A stretch of DNA of 64,000 nt from Rheinheimera pacifica (GTDB taxonomy: Bacteria > Pseudomonadota > Gammaproteobacteria > Enterobacterales > Alteromonadaceae), in assembly GCF_900108485.1 (NCBI RefSeq), contig NZ_FNXF01000012.1, forward strand, positions 1 through 64,000. Direction: 5' to 3'. The notes below the pieces were generated by a model that saw only the letters and a program-made list of their open reading frames with translations, had not been told where the DNA came from and did no database searches. Of the stretch, positions 1 through 64,000 are shown piece by piece; within the stretch, counting starts at the first letter, position 1, and each line of letters opens with the position of its first letter. The position numbers and the translations under genes are program-made.

Positions 1-94
1 TTTGCCTGTCGCTTAGTCTGGCCTCAAATTTAAGACGGAATATATCCAGATAAGTTTGCATATCTGTCCTTACCATTTTCTTTTTACGTGTCAT
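1..94 (-). CDS. istA: IS21-like transposase IstA, N-terminal fragment (runs off window)
   Basis: An open frame of 31 codons starts at the ATG at 94 on the minus strand and leaves the window without a stop. It begins MTRKKKMVRTDMQTYLDIFR, basic at first and then helical, and resembles the start of IstA-type DDE transposases. GGAG lies five bases before the ATG, so the start is well supported. IstA normally works with the ATPase IstB encoded just downstream, which would lie outside the window. The family call rests on a short segment plus the repeat array beside it. Confidence 0.55.
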   Translation of the reverse strand, partial: MTRKKKMVRTDMQTYLDIFRLKFEARLSDRQ

Positions 95-159
95 GACTAC
101 TCCGGCAAACAGTTAAAAAACTGTTATGCCAAAGTCCGTAAAACGAAGGAAGAACAAAC

Positions 160-274
160 TGGCCGGACGATACCGAAACAGGTGGCCGGATAAGGCCGAA
201 ATCAGTGGCCGGATGATACCGAAATGGGTGGCCGACTCATGCCGAAATCGCTGGCCGGATCATCCCGAAATACG
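160..274. repeat. Five direct repeats, exact 23-bp period, at the IS end
   Basis: Copies start at 160, 183, 206, 229 and 252. The shared core is TGGCCGG, then a variable 5-6 bases, then CCGAAA; the copy at 229 reads TGGCCGA. The period is exactly 23 bp, about two helical turns, so a protein bound to each copy would sit on one face of the DNA. This suits multiple IstA binding sites at an IS21 end. It is not CRISPR: there are no unique spacers. Confidence 0.75.
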
Positions 275-453
275 CAATAACATTTATTCGGCGGAAATAT
301 CCGTATTTAAACACGGCCGCCTCCGCTTTTATCCATTTAATGTAATGAACACTACACCGCTTCTTTTCAACTTACAATAAGTTATAGGTACAGCCTATTT
401 CAGCAAAACATCAAACAACTTGTCAGCCGTTATCTGCTGCAAAATTCACCCAT

Positions 454-481
454 AAAAAAACCGCCAGCAGGCGGTTTTTTA
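454..481 (-). terminator. Rho-independent terminator of cysS
   Basis: The inverted repeat AAAAAACCGCC-agca-GGCGGTTTTTT lies 15 bases beyond the cysS stop. The T run is present on both strands, so it could also stop transcription coming from the insertion sequence side. Confidence 0.85.
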
Positions 482-495
482 TCGGGGTAACTTAA

Positions 496-1875
496 TCAGC
501 CTTTACGCCAGCTGGTTACGCCGTTTTTATCTTCTACGATAATACCTTTGGCCGTTAACGCATCGCGGGCGGCGTCTGCTGCTGCCCAGTCTTTGTTGGC
601 GCGGGCGGTGTTACGCTTAGCGATCAGCGCTTCTATTTCAGCTACATCATCATCTGACGCGCCTGATTGTAAGAACTGTTCAGCATCGCCCTGCAGCAAG
701 CCCAGCACACCGGCTAGCAGGTTTAATACGCCGGCCAGCTCAGCAGCCTTGGCCGGTTCGGTTTCTTTAAAGCGGTTTACTTCACGCGCCAGTTCAAACA
801 ACACCGGTAAGGCTTCCGGGGTGTTGAAATCATCATCCATTGCCGCTTTAAATCGCACAATATACGGGCTGTTTAAATCAATACTGTGGCTTGGCGTTAC
901 ATTACGCAGCGCGGTGTATAAGCGGCCTAAGGCAGCGTGGGCCTGCTGCAGGTTTTCAGCGGAATAGTTCAGCTGGCTGCGGTACTGGCTGGATAATAAA
1001 AAGTAGCGTACCGCCTCGGCGTTATATTCTGCCAGTACGTCTTTTACCGTAAAGAAATTGCCCAGTGATTTAGACATTTTCTCTTTATCTACCTGCACCA
1101 TACCGGTGTGGATCCAGGTATTAACGTACTTGTGGCCATGGGCACAGGTCGACTGGGCAATTTCGTTCTCGTGGTGCGGGAACTGTAAGTCAGAACCGCC
1201 GCCGTGAATATCAAAATGCTCGCCTAAATGCTTGGCGCTCATGGCGGAACATTCAATATGCCAGCCCGGCCGGCCATTGCCCCACGGCGATTGCCAGAAC
1301 GGCTCGCCCGGCTTAGCGCCTTTCCATAATACGAAATCCAGCGGATCGTCTTTGTTGTCGGCCACTTCGACCCGTGAGCCGGATTGCAGCATCTCCAGGT
1401 TTTGCTGGCTAAGCTCGCCATAGGCTTCGTATTTGCTAACGTCAAATAATACATCACCATCGGCCGCAACATAGGCATAGCCTTTGGCGACCAGGGTTTC
1501 AATCAGGGCGATAATTTCGGCCATATGGGTAGTAACGCGCGGCTCGATATCGGCCGGCATTAAACCCAGCGCAGCAAAATCGGCGTGCATGGCTTGGGTA
1601 AAACGTTCGGTTAAGGCATCGCAGCTTTCGTTATTCTCGGCGGCACGCTTAATAATTTTGTCGTCTACGTCGGTAATATTACGCACATAGGTTACGTCGT
1701 AACCCAAAAAGCGCAGGTAGCGGTTTATTACGTCAAAGGCAACATAGGTACGGGCGTGGCCGACATGGCAGTAATCGTAAATTGTAATACCGCAGACATA
1801 GAGCCCTGCTTTACCGGGTTCAATTGGGGTGAAAAGTTCTTTTTTTCTGCTTAAGGTATTATAAATATGTAGCAT
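496..1875 (-). CDS. cysS: Cysteinyl-tRNA synthetase
   Basis: Charges tRNA-Cys with cysteine in the cytoplasm; class I synthetase. The 459-residue length matches the family (E. coli 461). The HIGH-type motif HVGH is at residues 37-40 and KMSKS at 266-270. The zinc ligands that give cysteine specificity are visible as Cys28, Cys209, His234 and Glu238. The C-terminal part is the helical anticodon-binding domain. It is divergent from ppiB, sharing a promoter region of about 180 bases, the same neighbour pair as in many gammaproteobacteria. A strong hairpin terminator follows. Confidence 0.98.
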
Positions 1876-2053
1876 GTCTTCCTCGAAGTCATTTGACTAA
1901 AAACGCTAACCTGAAAAGGCTGAAAGCTGAAACAAGCGCAGCTGCTGCACCAGCGCGCTAGTGTATCACCGGCACTGTAACGCGGCTATCCTTGCTTTAT
2001 GATTTGGCCTGACTACGTTAGAATAGCGTCACTTTGAAATAAGGACTCTGATT

Positions 2054-2548
2054 ATGATTAGCTTACACACCAATTACGGCGTAATTAAATTAAACCTGTT
2101 TGCCGACAAAGCCCCTGCTACGGTAGAGAATTTTATCAGCTACGTAAAAGACGGCTTTTATGACAACACCATTTTTCACCGTGTGATTAACGGTTTTATG
2201 ATCCAGGGCGGTGGTTTTACTGCCGATATGGAGCAAAAAGACACCAAAGGCCAGATTAAAAACGAAGCCAACAACAAAGTGCCAAATAAAAAAGGCACTA
2301 TTGCGATGGCGCGCACCAACGATCCGCATTCTGCCACCTGCCAGTTTTTTATTAACATTGCCGACAACGACTTCTTAAACTTCAGCTCTGAAACCGGCTC
2401 CGGCTGGGGTTACTGCGTATTTGGCGAAGTGGTTGAAGGCATGGACGTGATTGACGAGATTAAAAAAGTGGCCACCGGCCGCAATGCCGGCCACAGCGAC
2501 GTGCCGGTAAAACCGGTTGTGATTGAAAAAGCTGAACTGCACGCTTAA
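2054..2548 (+). CDS. ppiB: Peptidyl-prolyl cis-trans isomerase B (cyclophilin type)
   Basis: Cytoplasmic cyclophilin that speeds cis-trans isomerisation of X-Pro bonds during folding. The 164-residue length equals E. coli PpiB. Cyclophilin core motifs are visible: [13 protein letters not shown], then [16 protein letters not shown], with the catalytic Arg in the first. There is no signal peptide, which separates it from the periplasmic PpiA. A ribosome binding site AAGGA precedes the ATG. Only nine bases separate its stop from lpxH, so the two are probably one transcript. Confidence 0.97.
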
Positions 2549-2557
2549 GCCCTGTTA

Positions 2558-3334
2558 ATGTCAGAGCTGATGTCTGAGCAGCACACGCTGTTTATCGCCG
2601 ATCTGCACTTAGCGGCAGATCGGAGCGATATTACCGCCGCCTTTTTGCGCTTTTTGCGCGAGCAAGCCATCCACGCCGAAGCCTTGTATATTCTCGGCGA
2701 TTTATTTGAAGTCTGGATTGGTGATGACAACCCCGAGCCACTACTGGCAGAGGTAGCCAACGCACTTAAAACCGTTAGCGATAGCGGCGTAGCGCTGTAT
2801 TTTATTCACGGCAACCGCGACTTTTTCCTGCGCGATGCTTATGCTAAGCGCTGTGGCATGGCGATATTGCCTCCGTCCAAAGTGATTGATTTATACGGCA
2901 AGCCAACGCTGATTATGCATGGCGACAGCCTGTGTACGCTGGATATTGCCTACCAGAAATTCCGTAAATGGTGGAACCAGCCCTGGTGGCAGTGGCTGAT
3001 GCTGAATATGCCGCTATGGTATCGCCAGCGTCTGGCCCGTAAAGCCCGCGCCAGAAGCGCCAAATATAAGCAGCAGTATATGGCACAGGCGCAACCACAA
3101 ATTATGGATGTGACACCGGATGAAGTACCCAGAGTGATGGCAGAAGCCGGCGTATTAAAGCTGATCCACGGCCATACTCACAGGCCTGCAGTGCACCAAC
3201 TGGAGGTTAACGGCAACGCTGCCGAGCGTTATGTACTGGGTGACTGGTACAGCCAAAGCAGTTATTTAAAAGTTAGCGTCAGTCAGTGGCAGCTGTATTT
3301 TAATGCGCTGGCAGATGACAGCCCGGCGGCTTAA
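2558..3334 (+). CDS. lpxH: UDP-2,3-diacylglucosamine diphosphatase (lipid A synthesis)
   Basis: Hydrolyses UDP-2,3-diacylglucosamine to lipid X and UMP at the inner membrane, the fourth step of lipid A synthesis. The metallophosphoesterase signatures are in order: DLH (Asp15, His17), GDLFEVWIGDD from residue 47, GNRD at 85-88, HGDS, and GHTHRP near the C-terminus. The ATG at 2570 would also give a normal start (MSEQHTLFIADLH), and neither start has a clear ribosome binding site, which fits coupling to ppiB. The 3' end overlaps the convergent lipid A deacylase gene by four bases. Confidence 0.96.
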   Translation: MSELMSEQHTLFIADLHLAADRSDITAAFLRFLREQAIHAEALYILGDLFEVWIGDDNPEPLLAEVANALKTVSDSGVALYFIHGNRDFFLRDAYAKRCGMAILPPSKVIDLYGKPTLIMHGDSLCTLDIAYQKFRKWWNQPWWQWLMLNMPLWYRQRLARKARARSAKYKQQYMAQAQPQIMDVTPDEVPRVMAEAGVLKLIHGHTHRPAVHQLEVNGNAAERYVLGDWYSQSSYLKVSVSQWQLYFNALADDSPAA

Positions 3335-3879
3335 AACCGCCAGGAATAAGCAATGTTGAGAAAATCCATACCGGGGTTACGGCTGGATAAACCCGCATTA
3401 GAGTAATGCATATAGCGCACTGCCAGCATTTTGCTGTTTTGCTGGTCGAGCCCGATCAGCAGGCCCAGCCGGTCTTCAAACTGAAAGTGCGAGCCTAAAT
3501 CTTTACCGGCAAATTCACGCTTTGTCAGCATACTAACACCGATACCAAACTCCCAGAACACCGGCTTGCCGTACCAGTTGGCAAATTGCTTTTTCAGCAC
3601 CGGTGACAAGGCCAGCGCCACGTTGGTTTGATACTGCGATGGCTGGCCGTACTGCCAGAAGTTAGTGCTGGCTTCCAGATACATATTGGCATCGCCCAGC
3701 AGCGGCAAGGTAGTAAAGTGAAATTCCAGCGGCCGGTAACCTAACCGCACACCATTTACCCGGCCTTCGCCTTTTAAATATTCCACTGAAAGCTGTGAAA
3801 TCTGCTCTGTGCGTATATCAGCCTGTGCTTGCCAAATTATTCCAAATGACAACACTAATGCCACTAGCCACCGTTGCAT
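3331..3879 (-). CDS. pagL: PagL-like lipid A 3-O-deacylase, outer membrane
   Basis: Probably removes the 3-O-linked acyl chain from lipid A in the outer membrane, altering endotoxin packing. Residues 1-20 form a signal peptide ending AQA. The mature protein is beta-rich, ends in an aromatic residue (SWRF) as outer-membrane barrels do, and is 182 residues long, right for PagL. The PagL active-site motif HYSNAG gives the His158-Ser160 pair; Asp172 sits where PagL has its acidic residue (usually Glu, from memory). It lies tail-to-tail with lpxH, which makes the same lipid. The gene symbol is by family only. Confidence 0.8.
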   Translation of the reverse strand: MQRWLVALVLSFGIIWQAQADIRTEQISQLSVEYLKGEGRVNGVRLGYRPLEFHFTTLPLLGDANMYLEASTNFWQYGQPSQYQTNVALALSPVLKKQFANWYGKPVFWEFGIGVSMLTKREFAGKDLGSHFQFEDRLGLLIGLDQQNSKMLAVRYMHYSNAGLSSRNPGMDFLNIAYSWRF

Positions 3880-3975
3880 ATATTTACCTCGCCATGCTTT
3901 GCCCGCTGTGGGCCAACCGTTAATGGCGACAAATATACCGAACGGTACAAATTAGATAAACAGGCTTTCCCCGAC

Positions 3976-4003
3976 AACATTATTCACAGTGGTGAATAAT
4001 GTT
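3976..4003. promoter_or_regulatory. Perfect 12-bp inverted repeat between lysR end and pagL start
   Basis: AACATTATTCAC and its exact reverse complement are separated by four bases. It lies about 97 bp upstream of the pagL start and 37 bp beyond the LysR-gene stop. It is AT-rich and lacks a T run, so it could be an operator for pagL or a weak terminator for the regulator gene. The sequence does not decide. Confidence 0.4.
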
Positions 4004-4039
4004 TTGGCATAAATTATTACATTTTTATGTAAAGCAGAT

Positions 4040-4948
4040 TTAATACGGCCGGTACGGCTGAAACACCGCCATAACCCAGTTGATAAAGGTGCTTAAGCGG
4101 CCACTGAGATGGCGGCCGGGTGGGTAAATAAGATACAGCGGAAAGGCTGCGCGCTGCCAGTCTGGCAGTACCAACTGCAACTTACCATTATCAAGAAAAG
4201 GCTGCGCCATAAATAACGGCAGTTGGCTTACGCCCAGGCCACTTAAGGTAGCGGTTAACTGTGCGGTGCTATCGTTTACCGACAACGGGCTGCCTTGCTG
4301 CTGAATTTCCATTGATTGTTGCCGGTTGCTAAAACGCAGTGGCACTACACGGTTGGTTTTACGCGAGCGATAATAAATAATACGGTGTTTGCTGCTTAAT
4401 TCGTCCGGCGTTTGCGGGGTGCCATACTGCTGCAGATAAGATGGTGCGGCACAGGTAACAAAGGTCAGCTCGGCAATACGTTTGGCAATCAGCGATGTAT
4501 CGTTTAGCTCACCACCGCGAATTACGCAATCTATATTGTCGGTCAGCAAATCAATATTGGTATCACTAACACCTAACTCCAGCTGAATTTCCGGATATTG
4601 CTGCATAAAAGACGGTAACGCCGGCAACAGTATAAAATTAGCAATCGCCGACGCCATATCAACCTTTAGCCGGCCCCGCGGTGTGCTCTGTTCATTGCTG
4701 ATATTGCTTTCAATATCTTCAAGCTCATGCAGTAACTTGGTAGTGCGTTCGTAATAGGCCGCGCCTTCCATCGTTACCGTAACCCGGCGCGTGGTGCGGT
4801 GCAGTAATTTTAGCCGCAAATGCGCTTCCAGCTCTTGCACAAGCTTGGTTACGGTGGATTTTGGCATATCGAGTAAATCTGCGGCGCGGCTAAAGGTGCC
4901 GGTTTCAACCACACGACAAAACACTTTAATGGCTAACAGATGATCCAT
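4040..4948 (-). CDS. LysR-family transcriptional regulator
   Basis: A 302-residue regulator with the N-terminal winged helix-turn-helix (residues 1-60, with FSRAADLLDMPKSTVTKLVQ) and a periplasmic-binding-protein-like effector domain from about residue 90. It resembles the CrgA/PA-type LysR subgroup, which often controls oxidoreductase genes. It follows the Gfo/Idh gene by 82 bases on the same strand, so it may be the last gene of the sugar-acid operon or have its own promoter in that gap. Its ligand cannot be told from the sequence. Confidence 0.9.
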   Translation of the reverse strand: MDHLLAIKVFCRVVETGTFSRAADLLDMPKSTVTKLVQELEAHLRLKLLHRTTRRVTVTMEGAAYYERTTKLLHELEDIESNISNEQSTPRGRLKVDMASAIANFILLPALPSFMQQYPEIQLELGVSDTNIDLLTDNIDCVIRGGELNDTSLIAKRIAELTFVTCAAPSYLQQYGTPQTPDELSSKHRIIYYRSRKTNRVVPLRFSNRQQSMEIQQQGSPLSVNDSTAQLTATLSGLGVSQLPLFMAQPFLDNGKLQLVLPDWQRAAFPLYLIYPPGRHLSGRLSTFINWVMAVFQPYRPY

Positions 4949-5030
4949 GCCGGTATAACCCTAATGCTGCTATAACCGGCATAATAGGCAACAACCAGCA
5001 GCGCTGCAATGCCAGCGGCAGCCGCCACGG

Positions 5031-6053
5031 CTAACTACGGCACTGGCCGCGGCTTAGCAAACCGGCATGCTGATAAATCTGGTCCAGCAGGCGCATATTA
5101 CTAATGGCATCGGTACCGCCGGTTAAGGCGGTGGCACGACCTTGCAGGCAGTCTTGTACATGCTGCAGTTGATAATAATAGGTGCTATGGCCAGGCACAC
5201 TGTATTGCTGCTCGGCTCCGGCAGTAACCACTTTAATACTGTTGCCCTGTTGCGGCGTAATCAGGCCGCTCACTTCAATACTGCCGAGGCTACCTTCCAA
5301 CACCAGGCTGGTATCGGGTGTGCGGCTTAAATGCTCTGCCATGCTGGTGCCGATATCGGCAATAGCGCCATTAGCAAATTGCAGCTGTGCCTGGCTGGTG
5401 ATATCAATTTGTTCACCGCCGGTTGTCGCATTGGCGGTAATACAGTTAGCGCTTAATACCACAGGCTCCTGCCCTGGCTCAGAGCCCATAACAGTGCGCA
5501 CCCAATGCAGTGGATAACAGCCTAAATCCATCATGGCACCGCCGCCCAATGCCGCTTCATGGCGCAGCGAGCCGGCAAAATACGGGATCCGCACCGAAAA
5601 ATTCGCCCGCAAATGGCTGATAGTGCCGATAGTACCGGCCTGCACCAGGCGCATCACCTCAACAAACAACGGATGAAAGCGGTAATGAAAGGCCTCCAGC
5701 AATAGCTTGCCGCAGGTTTGCGCTGCCTGCACCATGGCTTTAGCTTCGGCTTCATCCATAGCAAACGGTTTTTCACACAGTACGTGCTTACCATGCTCAA
5801 GCGCCTTTATGGTCCAGTGCGCATGTTCAGACGGTGGCAGCGCATTGTAAATCAGGTCGATATCGTCCCGCTCAAGTAAGGCCTGATAGCTGTCGGCGAC
5901 ATATAAGATGCCATGCGCACCGGCATACTGGCGGGCCCGTTCTGTCGAAGAAGCGGCTACCGCCTGCAACACAAAACCATCCAGTTGCTTAAGCGGCTGA
6001 AATATTGCTTTGTCGCTGATACGGGCAGCGCCTAATAAACCAATGCGGATCAT
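5031..6053 (-). CDS. Gfo/Idh/MocA-family NAD(P)-dependent oxidoreductase
   Basis: Likely a cytoplasmic sugar or polyol dehydrogenase. The N-terminal Rossmann fold starts IGLLGAARIS (residues 4-13). The catalytic Lys is in EKP (residues 94-96). The C-terminal alpha/beta domain has GGGAMMDLGCYPLHW (170-184), the signature seen in xylose dehydrogenases and dihydrodiol dehydrogenases. There is no signal peptide. AAGGA precedes the ATG. It lies 21 bases after the GH94 gene on the same strand, so it is co-transcribed. A role on glucose, gluconate or a related acid is inferred from context only. Confidence 0.88.
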   Translation of the reverse strand: MIRIGLLGAARISDKAIFQPLKQLDGFVLQAVAASSTERARQYAGAHGILYVADSYQALLERDDIDLIYNALPPSEHAHWTIKALEHGKHVLCEKPFAMDEAEAKAMVQAAQTCGKLLLEAFHYRFHPLFVEVMRLVQAGTIGTISHLRANFSVRIPYFAGSLRHEAALGGGAMMDLGCYPLHWVRTVMGSEPGQEPVVLSANCITANATTGGEQIDITSQAQLQFANGAIADIGTSMAEHLSRTPDTSLVLEGSLGSIEVSGLITPQQGNSIKVVTAGAEQQYSVPGHSTYYYQLQHVQDCLQGRATALTGGTDAISNMRLLDQIYQHAGLLSRGQCRS

Positions 6054-6074
6054 AGCGATTCCTTATGCGGTTAT

Positions 6075-8462
6075 TTAACTGGCTGAGGCAACAGGCAGCA
6101 GCAGCTCGACCTGATAATGCCGGCCGGCAACAATGTCAGTAATAAGCGGTTCGGCCAATAAGCGGCCATCGACACTTAGCTGTGCCTTGCTGATGCCGCT
6201 TTGCCGGCGCATTAGGATAACAAACTCTGCACCGCGAAATTGCCTTGTAAGTTTCACCTGTGGCCAGGCAGTTGGCAGCTGCGGTTGCAGTAATAACCCT
6301 TCCGGGCAACCTTTTATGCCAAATAACCCTTCGATTAACGAGCGATATACCCAGTGCACGGTGCCGGTATTAAATAACTGGCTGGAGCGCCCGGCGGTGC
6401 GCGGAAATTGCCGGTAAGCACCACGATAGTAATTCGGAATAAACACCGGTAACTGGCCGCGCTGCAGGCAGTCTTGCTCTGTGCTGCCGGGCAGCATCTG
6501 GCGCAGGACGTCAAAGGCTTTATCCGGTTGGTTAATCTGATAAAGCGCATATAAATAAAACGCCGCGGCATGGTTATACACCGAGCCATTTTCAGCCGAA
6601 CCGGGGTGCTTTTGTGTTACGCGGCCCACATCGTCACGCATAGCGGTATAGGCCGGCGCCAGCATTTGCACGCCGTAAGGCGTGGCTAATTGCGCGTCGA
6701 TTTCAGCCAGCATCAGTTGCAGCTGCTCGTTATTGGCAGCACCACTTAACATGGCCCAGCTTTGCGGGTTCAGGTAAATACGACCCTCGGCATCTTTATT
6801 GACGCCAAATACCACATTATCATCGGTAATGCCGCGGCCATACCATTTACCATCCCACAAATACCGGTTAACCGCCTGATTAAAACTGTGGGCATCATTG
6901 CGGTATTGCTCCGCAAGGCTCTGCTTACCAAGCTGCTGGCAAATATCGGCCCAGCAGTTAAGCGCATAAGCTGCCGCCAGCGATAACCAACCCGACACAC
7001 CACGGCCTTTGTAGCCGACCATATTCATTGGATCGCACCAGTCGCCCTGTTCAATAAAACTCAGGCCACGCGCATCGCGTTTATGCAGCAGCCAGCTCAT
7101 GGCGCGGCAAATATGCTCAAACACAGTGGCGGGCTCTGTGCTATCGCCAAAGGCGATAGTTTGCTGTAATAAGGCGGTGTCGTTGGTTTCGGCCAGATAG
7201 GCCGCCAAACACACCGGTAACCAGACACATTGGTCGGTATGCGGCACCTGGTTAATGTATTTCAGCTCGGCGTCGGGGTGCAGCAAAATACCGTCCGGCA
7301 TTTCGCCGCTACTGTGCTGCTGCGCCAGCGCCGTTAACAGCGCGGTGCGAAATGCCTCCGGCCGCACATAACTCATGCCCATATTATCCTGCAGATAATT
7401 ACGGGTTTGCGGATCTGTGGTGAGCCGGTTGACATCGCCGTGGTAATACACCTGGCGCGGTAGCCAATGGTTAACAAAGTTATCCAGCGCGGTATCCGGT
7501 GTTTCGATCTGTAAACAACCGTGGCCCTGCGCAATATAATCGCTGTACTGCTGCTGCGCCTTTACAAAACCATCCGGCGTTAAAAAATAGCGCTGCCGTG
7601 CTGCGGCAATCTCGCTTTCATCCAGTGCCGGGCCAAATACAAAACGGTAAACCTGCTGCGCGCCGCCTGCCAGTTGCAGCCGGTATTGCATCACACAAGC
7701 CGGGGTTTCATATAAGGCATCGCCGCCATTGAGCTCGGTTTGCTGCAAAGCATCCGGCGCATGCAGGCCGCCCTCGCCTTCAAACGCTTGCTGTGCACAT
7801 TGCCAGCTGGTGGGCACCTGCTCTGCCAGTAAAAAGGTTTTATCCTTTAACAGTTTGTTTTTAAAGTAATCGGGGTATTTTTGATACGGCGTAACCGATG
7901 AGCAAACAATAGCATTTAGCGCCGGTTCAAACTTTGCCGACTGGTTCATCCACGACATATAACCGACCGGGAAATACGGGTAGATGCTAAGCTCGCGTGG
8001 CTGCGCGCTGAGGTTAGTCACGGTAAGCTGCCACAGTTCATGCGGCTGGTCCGGGCTTAAGCAGAGCTGCCATTGCAGTTGCAAGCCCTGTTGCTGCAGC
8101 TGCCAGCGGATATCACTTTTACCGGCAGAGAACACAAAGCTGTCGGCTTTGCTGCGCACCGGCTCGTAAGGTACCGAGAACACCTCAGCGCTTTTCTCAT
8201 CTTTAATATAGACAAAGCGGCCCGGATGATGCGCGTAATACGGCTGCTCCGGCTGCATAAAGGTTTTTGCTTCCAGATTCGGCGCATGGGCGTATTTGGC
8301 CGGCTCCGGTTGCATAAACTGCGCGGTGGCATAGCCACGGCAGTTAAGTTGCACCATTAACTGCTTGTTCCATAAAAACGCCGCTGCCAGCGGCATAGTG
8401 GTGGGGCTGAATAAATCATAACGCTGACCGTTGTCGCCAGGTTGCATGCCAGAGGCTGCCAT
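6075..8462 (-). CDS. GH94 glycoside phosphorylase, probably cellobionic acid phosphorylase
   Basis: Proposed reaction: cellobionate + phosphate gives glucose-1-phosphate + gluconate (EC 2.4.1.321), in the cytoplasm. The 795-residue protein has the GH94 layout: an N-terminal beta-sandwich (to about residue 290), then an (alpha/alpha)6 barrel. The family's general-acid motif appears as GDWCD near residues 473-477. There is no signal peptide, as expected for a phosphorylase. The in-frame TTG just before the ATG is disregarded; GGAG lies ten bases before the ATG. The strongest clue to substrate is the neighbouring gluconokinase, which would take one product. Cellobiose, laminaribiose or chitobiose phosphorylase cannot be excluded without residue-level alignment. 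Confidence 0.75.
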
Positions 8463-8484
8463 CAAAGTAATACTCCGGGTAAAA

Positions 8485-9879
8485 TTAACTTAATGCGCTG
8501 GCTTCTGCCTTGCGCTGGTGTAAATCAAACTGAATTTTTGCCAGTTGCCGGTTGTCCAGACTGTAGTAGCGCATAACAAAGGCTGCCAGCAGCGCAATAA
8601 CGCCGGGGATCACCGAGATCAGCAGCACTATGCCGGTTTGCGAGCCGGTGCTTTGCTGCTCGTTAGCCACATAACCAATAGCTGCCAGCAACCAGCCGAT
8701 TAACGCCGAAGCAATGGCGCCACCGAGTTTTTGCGAAAAAGTGGCGGCAGCAAAGGTCATAGCGGTGGCCCTGCGCCCGGTACGCCATTCATTGTAATCG
8801 GCCGTGTCGGCATACATCGAAAACGCCAATGGAGATTTTGGCCCCAGTACAAAACCAATTGCCAAGTTCAGTGCAAAAATAACGCCCACCGCATCCGCCG
8901 GCACAAAGTACAAACTGATCGAAAGCAGCCCTGCTAAAGACATCAGTAATACCATCAGGCGTTTTTTATCGATAAAGCGCGTCATCAGCGGTGTGGCGGC
9001 CGCGCCCAGTGCTAGTGCCAGCATGTAGGAGGATAAAAACTCACCGACTAAATCGGGCCGCTCGACATAATATTTAAAGTAGTACACGCCGCTGCCGGCG
9101 CGCATGGTAATGGTGACCATAATGATCAGCGCCAGCGCAAATAACACCAGCCAGGGTTTGTTGTTTTTTAAGTCGGCTAAATCCTGCCGCACCGCATTAG
9201 GTTGCAGGCTTAGCGGGGCGATACGCTCTTTGGTGGTAAGAAAGGTAATTAAAAACATTAAGGCTGCGGCAATACCAAATACCAGCATCGTTAGCTGCCA
9301 ACCCAGCACATCATCGCCCTGCCCCAGCAACGGCACTAACTTGGGCGTTAAATAGGTTACCAGGATGCCACCGCTAAAACCGCCGATAAAACGAAAGCTG
9401 ACCAGCGTAGTGCGCTGCTGGCTGTCGCTGGTAATCACACCGGATAATGCCGAGTAAGGAATATTAATAGCGGTATACACCAGCATTAACAGCGTATAGG
9501 TGCCGTAAGCCCACACCAGTTTGCCGGTTTCGCCTAAATCCGGCGTGCTGTAGGTCAGCACACCGGCACCAGCCAGCGGCAGCGCCAGCCATAATAAATA
9601 GGGCCGGAATTTACCAAAGCGGCTGCGGGTACGATCAGCAATGGCGCCCATTAGCGGATCGGTAAAGGCATCGACTATTTTGGTGACCAGCATCATGGTG
9701 CCGGCCGCAGCGGCGGAGATACCAAAAACGTCGGTGTAGTAAATCAGCAAAAAGGCTGAAATATTAGCCCAGTAGAAATTAAAGCCCATATCACCGAGGC
9801 CGTAACCGATTTTTTCGCGCAGCGGTACCGCTGTGGCTGTATTTTGCGTTGCTATGTTTTGTGAAGCCGGAACTGTCAT
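8485..9879 (-). CDS. GPH-family (MFS) sugar:cation symporter
   Basis: A 464-residue inner-membrane transporter of the glycoside-pentoside-hexuronide family. About twelve membrane segments are visible. Family features include the N-terminal [16 protein letters not shown] and [20 protein letters not shown], the usual MelB-like cation-site region. It lies 22 bases upstream of the GH94 gene and 67 bases after gluconokinase on the same strand. By context it carries a disaccharide acid such as cellobionate from periplasm to cytoplasm; the substrate itself is inference. Confidence 0.9.
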
Positions 9880-9946
9880 ACCCTGTTATCCCACTGTTAT
9901 GGCATCAGCTCTGCGGCTGAATATGATAGCGCAATCAGGTGTGGCT

Positions 9947-10459
9947 TTACGCTGCTAAAAACTGTGTTATCTGCTGCACCAGCTTCGCTGCCGGCAGCGT
10001 GATATCCAGTATGGTTATATCCGTTTCATTGTCACAACTTTGCATCGTCAATAACTGGCTTTGCAACATGGCCGGCGGCATAAAATGGTTTTGCCGCTGT
10101 GCCAGGCGCTCTGCCAGCAAAGCGGCATCCCCCTGCAGATAAAAGAAATGCGCGTTATCAGCGCTGCTGCGAATTTGCTGGCGATGGCGGGCAATTAAGC
10201 CAGAGTAACTTAACACACAAGGCTGCTTTGCCGCTTTACAGGCGCTAAGCTCGTTACACAGTGCCTGCACCCAGCTTTCGCGTAAATGATCAGCCAGCGG
10301 TATGCCACTGGCCATCATTTGTTTGGCCTCGGGGCTGTGATAATCGTCGCCTTCAATAAAGCGCCAGCCCAGCTGCTGTGCCAGTAACTGGCCAACGGTC
10401 GACTTACCGCTGCCGGCAACGCCCATAATCACAATAGTTTTGCTTACTGTAGCGCGCAT
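9947..10459 (-). CDS. gntK: Gluconokinase
   Basis: Phosphorylates D-gluconate with ATP to 6-phosphogluconate, which enters the Entner-Doudoroff or pentose phosphate route. At 170 residues it has the normal GntK length. The Walker A loop GVAGSGKS is at residues 13-20, followed by the family signature EGDDYHSPEAKQMMASGIPL. AGGAAG lies upstream of the ATG. It is the first gene of the leftward operon, divergent from a LacI-type repressor gene, with a matching operator in the shared promoter region. Its presence beside a GH94 enzyme is the main argument that the phosphorylase releases gluconate. Confidence 0.95.
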   Translation of the reverse strand: MRATVSKTIVIMGVAGSGKSTVGQLLAQQLGWRFIEGDDYHSPEAKQMMASGIPLADHLRESWVQALCNELSACKAAKQPCVLSYSGLIARHRQQIRSSADNAHFFYLQGDAALLAERLAQRQNHFMPPAMLQSQLLTMQSCDNETDITILDITLPAAKLVQQITQFLAA

Positions 10460-10517
10460 AATAAGCTGTTGCTTCCTGTTAGTGTTGCTTGTTGGCTAAG
10501 AGCTTAAACCAGCAACA

Positions 10518-10533
10518 ATGATTGCGCAACCAT
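10518..10533. promoter_or_regulatory. LacI/GntR-type operator between gntK and the repressor gene
   Basis: ATGATTGCGCAACCAT differs at one base from the perfect palindrome found before the TonB receptor gene. It has the central CG typical of LacI-family operators. It lies 59 bp upstream of gntK and 58 bp upstream of the repressor gene, so it could control both. Confidence 0.7.
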
Positions 10534-10590
10534 TTTGACTAACAACCCGCAATACAGTATTGTCTTGTAAAAGATCGCAGAGCTAAGCTT

Positions 10591-11592
10591 ATGAGCAGGA
10601 AGCCAAATTTAAAAGACGTTGCCAAAGTAGCCGGTGTAAGCGCCATCACGGTATCGCGGGTATTGACAGATCCAACCAAGGTGTCTGACAAATTACGCAA
10701 TAAGGTGGAAAAAGCCATTCATGATATCGGCTATATCCGCAACCATGCTGCCAGTGCGCTGGCCTCGAAAAAGTCCGGCGTGCTGGCAGTCATTATTCCG
10801 TCGTTATCCAATATCGTATTTAACGATGTACTACAGGGTATTTATCAGGCGGTTAAAGCGAAAAACCTGCAGGTGCTGCTTGGCGACTGCCATTACTCGC
10901 CGCTGATAGAAGAACAGCTGATTGCCACCCTGCTTAGCCAGTCGCCGGAAGGCTTTATTGTTACCGGTGCGGCGCAAACCGATTACGCCCGTAAACTGCT
11001 GCTGCAGGCCGATATTCCGGTAGTGCAGATTATGGAACTGACCAATCAACCGATAGATATGAATATTGGCTTTTCGCATTATCAGGCCAGTTACGATATG
11101 ACGAAACATTTGCTGCAACAAGGCTATCGCGCACCGGCCTTTGTCGGTGCCCGTATGGACCCGCGCACCCAGCAGCGGTTGGCGGGTTTTAAACAAGCCA
11201 TAGCCGATTGGCCACAGCCGTGCCGCAGTTTTATTCAAACCACAGTACAACCGTCTTCTATTAAGCTGGGCGGCCAGTTATTACAAGCGGTAATTGCCGA
11301 ATCAGACAACCAGTGCGATGCTGTATTTTGCTGTAATGATGATCTGGCACTGGGCGCCTTGTTTGAAAGCAAACGGATGAATTTAAGTGTACCTAAAGAT
11401 ATCGCCATTTGCGGCTTTAATGATTTGGAAGCATCGGCATTGGTAGAGCCGGCCATTACATCAGTGGCATCACCACGCGTTGAAATGGGCCGCCAGGCGG
11501 TAGAAATGCTGTTTAGTGCCGCCGGTAAAGGCCGCCATGCGGTAGCTCCGGTGGATGTCGGCTACAGTATTATGGTACGCAGCTCAACCTGA
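10591..11592 (+). CDS. LacI-family repressor, GntR (gluconate) type
   Basis: A 333-residue regulator with the N-terminal LacI helix-turn-helix and hinge (LKDVAKVAGVSAITVSRVL at residues 6-24, hinge near 50-60) and a sugar-binding domain. From memory it tracks E. coli GntR along its length, for example VGARMDPRTQQRLAGF and VFCCNDDLALGALFE, suggesting that gluconate or a gluconate-containing sugar is the inducer. It is divergent from gntK. Three copies of a matching 16-bp site occur only in this locus, so it is probably the local repressor of both transport and catabolism genes. Confidence 0.9.
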   Translation: MSRKPNLKDVAKVAGVSAITVSRVLTDPTKVSDKLRNKVEKAIHDIGYIRNHAASALASKKSGVLAVIIPSLSNIVFNDVLQGIYQAVKAKNLQVLLGDCHYSPLIEEQLIATLLSQSPEGFIVTGAAQTDYARKLLLQADIPVVQIMELTNQPIDMNIGFSHYQASYDMTKHLLQQGYRAPAFVGARMDPRTQQRLAGFKQAIADWPQPCRSFIQTTVQPSSIKLGGQLLQAVIAESDNQCDAVFCCNDDLALGALFESKRMNLSVPKDIAICGFNDLEASALVEPAITSVASPRVEMGRQAVEMLFSAAGKGRHAVAPVDVGYSIMVRSST

Positions 11593-11609
11593 GCTGCAGC
11601 ATAAATAAT

Positions 11610-11634
11610 AAAGCCGCTGTATAACAGCGGCTTT
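11610..11634. terminator. Bidirectional terminator between repressor and TonB-receptor genes
   Basis: AAAGCCGCTG and CAGCGGCTTT form a hairpin just after the repressor stop, followed by ATTTTA on the plus strand. The genes converge here, and A-rich sequence on the left gives a T run on the minus strand too. Confidence 0.8.
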
Positions 11635-11661
11635 ATTTTACGGCTTTATTACTACTGCCGG

Positions 11662-14133
11662 TTAGTCAAAGCTCACTTTTACCCGCACGCCAAAAGTACG
11701 CGGCGCCTGCCACATATAGTTCGGTACCGGGTTATTGTTCCAGCGGCCCTGATCACTTTTTATCGCTTTATCTGTCAGGTTATTAACAAAAGCTTCCAGG
11801 CTCCAGTTGCCGGCCGACGGTTGATAAACCAGGCTGGCATCCAGTTTGGTATAAGCATCCTGACGGTCAATATCTGCGGCATAAGGCAGGTTACGGAACC
11901 CTTCAGGCCTGTCGCCACGATTAGCCGGATCAAACCAGATCTCTGACGAGTAGCTGGCGCGCAGGCGCGGACGTACTGAAGCACCATTGCTTAACTCAAA
12001 GAAATGCTCATAGCTTAGCGACATACTAAACTCCGGTGCCTGCACCAGACGGTTACCTCTGAAATCCAGCAGATTAGGCAGGTTCGGGTTACCGGCTGAC
12101 GGGTTAAAGGCGATACCGTCGGCACCGTAGCTGGAGTCGGTCGTGAAAAACTCATCGTACTTCGCATCCAGATACGACAGTGTACCGTTTAGCTCACCAT
12201 TACGGCCCACCAGCCATTTGGCTTCTACTTCCAGGCCATTAATAGTGGCTTTACCGGCATTGGTTTTACGCAGTAAGTCAGCACCGGTTTCAGTAGTGAC
12301 ATTACTGGTTACCTGTAAGTCAGTGTATTCGGTGCTAAATAAGGCGGCAAATACCTGCAAAGTACTATCCAGGAATGAGCCTTTTAACCCCAGCTCAATG
12401 CTGGTATTTTCTTCCGGCGCCACATAAGCATTAGTGCCGGCCGCTTCGTTGTTATTTCTGCCGATAATGGCATCCAGATCAGCTTGCGTAAACGGGCCGG
12501 TGCCAGTGTACTGACCGCCATCCTGAATAGTGCCGGATTTAAAGCCGGTAGCATAAGAGCTGTACAACATAATTGTCGGGGAAAAATCCCATTCCAGCCG
12601 CGCCATACCGGTAGTTTTATCCCAGCTTGGGCTGGTATCGTTATAGGTATCTACCCAGCACTGACCCGGCTGCACCAGAAATTTGTTTGGTGCCAGCCCA
12701 TTTAGCAGGTTATCCGGGTCCAGCAGGCCAACGTAATCGCTGTTCAGCGGCAGATTTTCGGTGCGCTTAACGTCAGGGCACATAATATTGCGGCCGCCTC
12801 TGTCCCAGCGCTCGTCTTCGGTATAACGTAAGCCCAGGCTGATACGGAATACATCCGTCAGCTTGTAAGTGCTTTGCGCATAAATACTGTTCGATTTCAG
12901 GCCACGATCCGGCTGACGGTAGGTAGACCATAAATTCGGGTTAGGCGTGTTGCCACCTTCGTAATCTACATCCGGGTGCACTATATCAAAGTGGGTACTG
13001 TTGTTTTCTTTGAAGTAGAACAAGCCAACCATCCACTGCAGACGGGCACTGTCTTCATTTTTCAGCTGCAGCTCATGTTGGGTCGCTTCGTGAGTACACT
13101 CTACACAGCCGCCCCATTCGTATTTGTTTTCAGTCCAGCTTCTGTCCCACACTGATTCACGCGACGAATCGGTATAACCACCGATATAAGACACCGTTAT
13201 ACCGTTATCGAAGTTGTAATTTAACCGGGTACGCACGCTGTCGATAACAAAATCATTAAAGCCCGGCTCCTGAATATAAGCCGAGCGGTTGGAGCCACCA
13301 GTTACGGTAGGAATATGACCGGTGCCCTGATCGGTAAAGTTTTCATACGACAAAAACCAGTCAAAATTATCATTCGGCTGCCATAAAGCGCTGATACGGG
13401 CTGCCGCTAAATCGGTAGAGCCGTATTTTTTGCCCATGGCAGAACCTGGTGCCATATCAACCACGCCTTCCGATTTATCCATTGCCGCAGCCACCCGAAT
13501 AGCCAGCGTGTCTGTCAGCGGTAAATTAACCATAGCGCGGGTGGCGCGCCGGTCATAGTTACCCAACGTAAATTCAGCATTGGCTTCAAAGTAGTCCAGC
13601 TTAGGTTTGGCCGTGTGCAGGTTAACCACACCGCCGGTAGCATTACGGCCAAACAAGGTGCCCTGAGGCCCGCGCAAAATTTCGGCGCCCTCTAAGTCAA
13701 ACATCAGTGCTGAAGCGCCCTGTGAGCGGGCAGAATAAACGCCGTCAACGTGAAATGCTACAGCCGGGTCACCACTTTCGGTTTGATCCGACGAGCCGAT
13801 ACCACGCAGATATACCATAGGCGTATTTTGCGTGCCGTTTTGGGCAATATGTAAACTGGGCACAACACCCTGCAAATCATCCAGTTGCAGTACGTGGTTG
13901 TCATCCAGTGCATTTTGATCAAAAGCAGTAACCGCCAATGGCGTTTCGCGGATAGTGGTTACCCGTTTGGTGGCGCTTACCTGTATGACTTCTATCGCAC
14001 GTGCTTCGCTGCTGTCTGCTGCTGGCTCAGCACTTTGCGCATATACATTAGTTGCCCCGGCTGCGAGCAGCGCAGCTGAGATCAGAAGATAGCTTTGTTT
14101 TAGTTTGGTAACTGGTTTTTTGCTGATTGGCAT
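11662..14133 (-). CDS. TonB-dependent outer-membrane receptor of the sugar-acid locus
   Basis: An 823-residue active-uptake receptor. Residues 1-32 form a signal peptide (ending VYAQ). A TonB-box-like stretch IEVIQVSATK lies at 47-56. The plug domain contains LRGIGSSDQ and ILRGPQGTLFGRNATGGVVNL. The C-terminal 22-strand barrel ends in RVKVSFD. A strong GGGGGGAG site precedes the ATG. Two LacI-type operators lie upstream, matching the one at gntK, so it should be regulated with the phosphorylase operon. Uptake of cello-oligosaccharide acids is inferred from this shared control, not from the receptor sequence. Confidence 0.93.
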   Translation of the reverse strand: MPISKKPVTKLKQSYLLISAALLAAGATNVYAQSAEPAADSSEARAIEVIQVSATKRVTTIRETPLAVTAFDQNALDDNHVLQLDDLQGVVPSLHIAQNGTQNTPMVYLRGIGSSDQTESGDPAVAFHVDGVYSARSQGASALMFDLEGAEILRGPQGTLFGRNATGGVVNLHTAKPKLDYFEANAEFTLGNYDRRATRAMVNLPLTDTLAIRVAAAMDKSEGVVDMAPGSAMGKKYGSTDLAAARISALWQPNDNFDWFLSYENFTDQGTGHIPTVTGGSNRSAYIQEPGFNDFVIDSVRTRLNYNFDNGITVSYIGGYTDSSRESVWDRSWTENKYEWGGCVECTHEATQHELQLKNEDSARLQWMVGLFYFKENNSTHFDIVHPDVDYEGGNTPNPNLWSTYRQPDRGLKSNSIYAQSTYKLTDVFRISLGLRYTEDERWDRGGRNIMCPDVKRTENLPLNSDYVGLLDPDNLLNGLAPNKFLVQPGQCWVDTYNDTSPSWDKTTGMARLEWDFSPTIMLYSSYATGFKSGTIQDGGQYTGTGPFTQADLDAIIGRNNNEAAGTNAYVAPEENTSIELGLKGSFLDSTLQVFAALFSTEYTDLQVTSNVTTETGADLLRKTNAGKATINGLEVEAKWLVGRNGELNGTLSYLDAKYDEFFTTDSSYGADGIAFNPSAGNPNLPNLLDFRGNRLVQAPEFSMSLSYEHFFELSNGASVRPRLRASYSSEIWFDPANRGDRPEGFRNLPYAADIDRQDAYTKLDASLVYQPSAGNWSLEAFVNNLTDKAIKSDQGRWNNNPVPNYMWQAPRTFGVRVKVSFD

Positions 14134-14212
14134 AATTGTTTCTCCCCCCGGAGTTATTGTCGTTACTGCAGCTCAAGCACTTACACAGGGCTCAGTTATT
14201 TTTATCAAAAAA

Positions 14213-14228
14213 ATGTTTGCGCTACCAT
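14213..14228. promoter_or_regulatory. LacI-type operator, promoter-proximal to the TonB receptor
   Basis: ATGTTTGCGCTACCAT matches the palindromic site at 14323 at 14 of 16 positions, including the TTGCGC core. It lies 80 bp before the receptor ATG. Confidence 0.6.
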
Positions 14229-14322
14229 TTAGCTGAAAGTTATGAGAAAAAAACCTACAGCAGGCCAATTAAATACAGCAAGTTATTGACTTAAGCGTCA
14301 TCAAAACTGCCATCAACCGAAA

Positions 14323-14338
14323 ATGGTTGCGCAACCAT
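14323..14338. promoter_or_regulatory. Perfect palindromic LacI-type operator upstream of the TonB receptor
   Basis: ATGGTTGCGCAACCAT is a perfect 16-bp palindrome with central CG. It lies 190 bp before the receptor start. Related copies are at 14213 and at 10518, the latter at the gntK/repressor promoters. Confidence 0.75.
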
Positions 14339-14450
14339 GTTTTAATAATTGAGCTAAATTAGAGCGAAAGCGGGTAGCTTGTCAAGGAAAAAAGCGGCTA
14401 TTGCACCAGCAACTGCCGCATAATAGCGTTAAACACTTGAGGTACTGCCG

Positions 14451-16160
14451 TTAGAATGCAGTGTCTGAGGATAAAATTTTCAAAATAAACTCAATAGCTT
14501 GCGGTGACTGGTAAGAGTTATGCTCTGAGGCAACCACATGCTCTGCCACAGCTTGGGGTAAATGCGCACTACTATAGGGCACTACACTGTCGTTCAATGC
14601 CGGGCATGTGGCAAAGTCGGCGCAGCGGCCCACCCTGTTATTACCTATTACCGAATACACCGGCACCTGCAGTGGTAACAAGGTTAATTGCTGCACCAGC
14701 GGATGCTTTGGCGATAATACGTCAACACTGTTGGGGCCAAAACCACGCATATAACTGCGCATGGCAGGTTTAATATCGTCTTTGGTTAACGCCAGCCACA
14801 TATTACCAAATACATTTTTCACCGCTTTTGGCAGCGTAATCATGGCCGAGGCTAGTCTGCCTATCCAGCCGTCAGCCGTGGCGGCGCCACGATGCGGCGT
14901 ATCAATAAACACCACCGCTTTTACATAAGGTTTGGCAGCAAAGATAAAAATGTCCTGCAAGTTCTGACGGGTGTCGGCATTTACCGGCAGTTCAGCTGCT
15001 GGCCGGTAAAACGTGGTATCCCACAACGCCATACCGCTGTTTTGGACAAAGGTTTTACTGATAATACCGCCCATACTATGGCCTACCAGTACCATATTAT
15101 TAGCCGCTATTGCCTCACCGTCCGGCGAGATGCGATGCAGCAGTTCATCGGTGCGCTTTCTTAAACGCATGGCATTAAAAAATGGTGGTGGGCCAGAGGG
15201 GTAAAATGCATGCCACACCTGATAACGGGCCGACAGCTGCGGGTTAGAAAATATCGCCCAGCTTAAGCGGCGCCATATTAACGGGCTGGAATTTAAACCA
15301 TGGATCATCAGGACAGGAATTTTATCTTCGCTTAGCGGCTCTATCGCATAAATACCAAGCTTTTCTTCTACCTTATCAGCATTAAACAGGCCGGTTTTTT
15401 CCAACCGATCAGCCACCGCCACTTCAACTAAACATAAATACGCTGATGCCGGATCATAATTCAGTGGATATTGCTGAGCGGCAACAGGCCACTGTTGCTG
15501 CTGTTGCATATAAACACCGCGTAATACCAGCACTGGCAGCACCGGGTTACTATAATCCAGCTTTACCGGTATCACAGTAAGTGGCCGGAAAATACCCTCA
15601 GGCGGGAAATAACGATCCTGCTCAGAGCCAGTGTTTTCACGCTGCCCTATCACAGTAATGCCTAAGCCATTATCCTGTTGGCGCAACATATAAGGGTCGT
15701 AGGCTTGCAGATCGGCAGCCAGAAAAAACCGCTCAAACGCCAGGCCACTTTCATCGCTGTCCGGCGACAGTTGCAGCTTTAAATTCAACGCCCTGGTATC
15801 CTGCCCCGCCAATGCCGCCCTGACCAGCGGCATTAACGCCCGGTTATAGTAGCCGATAGCCTGCTGGCGTTGTTGCTCATCCAGCGGCTGTGCCAGCCAG
15901 CGCTCTGCGCAGCTTAGCTGTAACAAAAACAGCTGATACCCAGGCGAGCGCAGGGCAGTAAGCTGCAGACAGTAACCTGCTATTGCCTCATCAGCCACCT
16001 GATTCAAAGCAATATACTGATAGGCCAGCAAGCCGGTTACCGCCTCTTCCGGCATAGGTGCAGGCTTTTTCCAGTAGATATACTTGCCCTGGCTACATCC
16101 CTGCAGTGCTATAACCAGCAGTAGCATACACAGTTGCCCTAAACGGTAACGCTGCAACAT
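14451..16160 (-). CDS. Alpha/beta-hydrolase lipoprotein (lipase-like)
   Basis: A 569-residue lipoprotein: the signal peptide ends in the lipobox LQGC with acylated Cys22. Residues 25-265 form a domain I do not recognise. From about 280 an alpha/beta-hydrolase fold begins, with oxyanion motif IHGLNSSP (286-293) and nucleophile elbow GHSMGG (Ser362). A later segment DTPHRGAATADGW resembles PGAP1/triacylglycerol lipases. It probably hydrolyses an ester at the envelope; substrate unknown. AGGAG precedes the ATG. It is divergent from the diguanylate cyclase gene with only about 84 bases between starts. Confidence 0.85.
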   Translation of the reverse strand: MLQRYRLGQLCMLLLVIALQGCSQGKYIYWKKPAPMPEEAVTGLLAYQYIALNQVADEAIAGYCLQLTALRSPGYQLFLLQLSCAERWLAQPLDEQQRQQAIGYYNRALMPLVRAALAGQDTRALNLKLQLSPDSDESGLAFERFFLAADLQAYDPYMLRQQDNGLGITVIGQRENTGSEQDRYFPPEGIFRPLTVIPVKLDYSNPVLPVLVLRGVYMQQQQQWPVAAQQYPLNYDPASAYLCLVEVAVADRLEKTGLFNADKVEEKLGIYAIEPLSEDKIPVLMIHGLNSSPLIWRRLSWAIFSNPQLSARYQVWHAFYPSGPPPFFNAMRLRKRTDELLHRISPDGEAIAANNMVLVGHSMGGIISKTFVQNSGMALWDTTFYRPAAELPVNADTRQNLQDIFIFAAKPYVKAVVFIDTPHRGAATADGWIGRLASAMITLPKAVKNVFGNMWLALTKDDIKPAMRSYMRGFGPNSVDVLSPKHPLVQQLTLLPLQVPVYSVIGNNRVGRCADFATCPALNDSVVPYSSAHLPQAVAEHVVASEHNSYQSPQAIEFILKILSSDTAF

Positions 16161-16199
16161 TATTACTCCTGCAATTAAAAAACTGACTGAATTTCCGCT

Positions 16200-16219
16200 A
16201 TGCTATATCACTATAGCAT
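16200..16219. promoter_or_regulatory. 8-bp perfect inverted repeat before the diguanylate cyclase gene
   Basis: ATGCTATA and TATAGCAT are separated by four bases. It lies in the short divergent region between the lipoprotein and diguanylate cyclase genes, a good place for an operator. Its presence here also argues against using the ATG at 16200 as a start codon. Confidence 0.4.
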
Positions 16220-16244
16220 TGTTCTGTGTCAGGTTTTTTTCAGT

Positions 16245-17180
16245 ATGGAAAACTCATTTAAACGCTTTGCCGGCCAGTTAGCTGAATTTATTGACGTCAG
16301 CCGCGATGGCTATGCCATTTTCTCTGCTGACGATATTCTGCTCTGCGCCAACAAAGCGTTTCTGGAAGTGTTTTTCCGGCCCGAAACCGAGCTGATTGGT
16401 CAGAGTTTTGTTGAAATTATGCATACTGCTTTTCGCACACAAAAAGGTCCGCGCATTGATGCCGACAATATCGACAGCTGGCTAAACCGGATACAGCAAC
16501 TGCGCCGTTCGCGTGATTTTCGCCTGTTTGAGGTAGATTTAGTAGATGGCCGCTGGTTTTTGTTCTCGGAACAAACTCTGCCTGGTGGTGAAATGCTGAT
16601 ACAAGCCAAAGACATTACCAAGCAAAAAATTGTTGAGCAGCATTTAAACGAGCATACCCGCAGATTAACTGATTTGGCGCTTACCGACGAGCTGACGCAA
16701 ATTGCTAACCGGCGCAGTTTTGTTGCCTCAGTACAAGCTGAAATTACCCGTTGCAGCCGCCAGCGCTGTGCAATGGCGTTTTTTCTGCTGGATATCGACC
16801 ACTTTAAAAACGTTAACGACAGCTACGGCCATCAGGCCGGCGATGAAGTGCTGCGCCAGGTGGCACGTTTAATCAAAAGCACCTTGCGTGAATACGATAT
16901 TTTCGGCCGTATTGGTGGCGAAGAGTTTGGTATTTTTCTGGCACAAACAAATCGCGACACGGCGGTTGAGGTCGCAGAACGTCTGCGTCAGCAGATCGCC
17001 GATGAAAAGATGCATATTGAGGGCCGCGAGCTGCGTATTACGTTATCGGTTGGTATTGCGCTGGCACGCGACAAAACCAGCTTTGAACAATTATACGCCG
17101 ATGCTGATGCCGCCTTGTATCAGGCTAAACACAGCGGCCGCAATAAAGTTGTGGTAGCAGAGTACTGCGTTATTTTATAG
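16245..17180 (+). CDS. PAS-domain diguanylate cyclase (GGDEF)
   Basis: Makes cyclic di-GMP from two GTP; probably cytoplasmic, since no membrane segment is seen. An N-terminal PAS sensor (about the first 130 residues, starting near LAEFIDVSRDGYAIFSADD) is followed by a GGDEF domain. Catalytic GGEEF is intact, with upstream LTDELTQIANRR and LDIDHFKNVNDSYGHQAGD. The inhibitory I-site RxxD (REYD) lies five residues before it, so product inhibition is expected. No EAL domain. An in-frame ATG at 16200 would add 15 residues but falls inside an inverted repeat; MENSFKRF is preferred. The signal sensed is unknown. Confidence 0.92.
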   Translation: MENSFKRFAGQLAEFIDVSRDGYAIFSADDILLCANKAFLEVFFRPETELIGQSFVEIMHTAFRTQKGPRIDADNIDSWLNRIQQLRRSRDFRLFEVDLVDGRWFLFSEQTLPGGEMLIQAKDITKQKIVEQHLNEHTRRLTDLALTDELTQIANRRSFVASVQAEITRCSRQRCAMAFFLLDIDHFKNVNDSYGHQAGDEVLRQVARLIKSTLREYDIFGRIGGEEFGIFLAQTNRDTAVEVAERLRQQIADEKMHIEGRELRITLSVGIALARDKTSFEQLYADADAALYQAKHSGRNKVVVAEYCVIL

Positions 17181-17182
17181 AC

Positions 17183-17947
17183 TCAGGCCGGTACACCACT
17201 GTGAAATTTGAAATCGGCATCTGGCGAGCTGATAAGCTCAGCTTCAATTGCCGCAAAAAACGCGATGCGCTCACTAATATCCTGCCCTGCTATCTCTGTT
17301 GCCAGTGTCAGGTAGTCCTGATAATGCCGGGCTTCGGAGCGCAGTAAAGAAATATAAAAATCGGCAATCGGCTTTGGCAAAAGCGGGGCTAACTTTGCAA
17401 AGCGCTCACAGGAGCGTGCTTCAATAAAAGCACCGCAGATCAGCTTATCCACCATCGCCTGTGGCTCATAGGTGCGAACATGGCGTAGCAGCCCACGGGC
17501 ATAGCGGCTGGAGGTAATTTTTTCGTACTCAATGCCATTTTCAGCCATCACCTCAAGCACCTGATAAAAATGATGCAGCTCTTCTTTGATCAGCAGCACC
17601 ATTTTATCAATCAGATCCTGGGCATAGGCAGAGTTGGCTTTAGGCAACATAGACTTTTTCAGGCTAAGCCCGGCCAGTGCCTGCCAATCGCCTTGCTGGC
17701 GATAAGTAAAATCTTCAAACGGTTTAAGCCATTGCAGCAGGGCTTCACCACTTTGCTCGTCGCTGGCGTAACGGCGGATCAGGTACATAGCTGACTGCGC
17801 CGCTTTTAACTCACAAATCAGGTGATCCTGTAACAGCAGCGGCAAACTTTCTGGTTTAGCGGCTACAGCCAGCCACTGTGCAGGGGTTTCACATTGCAGA
17901 AACTGCTTAACCGGGCTTAATAACTGCGTAATTTCGGCGCTTAGCAT
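17183..17947 (-). CDS. miaE: tRNA-(ms2io6A37) hydroxylase
   Basis: Non-haem di-iron monooxygenase that hydroxylates the isopentenyl group of 2-methylthio-N6-isopentenyladenosine at tRNA position 37. About 254 residues, with ferritin-like helices carrying Glu/His ligands: DHLICELKAAQSA, KEELHHFYQVLE, EARSCERFA and SEARHYQDYL. The C-terminal KFHSGVPA matches the family end (FHSGVP). The start is set at MLSAEITQLL, which aligns with the E. coli protein; a longer frame to 18007 exists but its extra 20 residues look non-coding. Converges with the diguanylate cyclase gene two bases away. Confidence 0.93.
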   Translation of the reverse strand: MLSAEITQLLSPVKQFLQCETPAQWLAVAAKPESLPLLLQDHLICELKAAQSAMYLIRRYASDEQSGEALLQWLKPFEDFTYRQQGDWQALAGLSLKKSMLPKANSAYAQDLIDKMVLLIKEELHHFYQVLEVMAENGIEYEKITSSRYARGLLRHVRTYEPQAMVDKLICGAFIEARSCERFAKLAPLLPKPIADFYISLLRSEARHYQDYLTLATEIAGQDISERIAFFAAIEAELISSPDADFKFHSGVPA

Positions 17948-18143
17948 GCTGTTAGTTCGTCGTTCAGAGATGGCGCGCATTATAGCGGATAGCCCTCTGG
18001 CTACCAAGTGATGATAACTGCAGAAACTGCTTGGTCAAATTTCAGCCAGAATGCTTGACGAAGTGCATTATATTGGTCATAACTGATATAACGGCTATTG
18101 CAGATAGCCCGATAATACAGACGTAGTGACAAGGATAATAATT

Positions 18144-18743
18144 ATGATATTGAATCACTTATGGGGACTGTATGCACATCCGAAAGAAGAATGGCATACG
18201 ATAGATGCAAGACATGAAAGTTTTCGCTATAGCCTGATCCACATTTTGCTGGTTGCACTGATACCCTCGGTTTGCGCTTACTATTCCGCCGTCTATCTGG
18301 GCTGGAGTATAGGTGTGGGCGACCGTATTATGCTAACCCCCGACAGTGCGCTGATAATGTCAGTTGCCATGTACATTGCGCTTATTGCCGGTGTATTTGC
18401 ACTGGCATTACTGGCACACTGGATGGCACATACCTTTGGAGCCGAACCTACCTACACTCAAACTCTGGAGCTGGCAGCTTATACCTCAACGCCATTGTTT
18501 ATGGTGGGTTTTGCCGGTTTGTATCCGGAACTTTGGGTAGTGATGGTAGTTGGTTTACTTGGCCTGGCTTATTCAGTGTATCTGCTGTATGTCGGCGTAC
18601 CCATACTGATGCATATTCCGGAAGAGCGTGGTTTTATCTACGCCAGCTCGGTGGTTACCTGCGGTTTGGTGCTGCTGGTATGCATTCTTGCCGCCACGGC
18701 GATATTGTGGAGTTCCGGCTTCGGCCCGTCATTTACACATTAA
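18144..18743 (+). CDS. Yip1-family inner-membrane protein
   Basis: An integral membrane protein of about 199 residues with five predicted membrane segments, starting LNHLWGLYAHPKEEWHTI, the hallmark of bacterial YIP1-domain proteins. Molecular role unknown. AAGGA at 18131-18135 supports the ATG at 18144 over the in-frame upstream one at 18126. It stands alone with its own promoter region and ends at a bidirectional terminator facing purF. Confidence 0.85.
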   Translation: MILNHLWGLYAHPKEEWHTIDARHESFRYSLIHILLVALIPSVCAYYSAVYLGWSIGVGDRIMLTPDSALIMSVAMYIALIAGVFALALLAHWMAHTFGAEPTYTQTLELAAYTSTPLFMVGFAGLYPELWVVMVVGLLGLAYSVYLLYVGVPILMHIPEERGFIYASSVVTCGLVLLVCILAATAILWSSGFGPSFTH

Positions 18744-18764
18744 ACTATTACTAAGCCAGAAATA

Positions 18765-18791
18765 ACAAAGGGAGCTTAATGCTCCCTTTGT
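18765..18791. terminator. Bidirectional terminator between the Yip1 gene and purF
   Basis: ACAAAGGGAGC and its exact complement GCTCCCTTTGT form an 11-bp stem around a five-base loop between two converging genes. Confidence 0.85.
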
Positions 18792-18805
18792 GCTATGGCC
18801 CTGTT

Positions 18806-20317
18806 TTAACCTTCGTTATAGGTTTCCAGGTTAGTTGCCATCGCTGCGCCGGACTTTTCCTTAGCACCATCGCTGCGCATCTGGTCCAGCCGGTTCAGGT
18901 ATTCCTGATCAATATCGTTGGTAACGTAGTTACCGTCAAATACCGAGGTTTCAAAGCGTTTAATTTCCGGGTTTTCCAGCCGTACAGCTTCTATCAAATC
19001 TGGCAGTGACTGAAAAATCAGGCCGTCAGCACCGATAATATTACAGATACTTTCCACATCATGGCCATGGGCAATAAGTTCATTGGCTGATGGCATATCG
19101 ATACCATACACATTAGGAAAGCGGATTTCCGGTGCAGCTGAAGCAAAATATACTTTTTTCGCACCAGCTTCCCGTGCCATATCAATAATTTGCTGTGAAG
19201 TAGTACCACGCACTATTGAATCGTCTACTAACAGCACATTTTTGTCTTTAAACTCCTGCTTTATGGCATTGAGTTTACGTTTAACCGACTTTTTCCGCGC
19301 TTCCTGCCCAGGCATAATAAAGGTACGGCCTATATAGCGGTTTTTTACATAGCCCTGACGGTATGGCAGGCCAAGCACAGTGGCAATCTGTAAGGCTGCA
19401 TCGTTACTGGTTTCAGGGATAGGAATAACCACATCAATATCCAGATTAGCCCATTCACGTTTGATCTTCTGTCCCAGCATAGTGCCCATCGCTACACGGG
19501 AGGCATATACCGAAATATTATCAATGGTGGAGTCTGGCCGGGCAAAATAGACATACTCGAAAATACACGGTGTGTAACTGGGGTTTTCGGCGCACTGGAA
19601 GCTGTGTAACTCCCCCTGCTCGGTGATATACACCGCTTCGCCCGGAGATACATCACGCAGTACCGTAAAGCCGTCTGCATCCAGCGCAACGCTCTCAGAT
19701 GCCACCATATATTCGGTGCCCAAAGCCGTCTCGCGCTTACCCATCACTAACGGGCGAATGCCGTTAGGATCACGAAACGCCAGTAAGCCGTGGCCGATAA
19801 TCAGCGCCACAACGGCATAGCCACCTTTTACCTTGCGGTGCACATTGGCCACAGCCCGGAAAATATGTTCAGCTTGCAACTCCATTACGCCGCTGTTGTG
19901 CAGCTCATGCGCCAGCACGTTTAACAACACTTCAGAGTCTGAAGTGGTGTTTACATGGCGGCGGGCGACACGGAAAATATCTTCTTTAAGAATGTGCGAG
20001 TTGGTCAGGTTGCCGTTATGCGCCAGCGCTATGCCAAAGGGGCTATTGACATAAAACGGCTGCGCTTCAGCTGTACTCGAAGAGCCCGCTGTAGGGTAAC
20101 GCACATGGCCAATACCAATATTTCCCGCCAGCCGTTGCATATGGCGGGCTTCAAACACATCTTTAACCAGCCCGTTCGCCTTGCGCAAGCGCAGCGTGTT
20201 GTGGTCAACGGTAACGATACCCGCAGCATCCTGCCCGCGATGCTGCAACACAGTTAAACCATCATACAGTGCCTGATTAACCGGATATTTCCCAACGATA
20301 CCAACAATACCACACAT
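18806..20317 (-). CDS. purF: Amidophosphoribosyltransferase
   Basis: First committed step of purine synthesis: PRPP + glutamine give phosphoribosylamine. The 503 residues match E. coli (505). The N-terminal nucleophile Cys2 is in MCGIVGIVG, and the glutaminase domain runs to about residue 230. The phosphoribosyltransferase PRPP loop is [24 protein letters not shown] precedes the ATG. It lies 21 bases after cvpA, forming the classic cvpA-purF pair; in relatives the operon is repressed by PurR, but I could not place a PurR box with confidence. Confidence 0.98.
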
Positions 20318-20338
20318 GGATTTTCTTCCTCGCCAGCG

Positions 20339-20827
20339 TTAAGGCTTTTGCATAAAACTGGAATGGTTCTGCAAATATTCGAAGAACCATTCAATAATAA
20401 AACCGAATTCGGGGATCAAAGTTGATTGCTGCCACCAGTCGGCACTTGCCACCGGGGTAAAAGCATCCATAAAAAACAATACCGCGCTAACTACCAATAC
20501 ACCGCGCAGCGCGCCAAATACCAGGCCTAATACCCTGTCTGTACCGGACAAACCGGTAGACTGCACCAGTTTGCCAATAAGAAAATTAACTAAAGCGCCT
20601 ACAATCAGGCTGCAGATAAATAAAATGGCGATAGCACAGGCGTTGCGCAGGGTTTCATCCTGCATTGAGGTAAATAAACCAGCCAGATGGGGGTAATATT
20701 GGCTGGCAATAAAAAATGCCAGGATCCAGACAGCCAGTGAAATAGCTTCTTTAACAAAGCCTCGTACCAAGCTGATAACTGCAGATAACGCTATGATTGC
20801 CAAAATGGCAAAATCAACCCAGACCAT
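20339..20827 (-). CDS. cvpA: CvpA family membrane protein
   Basis: A 162-residue inner-membrane protein with four membrane segments, required for colicin V production in E. coli and linked to envelope and bile-salt tolerance. The start [27 protein letters not shown] is typical. It immediately precedes purF on the minus strand, its usual place. Confidence 0.95.
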
Positions 20828-20886
20828 TTGCTACCAAAGGTTGTTTGATGACGGCGCGCATTCTACCAAACACAGCGACTGCTTGG

Positions 20887-21498
20887 CTAATTATTTTCTG
20901 TCGGCTGATAACTCATTACGGATAACCGCTCAATACCGGTTATTTGCTGAAGTTTGGGCAACTGCTGTTCCAGCCGCTCTTTTCTCAGCTCCGGGCCTAC
21001 CAGTACACTGGTAAGTTTTACGCCCTGCGCATTGCTTATCTCACGGGTAAAGGTAACAAAACCCGCCTGGCGTAATTTAGCGACCAGCGCATTGGCATTC
21101 TGCGGTTTGCTAAAACTCCCGACCCTGACTACCCAGCCAGCCTGAGCCAGCGCTTCATTAACCGGCCTTGTTGTTGCTGGCCTGTCTGCAGAAGGGGCCG
21201 TTACCTGGGTATAGCGCTGCGACGGCAAGCCATTATCGTCTTTTGGTGTTTGTTCTACCGTATCCAGCGCAGGCTCATCCACCGGCTCTGGTGTTACCTC
21301 TGAGCGCGCCTGTTCAAATGCTTGCTGATCAAAAGCCTGCTGCTGTGGCACGCCTTTAAATTCAGGACGATTTGGGATGACTTTAAAATCGTCTTTCACA
21401 ACCTGTTTTTCACCATCGAGTAAATCAGGCAGAAAAATGATACCGGCCAGTACCAGGATCACTGTACCGAGTAAACGATGTTTAAATGCGGGTGTCAC
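20887..21498 (-). CDS. dedD: SPOR-domain cell division protein DedD
   Basis: Septal protein that binds denuded peptidoglycan glycan strands. One N-terminal membrane anchor (LLGTVILVLAGIIFLPDLLDG) is followed by an acidic and proline-rich linker and a C-terminal SPOR domain (about the last 80 residues, WVVRVGSFSKPQNANALVAKL). The start is taken as GTG at 21498: it overlaps the folC stop as GTGA and has GGAGG at ideal spacing. An upstream in-frame ATG at 21516 lies inside folC and would add six residues. E. coli DedD has the same neighbours. Confidence 0.92.
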   Translation of the reverse strand: MTPAFKHRLLGTVILVLAGIIFLPDLLDGEKQVVKDDFKVIPNRPEFKGVPQQQAFDQQAFEQARSEVTPEPVDEPALDTVEQTPKDDNGLPSQRYTQVTAPSADRPATTRPVNEALAQAGWVVRVGSFSKPQNANALVAKLRQAGFVTFTREISNAQGVKLTSVLVGPELRKERLEQQLPKLQQITGIERLSVMSYQPTENN

Positions 21499-22778
21499 TT
21501 TGCCTCCTGATGGCATGACAGCACTGCTGACACTGTAATAAACGAACCAAACACAACCAGTAACTCATCACTTTGCAACCTTTGCTGCAACTGCTGATAA
21601 GCGCTTTGCGTATCTTCATGCAGTTGGGTTACCACACCGTGCGCAGCCAGCACTTTATCGAGTTGCTCTGCAGTTGCGCCCCTTACTCCTTTGAGGCTGA
21701 CAAGATGCCATTGTTCAAACAATGGCGTCAAGGGCAGCAATGTCTGCTCAATATCTTTATCTTTTAGCATACCAACCAACGCCAGTATACGCCTGAAACG
21801 CGGTTTAAGCAGCAGCAGTTGCTGAGCCAGATAACGGGCTGACTGCGGATTGTGCGCCACATCGACAATAATAGCAGGCTGTTGTTGCAGCCATTGCATT
21901 CTGCCAGCCAGTGTCAGGCCAGTTAAAACGCTGCACAATTGCTGTGGCGAAGGCAGCATATTCAGCTGCTCCAGCACCGCCAAACTACAAGCGGCGTTTT
22001 GCACCGGCACTGCCGGTATCGGCAGCTTATCAAACTGCTGGCTTACACCTTGCCATTGCCAGTTTTGGGCTTGTTGCTGACACTCGTACTGGTAGTCGCG
22101 CTGTACCAATACCGTTTTGCACGCCAGCTCGGCAGCCTTGTGCAATACAGATGGTGGCGGGTTAAGCTCACCAATAATGGCGATACCATCGGCTCTGAAC
22201 ACACCGGCTTTTTCACGGCCAATGCTGTCGCGATCATTACCCAGCCAATCCTGATGATCCAAATCTATAGTGGTTATAACGCTGATATCCGGTGAAATAA
22301 TATTGGTCGCGTCCAGCCGCCCACCCAAGCCAACCTCTATCAGGCAGTACTCTGGTTGCTGTTGCTGTAACAGGCGAAATGCTACCAGCGTGGTAAATTC
22401 AAAATACGTCAGGGCAATGTCCTGGCGCAGCGCTTCAACAAAAGCAAAAGCACTGACCCAATCAGCGTCAGCTACATCCTGGCCATTAATGCGTAAACGC
22501 TCGTTAAATTGCAGCAGATGCGGCGAGCTATATACCCCAACCGTTTTGCCCTGCGCCAGCAACAGCTGTTCGATACAACAGGCTGTGGTGCCTTTGCCGT
22601 TGGTGCCGGCAATAAGGACCTTTTTGCCCGGCAGATGCTGCAGGCCAGCTCTGGCAGCCACGGCGTATACCCGCTCCAGTCCCAGTTCTATCTGGTGCAC
22701 AGGATGGCTTTGTTCTATATAACAAAGCCAATCGGCCAGGCTTTGGCACGATTGGCTGTTCAGTACTGTAGTTGACAT
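21495..22778 (-). CDS. folC: Bifunctional folylpolyglutamate / dihydrofolate synthase
   Basis: Joins glutamate to dihydropteroate and extends the polyglutamate tail of folates. A Mur-ligase-like ATPase of 427 residues, with P-loop AGTNGKGTT and later VDVAHNPQSARYLA. Its stop overlaps the dedD start as GTGA, so dedD is translationally coupled. It follows accD by six bases. Confidence 0.97.
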   Translation of the reverse strand: MSTTVLNSQSCQSLADWLCYIEQSHPVHQIELGLERVYAVAARAGLQHLPGKKVLIAGTNGKGTTACCIEQLLLAQGKTVGVYSSPHLLQFNERLRINGQDVADADWVSAFAFVEALRQDIALTYFEFTTLVAFRLLQQQQPEYCLIEVGLGGRLDATNIISPDISVITTIDLDHQDWLGNDRDSIGREKAGVFRADGIAIIGELNPPPSVLHKAAELACKTVLVQRDYQYECQQQAQNWQWQGVSQQFDKLPIPAVPVQNAACSLAVLEQLNMLPSPQQLCSVLTGLTLAGRMQWLQQQPAIIVDVAHNPQSARYLAQQLLLLKPRFRRILALVGMLKDKDIEQTLLPLTPLFEQWHLVSLKGVRGATAEQLDKVLAAHGVVTQLHEDTQSAYQQLQQRLQSDELLVVFGSFITVSAVLSCHQEAK

Positions 22779-22784
22779 AACACC

Positions 22785-23660
22785 TTAAGCGGCGTTGTGC
22801 TCCGACACAGGAGCAGGCAGCTGCATAAACTTCGCGACTAATCGCGCAATTGTATCGCGCATTTTGCGCCGGTCAACAATCATATCAATAGCACCATGTT
22901 CCAGCAGGAATTCACTGCGCTGGAAACCTTCCGGTAGCTTTTCACGTACAGTTTGTTCAATAACCCGTGGGCCGGCAAAACCAATGAGTGCTTTGGGCTC
23001 GCCAATGTTTACATCACCCAGCATAGCAAGACTGGCTGATACACCGCCCATAGTCGGGTCGGTTAACACTGAAATGTATGGCAGGCCTGCTTCACTCATT
23101 TTAGCCAGCGCGGCACTGGTTTTTGCCATCTGCATCAGAGAAAACAGCGCTTCCTGCATTCGGGCACCGCCGCTGGCAGAAAAACAAACAAAAGGTACTT
23201 TGTGTTTTAAAGCATGTTCCACACCGGCAACAAACTTGGCCCCCACCACTGAGGCCATTGAACCGCCCATAAACTCAAACTCAAATGATGCAGCAACAAT
23301 AGGCATACCTTTTAAGGTGCCATGCATTACCACCATGGCGTCTTTTTCATTGGTATCTTTTTGTGCAGCAGCAATACGGTCTTTATAGCGCTTACTGTCC
23401 TTAAACTTGAGTAAATCCTGCGGTTCAAGCTCTGCAGCCAATTCTTTAGTGGTGTTGGCATCTAAAAAGCTGGTTAAGCGTGAGCGGGCCGACACCCGCA
23501 TATGATGATCACACTTGGGGCATACACCCAGATTACGATCTAAATCTGCTTTATATAATACGGCTTCACAGGATGTGCATTTGGTCCAGACACCTTCCGG
23601 GATATTTCGACGCGCGGAAGAAGAGGATGTTCTGGGCAGGATTTTTTCTAACCAACTCAT
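22785..23660 (-). CDS. accD: Acetyl-CoA carboxylase carboxyltransferase subunit beta
   Basis: Beta subunit of the carboxyltransferase that moves CO2 from biotin to acetyl-CoA, making malonyl-CoA for fatty acid synthesis; works with AccA, not in this window. The 291 residues carry the N-terminal four-cysteine zinc ribbon (Cys28, Cys31, Cys47, Cys50) and the crotonase-like core with [20 protein letters not shown] precedes the ATG. Order accD-folC-dedD is the conserved one. Confidence 0.98.
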
Positions 23661-23822
23661 AAATGTTTCCTATAGGTAACAGCACCGCGTACTCGCCATG
23701 CCGTAAATACGTTAAAAAACGCCGAAATTCAGTAAACCGGCGCTATTAAAGCACAAAACTGACGCTACATAATATAAAAAACTGGTCTTAGTAGTACAAG
23801 CTGTAAGGTAACCAGACAGCCG

Positions 23823-24608
23823 TTAGTCTGGTAAAAACAACGGCCCGGTTAACGCTTTGGGTAAAGCAAAGTGCGCGGGGTAATCTACATCCACCAGATA
23901 AAGCCCGCCCGGTTTAGCCGTTGCTGCGGCCAGATTACGATCTTTGGCCGCCAATAGCTCCGCAATCCACTCTGGCGGGCGGTTTTTCATGCCAACTTCC
24001 AGCAAACTACCGGTAATATTGCGTACCATATGATGCAAAAATGCGTTGGCTTTAATATCCAGAATAATATAGTCGCCCTGCCGGCTAATACGTAAGTGAT
24101 GCACATTACGAAACGGGCTATGCGACTGGCATTGCATGGCCCTAAACGAACTGAAATCCTGCTCGCCCAGTAAATACCCGCCGGCCTGCTGCATTAAATC
24201 GGTATCCAGGCTTTGATGATAGTGGCTTAACCCGGCGCGCAATATGGCCGGACGGAATTTATGGTTATAAATAATATAGCGGTAACGGCGGGCTGTGGCG
24301 CTAAAACGGGCGTGAAAATCATCGGGCACTGTTTTTGCCCAACGCACAGCGATGGCATCAGGTAACTGGGCATTAGTGCCCATTACCCAGGCTTTATCAT
24401 CACGCACAGCAGTGGTATCAAAATGCACTACCTGCCCGGTGGCATGAACACCGGCATCAGTACGGCCGGCACAAAACAATTCTACCGGCTGGTTAGCCAC
24501 TTTAGACAGCGCAATTTCCAGCTCCTGCTGTACGCTGTTTACTTCACGCTGCCGCTGCCAGCCATAAAAGCCAGCCCCATCGTACTCAATACCTAACGCA
24601 ATGCGCAT
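23823..24608 (-). CDS. truA: tRNA pseudouridine(38-40) synthase
   Basis: Converts uridines 38, 39 and 40 of the tRNA anticodon arm to pseudouridine. 261 residues; the catalytic Asp51 is in [11 protein letters not shown]. Further family motifs are [18 protein letters not shown] and [20 protein letters not shown] precedes the ATG. It sits between fimV and accD with a 160-base gap before accD that holds no gene. Confidence 0.97.
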
Positions 24609-24671
24609 GCCATCCCCCTGTTAAACGGCGGCGATTATACCGCAACCGCCATCAATATGCAGTGTTGGCGG

Positions 24672-27326
24672 TTACTCGGCTTGCTTGAGTTTCGCAGCTT
24701 CGGTTTTCACGTTTTGTGGGGCGTCAGAGCTAAGAATGTCATCCAGCAACATAGTGGCACTTTCTTTATCGTCAATTTCGATATAAGCCCGCACCAGGTC
24801 AAGTTTGGCAGCATAGCCGTTATCTTCTCTGTCAACATCGCGTTGTTCGTGTTCGCCAATAATGTCGGCAAACTCGTCCAGCCCTACATCAACATTTAAT
24901 TTATTAAACCGCTCCGGGTCCAGCTCCTGCTGTTCGGCACTGGCCAGCAACTTGTCAATTTCAACAAAATCGTCGTCGGCAAAATCAAAATCTTCTGCTA
25001 TTGGCGCGGCTGTGGTGTCAGTGCCATCTGTCAGGTTGAAACCGGCCTCTTCATCTGCAGTAGCGTCTGTCAGTTCAAGATTATCGGCCATCGCCTCAAG
25101 TTCAGTCATTAACGTATCAAACTGTGCCTCAGGCAGCGGATCCAGCTCTATTTCCACCGCTTCGTCAGTCAAAGCCTCGTTGATGTCAGACAACTCAAAA
25201 GCCGGATCAAACTCATCGAACAGATCATCATCAGCCAGTTCCAGCTCTGGGTATTGCTCAAGTATCTTGCTGGGGTTTTCTACCGATAATGCGGCTTCTG
25301 TTGGCCGGCTGACAGAACTGTCATCCAATGCCGTCAGATCAAGGTTCTGCAAGGTTTTATTTTCGGCCTTTAAGGCCTCAGCATCATCAATCAGCGCATC
25401 ATCCAGCTCACTCAGCCCGCTATCTATTGCTGTAGTATCAAACGGTGCAGTATCAAGTGACGTCGCATCCAGTGCTGTAGTGTCAAGCTCGTCAGCCAGT
25501 TCGCTGTCCGGCTCTGATGGCAATGGCTCAAGACCGATATCCTGCGGCGTAACGGTATTAGTATTAGCATCTTCAGCTGCCACATCGTCAAGCGTGTCTA
25601 CCTGATCCAGCAGTTCACTCAGTTCTGCATTTAGCAGTGCTTCATCATCATCTGTCAGTTCATACTCTGGTATCACTTCAAGCTGCGCAGCTTCACTTTC
25701 CGCCACCAGGCTTTCGGCAAATTCTTCCAGCTCTGAGCTGTCAAAGCTTTGCTCCGGTTCTGCCAGCAAAGCGTCATCCAGGGTAATATCCTGCTCAGCT
25801 TCAGCATTGCTGGTTTCAGTATCCGCTTCCGGTTCAGCTGATGCCGCAGCTGTGCGGGCCAACGCAGCCAGCATGTCCTGTTCTTGTCCGGTCAGTTCAG
25901 CCAGCTCATCGTCATCTTCATCCAGCGCAACTTCTTCAATCAGATCATCAATATCAAACTCATCAAAGGTTTCATCCTCTGGTGCCGCATCGCTGGTTAC
26001 GTCTGGCTGGATATCAGGCTCGCTTAATATATCGTCCTGACTGTCGTCGTTGTCGGCCAACTCTACAATGGTGTCATCGTCATCGGCTGCAGCAAACAGG
26101 GCAGATAAGTCGCTGTCAGACAAAATATTGTCGGCATCAAACGTCTCATCCGGCTTTGTTGGCTGCTCTGCTGGTTTGGTATCTGCCGTTGGCAACAAAC
26201 TGTCATCTTCAAAAGTCAGCGCATCGTCAAACTGCAGCAAATCGCTGTCGACACCGCTGTCTGCCGCTAAAATGGTGTCATCTACGAAGGCGTCTTCGAG
26301 TAATGCATCATCAATTTCGAACAGGCTTTCATCCAGATCATCATTTTCTTCCAGCGGCGGCAGTGGTGAATGATAGGTTGGGTCTGCCTGTGGCTCGGTA
26401 CGGGCAGCGTTAATCACTTCTTCTGTTTTCTGGCCACGCTTTTTCACCCACAGCAGTATGCTAAACAATACCAGCAATGCCGGTACACAAGCAGCAAGGA
26501 TCCAGCTTAGCGGGTTTTGCAGCACACTTTGCCAGGTAGAACTTTGCTCTGCAGCCTCTTTTGCTGCGGCTTCGTCATCAGCTCTGGCTTGTAGTAATGT
26601 CGCCTGCTGTTGCACTAAAAGCTCAATTTGCTGCTGAATCTGGCTGTCATCACTCAGCTCTGCTTTTAATAATTCCAGTTCTTGCTGTAACTTGGTTAAA
26701 CTGGTTTTTAGCTGCAAATTTTCCTGCACCATGGTTTCAACCAGCTGCATTGAATCAGCAAACTGGCTGCGTAAACCATCAAGTTGCTGCCGCTGTTGTT
26801 CGTCCAGCCGTTTTAACTCTGCCTGCCATTGCGGCGCCGCACTAACCGCAGCGCTGCTGGTGCTGGTACTGGCGCTAGTCACTGCCTTTGGCGCGGCAGC
26901 TTTTTGCCGCTGTGCCCAGATTTGGTCGTCCTGCTCGGCTTTTTGTCTGGCAATGGCAACATCCACCTGCTGAATTTCCTGCAGCGATGGCAATACCAGG
27001 ATAGCTCCGGGTTTTAAGTGATTAAGATTATTCTCAAGAAATGCATCTGGGTTTTTCAGGTAAAGCGCATACATCACCTGATACAGGCTGATGTTGCCGG
27101 CAGGTTTAACCCGTTCGGCTACGCGCCACAGCGTGTCGGCCGGGCTTAGCGGGCCAATCTGCTCAGCTGGTGCCGCGGTATCAGAATCACGCGGTCCACG
27201 GATTTGCGATGGAGTAACCGTATCTGAACCACGCGGCCCACGAATTTGGGTTGTATTTTCCTGGGCTTGCAAAGACGACGAAAAATTGACAAGCACAGTA
27301 ATCAGTAAAACAAATAACCAAGGCAT
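24672..27326 (-). CDS. fimV: FimV/HubP-family polar landmark protein
   Basis: A peptidoglycan-anchored pole organiser linked to type IV pili, flagella and chromosome origin placement in relatives. Order of parts over 884 residues: signal peptide (1-22), a tandem QIRGPRxSDT repeat (27-50), a LysM module (61-113), coiled coil (167-258), one membrane segment (273-295), a very long Asp/Glu-rich cytoplasmic region (about 300-800), and the conserved FimV C-terminal domain ending AAKLKQAE. The acidic part is low-complexity and produces long meaningless frames on the other strand. Neighbours asd and truA match fimV elsewhere. Confidence 0.92.
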   Translation of the reverse strand: MPWLFVLLITVLVNFSSSLQAQENTTQIRGPRGSDTVTPSQIRGPRDSDTAAPAEQIGPLSPADTLWRVAERVKPAGNISLYQVMYALYLKNPDAFLENNLNHLKPGAILVLPSLQEIQQVDVAIARQKAEQDDQIWAQRQKAAAPKAVTSASTSTSSAAVSAAPQWQAELKRLDEQQRQQLDGLRSQFADSMQLVETMVQENLQLKTSLTKLQQELELLKAELSDDSQIQQQIELLVQQQATLLQARADDEAAAKEAAEQSSTWQSVLQNPLSWILAACVPALLVLFSILLWVKKRGQKTEEVINAARTEPQADPTYHSPLPPLEENDDLDESLFEIDDALLEDAFVDDTILAADSGVDSDLLQFDDALTFEDDSLLPTADTKPAEQPTKPDETFDADNILSDSDLSALFAAADDDDTIVELADNDDSQDDILSEPDIQPDVTSDAAPEDETFDEFDIDDLIEEVALDEDDDELAELTGQEQDMLAALARTAAASAEPEADTETSNAEAEQDITLDDALLAEPEQSFDSSELEEFAESLVAESEAAQLEVIPEYELTDDDEALLNAELSELLDQVDTLDDVAAEDANTNTVTPQDIGLEPLPSEPDSELADELDTTALDATSLDTAPFDTTAIDSGLSELDDALIDDAEALKAENKTLQNLDLTALDDSSVSRPTEAALSVENPSKILEQYPELELADDDLFDEFDPAFELSDINEALTDEAVEIELDPLPEAQFDTLMTELEAMADNLELTDATADEEAGFNLTDGTDTTAAPIAEDFDFADDDFVEIDKLLASAEQQELDPERFNKLNVDVGLDEFADIIGEHEQRDVDREDNGYAAKLDLVRAYIEIDDKESATMLLDDILSSDAPQNVKTEAAKLKQAE

Positions 27327-27526
27327 TAATGTCCCCTACCCCAAAATCAGGCGCATTTACAGAAGAAATCGGCAGCAACCGCATTAATCTTTAGCGCTAA
27401 CTGCAAACGACCTGCAAACACTGTTCCAACTATATGTGGTAACTAAATGCTGAAAATATAAAGCAAGGCGGCCATTCTGACCAGTGTTAAAAAAACGTAG
27501 TGAAATTAACCGGGCATAAAAACAAC

Positions 27527-27546
27527 AAGGCCCCATCCGGGGCCTT
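27527..27546 (-). terminator. Terminator of asd
   Basis: AAGGCCCC-atcc-GGGGCCTT lies just after the asd stop; on the minus strand it is followed by GTTGTTTTTA. Confidence 0.75.
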
Positions 27547-27553
27547 AACATTA

Positions 27554-28573
27554 CTAGAGGTAATCGCGGATCAGATGCTCTGCAATCTGAATACTGTTTG
27601 TAGCGGCGCCTTTGCGGATGTTATCGGCGACAACCCACAGGTTTATGCCATTTTCATGCGATAAATCCTGGCGGATACGGCCCACAAATACATCATCTTT
27701 ACCGGCAGCACTGCACACCTGGGTGGGGAAATCGGCATTGTTTTCCAGTAACACCACACCTGGTGCATCGGCCAGTAACGCTTTTACCTGCTCAACGCTG
27801 ATTGGCATCCGGGTTTCAATATGTACCGCCTCGGCGTGGCCAAAAAACACCGGCACCCGCACCGCAGTGGCGTTAACAGAAATGTTGTCATCACCGAAAA
27901 TCTTCTGCGTTTCCCAGTGCATTTTCATTTCTTCTTTGGTGTAGCCGTTGTCCATAAACACATCAATTTGCGGGATCACATTAAAGGCGATCTGGCGGGC
28001 AAACTGGCCTTCTTTCTCAATCGGCCGGCCATTCATCAGTTGAGCAGCTTCATGGGCTAAGGCTTCGACAGCTTCTTGTCCGGCACCACTAACCGACTGA
28101 TAAGTTGCCACATTAATCCTGCTGATCCCTACCGCATCATAAATAGGCTTTAACGCCACCAACATCTGAATAGTTGAACAATTCGGGTTGGCAATAATAT
28201 TGCGGTTGCGGTAATCGGCAATAGCATGGGCATTCACTTCCGGCACCACCAACGGGATATCCGGCTCGTAACGGTAATGCGAGGTATTGTCGATCACCAC
28301 ACAGCCAGCATCTGCTGCCTTAGGTGCGTAAATTGCCGATACATTGCCACCGGCAGAGAACAGGCCAATTTGGGCTTTTGACCAATCAAAGGTTTCTGCG
28401 TCAATAACCTTAATTTTTTTACCCTTGAACGTCACAGTACCACCAGCAGAACGGCTGCTGGCTAATGGGAACAGTTCAGCAACCGGAAAGTCGCGCTGTT
28501 CCAGAATTTCAATTAAATGTTGTCCCACTAACCCTGTTGCACCTAAAACGGCAACATTATATTGCGAAGCCAT
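27554..28573 (-). CDS. asd: Aspartate-semialdehyde dehydrogenase
   Basis: Reduces aspartyl-phosphate to aspartate semialdehyde for Lys, Met, Thr and diaminopimelate synthesis. The 339-residue protein has the NADP loop LGATGLVGQ (9-17), the catalytic Cys132 in NPNCSTIQ, and ETQKIFGDD. It belongs to the Asd type found in Vibrio and Pseudomonas rather than the longer E. coli form. Usg-1, a catalytically dead relative at this locus in enterics, is unlikely because the cysteine is present. GAGGAA precedes the ATG; pdxB lies 14 bases upstream. Confidence 0.94.
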   Translation of the reverse strand: MASQYNVAVLGATGLVGQHLIEILEQRDFPVAELFPLASSRSAGGTVTFKGKKIKVIDAETFDWSKAQIGLFSAGGNVSAIYAPKAADAGCVVIDNTSHYRYEPDIPLVVPEVNAHAIADYRNRNIIANPNCSTIQMLVALKPIYDAVGISRINVATYQSVSGAGQEAVEALAHEAAQLMNGRPIEKEGQFARQIAFNVIPQIDVFMDNGYTKEEMKMHWETQKIFGDDNISVNATAVRVPVFFGHAEAVHIETRMPISVEQVKALLADAPGVVLLENNADFPTQVCSAAGKDDVFVGRIRQDLSHENGINLWVVADNIRKGAATNSIQIAEHLIRDYL

Positions 28574-28587
28574 GACAGTTCCTCTAG

Positions 28588-29709
28588 TTATTGTGCGAGG
28601 CTAAAACCTAATTGCGGCAAATAGCCTGGTATCACTTTGCCACACAGTTGTAATGAGCTGAATTCACGCCGCGCCGGATAGGACTTTCGAAGCCAGTCAA
28701 ACCCGTTACGCTGCAGATAATGGCGCAGTATTGCATCATCCCGGCGCACATCATATAACAGTCTTGCCAAATTTTGGACATCTGGAAGCCCAAAATCTGC
28801 GCTAATTTGCAGTTTTTCCATTGCTGGCACTGCAAGCAACTGGCCCAATTGCTGTTTTACCGGCTGGCCAAACAATTCACAGCAGCGCTGATATAGCATT
28901 TCGGTACCGCGAGCCTTACCTTCAACACTATGTCCGGCTATATGTGCCGTGGCGATATCAACATAGGGTAGCAATGCCGTAAGGATATCCGGCTCCTGCT
29001 CCCATACGTCCAGCACCACCGGCCTTCTTTGCTCTACACACCTCAGCTCGTTAAGTAAGGCCTGATTATCAATCACGGCACCACGTGAGGCGTTAATCAG
29101 CGCACACTCTGGTTTTAACTGCGGTAATGTTGTGGCATTAAGCAAATGCCGGGTAGCAAAAGGCCCATTGCTGATAAGCGGTGTATGAAAACTGATAATA
29201 TCCGCTTGCCGGCACAATGTAGCAAAATCGGTATGGGCAAAATCAGCCTCTTGCTGTGCCCGCAGCGGATCGCACTGCAATACGCTGATATTAAGCGCCT
29301 GCAATGCATTTACCAGCCGGCGGCCAATATTACCTACGCCAACCACACCAATAGTTTTTTCAGTTAACTGCCACTGATATTTATCTGCCAGATACCACAG
29401 GCTGCTCAGCACATATTCCACCACAGACTGCGCATTGCAACCCGGCGCACTGGCAAAGCCGATATTGCGTTGTGCCAGGTAAGGCTGGTCAATATGATCC
29501 ATGCCTATAGTAGCAGTGCCGACAAAGCGTAGCTGCGGGCAGTTATTTAACAACTCTGCATTGACTTGCGTTACCGAACGTACCAGCAAAATATCAGCTT
29601 CAGCCAGCTGAGCAGCAGCTACGGTACGGCCGTTAAATAAGCTGACATCACCAAACTGAGCAAAAAACGGCTGCACCAGTGGCATATTCTCATCAGCAAA
29701 AATGCGCAT
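28588..29709 (-). CDS. pdxB: Erythronate-4-phosphate dehydrogenase
   Basis: Second step of pyridoxal-phosphate synthesis: oxidises 4-phosphoerythronate. D-isomer 2-hydroxyacid dehydrogenase fold, with NAD loop GVVGVGNIGRR and catalytic His in TAHIAGHSVEGKARG, plus the PdxB-specific C-terminal dimerisation domain. The start is set at MRIFADENMP (GGGA upstream); a longer frame to 29748 adds 13 residues of no similarity. It is co-directional with asd, as in many relatives. Confidence 0.96.
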   Translation of the reverse strand: MRIFADENMPLVQPFFAQFGDVSLFNGRTVAAAQLAEADILLVRSVTQVNAELLNNCPQLRFVGTATIGMDHIDQPYLAQRNIGFASAPGCNAQSVVEYVLSSLWYLADKYQWQLTEKTIGVVGVGNIGRRLVNALQALNISVLQCDPLRAQQEADFAHTDFATLCRQADIISFHTPLISNGPFATRHLLNATTLPQLKPECALINASRGAVIDNQALLNELRCVEQRRPVVLDVWEQEPDILTALLPYVDIATAHIAGHSVEGKARGTEMLYQRCCELFGQPVKQQLGQLLAVPAMEKLQISADFGLPDVQNLARLLYDVRRDDAILRHYLQRNGFDWLRKSYPARREFSSLQLCGKVIPGYLPQLGFSLAQ

Positions 29710-29755
29710 AAGATTTCCCTGCAAATATTTTGCGCCAGAGTGTAGCAAATAGCAT

Positions 29756-29785
29756 AAAGCCAGCCTATCGAAACAGGCTGGCTTT
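29756..29785 (-). terminator. Terminator after the DUF4198 gene
   Basis: AAAGCCAGCCT and AGGCTGGCTTT pair around an eight-base loop, 26 bases beyond the DUF4198 stop and just upstream of pdxB. Confidence 0.75.
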
Positions 29786-29811
29786 ATTCAATAAAACAGC
29801 AAATTGTGTAG

Positions 29812-30612
29812 TTAAGGCAGAGCTACTTCGAACGTAAAAGTAACAGACTCACGCACTTTATCTGCCAAGGCGGTAGCAGTATCGGCTGAGTAAGATGCTT
29901 CAATTAAATAGCGCCCGGCGTGCTGTGGGGTAAAACTGAACTGGCCTTTGCTGTCGGTTTCAAATTCCACCCGGCCAGCATCATTGCGATACAGCTCACC
30001 TTCATAAGACAGTGTACCTTTTACACCAGCCTGCGGTTTGCCGTCCATGTTAAACACCAGTTGCAGGTTTTCTTCTGCTACCACATCGGCCGGGTGGGTA
30101 TTGCTGCTAATTTCCAGCCCGCTACCCTGTAGTTTTACCACGGTATCAGAGGGGCTGTTTACCGTAACGTAAGCAAAATTGCGGCTGCGCATTTGCACGG
30201 TTTCTACTTTTGTGGCGCCGGCAGGTAGCTGCGCCGTGCGCTCCTGTTTATTCGCCATTAGCCGCTTGCGCTCACCGTTTAGCTCATAGCTGGTGAAGTA
30301 ACGCAGCGGGTTGGCCATTTCCAGCCGGTAAGTGCCATCGCCAGCCAGTTGAACATCCGCCATAGATTTACGTTTCCCCTGATATACAGTTGTCACATCC
30401 TGTGCTTTACCATCAGGGGTATACAATTTAAGACTATTCAAACCAATACCTTTATCAGGTACAAATGTCATATTGGCAGCAGAGGCATCAACCGCTATCC
30501 AGCTGTCTTGCTTAGATAACACGTAGTGGCTGGGTACCAGCCATAAAGTGTGGGCGCTGACACTGGCACTGATACACAATGCCGACATGACTAATGCTGC
30601 TTTTTTTAACAT
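29812..30612 (-). CDS. DUF4198 periplasmic protein
   Basis: A 266-residue exported protein with signal peptide (1-20, cleavage after VSA) and the DUF4198 start AHTLWLVPSHYVLSKQDSWIAVDASAANMTFVPD. The C-terminal half has an immunoglobulin-like beta fold (GKPQAGVKGTLSYEGELYRNDAGRVEFETDSKGQF begins this part). The family is often encoded near metal-uptake genes, but no function is established. AAGGA precedes the ATG. It is the last gene of a three-gene minus-strand group with DUF2271 and PepSY proteins. Confidence 0.85.
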   Translation of the reverse strand: MLKKAALVMSALCISASVSAHTLWLVPSHYVLSKQDSWIAVDASAANMTFVPDKGIGLNSLKLYTPDGKAQDVTTVYQGKRKSMADVQLAGDGTYRLEMANPLRYFTSYELNGERKRLMANKQERTAQLPAGATKVETVQMRSRNFAYVTVNSPSDTVVKLQGSGLEISSNTHPADVVAEENLQLVFNMDGKPQAGVKGTLSYEGELYRNDAGRVEFETDSKGQFSFTPQHAGRYLIEASYSADTATALADKVRESVTFTFEVALP

Positions 30613-30650
30613 GTTAATATTCCTTAATAGTCTGTTAATTCAGGTATTAC

Positions 30651-31148
30651 TTAGCGCAGTATTGCGCTGATATCGCCAAGCTCACCGTCGGCGGCTATTT
30701 CAATTACTGCATTTGTCGCCGGCAGTTTAAAATCATGTTTAGCCAGGCTACGGCCCCCCTGTTCGCGAGCGGCTTCGACGAAAAGCGTATACTTGCCAGC
30801 CGGCAGTGCGCCGCCGTCATCATTCTTTCCATCCCAGTGCAGGGTATAGTTGCCGGGTTTCTGCGTGGCACCGCTTACGGCATCAACCAAGGCCGTATTG
30901 CTACGGCCAATTTTGCGCCAAAAGCGGCGTAAGTCTTTTAACCAGTCTGGTTTTTCTACCCACAGTGCAATCAGTTTTACCGGTTGCTGCTGTGCATCTT
31001 CAATCCACACGGCAACATAAGGCCGGTGATACTGGCTGGTTTCTATTACTGGCAGTTCCAGCTTAATATCACTTTGTGCGGCCTGTGCCGTAGCGTGGCC
31101 AAATAAGACCGCAGCACATACACATAAACAAGCACCGGTTAACTTCAT
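30651..31148 (-). CDS. DUF2271 periplasmic protein
   Basis: A 165-residue exported protein with signal peptide ending AQAAQ, then the DUF2271 domain, including RPYVAVWIEDAQQQPVKLIA and the closing AGKYTLFVEAAREQGG. Start chosen at MKLTGACL, which has GAGGGA upstream; the longer frame to 31175 is unlikely. Function unknown; commonly encoded with PepSY membrane proteins. Spaced 38 bases from the DUF4198 gene. Confidence 0.85.
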   Translation of the reverse strand: MKLTGACLCVCAAVLFGHATAQAAQSDIKLELPVIETSQYHRPYVAVWIEDAQQQPVKLIALWVEKPDWLKDLRRFWRKIGRSNTALVDAVSGATQKPGNYTLHWDGKNDDGGALPAGKYTLFVEAAREQGGRSLAKHDFKLPATNAVIEIAADGELGDISAILR

Positions 31149-31180
31149 AATGTTCCCTCTGCAATACGCCAACACCGGCG

Positions 31181-31810
31181 TTAATGTAACGACAAGATAT
31201 ATGCAAACAAACTGATAAAAATACCCAGCATGGCCAGGCTGTTACCGACACTGCGCCGCGAAGTTTGCTTAAGCATCAGATAAAACCCGGTCAGGGCAAA
31301 AATAATGCAGGCAACCGCGGTGAGGTCAATTAACAGTAGCCAGCTAAGCCCGGCATTACGGCCTTTATGTAAATCGTTTAACAGTGCCAGATAGCCGTTA
31401 AACTCCAGTTCCAGCTCGGCCGTGTTGGCGGCAAAATCTACTACGACAGAGGCATACCCCGCCGGACGTTTGAAATCCAGTTCCAACAAGCTGTCGTCAG
31501 TATCAAACTGGTAACTGAATACCGATGCTTTAACCTGATGCTCGCTGCCAAGCCAGTCACGAAACTGCGAAGCAAGCGCGGCTTGTTCGCTGTCTGACTG
31601 AGGTAAATCGGTGTATTGCAATGCCTCAGGTAATGTCAGTACCTGCTGACGGCTGCTTTTACCTGCCGTGCTGTACAGGAGATCAGGGTGGTTCAGGGTT
31701 ATACCGGTAATAGCAAAAAACAGTAGTAGTACCAACACCAGCATTGAGCTGTAGCTGTGCAGCAACCGCATAAATTTTGCCAGCACAGGGCCACGACTAC
31801 GTTCTATCAT
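31181..31810 (-). CDS. PepSY-associated membrane protein
   Basis: A 209-residue protein with an N-terminal membrane helix (residues 18-38, ending in ITGITLNHPD, the PepSY-TM signature), a periplasmic part and two C-terminal helices (LLLIDLTAVACIIFALTGFYLML and the last 20 residues). PepSY-TM proteins are often near siderophore receptors and some are ferric reductases, but only the short single-domain form is here. First gene of the PepSY-DUF2271-DUF4198 group. Confidence 0.82.
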   Translation of the reverse strand: MIERSRGPVLAKFMRLLHSYSSMLVLVLLLFFAITGITLNHPDLLYSTAGKSSRQQVLTLPEALQYTDLPQSDSEQAALASQFRDWLGSEHQVKASVFSYQFDTDDSLLELDFKRPAGYASVVVDFAANTAELELEFNGYLALLNDLHKGRNAGLSWLLLIDLTAVACIIFALTGFYLMLKQTSRRSVGNSLAMLGIFISLFAYILSLH

Positions 31811-31882
31811 TACAACACTACCGGTAAAAAAGTTACCGGCATAATACTGATAACAATTCGCATTTGCAACAAAAAGTCAGAC

Positions 31883-31910
31883 ATAAAAAAAGGCGCATTT
31901 AAGCGCCTTA
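31883..31910 (-). terminator. Terminator of folE
   Basis: AAGGCGC-atttaa-GCGCCTT followed on the minus strand by eight T residues, 29 bases beyond the folE stop. Confidence 0.9.
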
Positions 31911-31938
31911 ATATCAGCAAACCAGGCAAAACAATGCT

Positions 31939-32583
31939 TTAGTAGCGGGCAAGAAACTCGGCACGGGTGCGGCCATCATCTTTAAAAATACCGCCCAGCG
32001 CAGTGGTTTGGGTTTTGGAATTGACATCCATTACACCACGCGATTTTACGCAGTAATGCACAGCTTCCATCGTTACCGCGACATTTTGGGTTTGCAGCAA
32101 TGTTTGCATCGCCACCAGAACCTGTTGCGTTAAACGCTCCTGCACCTGCGGGCGCTGAGCAAAAAAGCGCACTATACGGTTAATTTTTGATAAACCAATA
32201 ATGCGTTTTTCCGGAATATAGGCCACCGTAGCATAACCATCAATCGTCACAAAATGATGCTCACAGGTGCTGGTAAAGCTGATGTCCTTCACCTTAACCA
32301 TTTCCTTTACCTGCATTTTGTTTTCAATCAATGCCATTTTTGGGAAGTTGGCATAATTAAGACCGCCAAAAATCTCATCGACATACATTTTTGCAATCCG
32401 ATGCGGTGTCTCACTTAGGCTGTCATCCCGCAAATCTAAGCCCAGCGTGCTGACAACTTCCGCCATCAGGCTGTTTATCTTGTCGTACTTCTGATCACGC
32501 GACAAACCATTGTCCAGCATCGGAGTTTCAAGCCCCAGTGCTTCTAACGCGCTTCGTACCAATACTGCTTCTTCTGATAACAT
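31939..32583 (-). CDS. folE: GTP cyclohydrolase I
   Basis: Converts GTP to 7,8-dihydroneopterin triphosphate, the entry to folate synthesis. About 214 residues; zinc and active-site motifs [10 protein letters not shown] and HYCVKSRG are present, together with [14 protein letters not shown] and RPQVQERLT, very close to the E. coli enzyme. Start at ATG 32583 ([21 protein letters not shown]); an in-frame TTG four codons upstream is less likely. Confidence 0.97.
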
Positions 32584-32678
32584 AACTATATCCAAACCGG
32601 CTGTTAGACCAACAATACGTGCCGCCGAGGCCGATAGTTTAAGAGTAAAGTCATTTTTTTGCCATTTTTATGATCAGC

Positions 32679-32709
32679 AAGCCCTGCGACAGAGAAAACC
32701 GCAGGGCTT
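32679..32709 (-). terminator. Hairpin after the DUF2750 gene
   Basis: AAGCCCTGCG and CGCAGGGCTT form a 10-bp stem 17 bases beyond the DUF2750 stop. The T run is poor on the minus strand. Confidence 0.6.
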
Positions 32710-32725
32710 TAAACAGCAGAAAGGC

Positions 32726-33079
32726 TTATTGCACCAGTGACAGGGCTTCCAGTAACTCGCGCGGTTCCACTTCCGGGCCGTTTAAACTTTCGTCCCAGTT
32801 AGTGCCAATTAACACACCATCGTCGTACATTTCTTTTAACCAACCATCACAAAATACGTCCAGTGGAATGGCTTCTGGCTTGTACACTGCCCACTCTTCA
32901 GAGCAATGCGCTTTGGCTGATGCTTCATCTGACCAGAACGGCATTACATCTGTGTCTTCAAATTCTACCGATTCAACTACCAGCAGATCTTCACCATCTG
33001 CTAATACATAAACCACACCATGGGTTTTAGCTTCTTCAACGAAACGCTGAAAACTAGGATCTTGCGCAAATTGACTCAT
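32726..33079 (-). CDS. DUF2750 domain protein
   Basis: A cytoplasmic acidic protein of 117 residues containing the DUF2750 pattern: VVYVLADGEDLLVVES, then LPFWSDE-like MPFWSDEASAKAHCSEEW, and a C-terminal LDVFCDGWLKEMYDDGVLIGTNWD. No function is known. Start set at MSQFAQDPSF; in-frame ATG and GTG lie two and four codons upstream. It is divergent from ettA. Confidence 0.85.
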   Translation of the reverse strand: MSQFAQDPSFQRFVEEAKTHGVVYVLADGEDLLVVESVEFEDTDVMPFWSDEASAKAHCSEEWAVYKPEAIPLDVFCDGWLKEMYDDGVLIGTNWDESLNGPEVEPRELLEALSLVQ

Positions 33080-33239
33080 ATTCATTTCCACCCGGGGTAA
33101 AGTACTGGTTGCTATTAGACCAGAAAGCGCGGCGTAAAAGCGAGTTTTATCTCATACACCAAGAGCGCGCCTTTCCCTGTCCGGTGAAAATAACGTACAA
33201 TTGCTGGCACTATTACCAGCAATGATAAGCAGATAAAAC

Positions 33240-34901
33240 ATGGCTCAATATATCTACTCAATGCATCGTGTGTCGAAGGTAGTTCCGCCTAAGCGCACTA
33301 TTTTAAAAGACATTTCGTTATCCTTTTTCCCTGGAGCTAAAATTGGCGTACTGGGTTTAAACGGCTCAGGTAAGTCTACCCTGCTGCGTATTATGGCAGG
33401 TGTCGACAAAGAGTTTGAGGGCGAAGCCCGGCCACTGGCAGGGACTAAAATCGGCTATCTGCCACAAGAACCGCAGCTGGATCCCGGCAAAACAGTGCGT
33501 GAAATTGTTGAAGAAGCTCTCAGTGACGTTAAAAATGCACTGACCCGATTAGATGAAGTTTACGCCGCCTATGCCGACGAAAACGCCGATTTTGATGCCC
33601 TTGCACGTGAGCAAGGCGAGCTGGAAGCGTTAATTCAGGCCAAAGAAGGTCATAATCTGGACAATACGCTGGAGCGCGCTGCAGATGCACTGCGCCTGCC
33701 GCCGTGGGATGCCAAAATTGAACATTTATCCGGTGGTGAGCGCCGCCGCGTGGCTATTTGCCGCCTATTGTTAGAGCGCCCGGACATGCTGTTGCTGGAC
33801 GAACCGACTAACCACCTTGATGCTGAATCTGTTGCCTGGCTGGAGCGCTTCCTGCACGATTACCCTGGCACAGTGGTGGCCATTACCCACGACCGTTATT
33901 TCCTTGATAACGTTGCCGGCTGGATTTTAGAGCTGGACCGTGGTTATGGTATTCCGTGGGAAGGTAACTACTCTTCCTGGCTGGAACAAAAAGATGCCCG
34001 GCTGCAACAGGAAGAAAAAGCTGAAAATGCCCGCCAGCGTTCAATTAAGCAGGAACTTGAGTGGGTACGCACTAATCCGAAAGGCCGCCACGCTAAAAGT
34101 AAAGCCAGGATGGCCCGCTTTGAAGAGCTGCAAAGCCAGGAATTTCAAAAACGTAACGAAACCAACGAGCTGTTTATTCCGCCAGGGCCACGCCTGGGCG
34201 ACAAAGTGCTGGAAGTTAATCACCTGCGTAAATCCTTTGGCGATCGCTTATTGATCGACGATTTAAGCTTCAGCATTCCCAAAGGTGCCATCGTTGGTAT
34301 TATCGGCCCGAACGGCGCTGGTAAATCGACATTGTTTAAGATGATTAGCGGTGCAGAGCAAGCTGACTCAGGCGACATCAGTGTCGGTGACACCGTACAA
34401 CTGGCCAGTGTTGATCAGTTCCGCGACAGTATGAACCCAAAGAATACCGTTTGGCAGGAAATTTCTAACGGCCAGGATATGCTGCAAATTGGTAACTTCC
34501 AGATCCCAAGCCGGGCTTATGTTGGCCGCTTTAACTTTAAAGGCAACGATCAGCAGAAATTTATCGGCGAGTTATCCGGCGGTGAGCGTAATCGCGTCCA
34601 TTTAGCCGCCCTGCTCAAAGCCGGCGGTAATATGTTGCTACTGGATGAGCCCACCAACGATCTGGACGTAGAAACACTGCGTGCCCTTGAGAATGCCCTG
34701 CTCGACTTCCCCGGTTGCGCTATGGTGATTTCGCATGACCGCTGGTTCCTTGACCGTATCGCTACGCATATTCTGGATTACCGTGATGAAGGCAAAGTGA
34801 ATTTCTTTGAGGGTAACTATTCAGACTATGAAACCTGGTTAAAAGCCACTTATGGTGCTGATGCGCTGGAACCACACCGCATTAAATACAAAAAAATCTG
34901 A
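33240..34901 (+). CDS. ettA: Energy-dependent translational throttle protein EttA
   Basis: ABC-F ATPase that binds the ribosomal E site and gates the first peptide bond according to ATP/ADP level. 553 residues (E. coli 555). Two ABC domains: Walker A GLNGSGKST (39-47), signature LSGGERRRV, Walker B LLLLDEPTNHLD; then GPNGAGKST, LSGGERNRV and LLLDEPTNDLD. The interdomain arm is present, and there are no membrane segments. The opening QYIYSMHRVSKVVPPKR is EttA-specific among ABC-F proteins. Confidence 0.97.
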   Translation: MAQYIYSMHRVSKVVPPKRTILKDISLSFFPGAKIGVLGLNGSGKSTLLRIMAGVDKEFEGEARPLAGTKIGYLPQEPQLDPGKTVREIVEEALSDVKNALTRLDEVYAAYADENADFDALAREQGELEALIQAKEGHNLDNTLERAADALRLPPWDAKIEHLSGGERRRVAICRLLLERPDMLLLDEPTNHLDAESVAWLERFLHDYPGTVVAITHDRYFLDNVAGWILELDRGYGIPWEGNYSSWLEQKDARLQQEEKAENARQRSIKQELEWVRTNPKGRHAKSKARMARFEELQSQEFQKRNETNELFIPPGPRLGDKVLEVNHLRKSFGDRLLIDDLSFSIPKGAIVGIIGPNGAGKSTLFKMISGAEQADSGDISVGDTVQLASVDQFRDSMNPKNTVWQEISNGQDMLQIGNFQIPSRAYVGRFNFKGNDQQKFIGELSGGERNRVHLAALLKAGGNMLLLDEPTNDLDVETLRALENALLDFPGCAMVISHDRWFLDRIATHILDYRDEGKVNFFEGNYSDYETWLKATYGADALEPHRIKYKKI

Positions 34902-34910
34902 TGTTTTATA

Positions 34911-34937
34911 ACGCCCGCTACACTGCGGGCGTTTTTT
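34911..34937 (+). terminator. Terminator of ettA
   Basis: ACGCCCGC-tacact-GCGGGCGT followed by six T residues, right after the ettA stop; it overlaps the 3' end of the convergent gene. Confidence 0.9.
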
Positions 34938-35688
34938 ACTGCAGCGGATGGTAACTGGATGACATAACCTGCTGATAAAGCGTTGTCGCAGCCACCTTAT
35001 GATGCGCTTGCTTTAGCCTTGTCACCAGCTCAGGTGACGTTTGTATATTAGCCGCCAGCCAGGTTTGCTGCGCTAACTCAGGCACAGCATACACAAAACG
35101 GATGTATTTTTCCGGCAACTTCAGGCTGGCGGCCATATCAGCCAGCGCTACCGGATCATCAATAACTAAATCGACCTTTCCATTGAGCAATAATTGCCAC
35201 GATTCAGTGATATCGGCAGCCAGCACCAATTGCTGCCCCAGAGCAAAACCATTGTTCATTAAAAAGTTAGCAGATAAATCATCACGCTGAACCGCAATAG
35301 TAAATGTTCTAGCATCCTGCAGTTTTTCAATTTTAATATCATTGCGATGGCTTAAAGCAACAAAACCCAATTGATACGCCGCAACAGTTCCTATCCAGTG
35401 AAACTCAGCCTCACGCTCTGCAGTGCGGGCCATGTTGTAAATAAGCACATTAGGCCGGCTTCTGGCGATACGCAGCGAACGGGCCCAGGGATACATTTCA
35501 ATCTTGGTTTCCAGTTCGGCTTCCGTTAACACAGCCCTTACCAGTGCCGTACTAAGCCCCGCAACTTCCCCGTGTTGCATGGTCTGATGTGGCGGTGACA
35601 GCTCAGTAACAACCCGCAGAGGCGTAGCAGCAAAGATGGCCCCACTCATACCATACAGCAATACAAAACACAGTCTTAACTTAACCAC
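34936..35688 (-). CDS. Periplasmic solute-binding protein family 3 (transporter-like)
   Basis: An exported protein of about 250 residues resembling amino-acid-type solute-binding proteins: signal peptide KLRLCFVLLYGMSGAIFAA, then LRVVTELSPPHQTMQHGEVAGLSTALVRAVL and ARTAEREAEFHWIG. No permease or ATPase gene is beside it, so it may be a stand-alone binding or sensing protein, as many of this group are in aquatic gammaproteobacteria. The start is set at a GTG directly before the signal peptide; an ATG at 35745 gives 19 extra residues that would spoil the signal sequence. Confidence 0.75.
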   Translation of the reverse strand: MVKLRLCFVLLYGMSGAIFAATPLRVVTELSPPHQTMQHGEVAGLSTALVRAVLTEAELETKIEMYPWARSLRIARSRPNVLIYNMARTAEREAEFHWIGTVAAYQLGFVALSHRNDIKIEKLQDARTFTIAVQRDDLSANFLMNNGFALGQQLVLAADITESWQLLLNGKVDLVIDDPVALADMAASLKLPEKYIRFVYAVPELAQQTWLAANIQTSPELVTRLKQAHHKVAATTLYQQVMSSSYHPLQ

Positions 35689-35950
35689 TTTAGCGCTCTT
35701 TGGTGTGTCATGTCTGCAGTATAGCTTATTGCAGTTCGGCGCCAAGCACCAGAATGGCTAATAAAAAAACAACTAATTTTTAGTCAATTTCACCAAATAA
35801 AGTTAGCCATATTTTTAAATAAGCAAATACAGAATAGTACAGAAATAAAAAAACAATAAAAATCAACAAGATAAACTTATATAAAATTCTGGCATGCTGT
35901 TTGTAATAGGAAGAGTGTTGTTAACCCTAACCAAAGATAAAAAGGATGAA

Positions 35951-36211
35951 ATGATGAAAACATTAACTACTCTTACCCTGGCCACCGTTATCGCTATAAG
36001 TTTTGCTGCACCGGCTCAGGCCAACAATATCACTGACGCGTTAACTGAAGCTGCAACCAACCAGCTTGCAGAATTGGCTGGGAATATTAAACAACAGGCT
36101 AAAGCGGCACTGGAAAAAACCGCAACAGAACTGTTCTTCGCAACCGGTACAGAACAAGCTGAACAGCACCTTGCTAAAACTACAGAGCAGGTAGCTGCCA
36201 GCAAAAAATAA
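35951..36211 (+). CDS. Small secreted helical protein, unrecognised
   Basis: An 86-residue protein with a clear signal peptide (MMKTLTTLTLATVIAISFAA, cleavage after AQA) and a mature part that is Ala/Glu/Lys-rich and helical with no cysteine. AAGGA lies five bases before the ATG, so the longer frame from 35894 is not needed. It resembles no family I know. About 260 AT-rich bases precede it. It belongs to a run of small lineage-specific genes at 35.7-38.3 kb. Confidence 0.7.
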   Translation: MMKTLTTLTLATVIAISFAAPAQANNITDALTEAATNQLAELAGNIKQQAKAALEKTATELFFATGTEQAEQHLAKTTEQVAASKK

Positions 36212-36252
36212 GGCCGTACTATGCAATTAAGTAAGATGCAGCTAAGTAAAAA

Positions 36253-36283
36253 CCGCTTACGCCAGGTTGTACAGCGTAAGCGG
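36253..36283. terminator. Convergent hairpin between the small secreted gene and VOC gene
   Basis: CCGCTTACGC and GCGTAAGCGG pair perfectly between two converging genes; A-rich flank on the left supports minus-strand termination. Confidence 0.65.
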
Positions 36284-36290
36284 CTTAATG

Positions 36291-36644
36291 TTATTGCTCT
36301 GACCACACCGCCAGTTCATTACCATTTGGATCGGCAAAGTGAAAACGGCGACCGCCGGGAAAGGTAAAGACAGGTTTAACGATAGTACCGCCAGCAGCGA
36401 GGACCTTAGTTTCTGTTTGCTGCAAGTCTTTACTGTATAACACTATCAAGGCAGCACCGGCTGCAACGCTGGATTGTTTTACTGAACGGTAAAAACCACC
36501 GTCCAGGCCTGAATTGGCAAAAGCCACATAATCAGGCCCGTAATCTGCAAACACCCAGCCAAAGACCTGCCCGTAAAACTGCTTTGCTGCCGCTAAATTA
36601 TTTGCCGGAAGCTCTACATAATTGATTTTCTCATGCCCACTCAT
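36291..36644 (-). CDS. VOC-family (glyoxalase/bleomycin-resistance-like) protein
   Basis: A 117-residue cytoplasmic protein with the VOC beta-alpha-beta-beta-beta fold: KINYVELPANNLAAAKQFYGQVFGWVF at the start and GGRRFHFADPNGNELAVWSE at the end. Metal-ligand-like residues are visible at the usual edges (Glu in YVEL, the C-terminal Glu in GNELAVW). Substrate unknown. GGGAG precedes the ATG. Confidence 0.88.
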   Translation of the reverse strand: MSGHEKINYVELPANNLAAAKQFYGQVFGWVFADYGPDYVAFANSGLDGGFYRSVKQSSVAAGAALIVLYSKDLQQTETKVLAAGGTIVKPVFTFPGGRRFHFADPNGNELAVWSEQ

Positions 36645-36720
36645 TATTTAAGCTCCCAGTTTTTACCCATTTATATACTAATGTAATGCAAGCCTTAGGC
36701 GCTAACAAGATACCAGAAAC

Positions 36721-36757
36721 AGAAAAGCCACGCGGGTTGGGGACGCGTGGCTTTTCT
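36721..36757 (-). terminator. Strong terminator of the 50-codon gene
   Basis: AGAAAAGCCACGCG and its perfect complement form a 14-bp stem around a nine-base loop. It lies 19 bases beyond the stop of the small gene at 36776-36928. Confidence 0.85.
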
Positions 36758-36775
36758 GGTGTAGAACAGCTTGGT

Positions 36776-36928
36776 TTATTTACTTCTTACCAACGAACTG
36801 GTGTTGAGCGCCCGGCCCATTTTAGCCAGTAAGTGGTTGATACGACGGATCAGCAAAGCACGACCAATAGCATTGCTGCGCTTGCCAGTAACATTATGTT
36901 TATCTGCTGCAGTATTTAATGTTGTCAT
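36776..36928 (-). CDS. Small basic protein of 50 residues, unrecognised
   Basis: Open frame MTTLNTAADKHNVTGKRSNA..., 50 codons plus TAA, too short for usual length cut-offs. Support comes from its surroundings: GAGGTG lies six bases before the ATG, and a perfect 14-bp terminator follows the stop. The protein is basic, with a helical GRALLIRRINHLLAKMGRAL segment, so it could bind nucleic acid, ribosome or membrane. It has no cysteine and no signal peptide. I recognise no family. Confidence 0.7.
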   Translation of the reverse strand: MTTLNTAADKHNVTGKRSNAIGRALLIRRINHLLAKMGRALNTSSLVRSK

Positions 36929-37354
36929 GCTTCACCTCTGTGTTTAGCGTTGCTTATATGCTGTGCATTATGCCGACTTTTTGCACAACTCACGAACGAG
37001 ATAAATTACAACCAAGCCATTAATAAATCTAATGAATAAATAAGATAAAGTTCATTGTACATTCAAAAATATGTCACTAAGCAGCACGCCAAAAACCAAT
37101 GAAATGTAATTTTTATGCATATAAAATAGCAAATTATGCGCAGAGACTGCCACAGCAACTATAACTACGTTGAGGCAATAAGGCGGTAACTGGAATAGTC
37201 GTTGCGTAGTTTTGGTTAGTTATTCTAATCAAAAATTACGCCACTAAAGCCGACAGATGCAAAAATGCAGCTTTTTAGGGTTTATAGTAGGCTGTAGCTT
37301 TGTTATATGCTAAATTAGTTGCGAAAGGTTCTCATTTACATTTTGGAGTTTAGT
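36929..37354. other. AT-rich intergenic region, no gene seen
   Basis: A 426-base divergent region between the 50-codon gene and the DUF6746 gene. It must carry both promoters. A 7-bp inverted pair AACTACG/CGTAGTT is visible around 37163-37210, and TGCAAAAATGCA near 37257. No convincing small frame or terminator-bounded RNA was found. Confidence 0.6.
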
Positions 37355-37726
37355 ATGAAAAAAATCTTATCTGCAACATTGGTAACCGCTGCGTTGTTAA
37401 GTTCTGCAGTGGTTCAGGCCGATGAGCGGCCAGATCATTATAAAGGCAAGCCTTCAGATACGCTGGAGCAAGCAGTAGCCAACTTCAGTGAATACAATCA
37501 AAAACTAAAAACAGTATTGGCAGGAGAGCTGACACCACTGGCGATGGTAGAAATTCACGAGCTAACCTACACCATTGAAGTGGCGCTGGAAAAAATTCAT
37601 GCTGAAACCGGCAAATTAAAAGACGTATTGGAAGAAGTGCACGTTGCCTCTGAGCATATGGACACAGCAACGGCTAAAGATCGGGGTGATGCTTACATTA
37701 AAGCAGCACAAACACTGGTGAAGTAA
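37355..37726 (+). CDS. DUF6746-like small periplasmic protein
   Basis: A 123-residue exported protein with signal peptide MKKILSATLVTAALLSSAVV (cleavage after VQA) and a short helical mature domain starting DERPDHYKGKPSDTLEQAV. It resembles DUF6746 proteins from marine gammaproteobacteria by memory; function unknown. GGAG lies seven bases before the chosen ATG, and the upstream frame start at 37319 is rejected. The helices (EYNQKLKTVL..., EIHELTYTIEVALEKI...) suggest a helical bundle. Confidence 0.78.
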   Translation: MKKILSATLVTAALLSSAVVQADERPDHYKGKPSDTLEQAVANFSEYNQKLKTVLAGELTPLAMVEIHELTYTIEVALEKIHAETGKLKDVLEEVHVASEHMDTATAKDRGDAYIKAAQTLVK

Positions 37727-37735
37727 TTAAATAGC

Positions 37736-37756
37736 AAGCCCGGCTAACCCGGGCTT
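37736..37756. terminator. Terminator between the DUF6746 and H-NS-like genes
   Basis: AAGCCCGG and CCGGGCTT hairpin between two converging genes. Confidence 0.75.
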
Positions 37757-37775
37757 TATGCTTTAAAACGCTAGA

Positions 37776-38306
37776 TTATTTTTTGGTAAGAATTTCTTCA
37801 GCATTAGCTGCTGCCCATTCATTCCAGGCATCTACTTTAGCATTAAAGTTCTCTACCGCTTGCGCTGTTGCATCAGCAATTAAACCATCAATTTGCTTGG
37901 CATATTTTTTATCAACTTTAGTTACCGGAACAACGTCGATACCGCGCTCCTGTAAACCTTTCTTCATAGTGTGAGTACGTAACAGCTGTAGCTGGCCGTT
38001 CTCAACATAAAAGTACTGGCTGTCTTTATTAATCGTTTTAAACTTAGGCTTGGTAGGACGCTTATCTGCTTTAGCCGGGCTATCCTGAGAATCAGTACTC
38101 AGAGAATCATTGTTTAATTTGTAACCTAATTGTTCCAGCGTAAAACCCTGAGATTTTGCTAACTGCTCTAACTGAGTGATCAGCTCAACTTCTACCTGAC
38201 GCTCTGCTAACACCGTATTCAGAGTTTCAATAACGTCGGTCAGTTTACCCAGTGTTAGTTCTTTTGCTGCTTTCTTTAGTTCACGTTTATCTAATAAAAT
38301 TGACAT
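37776..38306 (-). CDS. Divergent H-NS-like nucleoid protein (putative)
   Basis: A 176-residue cytoplasmic protein. The first 65 residues match the H-NS oligomerisation layout: basic helix, then ELTLGKLTDVIETLNTVLAERQ (compare H-NS [22 protein letters not shown]), then LAKSQGFTLEQLGYKL (compare LIADGIDPNELLNSL). A Ser/Asp/Lys linker follows, then PKFKTINKDSQYFYVENGQLQ, positioned like the H-NS DNA-binding domain but lacking its QGR/RGR loop. About 50 extra helical residues end the protein. GGAG supports the ATG at 38306. The H-NS relation is my reading of a pattern and needs a profile search. Confidence 0.5.
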   Translation of the reverse strand: MSILLDKRELKKAAKELTLGKLTDVIETLNTVLAERQVEVELITQLEQLAKSQGFTLEQLGYKLNNDSLSTDSQDSPAKADKRPTKPKFKTINKDSQYFYVENGQLQLLRTHTMKKGLQERGIDVVPVTKVDKKYAKQIDGLIADATAQAVENFNAKVDAWNEWAAANAEEILTKK

Positions 38307-38656
38307 TGCCATCTCCTTTAATAATTCATCGCCAAAGGATAAGCAATTTATCTAATAAAATAAAGATATAAAAAACACTTAAACAACAAAAACAATATCA
38401 TTCATTCAGCTTCAGTTAAGATTAAATCAATATTGCCGATTTTTTGTTCCATTAACAGGGTTTGTTGTTTTAATTATACATTCAATTTAAGCATACTTTC
38501 TATATTAGCGCTATGAAGATTAAACCTGTAAGCGGTGCATGCCATGCCAAGGGTGGGGTTAAAAGGCGAGTACGGCAGCACTTAACTGAGAACAGTGCTG
38601 CTGTATTTTGCCAGAGCCAACGCGGAATATAGTGTATCCGCTAATACCCTATAGCC
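38307..38656. other. AT-rich region with a hairpin; possible small RNA or manC terminator
   Basis: This 350-base gap is AT-rich near the H-NS-like gene. At 38571-38609 the arms TACGGCAGCACT/AGTGCTGCTGTA form a 12-bp stem (one G-T pair) followed by TTTT on the plus strand. It could end an unannotated plus-strand transcript or serve manC, whose stop lies 48 bases away on the minus strand. A 39-codon plus-strand frame from 38513 runs through the hairpin and lacks a ribosome site. Confidence 0.5.
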
Positions 38657-40075
38657 TCAGCTACGGCCATATTTGTCCTCAAACCGCACAATATCATCTT
38701 CACCCAGATAGCTGCCGGACTGCACTTCAATCAGCTCTAACGGAATTTTTCCGGGATTCTCTAATGAATGGATCACACCCACCGGGATATAGGTTGATTC
38801 ATTTTCAGTAACCAGAAACTCATTGTCACCATTGCGTACTAACGCGGAGCCGCTGACAACTACCCAATGTTCAGCGCGATGATGATGCATTTGTACTGAC
38901 AGTTTAGCGCCAGGCTTTACCGTAATATGTTTAACCTGATAACGTGTGCCATTATCTACCGAATCATATTTACCCCATGGCCGGAACACTTCGCGGTGCA
39001 AATCCACTTCGGTGCGGCCATAACTTTGCAATTTAGCCACGATGTTTTTCACGCCCTGAATATGTGTTTTACTGGCAACCAGAACAGCATCTTTAGTTTC
39101 AACTACTACCACGTCATCCAGGCCAATAACGGCTACCAGACGCTCTTCAGCATTAACATAGCTATTTTTACACTGCTCCAGCAGCACGTCGCCACGACAC
39201 GCATTACCCTGCTCATCTTTGGCCATTACCTCCCACAATGCATCCCAACTGCCAACATCGCTCCAGCCGGCATCAAGCGCGACCATAGCGGTATTGGCAG
39301 ACTTCTCCATCACGGCATAGTCAATCGAGTCGGATGGGCAGGCAGAGAATGCCGCTTTATCCAGCCGGATAAAATCTAAATCTCTGGCAGCATTTGTTAG
39401 GGCCAGCTCGGCTGCACGGATAATAGCCGGGGCAAATTGCTTTAATTCGGCAATAAAGCTGCTGGCTTTAAACAAAAACATACCGCTGTTCCAGAAGTAC
39501 TCGCCCGAGTCGACAAATTGCTTCGCGGTAGCCAAATCCGGTTTTTCACAGAACTTGGCCACGGCTGCCACTTCAGTAGGTAAGGCACTGTCAGCAATAT
39601 CAGCACGGCGGATATAGCCATAACCGGTGTGAGCGCTGGTAGGCACTATGCCAAAGGTTACCAACTTGCCTTGCCTGGCCGCGGGTGCGGCTAATTCAAC
39701 CGCACGGTGAAAAGCCGGGATGTCTTTAATAGCATGATCGGCTGCCAGCACCAGCAACAGTGGATCGTCACCATCGGCTATAGCCTGCATAGCGGCAACC
39801 GCTATTGCCGGTGCCGTATTGCGCCCTACCGGCTCCAGCATGATTGTTGGTTGGCCGGTGCTCAGTTCTCGCAGTTGCTCTGCTACCATAAAGCGATGAT
39901 CTTCGTTACAAATCACCATTGGCGGTTGTAAACCGGCAAGGCCTTTTAACCGCAAAATGGTATTTTGCAGCATACTTTTATCATTGAGCAGTGGCAGAAA
40001 TTGTTTTGGCTTTTTTGCCCGGGATAAGGGCCACAACCTTGTGCCTGAGCCACCTGACAGTATTACGGGGATCAT
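38657..40075 (-). CDS. manC: Mannose-1-phosphate guanylyltransferase / mannose-6-phosphate isomerase
   Basis: Bifunctional enzyme giving GDP-mannose for surface polysaccharide. 472 residues. The N-terminal nucleotidyltransferase begins VILSGGSGTRLWPLSRAKKPKQFL; the C-terminal cupin isomerase has VQMHHHRAEHWVVVSGSALV. It is a lone copy here, not inside a polysaccharide cluster. AAGGAAG precedes the ATG. The symbol could equally be cpsB or algA. Confidence 0.95.
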   Translation of the reverse strand: MIPVILSGGSGTRLWPLSRAKKPKQFLPLLNDKSMLQNTILRLKGLAGLQPPMVICNEDHRFMVAEQLRELSTGQPTIMLEPVGRNTAPAIAVAAMQAIADGDDPLLLVLAADHAIKDIPAFHRAVELAAPAARQGKLVTFGIVPTSAHTGYGYIRRADIADSALPTEVAAVAKFCEKPDLATAKQFVDSGEYFWNSGMFLFKASSFIAELKQFAPAIIRAAELALTNAARDLDFIRLDKAAFSACPSDSIDYAVMEKSANTAMVALDAGWSDVGSWDALWEVMAKDEQGNACRGDVLLEQCKNSYVNAEERLVAVIGLDDVVVVETKDAVLVASKTHIQGVKNIVAKLQSYGRTEVDLHREVFRPWGKYDSVDNGTRYQVKHITVKPGAKLSVQMHHHRAEHWVVVSGSALVRNGDNEFLVTENESTYIPVGVIHSLENPGKIPLELIEVQSGSYLGEDDIVRFEDKYGRS

Positions 40076-40279
40076 TTTTGCTTCCTTTTGTTGAACTTAG
40101 CGTTATAAAACAACCTTTGCCACAGTATAGCGATATTGCTTTCGTTTCGTCAGCCGCTGGCATTAACTTAATCTGCGTGGTAAGTTTTCGTGCAATACTG
40201 TTTAATTTCAGCTGGTCGGTGCTCTAAAAGCAGGTAAGATCGGCTATCTTGTCGCGATTTTTCTGATCAGGGTAGGGTT

Positions 40280-40936
40280 ATGCCAGATTTTAAACAACTG
40301 TTTGTCAACAATAGAAATTGGGCAGACCGGATTGAAAAAGAACAACCGGGATTTTTTAAACAGTTATCCGAGCAACAGGCGCCGGAATATCTGTGGATCG
40401 GTTGCTCAGACAGCCGCGTACCAGCCAATGAAATTGTAGGCCTGTTACCAGGCGAGTTATTTGTGCACCGTAATGTGGCTAATCTGGTACTGCATTCGGA
40501 TATGAACTGCTTATCGGTGCTGCAGTATGCTATTGATATCCTTAAAGTAAAACATATTTTAGTGGTAGGCCATTATGGTTGTGGTGGCGTTAAAGCAGCG
40601 ATGACCAAACAACGGGTTGGCTTTGTCGATAACTGGTTGCGGAATGTTAAAGATGTTTACTCTATGCACCGTGACGAGTTGGAGCAAGTTGCCGACGATA
40701 GTGAGCGGTTAAACCGGCTGATAGAGCTAAACGTGATGGAACAGGTACGTAACCTGTGCCACACCAGCTTTGTGCAGGAAGCCTGGGAGCGTGGCCAGCC
40801 ATTAACCATTCATGGCTGGGTATATAGCTTGCGTAACGGCCGGGTAAAAGATTTACGTGTCAGCCATTCCTGTGCGGATAAAATTGACGATATTTATACG
40901 CTGGATCTGGCCGACTGCCATATCAGCGAAAAATAG
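40280..40936 (+). CDS. can: Beta-class carbonic anhydrase
   Basis: Interconverts CO2 and bicarbonate in the cytoplasm, supplying carboxylases. 218 residues (E. coli Can 220). The zinc ligands Cys42, Asp44, His98 and Cys101 are at the same numbers as in E. coli Can, with GCSDSRVPANE and VVGHYGCGGVKAA. AGGG precedes the ATG. It stands alone between manC and purU. Confidence 0.97.
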   Translation: MPDFKQLFVNNRNWADRIEKEQPGFFKQLSEQQAPEYLWIGCSDSRVPANEIVGLLPGELFVHRNVANLVLHSDMNCLSVLQYAIDILKVKHILVVGHYGCGGVKAAMTKQRVGFVDNWLRNVKDVYSMHRDELEQVADDSERLNRLIELNVMEQVRNLCHTSFVQEAWERGQPLTIHGWVYSLRNGRVKDLRVSHSCADKIDDIYTLDLADCHISEK

Positions 40937-41050
40937 CTTTATAAAAATACTGTGTTACCGTATTACTCACTTGCAGGCGGTGTGATGATATTGACCCGAA
41001 CTGGCGCTAGGTTAATATCACCGCGAAACTACGCCAGATAAAAACAGCCG

Positions 41051-41884
41051 TTACAAGATCACGGTTTTATTACCATGTACAAACACTCTGTCTTCTACCA
41101 CCAGTTGCAATGCTTTACTCAAGGCCGCTTTTTCTACATCGCGCCCGGCGCGGGCCATATCGTCGGCACTGAAATTATGATCCACCGGCGCGACCATTTG
41201 CTGAATGATTGGGCCTTCATCTAAATGGTCATTTACAAAGTGTGCCGTAGCACCAATAATTTTCACACCGCGCTCAAATGCCTGTTGGTATGGGTTAGCA
41301 CCAATAAAGGCTGGTAAAAAGCTGTGGTGAATATTAATAATTTTTTCCGGAAACTGCGCGACAAAAGCCGGCGTTAAAATACGCATAAACTTAGCCAGCA
41401 CCAGATATTCCGGCTGGTAAGGTTTTATGACTTCCAGTAAGGCAGCTTCATGTTCGGTGCGGCTTAAGCCTTTATGGCAGACATGATGGTAAGGTAAGTC
41501 AAAACGGGCAGCCAGCTGCTCCAGCTCGGGGTAATTTCCCACTACAGCTGCAATCTCCAGCGCCAGCGAGCCATCAAATACCTTAATCAAAATGTCGCCC
41601 AGGCAATGTGCTTCTTTCGTTACCAGCACCACTACCCGTTTAGCCCGCTGGCTGACCAGGCTGCGCTCTGAGCCCTGAGGTAAGGCCCGGTCTAAATCAA
41701 ACAACAAGGTAGCGTCGTTAAATACGCCTTCAAGTTCAGTGCGCATATAAAACCGGCCGCTTACCGGGTCAACATATTCGGTATTACGGATAATATTCAG
41801 CTGGTGTTTGTAGCAAATATTGGTGATCTGCGCGATAAGTCCTTTGGAGTCGGGGCATTCCGTTAATAAAATTTTGCGTTCCAT
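41051..41884 (-). CDS. purU: Formyltetrahydrofolate deformylase
   Basis: Hydrolyses 10-formyltetrahydrofolate to formate and tetrahydrofolate, balancing the one-carbon pool and feeding PurT. 277 residues: an N-terminal ACT domain (LLTECPDSKGLIAQITNICY, about 1-80) and a formyltransferase-like domain with INIHHSFLPAFIGANPYQQA and DEGPIIQQ. It is divergent from trmO. Confidence 0.96.
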   Translation of the reverse strand: MERKILLTECPDSKGLIAQITNICYKHQLNIIRNTEYVDPVSGRFYMRTELEGVFNDATLLFDLDRALPQGSERSLVSQRAKRVVVLVTKEAHCLGDILIKVFDGSLALEIAAVVGNYPELEQLAARFDLPYHHVCHKGLSRTEHEAALLEVIKPYQPEYLVLAKFMRILTPAFVAQFPEKIINIHHSFLPAFIGANPYQQAFERGVKIIGATAHFVNDHLDEGPIIQQMVAPVDHNFSADDMARAGRDVEKAALSKALQLVVEDRVFVHGNKTVIL

Positions 41885-42039
41885 ATCTCACATCTGTTGT
41901 TTTTTAATCCAGCTGCTGTTTTACCGCATCTTGACCTGCAGCGTCAAAGACATTTAGACGTCTTCTACTTAACTTGTTGTTTCGACAAAAAACCGCATAA
42001 TACCCGCAGTCGGGTTTGATCAGTAAAGCTTTGGAGTGT

Positions 42040-42750
42040 ATGGCGTCTTATCAGTTTAATGTGGTGGGTTATATTCAATCGCCCTACAAGCAAAAATTTG
42101 CAATTCCACGCCAGCCAGGTTTGATCCCGGAAGCCACCGGCTATCTGGTACTGGAAAGCGATTACAGCGATGACGCCATTTTGCGCGGTATCGACAGCTT
42201 TAGCCATTTATGGCTGCTGTTTGTGTTTCATGAAACGGCCGATAAAGGCTGGTCACCGATGGTACGTCCGCCACGCCTGGGTGGTAATACCCGTAAAGGC
42301 GTGTTTGCTACCCGTGCTACGTTCAGGCCCAACCCGATAGGGTTATCCGTAGTAAAGCTGGAAGGCGTTGAGCGCAAAAACGGTAAACTGATACTGAAAC
42401 TGAGTGGCATAGATTTGCTTGACGGCACCCCGGTAGTGGATATTAAACCCTATTTGCCATACTCAGACGCATTACCTGACGCCGCAGGTGGTTTCGCCGA
42501 CGCGGCACCAGAAACAGCCATGACGGTTAGTTTTAGTGAAGCCGCCAGCGCATTTTGCCAACAGCAAAGCCAATACCCTGATTTACAAGTATTTATAGAT
42601 AAAGTGTTAAAGCAAGACCCCAGACCGTCTTATAAAAAACAGCGTGACGGTGAACAAAGTTATGGTATGACACTGTATAACTACAATATTAAATGGACCG
42701 TGAACGGAGAACATAACCATGTTACTGAAATCCATCAGCTACCTGAGTAG
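42040..42750 (+). CDS. trmO: tRNA (N6-threonylcarbamoyladenosine37-N6)-methyltransferase TrmO
   Basis: Methylates t6A37 to m6t6A37 in tRNA-Thr using S-adenosylmethionine. About 236 residues, beta-barrel fold, with IQSPYKQKFAIPRQPGL, SHLWLLFVFHETADKGW and FATRATFRPNPIGLS all closely following E. coli TrmO (YaeB). The start at MASYQF is preferred over 42016, because GGAG precedes it and the family begins there. The last 32 bases overlap the kelch-protein gene in another frame. Confidence 0.95.
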   Translation: MASYQFNVVGYIQSPYKQKFAIPRQPGLIPEATGYLVLESDYSDDAILRGIDSFSHLWLLFVFHETADKGWSPMVRPPRLGGNTRKGVFATRATFRPNPIGLSVVKLEGVERKNGKLILKLSGIDLLDGTPVVDIKPYLPYSDALPDAAGGFADAAPETAMTVSFSEAASAFCQQQSQYPDLQVFIDKVLKQDPRPSYKKQRDGEQSYGMTLYNYNIKWTVNGEHNHVTEIHQLPE

Positions 42751-43786
42751 TGTGGCAGCTGCAGCAACCTGTGTTGCCGTATCCGCAACCACCCTGCCCG
42801 ACTTACCTGAGCCGGTAAGCAATAATGCCGTTGCCAGCACCACTGTGCGGGGTAAAACCTACATTGCCAGCTTTATGGGCTTAGGCCCGGGCAAACAACA
42901 CAGCGATATTCATAATAAAGTGTGGATGCACACAGTGGGTGAATTTAACTGGCAAAGCCTGCCAGCTGTGCCCAGCACGCAAAAAGTCAGCGGCCGTATT
43001 GCGGCCAGTGCGGTGGCATTAAACAGTAATTTCTTTGTTTTTGGCGGCTTTAGTGTAAACGCTGACGGCAGTGAGCAAACTGCGGTAGATAGCTACCGTA
43101 TTGACCCGATCACCAAGCGCTACACCAAGCTAAACGATATGCCGGTGCCGGTAGATGACGCCGTGGCGTTAACCTATCAGAACCGCTATATCTACCTGGT
43201 CAGCGGCTGGAGTGACCATGGCAATGTGAATCTGGTGCAGGTATTTGATAACTTTACCCAGCGCTGGTCACAGGCTACGCCGTTTCCCGGCAAACCGGTA
43301 TTTGGTTTAGCCGGTGCTATGACCGGTAACCAAATGCTGATCTGTGATGGCGTGGCGCTTGAGTACTATGCTGATAAAAAACGCGAGTATAAAAGTGAAC
43401 CAGCCTGCTATTTAGGCACTGTGGGTAGCAATGCTAACCAGATTGACTGGCGGCTTATCGATCATCCTACCGGCACGGCAAGGTATCGCATGGCAGGCAT
43501 TAATACCAAAGTAGAGGGTAAAGATATGCTGGTGTTTATTGGCGGCAGCACCAACCCCTATAATTACAATGGCATTGGCTATAACGGCGCAGCCTCAGAA
43601 CCCAATAGTAAAGTATGGGTGTTTTCTCCCGGGGAAAAACGCTGGCTTAAAGCTGCTGACAGCACACCGATAATGGATTTAAGAAGCCTTATTGAGATAG
43701 ACGGTGAGATTTATTCAGTAGGTGGCATGACAGGCGGCCAACAGGTTAGCGGCAAGCTGATTAAACACCCGATAAAACTCCAATAG
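42719..43786 (+). CDS. Exported kelch-repeat beta-propeller protein
   Basis: A 355-residue periplasmic or secreted protein: signal peptide to about residue 23 (VSA), then kelch repeats such as [35 protein letters not shown] and [17 protein letters not shown]. It resembles NanM-type N-acetylneuraminate epimerases and galactose-oxidase-like propellers, but no sialic acid genes are near, so no reaction is assigned. GGAG precedes the ATG inside the trmO end, implying coupled translation. Confidence 0.85.
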
Positions 43787-43847
43787 AATTGCCCCTGCCG
43801 CCTTGCTAGAATGGCGGCAATTTTTTCAGCACCAATACGGAATTACG

Positions 43848-45575
43848 ATGCGCAGCAGTCAGTACTTACTATCCACCATTAAAGAAACACCGGCCGATGC
43901 CGAAGTGATCAGCCACAAGTTAATGTTGCGCGCCGGCATGATCCGCCGTGTCGCCTCAGGCATGTACACCTATTTACCCACCGGCGTGCGGGTGCTGCGT
44001 AAGGTAGAGCAAATTGTACGTGAAGAGATGAACAAAGCGGGCGCCATTGAAGTACTGATGCCGATGGTGCAACCGGCCGAGTTATGGCAGGAATCCGGCC
44101 GCTGGGACAAGATGGACGCTGAGCTGCTGCGTTTTAAAGACCGCCATACACGTGACTTTGTGCTGGGCCCAACCCACGAAGAAGTAATCACCGACTTAGT
44201 ACGGCGCGAGATCACCAGTTACAAGCAGCTGCCACTGAATCTGTATCAAATTCAGACTAAATTCCGCGACGAGCGCCGGCCACGCTTTGGTGTCATGCGC
44301 GCCCGTGAGTTTTTAATGAAAGACGCTTACTCCTTTCATTTAAGCCAGGACAGCCTGCAGCAAACCTACAATGCAATGTACCAGGCCTACTGTAATATTT
44401 TCAGCCGTTTAGGGTTAGATTTCCGGCCGGTACTGGCCGACACCGGCGCTATCGGCGGCAGTATGTCACATGAATTCCATGTATTGGCAGCATCGGGAGA
44501 AGATGCTATCGCCTTCTCAGATGAAAGCGATTATGCCGCCAATATCGAAATGGCCGAAGCCTTAGCGCCACAAGGCGAGCGTGCAGCTGCTAAACAAGAT
44601 TTAGCCGAAGTGGCTACGCCTAATGCCAAAACCGTGGCCGATGTCGCAACCTTGTTACAGCAGGATATGGCGCTGGTAAGCAAAACCCTGATTGTTTACG
44701 CCGCAAAAGCCGATGACAAAGCGCCGCAAACACTGGTAGCACTGGTATTGCGTGGTGATCACGAGCTAAACGAAATAAAAGCCGAAAAACTGCCGCAGGT
44801 ACAAAGCCCGCTGGTATTTGCCAGCGAAGAAGAAATCCGTGCAGCCATTAGTGCCGGCCCTGGCTCACTGGGCCCGGTTGGCATGCCCATTCCGGTTATT
44901 GTTGATCGCAGCGCCGCACACCTGAGCGATTTTATCTGCGGTGCCAACAAAGATGGCTATCACTTAACCGGTGTAAACTGGGACCGTGATATTAAAGATT
45001 ACAGCGTGGCAGATTTACGCAATATCGTTGAAGGTGATGCCAGCCCATGCGGCAAAGGTAAGCTGGTAGTAAAACGCGGTATTGAAGTTGGCCATATCTT
45101 CCAGCTGGGTGAGCGTTACTCACAGGCGTTAAAAGCCGGTGTGCTTAATGAAGACGGCAAACACCAGATCATGACCATGGGCTGTTATGGTGTCGGCGTG
45201 TCGCGCATTATTGCCGCTGCTATTGAGCAAAACCACGATGAAAACGGCATTATCTGGCCAGATGCCATAGCGCCGTTTCAAATTGCCTTAATACCCATGA
45301 ATATGCACAAATCAGTGCGCATCGAAGAAGCCACAGTACGTTTATATAACGAGCTTACTGCTGCTGGCTTTGAAGTGCTGTTTGACGACCGTAAAGAGCG
45401 CCCCGGTGTAATGTTCGCAGATATGGAGCTAATGGGTATTCCACACAGCATCGTCGTTGGTGAGCGTAACCTCGACAACCTGCAGGTAGAATACAAAAAC
45501 CGCCGTAGCGGTGAGAAAGAAATGCTCGACATCTCTGCCGTAGTTGAAGCCATGGCACATAAACTGGCGAAATAA
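43848..45575 (+). CDS. proS: Prolyl-tRNA synthetase
   Basis: Class II synthetase charging tRNA-Pro. 575 residues (E. coli 572), starting [20 protein letters not shown]; the longer frame from 43803 is rejected because CGGA precedes the ATG at 43848. Motif 2 [26 protein letters not shown] and motif 3 [17 protein letters not shown] are present. The insertion editing domain (about residues 220-405) that clears alanyl-tRNA-Pro is intact. Confidence 0.98.
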
Positions 45576-45587
45576 ACCCAGGCGCAA

Positions 45588-45625
45588 AAACAGAAAAGGC
45601 AGCGAATTCGCTGCCTTTTCTGTTT
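45588..45625. terminator. Perfect 38-base palindrome, terminator between proS and parE
   Basis: AAACAGAAAAGGCAGCGAA followed at once by its exact reverse complement. It ends two bases inside the convergent parE stop region and should stop transcription from both sides. Confidence 0.85.
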
Positions 45626-45920
45626 AAATATTTGTCGATTTTACATCCATCCGTTGATGAATTATCGCTATCACATCAATGCCGGTATCATTCGGCAGGT
45701 AAAACACCCGATGCTGTAAGATGCTGAAACTATAATAACCGGGCCGTAAGTCCTCTCGATTGGTACCGAGCCCGGGATCATCTGCTAATTGGTTAAGGCA
45801 GTGAAACAACTGAGACAGATAACGATTCGCTTGCGCCTTGCCCCACTGCTTTGCGCTATACAGCCAAATCTGTTCTAAATCATCTTTGGCATGCTGCCTA
45901 AGCTGATAACGCCGGTTCAT
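45624..45920 (-). CDS. parE: ParE/RelE-family toxin
   Basis: A 98-residue type II toxin: YQLRQHAKDDLEQIWLYSAKQWGKAQANRYLSQL at the start and LQHRVFYLPNDTGIDVIAIIHQRMD near the end, typical of the ParE branch that poisons gyrase. It starts four bases inside the antitoxin stop (ATGA overlap), so the pair is translated together. Its 3' end runs up to the proS terminator. Confidence 0.92.
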   Translation of the reverse strand: MNRRYQLRQHAKDDLEQIWLYSAKQWGKAQANRYLSQLFHCLNQLADDPGLGTNREDLRPGYYSFSILQHRVFYLPNDTGIDVIAIIHQRMDVKSTNI

Positions 45921-46162
45921 TTACCGTATTTCTGCTGCAGCTCCGCAACAAAGCGCAGTTCATCAAAGTTATCCACCACAGGGCTGAGTTCAGCCGCTTC
46001 CAGCTTACGCCGAAGCTCTGCCAGCTTAATTTCATCTTCTTCCAACAATCGCAGCCCGGCGCGCACTACTTCGCTAACAGACTGATAGCGCCCCTGCTGC
46101 ACGCGCTCGGCAACAAAGTGCTCAAAGTGCTCGCCAAGGGTTACTGATGTATTACGTGCCAT
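45917..46162 (-). CDS. parD: ParD-family antitoxin
   Basis: An 81-residue antitoxin with the ParD ribbon-helix-helix start RNTSVTLGEHFEHFVAERVQQGRYQSVSEVVRAGLRLLEE and an acidic C-terminal tail that would wrap the toxin. Genes in order parD-parE with overlap. It probably represses its own promoter in the 46163-46220 region. Confidence 0.93.
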   Translation of the reverse strand: MARNTSVTLGEHFEHFVAERVQQGRYQSVSEVVRAGLRLLEEDEIKLAELRRKLEAAELSPVVDNFDELRFVAELQQKYGK

Positions 46163-46220
46163 AAAGCCTCCATATAACTGTATTAGATATTAATACATAA
46201 TCAGGCTCGGGCAAATTTAA

Positions 46221-46250
46221 AAATTAAAAAAGGCAGCCGAAGCTGCCTTT
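46221..46250 (-). terminator. Terminator of the NSS transporter gene
   Basis: AAAGGCAGC-cgaa-GCTGCCTTT with a T-rich run on the minus strand, 20 bases beyond the transporter stop and upstream of parD. Confidence 0.88.
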
Positions 46251-46269
46251 GGTCATGCGATCGGTTTGC

Positions 46270-47682
46270 TTAAAACAGCAGGTTCTTACCAAAGAAAATC
46301 GTCGATACCGTATTGACAAAAATCACCGCCAAAATCAGCGGAATAAAGGTACCCAACGAGAAGTTAACGTATTTTTGCAGTAAGGAACCGGCAAAAGTGC
46401 TGTTGCCCTGGCTGATTTCTGCATCCAGATTATGTTTCTTCCAGCGGTAAATGACGAACAGGCATAACAAAAAACCATTAAGTGGCAGTATGGTTTCATA
46501 GAAGATGTCATACACCAGATCGAAAAACGATTTGTTCAGGCCACCGTAGCTTAGCAGGTTGCTAAACAGCTCTACGCGGCCAAACGACAGAGCTGAAATA
46601 ACTGACAATACAATCATGGCTCCGCCCAGGGTATACAACGCTGCCCGGCGGCTTACGCCTTTACCGTCCATTAAACTGCATACCGGTACTTCAATAATTG
46701 ACACCAGTGAGGTTAGCGCAGCAAAAAACACCAGCAGAAAGAAGAAACTGGCAATAAAGGAGGCCCCGAAATAGCCAATATCCGCCTGCAATGCCAGAAA
46801 GATTTTTGGCAGAAACATAAAAATCATGCCAATACTGGACTCAGATAATTCGCTTAACTGAATATCCGGGTTAAACGAAAATACCGCAGGCAGGATCAGT
46901 AAACCTGAACAGCAAGCCACCAGCACTGACAATCCTGCCACCATTTTACCGGCATGCACGATATTATTGTTTTTCTGAATATAAGAGCCGTAGGTAATTA
47001 ATATACCCATGGCCAGCGACAACGAGAAAAATGCCTGCGCTAATGCGCCGTTTAGTACCTTACCGGTGAGCTTATCAAAGTCAGGAATAAGAAAAAACTT
47101 CACCCCTAACATAGCGTTATCCAGAGTGAACACGTAAATCACCAACGCTATCAGCATGACAAACAGCATCGGCATCAGTACACGTGCGGCCTTCTCAATA
47201 CCTTGCTTTACCCCGCCCTGCAAAATGGCAAAGGTCAGGCCAATCACAACCGCCATATAGATAAACAGCTCATTGCTATTAATAAAAACACTAAAGCTGT
47301 CTGGGCCGGCAAGCTCGTTCAGCTGCCCCATGACCGATTTAGCCAGATAACCAAAAATCCATACCGTGATCACCAGATAAAACACGCCAATCATAAAAGG
47401 CGTAATAACTGACATCCAGCCAACTGTGCGCCATGCACGGTTTTGGCCAATTTCAGTGTAGGCACCTAGCGGGTTTTGCCGCGTGTGACGGCCTAAGCTC
47501 ATCTCAGCCAGCATTACCGGCAAGCAGATAAAGAAGACGAAAAAGGCATACATGATTAAAAAGGCGGCGCCGCCGTTTTTACTGGCCATTACCGGAAAGG
47601 CGACCAGATTACCAATACCTACAGCTGAACCGGCGGCTGCCAGTACAAAGCCCAGGCTGGAACTGAATTGCTCACGTTTCAT
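46270..47682 (-). CDS. Neurotransmitter:sodium symporter (NSS/SNF) family transporter
   Basis: A 470-residue inner-membrane Na+-dependent transporter, probably for an amino acid. Twelve membrane segments; the first holds the family's unwound Na+ site FVLAAAGSAVGIGNLVAFP. The start is set at MKREQFSSSLGF with GGGAG upstream; 32 upstream in-frame residues are not typical. Substrate cannot be told. Single gene with own terminator. Confidence 0.92.
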   Translation of the reverse strand: MKREQFSSSLGFVLAAAGSAVGIGNLVAFPVMASKNGGAAFLIMYAFFVFFICLPVMLAEMSLGRHTRQNPLGAYTEIGQNRAWRTVGWMSVITPFMIGVFYLVITVWIFGYLAKSVMGQLNELAGPDSFSVFINSNELFIYMAVVIGLTFAILQGGVKQGIEKAARVLMPMLFVMLIALVIYVFTLDNAMLGVKFFLIPDFDKLTGKVLNGALAQAFFSLSLAMGILITYGSYIQKNNNIVHAGKMVAGLSVLVACCSGLLILPAVFSFNPDIQLSELSESSIGMIFMFLPKIFLALQADIGYFGASFIASFFFLLVFFAALTSLVSIIEVPVCSLMDGKGVSRRAALYTLGGAMIVLSVISALSFGRVELFSNLLSYGGLNKSFFDLVYDIFYETILPLNGFLLCLFVIYRWKKHNLDAEISQGNSTFAGSLLQKYVNFSLGTFIPLILAVIFVNTVSTIFFGKNLLF

Positions 47683-47882
47683 TGCTACGCGGACTCCCTG
47701 AATTTTTCTTATTAGAATGCCGGAGCTTGGCCCGGTTATTGTTATAGCGCTCTGCATGCTAACAGGCTGTTGCAGCAAATCCTAGTGCTGCACTGCTCCG
47801 ATGCGTTCAATGTCGTTGGAACAACGTTCAGGATCTGCTAAGGTGCGCCTGTTAAAATCAGCGCTGCAGAAGGACTTTACCG

Positions 47883-48182
47883 ATGTTTTATATGATTTAT
47901 TCCGAAGATGTTACAGGCAGCTTAGACAAGCGTCTGGCTAGCCGACCGGCACACCTGGCCCGTTTAGAACAGCTAAAAACTGAAGGTCGCCTGCTGTTAG
48001 CCGGGCCTTTACCTGCCATTGACAGCCTGGATCCGGGCGCAGCTGGCTTTAGTGGCTCTTTGGTGGTGGCCGAGTTTGCTTCGTTAATTGATGCACAACG
48101 CTGGGCAGATGCCGATCCTTATCTGGCAGCTGGCGTGTACGCCCGCTCAACGGTTAAACCGTTTAAAAAAGTATTGCCGTAA
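47883..48182 (+). CDS. yciI: YciI-family protein
   Basis: A 99-residue cytoplasmic protein of the YciI/YCII ferredoxin-like fold, with [24 protein letters not shown] (the conserved His and Arg region) and an Asp in [14 protein letters not shown]. coli YciI has weak hydrolase/dehalogenase-type activity proposed. GAAGGA precedes the ATG. It is followed by galE after 24 bases; in enterics yciI and yciO lie near trp, but here they are apart. Confidence 0.92.
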
Positions 48183-48206
48183 GGCCCGAAAAATCAGGAG
48201 ACAAGC

Positions 48207-49223
48207 ATGAGCCATATTTTACTGACCGGCGGTGCCGGCTATATTGGCAGCCATACCGCACTGGAACTGCTGAACGCGGGCTATAAGGTGCTGAGCTTTG
48301 ACAACTTCAGTAATAGCTCAGATGCCGCTTTACAACGGGTAGAGCAGCTAAGTGGTAAAAGCATTATCAGTATTACCGGTGATATACGTGACGAACAGGC
48401 TCTGCGCCAGTTGTTTACCGACTACAGCATTAGCGCTGTAATACACTTTGCCGGGCTAAAAGCCGTGGGTGAGTCCACCCAAATACCGCTGCATTACTAC
48501 GACAACAATGTTGCCGGCACAGTAACACTGTGTCGGGTAATGCGGGAATTTGGTGTAAAAAAACTGGTATTTAGCTCATCGGCTACGGTATATGGCGATG
48601 CCAAACAGGTGCCAATTCCGGAAACCGCGCCGCGTTCTGCCACTAACCCTTATGGCCAGAGCAAGCTGATGATAGAGCATATTCTGGAAGATTTAGTGCG
48701 TGCCGAGCCCGACTGGGGTATTACCCTGCTGCGTTACTTCAACCCGGTCGGGGCGCACGATAGCGGCCGCATCGGTGAAGATCCTAATGGCATACCCAAC
48801 AACCTGATGCCGTTTATCTCACAGGTCGCCGTTGGTAAGCGCGACAAGCTCAGTGTGTTTGGTAACGACTATGCCACCCATGACGGCACCGGTGTGCGTG
48901 ATTATATTCATGTCGTCGATTTAGCCCGCGGACATGTAAAAGCACTGCAATACCTTGAAAAAAATCAGGGGATTGAAGCCATTAATCTGGGCACCGGCAC
49001 AGGCTACAGCGTACTGGACATGGTTAAGGCATTTAGCCAGGTAAACGATATTGCCGTGCCTTACCAAATAGCGCCGCGCCGCCCCGGAGATATAGCGATA
49101 TGTTTTGCAGAACCCACCAAAGCAAAAATGCTGCTGGGCTGGCAGGCAGAAAAAACTTTAGATGACATGGTCGGTGACAGCTGGCGCTGGCAGTCGGCTA
49201 ACCCCAATGGCTATAAAGGCTAG
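48207..49223 (+). CDS. galE: UDP-glucose 4-epimerase
   Basis: Interconverts UDP-glucose and UDP-galactose with bound NAD. 338 residues (E. coli 338). NAD loop GGAGYIGSH, catalytic Ser-Tyr-Lys with FSSSATVYG and [15 protein letters not shown] precedes the ATG. Its stop overlaps the last codon of a decayed regulator on the opposite strand. Confidence 0.97.
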
Positions 49224-49294
49224 CTGATTAGCCCAAGCTCCAGTGCCAGCAATACTGCCCGGGTGCGGTCACGCACCCCCAGCGCAGTGAGCAT
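49220..49294 (-). pseudogene. Remnant of a LuxR/NarL-type response-regulator C-terminus
   Basis: On the minus strand, codons from 49294 to a TAG at 49220 read LTALGVRDRTRAVLLALELG, then LIS and stop, the very end of LuxR-type helix-turn-helix proteins. Upstream the frame loses similarity and meets a stop (TAA) within about ten codons, so only some 24 codons survive. It sits between galE and the SDR gene and overlaps the galE stop. It is too short for function and looks like what a deletion left behind. Confidence 0.6.
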
Positions 49295-49376
49295 GCCGCT
49301 GCTATATGTAAGGCTTTACAACCGCATTAAAGCTGGCTTAATGTCCTGCATAGCCCAACACAGGACAGCGCACAAC

Positions 49377-50186
49377 ATGACGCTACAAAACGCCGCAGTA
49401 CAAAATAAAGTGATCTGGATAACCGGCGCCTCCGGTGGTATTGGCGAGGCGCTGGCACGTGAGCTGGCAGCAGACGGCGCCAGACTTATTCTTAGTGCCC
49501 GCCGAACAGCAGAGCTGGAACAGGTGCGCGCCAGTTTGGCTAATAGTGCTGAGCATTTATTGTTGCCGCTGGATATCACCGATACTGTGGCCGTCAGCGC
49601 CGCGATTAATCAGATTAAACAGCAAATCGGCGGCCTGGACTGGCTGATTAATAACGCCGGTATTAGTCAGCGGGCACTAATCACAGACACCACTAGTGAT
49701 ACTGATCGTAAATTATTTGAAGTGGACTATTTCGCCCAGATTAACTTAACCCGTCAGGCACTACCGCTGCTACTTGCCGATGGTGGCGGCAAAGTAGTGT
49801 TTATTTCTTCTGTCGCAGGCTTAGTTGGTACCCAGTATCGCGGCAGTTATTCTGCCGCCAAAGCGGCACTGCATTTATGGGCTAATAGCCTGCGCGCCGA
49901 AATGTTCGAACAAGGCTTAAGTGTGGCCACTATCTTCCCAGGTTTTGTTAAAACCGACGTATCGCGCAATGCCCTAACCGGCGATGGCAGTGCTCTTGGC
50001 CAGATGGATGACGCCCAGGCCAATGCCATGAGCGCCGAAGCCTTTGCCGAACAAGCGGTAAAAGCGCTGCTAAAAGGTAAAAATTATATTGTGATAGGCG
50101 GCCTAAAAGAGCGCTTAGCCGCACTGATGTCACGCCTATCACCGGAGCTGCTGTATAAAATGGTGCGAAAAAGTAAGGTGCGTTAA
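49377..50186 (+). CDS. Short-chain dehydrogenase/reductase (SDR)
   Basis: A 269-residue classical SDR with NAD(P) loop TGASGGIGEALA, NNAG (INNAGIS) and catalytic Tyr-Lys in YSAAKAALH. It resembles the DHRS7-like bacterial group, whose substrates are mostly unknown. AGGA lies 11 bases before the chosen ATG; the frame open from 49263 contains the decayed regulator region and is not used. No partner gene is adjacent. Confidence 0.9.
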   Translation: MTLQNAAVQNKVIWITGASGGIGEALARELAADGARLILSARRTAELEQVRASLANSAEHLLLPLDITDTVAVSAAINQIKQQIGGLDWLINNAGISQRALITDTTSDTDRKLFEVDYFAQINLTRQALPLLLADGGGKVVFISSVAGLVGTQYRGSYSAAKAALHLWANSLRAEMFEQGLSVATIFPGFVKTDVSRNALTGDGSALGQMDDAQANAMSAEAFAEQAVKALLKGKNYIVIGGLKERLAALMSRLSPELLYKMVRKSKVR

Positions 50187-50436
50187 CTGAAACCGGGGCC
50201 GCAGCAGCGGCGCGGCAATGCCAGCAATAACCAGCAAGGTTAGTAAATCGAGATCAAACACTATTAAACCTTATTTTATAGAGCCTTACCAATTGCAAAC
50301 AGCGTAAAACTTAATCCGTCGGCTCAATCATCTTTTTCTTAACAATCAACAACAGCCAAAAAAATTAACACCAAATTAATTTACAATTATCAACAAAAGC
50401 CATAAAATGCGCCGATTTACTACAAAAGGAATTGAT

Positions 50437-51423
50437 ATGGCTCTTGCAGCATTACGGTTCGCTGGCAACTACCAAGAACAGAAAGTTAAACAGCTTTTCC
50501 CCGATACTAAGTTAGAAAAAATGTACGCGCAGTTAGATAGCGATCCCGAATTCTATGGCGCCGGTGTAACGTTTATCGGTTATAACTCTGAGATGTCAAA
50601 CTACGTGATTACCGGCATTGAGCGTGAATCACTGTTTTTTGCCAGAGTACTGCGCAATAGTTGTAGGGCCGATGGCAAAACCATTTATATTCGGGAAATA
50701 AAACTACCTAAGCACCAATCGGCTGAAAAAGCGCTACAGACTGCAAAATCAAGCATTGGCTCTGAATTAAAAGGTGCTGGCATTAGCTGCGCCGGAGCCG
50801 CAATCGGCTGGGTTTTACTTGTTGTTGAGGCAGGTGGTGGCACAGTGACGGTAGGTGCCGCTTGGGCAGCAATGCCATTAACACTAACGGCTACTGCTGC
50901 CGCAACCTTTCAATGTGGTACCGGAATCGGCCGCTCTTATAATGCGATCTCCGGTAATGCCCACTATAACGACTATCTGGATGAATCGCCGTTATTTAAT
51001 GCATTGATTATTGCAACCGATTTTGTGCAATTAGCTGATGTCACCAAAACATTAGGTAACCAGGCCATATTGGCGACTGCTTTGCGCAAAAAAGGTATCG
51101 GCAAGGCTGGAATACTTAAGATGTATAAAAGTCTGTCCAGAGCTGATCGTAAACGTTTAGCGGAAGAAATTCTCAAATTAGAGCATGCGGAACTACGTAA
51201 ATCCCAAAAAGCTCTAAAGGCAGTTATGTTGCACGGTAAATTGTTGGATGACGGCACTAAAGCAACTAAAGTTTTTTCGCAAAAGCAGGTGCAGGCTCTG
51301 CTTGGAACTAAGTTTCTGGAGCTGGTTGGTGCCAGCGTTACCACTTACGGCAGTGGCACCAGTCTCGCAGGGAAAGCCGAGAGTGCCCGTAGCTTTGTTA
51401 TCGGTTACAGCGTTAATGAATAG
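50437..51423 (+). CDS. Unrecognised protein with a glycine-rich hydrophobic hairpin
   Basis: A 328-residue protein without a signal peptide. Residues 1-110 form a mixed alpha/beta part; 112-165 are a long Gly/Ala/Thr-rich hydrophobic stretch able to form two membrane helices, like those of pore-forming or membrane-inserting proteins; 215-270 are basic and helical (KKGIGKAGILKMYKSLSRAD); the tail is Gly/Ser-rich. AAAGGA precedes the ATG at 50437, so the longer frame from 50407 is unneeded. It is first in a three-gene unit with a SUMF1 lipoprotein and a zinc-ribbon membrane protein. I assign no function; a toxin-like or effector-like role is speculation. Confidence 0.75.
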   Translation: MALAALRFAGNYQEQKVKQLFPDTKLEKMYAQLDSDPEFYGAGVTFIGYNSEMSNYVITGIERESLFFARVLRNSCRADGKTIYIREIKLPKHQSAEKALQTAKSSIGSELKGAGISCAGAAIGWVLLVVEAGGGTVTVGAAWAAMPLTLTATAAATFQCGTGIGRSYNAISGNAHYNDYLDESPLFNALIIATDFVQLADVTKTLGNQAILATALRKKGIGKAGILKMYKSLSRADRKRLAEEILKLEHAELRKSQKALKAVMLHGKLLDDGTKATKVFSQKQVQALLGTKFLELVGASVTTYGSGTSLAGKAESARSFVIGYSVNE

Positions 51424-51430
51424 GAAGAAT

Positions 51431-52252
51431 ATGTCTTTGCTGAAAAACCTATTAGCAGTATTCACTGTGCCAGTGTTGATTATTTCATGTGATAAAAACA
51501 TCCCTTATACCACTGAATTCTTCTCAGATAAGCTCAGCGATGACAGTGAAGGGCCGCAGTTAAGCATTATTCCTGTAGGGAAAGGTGTTGCTGGTGAAGA
51601 ATATACTACTTCAATCGGTTATCTTGGCCCGCAGCGCAGCATAAAAAATAACACGGCTTTTGCCATAACCCGCGCTGAAGTTACTTTTGCTCAATACGAT
51701 AAGTTTGCTAACGCCACTAATCGAACTCTACCGGACGATAGAGGATGGGGCCGGGGTGATATGCCAGTGATTAATGTCAGTTGGATGGACGCTACGGCCT
51801 ACGCCAAATGGTTAACGGAACAAACTAACCAGTATTACCGCTTACCGTCGGAAACCGAGTGGGAATATGCTGCCAGAGCTGGTACAAAAACAGTGTATTG
51901 GTGGGGCGAAGAGTACGTTCAGAGCAAAGAACACTGTGACCGTGATATTGGCGATTGTACAGCCGGCACCGAAGCAGCACAGCCATGGATATCCGGCCGT
52001 TATAACGCAAACCCTTATGGTCTGTATGACGTGTCATCTAACGTGGCAGAGTGGGTACTGGATTGTGATGATGAAAAAACCCGGTCAAATGACACAACGC
52101 CGGTAAAAACCGGTGATTGTGAATACCGCATTGTCAAAGGGGGGAGCTACTCCAGCCGGGCCCACAATACGCGACTATCTGCCCGGCACGGATTCTCTGT
52201 TGATGATAAATCCCCCTCTCTTGGCTTCAGGTTGGTAAGGGAGATCCACTGA
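51431..52252 (+). CDS. SUMF1/FGE-sulfatase-domain lipoprotein
   Basis: A 273-residue lipoprotein: signal peptide with lipobox IISC (Cys20), a short linker, then a formylglycine-generating-enzyme-like (SUMF1) domain with AITRAEVTFAQYDKFANAT, YYRLPSETEWEYAARAG, NPYGLYDVSSNVAEWV and GFRLVREI. I do not see the copper-binding cysteine pair of true FGE, so it may be a binding or structural version. AGGAAG precedes the ATG, eight bases after the previous stop. Its stop overlaps the next start (ATGA). The open frame from 51248 in the upstream gene is a shadow. Confidence 0.88.
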   Translation: MSLLKNLLAVFTVPVLIISCDKNIPYTTEFFSDKLSDDSEGPQLSIIPVGKGVAGEEYTTSIGYLGPQRSIKNNTAFAITRAEVTFAQYDKFANATNRTLPDDRGWGRGDMPVINVSWMDATAYAKWLTEQTNQYYRLPSETEWEYAARAGTKTVYWWGEEYVQSKEHCDRDIGDCTAGTEAAQPWISGRYNANPYGLYDVSSNVAEWVLDCDDEKTRSNDTTPVKTGDCEYRIVKGGSYSSRAHNTRLSARHGFSVDDKSPSLGFRLVREIH

Positions 52253-52548
52253 TGAAAATACTAGAATGCCCTGCCTGCAAACAGAAGGTGAATTTAAAGC
52301 TGGCTGCAGCAACAAAGAAAGTGAACGGTATTTTTATGTTGCAATGCGCTAACTGCCAACAGTGGAGCCATGAAAACCAGAAGGCAGCAGTGGTCAAAAA
52401 CCTTGGCTTATTGATGCTGCTAGGCGGCTCAGTGATGGGGTATTTTCAGCTTGGCGGGATTATCACAGGCCCGATGCTTGCTTTTATCGGAGGTTTAATT
52501 GCCCTGGCAACCCAGCTTGCTATTCCAAGAACACTGCACACTCCCTAG
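52252..52548 (+). CDS. Zinc-ribbon two-helix membrane protein, unrecognised
   Basis: A 98-residue protein: an N-terminal treble-clef or zinc-ribbon-like CPAC...CANC (Cys6, Cys9, Cys32, Cys35) and two hydrophobic helices (about 49-67 and 71-91) in the rest. Start overlaps the SUMF1 stop as ATGA, so the two are translationally coupled. It ends at a bidirectional terminator. No family recognised beyond the general architecture. Confidence 0.82.
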   Translation: MKILECPACKQKVNLKLAAATKKVNGIFMLQCANCQQWSHENQKAAVVKNLGLLMLLGGSVMGYFQLGGIITGPMLAFIGGLIALATQLAIPRTLHTP

Positions 52549-52569
52549 ATACCAGAATATGCATTAAAA

Positions 52570-52598
52570 CAACAAAGGCGCTTTACGCGCCTTTGTTG
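52570..52598. terminator. Bidirectional terminator between the cassette and rluB
   Basis: CAACAAAGGCGC and GCGCCTTTGTTG pair perfectly around a five-base loop between converging genes. Confidence 0.88.
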
Positions 52599-52606
52599 TG
52601 TCTCAG

Positions 52607-53617
52607 TTAACCTCTGCCTTCGCGGCTGGGCTTTTTACCGTTGGGCTGACGTTGTGGTTTGCCTTTCGGTGCTGCCGGGCCTCTGCGCCCTGCCGGCTTG
52701 GCGCCATCCGGCTTAGCAGGCCTTGCCTCGCTTGGTTTGCGTTCTTTGGGAGTGCGTTCCGGTGTTTTAGCGGCGATATCGTGTTTACGCACAGCGCGCT
52801 TCATGCTGGCCATACGGCGACGGCGCTCGTCGCGGTCTTCCGGTTTAACCAGGGTTGCAACTTCCGGCGCTAAGCTGACCAACTTACGCAGGTAGTTAAC
52901 ATCTTCCAGCGGGTATTCGGCATAGCCGCCAGCCGGCAGGTGTTTGGGCAGCAGTAAATCACCATAGCGCACGCGAATAAGCCGGCTGACTACCGCGCCC
53001 TGTGATTCCCACATGCGGCGCACTTCGCGATTGCGGCCTTCTGTTAACACTACATGAAACCAGCGGTTAATACCTTCGCCCGGCAGGGCTTTGATTTTTT
53101 TGAAGTTAGCTTTGCCGTCTTCCAGCTCAACGCCGGTGCGCAAACGCTGGATCATCGCATCGTTCACATCACCAAATACCCGTACCGCGTATTCACGTTC
53201 TACTTCAAACTTGGGGTGCATCAGGCGGTTGGCCAGCTCACCGTCAGTGGTAAACAACAATAAGCCTGAGGTATTAATATCAAGGCGGCCAATTGCTATC
53301 CAGCGCGCACCTTTTATATTTGGCAGGCGCGAGAATACCGTGGGCCGGCCTTCCGGATCGGTACGCGAACAAATTTCACCTTCCGGTTTGTGATACGCCA
53401 GCACGCGGCAAATTTGCTCGGCTTCACTGGCAATTTGTACCGGGTGGCCATCTACCCGCACTTGTTGTGTTGGGCTGATGCGATCACCTAACGTTGCTGG
53501 CTTGCCATCTACTGTTACGCGGCCACCGCTTATCCACTCTTCCATTTCACGGCGCGAACCTACGCCGGCGCGGGCCAATACTTTCTGTAGCTTTTCACTT
53601 GCGGCTTTTTCACTCAT
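52607..53617 (-). CDS. rluB: 23S rRNA pseudouridine(2605) synthase
   Basis: Modifies U2605 of 23S rRNA. 336 residues: N-terminal S4 RNA-binding domain ([21 protein letters not shown]), catalytic Asp in [12 protein letters not shown], then ALLA-type C-terminal core, and a long basic Arg/Lys/Pro tail (about 250-336) that varies among relatives. The ATG overlaps the scpB stop as TAATG. The scpA-scpB-rluB order is widely conserved. Confidence 0.95.
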
Positions 53618-54201
53618 TAGTGCAATTCTCCTGTCGTCACGACGGTGTCAGCCAGATCCAGGCTAATGGCCTGAAATTCCGGCAAAGGGGGTAATTGGTT
53701 TAAATGTTTTAAACCAAAGTAATCTAAAAACTCTTTTGTAGTGGCGTATAAACCCGGCCGGCCCGGTACTTCTTTATGGCCGACCACCTTAACCCAGTTA
53801 CGATCGAGCAAGGTCCGCATAATCTGGCTGCTTACCGACACGCCGCGAATATCTTCAATCTCACCACGGGTAATGGGTTGACGGTAGGCTATCAGCGCCA
53901 GGGTTTCCAGCACTGCACGCGAATAACGCGGCGAGCGCTCTGGCCACAGTCTGGCTAAATAGTCACTCAGCTCCGGTTTGGTAATAAAGCGATAGCCTGA
54001 TGCCGTTTCACTTAAGCTAATACCGCGCCCGGCATAATCCTGCACCAACCGCGCTAAGGTATCAGCTAAACGCTTTTTGCTGACATTAAAGCCATCGAGC
54101 ACCGTGCTTTGCAAATCATCGCTGTTAAGTGGCTTGTCGGCAGCAAAAATAGCCGCCTCTACCAACTGCATTAACTGCACGTCATTAATTTTGCCGGCCA
54201 T
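53617..54201 (-). CDS. scpB: SMC-Scp complex subunit ScpB
   Basis: Winged-helix kleisin partner of the SMC condensin that organises the chromosome. 194 residues, with [66 protein letters not shown]. Stop-start overlaps (TAATG) join it to both scpA and rluB, so the three are translated together. Confidence 0.96.
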
Positions 54202-55043
54202 TATGCCTCACCTGCTTTAAGTTTGACATGAATTTGGCCGTAGGCTTCCACCTGAATAATTTCTACCAGCTTTTCTTTGGTTAGCTCCAGCATGGCTAAA
54301 AAGGTGACCACTACCCCTTCGCGGCCTTCTGTTACATCAAAACAGCTGGAAAACGCCAGATAACCATTATGTTGGCTAAGCAAATCCAGAATGCGGCTCA
54401 TCCTTTCACGGGTAGATAAATGCTCGCGCTTAATATGATGATGCTGAAAGTCTTTCGCCCGTTTTACAATGTCTTTAAGCGCTAATGTCAGCTCGGCTAA
54501 ATCGACATCCGGTAAAATCAGTAGTGGCGCAAAGTTATCTGCCAACACCGCATTGGCAGTAAAATGATCACGTTCATCGCGCGGCAGGCTGTCCAGCTCT
54601 GTCGCGGCCTGTTTAAATACTTCATATTCCTGCAGGCGGCGGATTAGCTCTGCCCGCGGATCGGCCTCTTCGTCTTCGATCTGGCTATGTCTTGGCAGCA
54701 ACAGGCGGGATTTAATCTCGGCCAGCATCGCCGCCATGACTAAATATTCTGCCGCCAGCTCAAAATTCATTCCCTGCATCAGGTCTATGTATTCCATATA
54801 CTGCAGAGTAATTTCATTGACCGGTAAATCGACAATATCAAATTTGTGCTTACGAATTAAATACAGCAGAAAATCCAGCGGGCCTTCAAAGGCATCAAGC
54901 AAAATTTCCAGCGCATCCGGCGGAATATATAAGTCTTCCGGCCGTTCAAGCACCGCTTCGCCGCGAACAAAAGCCAGCGGCAGCGGCTGTTGAATGGTTA
55001 AGCTATCTGGTAAGAGTTCTGTCAAACTGGCATGCTCTGGCAA
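54201..55043 (-). CDS. scpA: Segregation and condensation protein A
   Basis: Kleisin subunit of SMC-ScpAB. 280 residues with the N-terminal FEGPLDFLLYLIRKHKFDIVDLPV, the classic ScpA signature, and a C-terminal winged helix (VTFLAMLELTKEKLVEIIQ). The smc gene is not in the window. It follows yciO by five bases on the same strand. Confidence 0.96.
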   Translation of the reverse strand: MPEHASLTELLPDSLTIQQPLPLAFVRGEAVLERPEDLYIPPDALEILLDAFEGPLDFLLYLIRKHKFDIVDLPVNEITLQYMEYIDLMQGMNFELAAEYLVMAAMLAEIKSRLLLPRHSQIEDEEADPRAELIRRLQEYEVFKQAATELDSLPRDERDHFTANAVLADNFAPLLILPDVDLAELTLALKDIVKRAKDFQHHHIKREHLSTRERMSRILDLLSQHNGYLAFSSCFDVTEGREGVVVTFLAMLELTKEKLVEIIQVEAYGQIHVKLKAGEA

Positions 55044-55048
55044 CAGCG

Positions 55049-55669
55049 TTAGCGAAATGGCGTTGGATCGCCACGGCCTTCACGCAGTAGCACGGGCTCA
55101 TCATCCGACAGATCAATAACCGTTGTCGGTGCTTCACCAATTACACCACCGTGCAAAATTAAATCAACTTGCTTTTCCAGCCTGGCGCGCATTTCCTCTG
55201 GATCGCTTTCAGCAAATTCTTCACCGGGTAGTATCAAACTGGTGCTCAGTAAGGGTTCGCCTAATTCTTCCAGCAGTGCCTGGGCAATTTTATTTTCTGG
55301 AATGCGTAAACCTATGGTCTTCTTTTTTTCGTTCAGCAAACGTTTCGGCACTTCTTTGGTACCGCGCAAAATAAAGGTATAAGCGCCGGGCGTATTGTTT
55401 TTAATTAGGCGAAAGGCGCTGTTTTCTACTTTGGCATACACTGATAACTCGGATAAATCGCGGCATAACAGCGTAAAGTTATGATCAACGTTTACCTGCC
55501 GGATTTGTAAAATACGCTCCATAGCGTTTTTATCACCTACGTGACACCCAAGCGCATAGCCACTGTCGGTGGGATAAATCACTACACCGCCCTGACGAAT
55601 AATTTGCACAGCTTGTTTTAACAAGCGAAGCTGCGGGGTTTCAGGGTGAATATGAAAAAATTGACTCAT
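55049..55669 (-). CDS. yciO: YciO family (Sua5/YrdC-like) protein
   Basis: A 206-residue cytoplasmic protein of the Sua5/YrdC fold, with RQGGVVIYPTDSGYALGCHV near the start and RIPENKIAQALLEELGEPLLSTSL. It is the YciO paralogue, whose threonylcarbamoyl-AMP role is much weaker than TsaC. It lies between rnm and scpA, the usual cluster in gammaproteobacteria. Confidence 0.93.
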   Translation of the reverse strand: MSQFFHIHPETPQLRLLKQAVQIIRQGGVVIYPTDSGYALGCHVGDKNAMERILQIRQVNVDHNFTLLCRDLSELSVYAKVENSAFRLIKNNTPGAYTFILRGTKEVPKRLLNEKKKTIGLRIPENKIAQALLEELGEPLLSTSLILPGEEFAESDPEEMRARLEKQVDLILHGGVIGEAPTTVIDLSDDEPVLLREGRGDPTPFR

Positions 55670-55698
55670 TGTTATTCTTCTTACAGTAAATTATTACG

Positions 55699-56556
55699 TT
55701 AGCCCGGCTGCACAGTTGCGACTGTCAGTGGCCAGTTAGCCCAAACCGGAATGACATCGTCGGTTAAATATAGATTTTTTCCAATGTCATTCCAAGTTGT
55801 TACCTGATGAAAATCCGAGCCGACCGACGCCGTTAAACCATGTAACTGGCACAGGGCCCATAGTTCACGTTTTTGTACCGGCGTTTGCTGCGGCGAGATC
55901 ACCTCTATCGCATCACCTCCGGCAGCAGCGAACTGCTCTGCCAGCCGTTTTACCCACTTGGTTGTCAGTTTATATTTCAGCGGGTGCGCCAGCACGGCCA
56001 CACCGCCGGCATCGTGGATCCATTGGATGGCATCAGCCATCTCAACCCAGTTATTCGGCACATAACCAATTTTGCCGCGGCTTAAATACTTTTTAAATAC
56101 GCCATCCATCGAGCTGGCTTTGCCAATACTCACCAGATGGCGGGCAAAGTGGGTACGGGTTAACGCCGCACCATTAGCCAGCTCAAGCACGGCTGGCAGC
56201 ACATCAGGAATTTGGCTTTTTTCCAGCCGGCGCGCCATTTCCTCAGCACGTACCAACCGGGCTTGTTGCTGGCTGGCTAAACGCTGCAAAAACACCGGGC
56301 ACTGCGGGTTAATATTCAAGCCAACGATATGAATTTCCAGTTGCTGCCAGGCGGTAGAAATTTCCACACCATTAATCAGTTGCAACGCTAATTGCTGTTC
56401 TGTTATGGCTTGCTGTGCCGCGGCTAAACCGGCTACCGTGTCATGATCGGTAATGGCCAGTACATCCACGCCCTTCTCTGCAGCGCGCGCCACCAAATCA
56501 GCAGGCGACAACACGCCGTCAGAGCACAGGGTATGGCTGTGTAAATCAATTTTCAT
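55699..56556 (-). CDS. rnm: 5'-3' exoribonuclease RNase AM (PHP domain; YciV/TrpH)
   Basis: PHP-domain phosphoesterase that trims 5' ends of 23S/16S/5S rRNA precursors in E. coli and hydrolyses 3',5'-bisphosphonucleotides. 285 residues; metal motifs DLHSHTLCSDG and AITDHDTVAG at the start, then VAVLAHPLKY and SVGSDFHQ. Start at MKIDLHSHT with GAGG six bases upstream; a GTG two codons earlier is less likely. It is divergent from the DUF6435 and trp genes. Confidence 0.93.
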   Translation of the reverse strand: MKIDLHSHTLCSDGVLSPADLVARAAEKGVDVLAITDHDTVAGLAAAQQAITEQQLALQLINGVEISTAWQQLEIHIVGLNINPQCPVFLQRLASQQQARLVRAEEMARRLEKSQIPDVLPAVLELANGAALTRTHFARHLVSIGKASSMDGVFKKYLSRGKIGYVPNNWVEMADAIQWIHDAGGVAVLAHPLKYKLTTKWVKRLAEQFAAAGGDAIEVISPQQTPVQKRELWALCQLHGLTASVGSDFHQVTTWNDIGKNLYLTDDVIPVWANWPLTVATVQPG

Positions 56557-56675
56557 CGGCACCTCAAAATAAGCTGGCTATTGTCGCACAGCAGCGATAT
56601 ATCACAAAATAAACTGAACTTAGTTTGCCGGCTTAGCGTAAGTGGTAGCGCCTTGTCAAATAAACGGAAAATATT

Positions 56676-56858
56676 ATGTTCGGTTGGTTAAAGTCAGACC
56701 CGGTAAAAAAATTGCGTAAAGCCTATGATCAAAAATTGGAGCAGGCAATGCACGCCCAGCGCAACGGCGATATGCGCTTGTATGCTGATTTAACTGCTGA
56801 AAGCGAAGAAATTTGGCAACAAATTGAACAACTGGAAAAACCTGCTGCTCACAGTTAA
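56676..56858 (+). CDS. DUF6435 family small protein
   Basis: A 60-residue soluble protein, MFGWLKSDPVKKLRKAYDQK then a helical KLEQAMHAQRNGDMRLYADLTAES; it matches the small DUF6435 family as I remember it. Function unknown. It lies between rnm and the trp leader with no terminator seen after it, so it may read into the trp promoter region. Confidence 0.8.
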   Translation: MFGWLKSDPVKKLRKAYDQKLEQAMHAQRNGDMRLYADLTAESEEIWQQIEQLEKPAAHS

Positions 56859-56923
56859 ACGCAAAAATCGCGGCCGTCCGGCCACTTATACGCTTTTATT
56901 TCTGGGTTATAACAAATAAGCAC

Positions 56924-56953
56924 TTGACGCCTGCTACCGTTTTGCGGTTTTAT
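56924..56953 (+). promoter_or_regulatory. Likely trp operon promoter
   Basis: TTGACG (56924-56929) and TTTTAT (56948-56953), 18 bases apart, lie 33 bp before the trp leader ATG. A trp operator like the E. coli one was not seen. Confidence 0.5.
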
Positions 56954-56985
56954 GTGTGTCATAACAAACGAGGTTACTAAAGCTA

Positions 56986-57051
56986 ATGCAATTTATCACA
57001 ACCCTTAACCTGACTAACTGGTGGTGGCACATTCCCAACGGGCGTGTGTAG
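56986..57051 (+). CDS. trpL: trp operon leader peptide
   Basis: A 21-residue leader, MQFITTLNLTNWWWHIPNGR then Val and TAG. Three consecutive Trp codons at 57019-57027 form the sensing point: a stalled ribosome there would free the antiterminator. It is followed by an attenuator hairpin and then trpE. Too short for usual gene callers, but the three Trp codons, position and RNA structure make it secure. Confidence 0.95.
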   Translation: MQFITTLNLTNWWWHIPNGRV

Positions 57052-57107
57052 GCGTTGTATTAGCTTTAATTACCGAAGCCCGTTTCCATAAGAAGCGGGC
57101 TTTTTTT
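57037..57107 (+). terminator. trp attenuator with competing antiterminator
   Basis: The terminator stem AAGCCCGTTTC (57076-57086) pairs with GAAGCGGGCTT (57092-57102), followed by seven T residues to 57107. The competing element AACGGGC (57037-57043, inside trpL) is an exact complement of GCCCGTT (57078-57084), so a ribosome paused at the Trp codons would let it form and block termination. Confidence 0.92.
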
Positions 57108-57187
57108 ATGTGCCTGCAAAACTGTGCGAACCGGCTTAATAAAAAATTGTTTAACTTAATTTATGAATCATAAGGAAAAAGTAAAAC

Positions 57188-58777
57188 ATGATTTTTAGCC
57201 ATATCACCGATACGCCGGGCGAAGTCGCCAGTATCGCCATGCAGCTGCCATATCATAGCGATGCGCTGGCCTGCTACCGGCAGCTTACGGCCCAAAGCCC
57301 GTATTCACTGCTATTAGAATCGGCCGAAATAGACAGCAAAGATAACTTAAAAAGCCTGCTACTGATTGATGCGGCGCTACGGATAGAATGCAACGACCAA
57401 ACAGTAGTGGTTAAAGCGGTTAGCAACAATGGCGCAGTTTTATTACCCTATCTGGCAGATAAGCTCAGCAATAATGCGGCGGTTGAGCAAAGTAAAGACC
57501 AACTGCGTATTACCTATCAGCGGCCAGAATTATTGCTCGAAGAGAGCAAGCGGTTGTTAGCTGCCAACCCTTTTAATGTGCTGCGCACCTTACAATCTGA
57601 GCTTAAGTGCCAGAGCGATGAGCCGTTCGCAGTATTTTTAGGTGGCGTAATAGGCTATGACATGGTGGCCACTGTTGAGCAGTTGCCACAAGTGCCAACG
57701 GCAGAAAACCAGTGCCCGGATTATGTGTTTTATCTGGCAGAAACGCTGTTAGTGCTGGATCACCAAAGCGGCCACAGCCGGCTGGTCGGCAACGTATTTT
57801 GTGGTGAGCAAGCGCCAGCCAACTGTTTTGTCATTGGCAAACGGCTGGAACAACTCAAGCAGTTACTGCAAACTCCTGCTGTTGCTACCTCGCCTGCAAC
57901 GGCAATAAAGGCAGAGGTGCAAGTCGATATCAGCGATGCCGATTTTGTCGCCCAGGTAGAAAAACTAAAACAACATATTGTCGCCGGTGATATTTTTCAG
58001 GTGGTGCCATCGCGCTGTTTTCGCCTGCCCTGCCCTGATCCGCTTACCGCCTATGCCCGGTTAAAGCAGCAAAACCCCAGCCCTTATATGTTTTACTTAA
58101 CAGATACCGCCTTTACCTTGTTTGGCGCTTCGCCCGAGTCGGCGCTGAAGTTTGATGCGAAAAGCCGTCAGGTAGAAATTTACCCTATCGCTGGCACCCG
58201 CCGCAGAGGCTTTAAAGCTGATGGCAGCATAGACCGCGATCTGGATAGCCGCATTGAGCTGGAGCTGCGCCAGGATGAAAAAGAAAAAGCAGAGCATTTA
58301 ATGCTGGTCGATTTGGCCCGTAACGATGTAGCCCGTATCAGCGTGCCCGGCAGCCGCTACGTGAAAGAGCTGCTAAAAGTTGACCGTTACTCTTACGTCA
58401 TGCATTTAGTCTCCCGGGTGGTCGGTACCTTAAAGCCTGAACTTGACGCGCTGCATGCTTATCAGGCCTGTATGAATATGGGCACCTTGGTTGGCGCGCC
58501 CAAAGTAAAAGCCGCCGAGCTTATTCGTGGTGTCGAAGGCAAACGCCGCGGCAGCTACGGTGGCGCCGTCGGTTATTTAGCGGGTAACGGTGATTTTGAC
58601 AGCTGCATTGTGATCCGCTCGGCTTATGTCAGCAATAACACGGCTTATATTCAGGCCGGTGCCGGTGTGGTGTTTGACTCCATCGCCCAGGCAGAAGCCG
58701 ATGAAACCCGCAGTAAAGCCCAGGCGGTAATTAACGCCATAGTGTCAGCACACGCCATCCCAGCGATTAAGGAGTAA
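57188..58777 (+). CDS. trpE: Anthranilate synthase component I
   Basis: Makes anthranilate from chorismate with ammonia supplied by TrpG. 529 residues. The tryptophan-feedback motif LLES (42-45) is intact. Chorismate-binding core motifs include FQVVPSRCFRLPC, YPIAGTRRRG, HLMLVDLARNDVARIS and the C-terminal IQAGAGVVFDS. First structural gene after the attenuator; a three-base gap to trpG. Confidence 0.97.
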   Translation: MIFSHITDTPGEVASIAMQLPYHSDALACYRQLTAQSPYSLLLESAEIDSKDNLKSLLLIDAALRIECNDQTVVVKAVSNNGAVLLPYLADKLSNNAAVEQSKDQLRITYQRPELLLEESKRLLAANPFNVLRTLQSELKCQSDEPFAVFLGGVIGYDMVATVEQLPQVPTAENQCPDYVFYLAETLLVLDHQSGHSRLVGNVFCGEQAPANCFVIGKRLEQLKQLLQTPAVATSPATAIKAEVQVDISDADFVAQVEKLKQHIVAGDIFQVVPSRCFRLPCPDPLTAYARLKQQNPSPYMFYLTDTAFTLFGASPESALKFDAKSRQVEIYPIAGTRRRGFKADGSIDRDLDSRIELELRQDEKEKAEHLMLVDLARNDVARISVPGSRYVKELLKVDRYSYVMHLVSRVVGTLKPELDALHAYQACMNMGTLVGAPKVKAAELIRGVEGKRRGSYGGAVGYLAGNGDFDSCIVIRSAYVSNNTAYIQAGAGVVFDSIAQAEADETRSKAQAVINAIVSAHAIPAIKE

Positions 58778-58780
58778 CCT

Positions 58781-59365
58781 ATGGCCGTTATCTATTTACT
58801 CGACAATATCGACTCCTTCACTTACAACCTTGTCGATGAATTTGCCCAGTTGGGCTACGCGGTAAAGCTGTATCGCAACACCGTACCGGCTGACTATATT
58901 TACCAGCAAATGCTAAGCGAAGCCGAACCGGTATTACTGGCACTGTCGCCTGGCCCGGGCAGCCCGGCGCAGGCCGGGTCAATGTCAGCATTACTTAAGC
59001 TGTGTGACACACAATTTCCGGTACTGGGCATATGTCTGGGCCATCAGGCAATAGTAGAGCATTTTGGCGGTGTGGTCGGCCGCGCCGGTGAAACTGTGCA
59101 TGGCAAAACTGCCGCGATAACGCTGCATGAGCATCCGTTATTTGCCGGACTACCTAATCCGTTTCTGGTGGCACGTTATCACTCGTTGATGGCCACCGAA
59201 ATGCCCAACGCCCTAACCTTGCTGGCCAACGACAGGCACATTCCGATGGCGGTCATTAACGAGGATAAACGTATGCTGGGGTTTCAGTTTCACCCGGAAT
59301 CTATCTTAACTACGCTGGGTAAACCCTTGTTAAAAAACAGCATTGATTATTTATTACGAGGCTGA
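58781..59365 (+). CDS. trpG: Anthranilate synthase component II (glutamine amidotransferase)
   Basis: Releases ammonia from glutamine for TrpE. 194 residues, class I amidotransferase: nucleophile Cys85 in GICLGHQA, and the His/Glu pair in FQFHPES. It is a separate gene, not fused to trpD as in E. coli. Two bases separate it from trpD. Confidence 0.97.
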   Translation: MAVIYLLDNIDSFTYNLVDEFAQLGYAVKLYRNTVPADYIYQQMLSEAEPVLLALSPGPGSPAQAGSMSALLKLCDTQFPVLGICLGHQAIVEHFGGVVGRAGETVHGKTAAITLHEHPLFAGLPNPFLVARYHSLMATEMPNALTLLANDRHIPMAVINEDKRMLGFQFHPESILTTLGKPLLKNSIDYLLRG

Positions 59366-59367
59366 AG

Positions 59368-60417
59368 ATGACAGATCCGACATTAGCAACGGTACTTTCG
59401 ACAGTACAACACAGCCTCAGCGGTCAGCCATTGAGTTTTGCCCAGGCCGAACAGTTTTTTACTGCCGTAGTAAAAGGCGACGTTGAGCCGGTACACCTGA
59501 CAGCGCTGCTGGTCGCGCTTAAAATGCGCGGCGAAACTGCCGATGAAATTGCCGGTGCTGCCAGCGCGCTGCGTGCGGCCGCCACCGCATTTCCACAACA
59601 ACTTGCAGGCAGTATCGACTGCTGCGGCACCGGTGGTGATGGCAGCAATACTATTAATATCTCTACCACCGCCGCCATTGTAGGCGCCGCCATGGGCTTA
59701 AAAGTGGTAAAACACGGTAACCGCAGCGTGTCATCGCGCTCTGGCTCAGCCGATTTATTAGAGCAACTGGGCGTGAATATTCAAATGCCGCCGCAGCTGG
59801 CCGCTCACACCCTTGAGCAAACTAACTGCAGCTTTTTATTTGCCCCGCTGTACCATGCCGGTATTAAGCATGCGATGCCGGTGCGCAATGCCCTGAAAAG
59901 CCGTACGCTGTTTAATCTGTTAGGCCCGTTGGTTAACCCTGCCGCGCCGGATTATCAGCTGCTGGGTGTGTACGACCCTAAACTGTGCCGCGTCATGGCG
60001 CAGGCATTATTGCAACTTGGTGTAAAACGCGCCTGGGTGGTGCATGGCAGTGGTTGTGACGAAGTGGCGCTACACGGCACCACTTATGTCTGTGAGCTTA
60101 AAGATGGCAAGCTAAACGAGTTTAGCCTGACACCGGATGATTTTGGCGTTGCACTTACGCCGTTGTCAGCACTGGCAGGCGGCGAGCCGTCCGATAATGC
60201 GGCTGCAACGCTGGCTATTTTACAGGGCCAAGGGCAAAGCGCCCATAAAGCGGCAGTAGCGATAAATGTGGCTGCCATGCTGAAAATTGCCGGTATGGGT
60301 GATGATTTAAAAATAAACACCCAAGCGGTGCTGGAGCTGCTCAGCACTAATAAGGCCTTCAGCACTCTGTCGCAGTTTAAACAACTTAGCCAAACCAGGG
60401 AGCCGGCGCATGACTGA
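59368..60417 (+). CDS. trpD: Anthranilate phosphoribosyltransferase
   Basis: Adds phosphoribose from PRPP to anthranilate. 349 residues with the PRPP loop GTGGDGSNTINIST (from residue 87) and KHGNRSVSSRSGSADLLE. Its last eight bases overlap the trpC start. Confidence 0.97.
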   Translation: MTDPTLATVLSTVQHSLSGQPLSFAQAEQFFTAVVKGDVEPVHLTALLVALKMRGETADEIAGAASALRAAATAFPQQLAGSIDCCGTGGDGSNTINISTTAAIVGAAMGLKVVKHGNRSVSSRSGSADLLEQLGVNIQMPPQLAAHTLEQTNCSFLFAPLYHAGIKHAMPVRNALKSRTLFNLLGPLVNPAAPDYQLLGVYDPKLCRVMAQALLQLGVKRAWVVHGSGCDEVALHGTTYVCELKDGKLNEFSLTPDDFGVALTPLSALAGGEPSDNAAATLAILQGQGQSAHKAAVAINVAAMLKIAGMGDDLKINTQAVLELLSTNKAFSTLSQFKQLSQTREPAHD

Positions 60418-61816
60418 GCAAATGCCAAATGTACTGGCAAAAATTGTTGCGCATAAACGCGACGAAGTAACCACACTTAAACAGCAGCAACCGCTGGCAG
60501 GTTTTATTGCCGCGGTAGGTCCAAGTCAGCGTAATTTCCTTGCCGCGCTTAAACAACCTGGCCCGCGCTTTATTCTGGAGTGTAAAAAAGCTTCGCCATC
60601 TAAAGGCCTTATTCGCGCAGATTTTAACCTGCAGGAATTAGCCCAGGTATATGGCCAATATGCCGACTGCATTTCGGTACTTACCGATGAGAAATTCTTT
60701 CAGGGTAAGTATGAGTATTTACGCACCATGCGTGACCTGGTAGATAAACCGCTGCTGCATAAAGACTTTATTATCGACAGCTACCAGATTTACCTAGGCC
60801 GCCACTGCGGCGCCGATGCTGTGCTGTTAATGCTGTCGGTGCTAAATGACGAAGAGTATCGGGAGCTTGCCACCACGGCGGCAGAGCTGAATATGACAGT
60901 GCTGACGGAAGTAAGCAACGAGGAAGAAACACGACGTGCCGTTGCGCTTAACGCTGAGCTTATCGGCATTAATAACCGCGATTTGCGTGACTTAAGCACT
61001 AACTTAGACACCAGTTTTAACCTGGCGAAACTGATCCCCCCCGGCACAGCGGTAGTATCAGAGTCCGGTATATACACTAACCAGCAGGTGCGGCATTTAG
61101 CACAAGTAGCCGATGCGTTTTTAGTTGGCAGCTCGTTAATGGCACAAGCGGATTTAGCCTCCGCCACGCGCAAACTGGTGCTGGGTGAGCATAAAGTCTG
61201 TGGCCTTACCCGCCCCGAAGATGCCGCCGCCGCTTATGCAGCCGGCGCCTGTTATGGCGGCTTAATTTTTTATCCGCCATCAGCACGCAACGTTACACCA
61301 GAGCAAGCCGCGGTTGTGCAACAAGGCGCCCCGCTTAGCTATGGTGCACTTAAGTATGTCGGCGTGTTTGTTAATGCAGAGGCTACTGAGGTCGTTAAAC
61401 TGGCGCATAGCTTAGCACTTAGCGCCGTGCAGCTACACGGCGAGGAAGATGATAACTATATCAACGCGCTAAAACCGCTGTTACCGGCAGATTGTCAGAT
61501 TTGGAAAGCCTACCGGGTAAAAGATGCATTGCCGGCATTTACACCAGTTGCTGATCGTATTTTGCTCGATGCATATCATCCTACACAGCATGGCGGCAGC
61601 GGCATCAGCTTTAACTGGTCCTTGTTAACAGAACAAACGGCCAGTCAGCCCATAATGCTGGCCGGCGGTTTAAACAGCGATAACTGCCTTGCCGCCGCCA
61701 GATTGCCGGTAGCCGGGCTCGATTTTAATTCAGGGCTGGAAACTGCGCCAGGCATCAAAGATGCGGCGAAAATCCGCTCCGCCTTTACACAATTACGGGA
61801 GTTTCACTATGAGTGA
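60410..61816 (+). CDS. trpC: Bifunctional indole-3-glycerol phosphate synthase / phosphoribosylanthranilate isomerase
   Basis: Fusion TrpC-TrpF, as in E. coli. Residues 1 to about 256 form the IGPS barrel ([40 protein letters not shown]). The rest is the PRAI barrel ([42 protein letters not shown]). ATG overlaps trpD by eight bases; the end overlaps trpB by eight bases. Confidence 0.97.
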
Positions 61817-62999
61817 GCTAAAGCTTAATCCTTACTTTGGCCAGTATGGCGGTATGTTTGTGCCGCAGCTCCTGGTGCCGGCGCTAAAACAGCTGGAACA
61901 AGCCTATGTTGATGCCTTAGAAGACCCGGCCTTTCATGCCGAGTTTCAACAGCTATTAACCGAATACGCCGGTCGGCCAACGCCGTTAACGCTCTGCCGT
62001 AATATTTCGCCGAATCCTTTGGTAAAAATTTATTTAAAACGTGAAGACTTACTGCACGGTGGTGCGCATAAAACCAATCAGGTACTGGGCCAGGCGCTGC
62101 TGACCAAGCGTATGGGTAAAAAAGAAGTGATCGCCGAAACCGGCGCCGGCCAGCATGGTGTCGCCACTGCCCTGGCCTGTGCATTACTTGGTCTGAAGTG
62201 CCGCATTTATATGGGCGCTAAAGATATTGATCGCCAGCAACCGAACGTATTTCGGATGAAGCTGATGGGTGCTACCGTGATTCCGGTAACCAGCGGCAGC
62301 GGCACTTTAAAAGATGCGGTAAACGAAGCCATGCGCGACTGGTCGGCAACCTATGACAGCACCCACTATATGCTGGGTACCGCCGCAGGACCGCACCCGT
62401 TCCCAACCATAGTGCGTGATTTTCAGAAAATGATTGGCGAAGAAGCCAAACAGCAAATCTTACAAGCTGAAGGCAAATTGCCCGACGCGGTGATTGCCTG
62501 CGTTGGCGGTGGCTCTAATGCCATTGGCATGTTCGCCGATTTTATTGCCGAGGAAGGCGTAAAATTGATTGGCGTTGAACCCGGTGGTAAAGGCATTAAC
62601 ACCCACCAACACGGTGCAGCGCTGTCTACCGGCAGCTACGGTATTTTGCACGGTGCCTACACCGCCATTATGCAAACCAGCGACGGCCAGATTGAAGAGT
62701 CGTACTCCATTTCCGCCGGCCTCGACTACCCGGCAGTGGGCCCGCAGCATACCCATTTACAACAAACCGGCCGCGCCGAATATGTGGCAATAAATGACGA
62801 TGAAGCCCTGGCGGCATTTCAACAACTGGCGAAAAGTGAAGGTATTATTCCAGCTTTGGAAAGCTCGCACGCGCTGGCTTATGCGCTGAAACTGGCGGCG
62901 CAGGCAACAGAGCCAACGGTATTGTTAGTTAACTTATCCGGCCGTGGTGATAAAGACTTAGCCCATGTGCACAGCGTACTAGCAGGAGGCAGCCTATGA
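61809..62999 (+). CDS. trpB: Tryptophan synthase beta chain
   Basis: PLP enzyme joining indole and serine. 396 residues starting [20 protein letters not shown] Lys88 is in GGAHKTNQ, and the phosphate loop is [13 protein letters not shown] in the trpC end precedes the ATG; the longer frame from 61761 is inside trpC and is not used. Its stop overlaps trpA by four bases (ATGA). Confidence 0.98.
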
Positions 63000-63796
63000 A
63001 GCGCTATCAGCAAATGTTTAACCGCTTAAACAGCGAAGGTCGCGGCGCTTTTGTCCCCTTTGTTACTATTGGCGACCCAACGTCGGCGCTGTCGTTTGAG
63101 ATTATTAAAACCCTGATTGACGCCGGTGCTGATGCATTGGAGCTGGGTATAGCGTTTTCTGACCCGATAGCTGATGGCCCGACCATTCAGGGGGCCAATA
63201 TCCGCGCTCTGGCCGCCGGTGTCACTCCAGCCATTAGCTTTGAGCTGATCAGTAAAATCCGCGCCTATCACGCCACTATCCCCATTGGTTTATTGCTGTA
63301 TTCAAACCTGGTGATGGCGCGTGGCATTGATAACTTTTATGCTAAAGCGGCTGCAGCCGGGGTCGATTCAGTGTTAATTGCCGATGTGCCACTGCACGAG
63401 AGCAAGCTGTTCCGCCAAAGCGCCGTTAAGCATGATATAGCGCCGATTTTTATTGTACCGCCTAATGTGGATGATGATGATCTGCGCGAAATTGCCTCTT
63501 ATGGCCGTGGCTACACTTATTTACTCAGCCGTGCCGGGGTTACCGGCGCTGAAACCGTGGCCGCTATGCCCACCAGTGAGCTGATTGCGCGTATTCGCAG
63601 CTATAACCCGGCACCGCCGTTGCTGGGGTTTGGTATCTCTACTCCTGCACATGTGAAAGATGCCATTCACAGCGGTGCTGCCGGTGCTATATCCGGCTCG
63701 GCTATTGTTAAGCTGATAGAGCAGCATCAAAACGAACCGGCAACCTTGCTGGCACAGTTAAAACAGTTTGTCAGCAATATGAAAGCCGCAACCTGA
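62996..63796 (+). CDS. trpA: Tryptophan synthase alpha chain
   Basis: Cleaves indole-3-glycerol phosphate to indole, which tunnels to TrpB. 266 residues; catalytic Glu49 and Asp60 are at the family positions ([15 protein letters not shown]). AGGAGG precedes the ATG. Last gene of the operon, ending at a strong terminator. Confidence 0.98.
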
Positions 63797-63817
63797 AGTA
63801 ACAAACTACAACAACTT

Positions 63818-63847
63818 ACGCCACAGTCTGCTGTGGCGTGTTTTTTT
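63818..63847 (+). terminator. Terminator of the trp operon
   Basis: ACGCCACAG-tctg-CTGTGGCGT with a following T tract (GTTTTTTT), 21 bases after trpA. Confidence 0.93.
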
Positions 63848-63916
63848 ATCAAAGCAGTCGATTTTTCTGCCGCCGCGCAGGATAATAGCGGCTTTATGCT
63901 AAGCGGACCCACTTTT

Positions 63917-64000
63917 ATGCAAATCAGCGACAACAGCGTAGTACAGTTTCATTACACCCTAACCGATGTCAGCAATGGCGCCAATATTGAACTGGAAACG
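63917..64000 (+). CDS. FKBP-type peptidyl-prolyl isomerase (SlyD/FkpB-like), partial
   Basis: The first 28 codons of a frame that leaves the window. It begins MQISDNSVVQFHYTLTDVSN, the start of short FKBP-type isomerases, which act as proline isomerase and holdase in the cytoplasm. The rest, including any metal-binding His tail, cannot be seen, so SlyD versus FkpB is open. Confidence 0.7.
   Translation, partial: MQISDNSVVQFHYTLTDVSNGANIELET

Follow-up and report, generated by a model that had tools for sequence, protein, structure and literature searches.

The window analysed here, a 64,000-nucleotide stretch of Rheinheimera pacifica DNA, carries at positions 5031-14133 a set of six genes: those for a gluconokinase, a GPH symporter, a GH94 phosphorylase and a Gfo/Idh/MocA oxidoreductase, all on the minus strand, a divergent gene for a LacI/GntR-type repressor, and a gene for a TonB-dependent receptor (TBDR) (Table 1). 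Profile searches confirmed the position and family of the five genes named in an earlier, sequence-only reading of this DNA (GH94, GPH symporter, gluconokinase, LacI/GntR repressor and TonB receptor), from which the oxidoreductase gene (5031-6053) had been omitted. The minus-strand intergenic gaps measure 67, 19 and 21 bases, and from these gaps the four genes are presumed to form one operon. The symporter also matched PF13347. The hairpin listed in Table 1 lies on the minus strand (11637-11607), with a shorter plus-strand form at 11616-11631. Promoter-like sites were not commoner than chance (9, versus 11.0 in shuffled sequences), and neither Rfam models nor a tRNA search gave any match in the window.

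Table 1 Features of the locus and the evidence for each.
Feature	Position	Strand	Remarks
Gfo/Idh/MocA sugar oxidoreductase	5031..6053	-	last gene of presumed operon; profile and PDB matches, orthologues
GH94 cellobionic acid phosphorylase (strongly supported)	6075..8465	-	TTG start as listed; 1201.7 bits to 4zle (SdCBAP)
GPH-type cation symporter, inner membrane	8485..9879	-	TIGR00792 407.5 bits, over cut-off; MelB 149 bits
GntK/IdnK-type gluconokinase	9947..10459	-	first gene of presumed operon; TIGR01313 139.2 bits, cut-off 113.75
Operator-like site ATGATTGCGCAACCAT	10518..10533		between gntK and lacI; kept in relatives
LacI-family repressor, gluconate GntR type	10591..11592	+	profile matches
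Terminator-like hairpin	11607..11637		between convergent lacI and TBDR genes
TBDR, outer membrane	11662..14133	-	plug and barrel; co-occurrence; alignment
Second operator-like site ATGTTTGCGCTACCAT, 2 mismatches	14213..14228		upstream of TBDR gene
Operator-like site ATGGTTGCGCAACCAT, perfect palindrome	14323..14338		upstream of TBDR gene

The GH94 protein matched PF17167 (211.5 bits) and, also over its cut-off, PF06165, covering the catalytic and supersandwich domains. Its closest solved relative is the crystallised SdCBAP of Saccharophagus (4zle, identified as SdCBAP in a table in PMC8950772), with 63% identity over 786 positions. The runner-up was a chitobiose phosphorylase at 187.5 bits, and cellobiose phosphorylases reached at most 148 bits. 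In SdCBAP, Gln190, Arg609 and Lys613 reportedly contact the gluconate carboxylate and Asp472 is said to be catalytic (Nam 2015), and the residue types at these numbers in the 4zle chain agree with that account. The alignment gave Q195, D478, R615 and K619 as their counterparts here, and the equivalent residues were identical in 80 of 80 fetched relatives and at all 21 loci from the order. Since Q and D also occupy positions 190 and 472 in the other GH94 protein of the same genome, only positions 609 and 613 discriminate between GH94 activities here: their equivalents are F and V in the Vibrio chitobiose phosphorylase, and Y and Y in the genome's other GH94 protein.

GH94 does include cellobiose and chitobiose phosphorylase activities (PMC5309861), and an enzyme of one of these or of another specificity would make the locus an ordinary disaccharide operon. 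We give this almost no credence, given the 1201.7 bits to SdCBAP versus at most 187.5 to the others, the retention of the R609 and K613 equivalents, which the non-CBAP proteins compared lack, and the gluconokinase in the operon. By match score and residues the protein thus sides with cellobionic acid phosphorylases; a grouping with the cellobiose or chitobiose enzymes, which would have told against the earlier proposal, was not seen at this level. The proposal that it phosphorolyses cellobionate is strongly supported by its sequence, with all four residues kept.

The repressor scored 393.6 bits against NF052440, just under the cut-off of 400, and the gluconokinase gene (gntK) is divergent from the repressor gene (lacI). 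At two mismatches or fewer, ATGGTTGCGCAACCAT occurs in only three places in the 4,457,865-base genome, one between lacI and gntK and two upstream of the TBDR gene, where a uniform-base expectation would be 1.2 such sites genome-wide and 0.002 in 9.1 kb; this whole-genome search yielded no other regulon members. The palindromic site is therefore present at both presumed target promoters, and it is conserved in relatives: each of the 11 loci that carry the TBDR (L001-L010 plus L014) has an operator-like site in the gntK-lacI gap and another ahead of the TBDR gene, seven of the 11 have a counterpart of the second upstream site (ATGTTTGCGCTACCAT), and in the aligned relatives the sites in the lacI-gntK gap and upstream of the TBDR gene are conserved while the flanking DNA diverges. 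Two other phosphorylase loci, L016 and L020, had no operator at up to three mismatches.

Eleven further places in the genome, with three mismatches, were dropped, as the pattern at up to three mismatches occurred 14 times versus 25 for a reversed control, with no enrichment. By eye, one of these places, on contig C33, adjoins frames resembling pnp and nlpI, and another, on C46, adjoins a photolyase-like frame.

Among the Rheinheimera genomes a TBDR orthologue was found in 10 of 11 with the phosphorylase versus none of 20 without it, counts that are influenced by common ancestry. The sample from the order, where two candidates per genome were scored, gave 4 of 36 genomes with the phosphorylase versus 0 of 358 without; three of these four had already entered the genus count. 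The remaining carrier, G045, belongs to another family and has the six genes together in a different arrangement, with two 3-mismatch sites between its TBDR and gntK matches. Since the cluster is kept across Rheinheimera and is complete, though rearranged, in another family, it is more than a chance association; and because of the common operator-like sites, their conservation, the co-occurrence in the genus and the complete six-gene cluster elsewhere, membership of the TBDR in the same regulon as the phosphorylase operon, through predicted repressor sites, is well supported.

The receptor is nevertheless not obligatory for phosphorylase loci, because six Rheinheimera-type loci (L011, L013, L015, L016, L020 and L021) keep the phosphorylase with a readable flank from which the TBDR is absent, and their genomes contain no close relative: a whole-genome TBDR search at E 1e-60 found none in five of the six and a 33% relative in that of L011. 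It is also absent from the R. baltica genome that carries L024. Outside Rheinheimera, a search beside the phosphorylase with the window's TBDR and that of L045 as queries (E 1e-5, a threshold that distant subfamilies can escape) found TBDRs at L045 (36% identical), where the gene sits between gntK and the GPH gene in a Rugamonas MAG, at L107 (69%), and as a 26% partial match at the edge of the L016 stretch.

The receptor has Plug and barrel domains and, judged by eye, a signal-peptide-like start, and under a repressor common to the operon it is probably an outer-membrane receptor for cellobionate, for which it is the candidate. Among solved TBDRs its nearest in sequence are siderophore receptors, together with the pesticin receptor; a molecule of cellobionate's size could pass through porins; and some close relatives have the phosphorylase and no TBDR. 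These points would fit a receptor for some other co-induced ligand (for instance longer cello-oligosaccharides, oxidised or plain, or a chelate resembling iron(III)-gluconate), with cellobionate entering through porins. We regard this as a tentative alternative, against which stand the sites for a sugar-acid repressor common to the TBDR gene and the operon, the finding of the TBDR only alongside the phosphorylase in the genomes searched, and the lack among the six genes of a hydrolase for longer chains.

The earlier statement that the window holds no LPMO gene is right for AA10. The genome has one AA10 match, on another contig, whose GbpA-type architecture (LPMO_10, GbpA_2 and CBM5/12) adjoins a GH18/ChiC frame; its best PDB match reached 242 bits and entries named cellulose-binding at most 83 bits. 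By architecture and neighbour, this AA10 looks chitin-type. The cellulase families searched were GH9 and GH5, with no GH9 in the genome and one GH5 match of 63 positions at 23.6 bits versus a cut-off of 23.5. Oxidative cellulose cleavage by the organism itself was thus not borne out; having a single AA10 of apparent chitin type, a marginal GH5 match and no GH9, the cell is probably a scavenger of cellobionate made by others. AA10 did co-occur with the phosphorylase in the genus (11 of 11 genomes with it, G010 having two pieces, one with a stop, versus 3 of 20 without; hypergeometric 4.3e-6). We do not read this as a phosphorylase-LPMO link: the organism's own copy, from which alone of the eleven the type was judged, looks chitin-type and has no operator at up to two mismatches, and shared ancestry could account for the pattern.

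Cellobionate might instead arise inside the cell. The best full-length PDB match of the Gfo/Idh/MocA protein is an aldose-aldose oxidoreductase (111.9 bits, residues 6-330), with ketoreductases equal over the N-terminal half. Aldose-aldose oxidoreductase is said to act on cello-oligosaccharides; a search of two papers for this activity found no mention of it. The enzyme is described as converting aldoses to aldonolactones (PMC9795676). If the protein here did likewise, cellobiose would come in through the TBDR and symporter and be turned by the oxidoreductase into cytoplasmic cellobiono-lactone, an internal product on which the phosphorylase would then act. The locus would then be a self-contained cellobiose-to-cellobionate shunt, with C1 oxidation followed by release of glucose-1-phosphate and of gluconate for the kinase, which would explain why a phosphorylase and a dedicated receptor are kept in a bacterium without an evident cellulose LPMO. 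The gene closes the presumed operon, and its orthologues (53-95%) hold the same position in L001-L015 and L107. It is, however, absent from the phosphorylase loci L016, L020, L021 and L024, and a relative was seen in just 1 of 20 further stretches from the order. The equally strong ketoreductase matches, the great diversity of the family and the lack of a lactonase among the cluster genes also argue against internal oxidation, and we judge both it and the shunt unlikely.

From the computed gene families, enzyme subfamily, common conserved sites and co-occurrence, we infer, with a probability of about 75%, a GntR-type regulon with which the cell scavenges cellobionic acid (4-O-beta-glucosyl-gluconate) that other organisms release. 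In line with this, 19 of the 20 further stretches from the order have a GPH or gluconokinase-like gene. Passage of cellobionate, possibly along with longer cello-aldonates, through the outer membrane would fall to the TBDR, and the GPH symporter would then move cellobionate over the inner one. The GH94 enzyme would convert it with phosphate to glucose-1-phosphate and gluconate, and the kinase would pass gluconate as 6-phosphogluconate to the Entner-Doudoroff route; edd is present in the genome. Gluconate or 6-phosphogluconate would probably free the repressor from the common operators, to which we take it to bind, turning on operon and receptor together.

Little is known of bacterial uptake of oxidised cellulose fragments, and a study of E. 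coli gives the cellobionate importer of that species as unidentified (PMC4403981). With its short operator and with candidates for both the receptor and the symporter, the locus makes cello-aldonate specificity directly testable. It also suggests a way of life for aquatic bacteria that have no evident cellulases, which may feed on the oxidation products of others.

The phosphorolysis pathway is known in kind. SdCBAP (Sde_0906, PDB 4ZLE) belongs to the same GH94 subfamily, as do the corresponding enzymes of Xanthomonas and Neurospora, and SdCBAP has the same reported +1 subsite residues. The difference is that the GH94 gene here lies inside a six-gene set with a TBDR, Sde_0906 having been compared as a protein only. 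Neurospora crassa handles cellobionate with the CBT-1 transporter, the CAP phosphorylase and a gluconokinase, the same succession of specific importer, phosphorylase and kinase, but, as described, with an importer of the major facilitator type, no outer membrane and an extracellular glucosidase branch (PMC4537572). The new part is the receptor, as a probable cello-type variant of aldonic TBDRs. The earlier view of a TBDR for aldonic oligosaccharides as new holds at most for the cello type and not for the class, as OngOT-1/2, in the ong cluster of Pseudoalteromonas prydzensis, serve oxidised chito-oligosaccharides and likewise come with a local repressor (PMC9537276). That cluster, OngOT being compared by description, is chito-type and is presented as relying on periplasmic hydrolysis and a GlcNAc1A route, with no phosphorolysis (PMC9537276). 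The xanthomonad CUT loci (carbohydrate utilisation systems with TBDRs; PMC10714752) similarly bring together a TBDR, an inner-membrane transporter, an enzyme and a LacI repressor. As in that type of locus, the TBDR here is co-located with sugar genes and has operator-like sites in common with them; in contrast to the CUT loci, its substrate would be an aldonic acid, and the six genes include no secreted depolymerase.

The GH94 protein, which the sequence-only reading had taken for a cellobionic acid phosphorylase, scored best against PDB entry 4ZLE (1201.7 bits; 63% identity over 786 positions), listed in a table of PMC8950772 as the cellobionic acid phosphorylase Sde_0906. The next-best PDB sequence was a chitobiose phosphorylase (187.5 bits), and cellobiose phosphorylases reached at most 149.3 bits. 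Aligning the residues that we presume to contact gluconate (Gln190, Arg609 and Lys613 of the 4ZLE enzyme) and the presumably catalytic Asp472 placed them at Q195, R615, K619 and D478 of the window protein, all conserved, which supports the assignment at the level of sequence; they were unchanged in 80 of 80 fetched relatives and in 21 of 21 loci of the order. Positions 609 and 613 are F and V in the Vibrio chitobiose phosphorylase and Y and Y in the genome's other GH94 protein, which Gln190 and Asp472 fail to discriminate. The frame holding this second GH94 domain resembles cyclic beta-1,2-glucan synthase, with similar proteins in 8 other genomes of the genus.

In the source genome (4,457,865 bases, 46 contigs) the genes for gluconokinase, GPH symporter, GH94 phosphorylase and a Gfo/Idh/MocA oxidoreductase follow one another on the minus strand with gaps of 67, 19 and 21 bases; a LacI-family gene diverges from these four, and the TonB-dependent receptor (TBDR) gene, convergent with lacI, has its own upstream region. 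The kinase and symporter exceed the GntK/IdnK (TIGR01313) and GPH (TIGR00792) cut-offs, and a full-length edd gene (6-phosphogluconate dehydratase; 1022 bits, cut-off 708) lies elsewhere in the genome. The GH94 genes of loci L001-L006, from named Rheinheimera, are 94-95% identical to the window's. The core set of phosphorylase, symporter and kinase, known in kind from Neurospora (passages of PMC4537572), is widespread in the order, since GPH or gluconokinase-like genes lie in most of 20 further stretches fetched, beyond that of G045, from the 36 genomes of the order that gave a GH94 match: GPH in 15, gluconokinase-like in 16, both in 12 and neither in 1, a tally in which the kinase matches of L127 are not adjacent and L118 apparently shares its genome with L021.

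In the window the operon is followed by a LysR gene (4040-4948) and a small gene, PagL-like by eye (3331-3879). L004, L005, L009 and L024 (R. baltica) run from the operon to the counterpart of 2558-3334 with no match to either, and L024 also lacks the oxidoreductase match. A 23/46-base tandem repeat array lies close to the window start (158-272), and an 884-residue open frame (24672-27326, minus strand) had no Pfam match at E 1e-8.

A palindrome, ATGGTTGCGCAACCAT, was spotted by eye upstream of both promoters, and a genome-wide search at up to 2 mismatches finds it at three places, all in this locus; uniform base composition predicts 1.2 occurrences per genome and 0.002 per 9.1 kb of locus. 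At up to 3 mismatches the shuffled window gave a mean of 0.57, and three were reached in 1 of 100 shuffles. Each of the 11 TBDR-bearing loci (L001-L010, L014) has the site both in its gntK-lacI interval and upstream of the TBDR match, at a distance of 182-208 bases; 7 of them have a second receptor-upstream site (up to 3 mismatches). When seven chosen receptor upstream regions were aligned, the longest invariant run (12 bases) fell inside the operator; across the eight gntK-lacI regions chosen, conservation was highest in the operator and the overlapping GTCAAAATG, and a nearby TTAAGCT block was invariant too. This confinement to the locus, together with recurrence and conservation in relatives, suggests that operon and receptor are very probably under joint control of the LacI-type repressor through its predicted binding. 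In L016 and L020 the site was absent at up to 3 mismatches and no lacI match adjoined gntK. Immediately upstream of gntK there are a GH3 glycosidase with an Exop_C domain (L016, 5230-7842) and a frame of the same length (L020, from 5355).

Positions of features in the window and elsewhere in the source genome (G000)
Feature	Position	Remark
ATGGTTGCGCAACCAT operator-like site	10518	1 mismatch
ATGGTTGCGCAACCAT operator-like site	14213	2 mismatches
ATGGTTGCGCAACCAT operator-like site	14323	0 mismatches
Terminator-like hairpin	11607-11637	between lacI and TBDR gene
AA10 gene (L083)	G000:C32:154648-158226	after GH18/ChiC frame
Second GH94 domain (L081)	G000:C35:94232-96340	within 2,925-codon open frame

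Among 31 genomes of the genus (up to 32 candidates scored per genome), the phosphorylase (at least 82% identity) was present in 11 and the receptor (at least 88% identity, E 1e-100) in 10, every one inside the 11 (hypergeometric 2.5e-7, ancestry ignored). At E 1e-100 the receptor was not found in any of the 20 phosphorylase-free genomes, a class in which we counted five with only 26-29% identical, cyclic-glucan-synthase-like GH94 matches. The phosphorylase-bearing exception, G004, is apparently L024's genome, in which the contig with the cluster ends inside the symporter; whole-genome searches at E 1e-60 found no receptor there, nor in the genomes of L013, L015, L016, L020 and L021. Across 394 genomes of the order (phosphorylase at least 50% identity, E 1e-200; receptor E 1e-90; 2 candidates scored per genome) the counts were 36 and 4, all 4 within the 36 (hypergeometric 6e-5), three of these carriers being already in the genus count. 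The fourth, G045, from another family, has all six genes clustered in a rearranged order; the receptor (69% identical) and gntK diverge there, and the stretch separating these matches holds two operator-like sites at 3 mismatches. A phosphorylase locus of a Rugamonas MAG (L045, 4075-12346) has a TBDR, 36% identical to the window's, between its gluconokinase and GPH genes, perhaps a separate recruitment.

The receptor is in place in 11 of 19 Rheinheimera-type loci (L001-L016, L020, L021, L024), missing despite a readable flank in 6, and 2 loci are cut off. Whole-genome searches recovered a 78% identical orthologue at a contig end for L012 and only a 33% identical relative for L011. Beside lacI, L013 has an RND pump gene, L015 a frame equal to it in length and L011 different frames; in L008 and L010 the receptor sits between an RND-type pump gene and lacI. 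Because phosphorylase loci and genomes without it exist, the receptor looks like an optional, co-regulated addition.

As to the substrate, which the sequence-only reading had derived from oxidative cellulose cleavage, a genome-wide search did find one AA10 protein, but its architecture and PDB matches point to chitin. It combines LPMO_10, GbpA_2 and CBM5/12, adjoins a GH18/ChiC frame with which it probably forms a chitin-degradation pair, and best matches an entry named chitinase B (242 bits), then fusolin and CbpD, against up to 83 bits for entries named cellulose-binding; we read it as predicted chitin-active, sequence alone being no proof. Its gene lacks the operator-like site at up to 2 mismatches. 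The cellulase-family search covered GH9 and GH5; no GH9 was found in the genome, and GH5 gave one 180-base match at cut-off, in a frame beside a sodium-solute-type transporter by eye. AA10 occurs in 11 of 11 phosphorylase-bearing genus genomes versus 3 of the 20 others, which we tentatively put down to ancestry, and the cell is read as a putative scavenger.

The oxidoreductase carries an EKP motif and shows no signal-peptide-like start by eye; L001-L015 and L107 (the G045 locus) retain it, and L016, L020, L021 and L024 lack it. Since its best full-length PDB match, though a weak resemblance, is aldose-aldose oxidoreductase, which makes aldonolactones from aldoses (excerpts of PMC9795676), internal oxidation of cellobiose is possible.

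A receptor for aldonic-acid oligosaccharides had been thought new, which may hold for the cellobionate type, of which the titles, abstract openings and passages searched among the papers listed (subscription papers mostly outside) gave no description, but not for the chito-type. In Cellvibrio, TBDRs have been proposed to import cellodextrin (passages of PMC12542752). The TBDRs already published for oxidised chito-oligosaccharides (passages of PMC9537276) are of chito-type, whereas the window's candidate receptor would be of cellobionate type.
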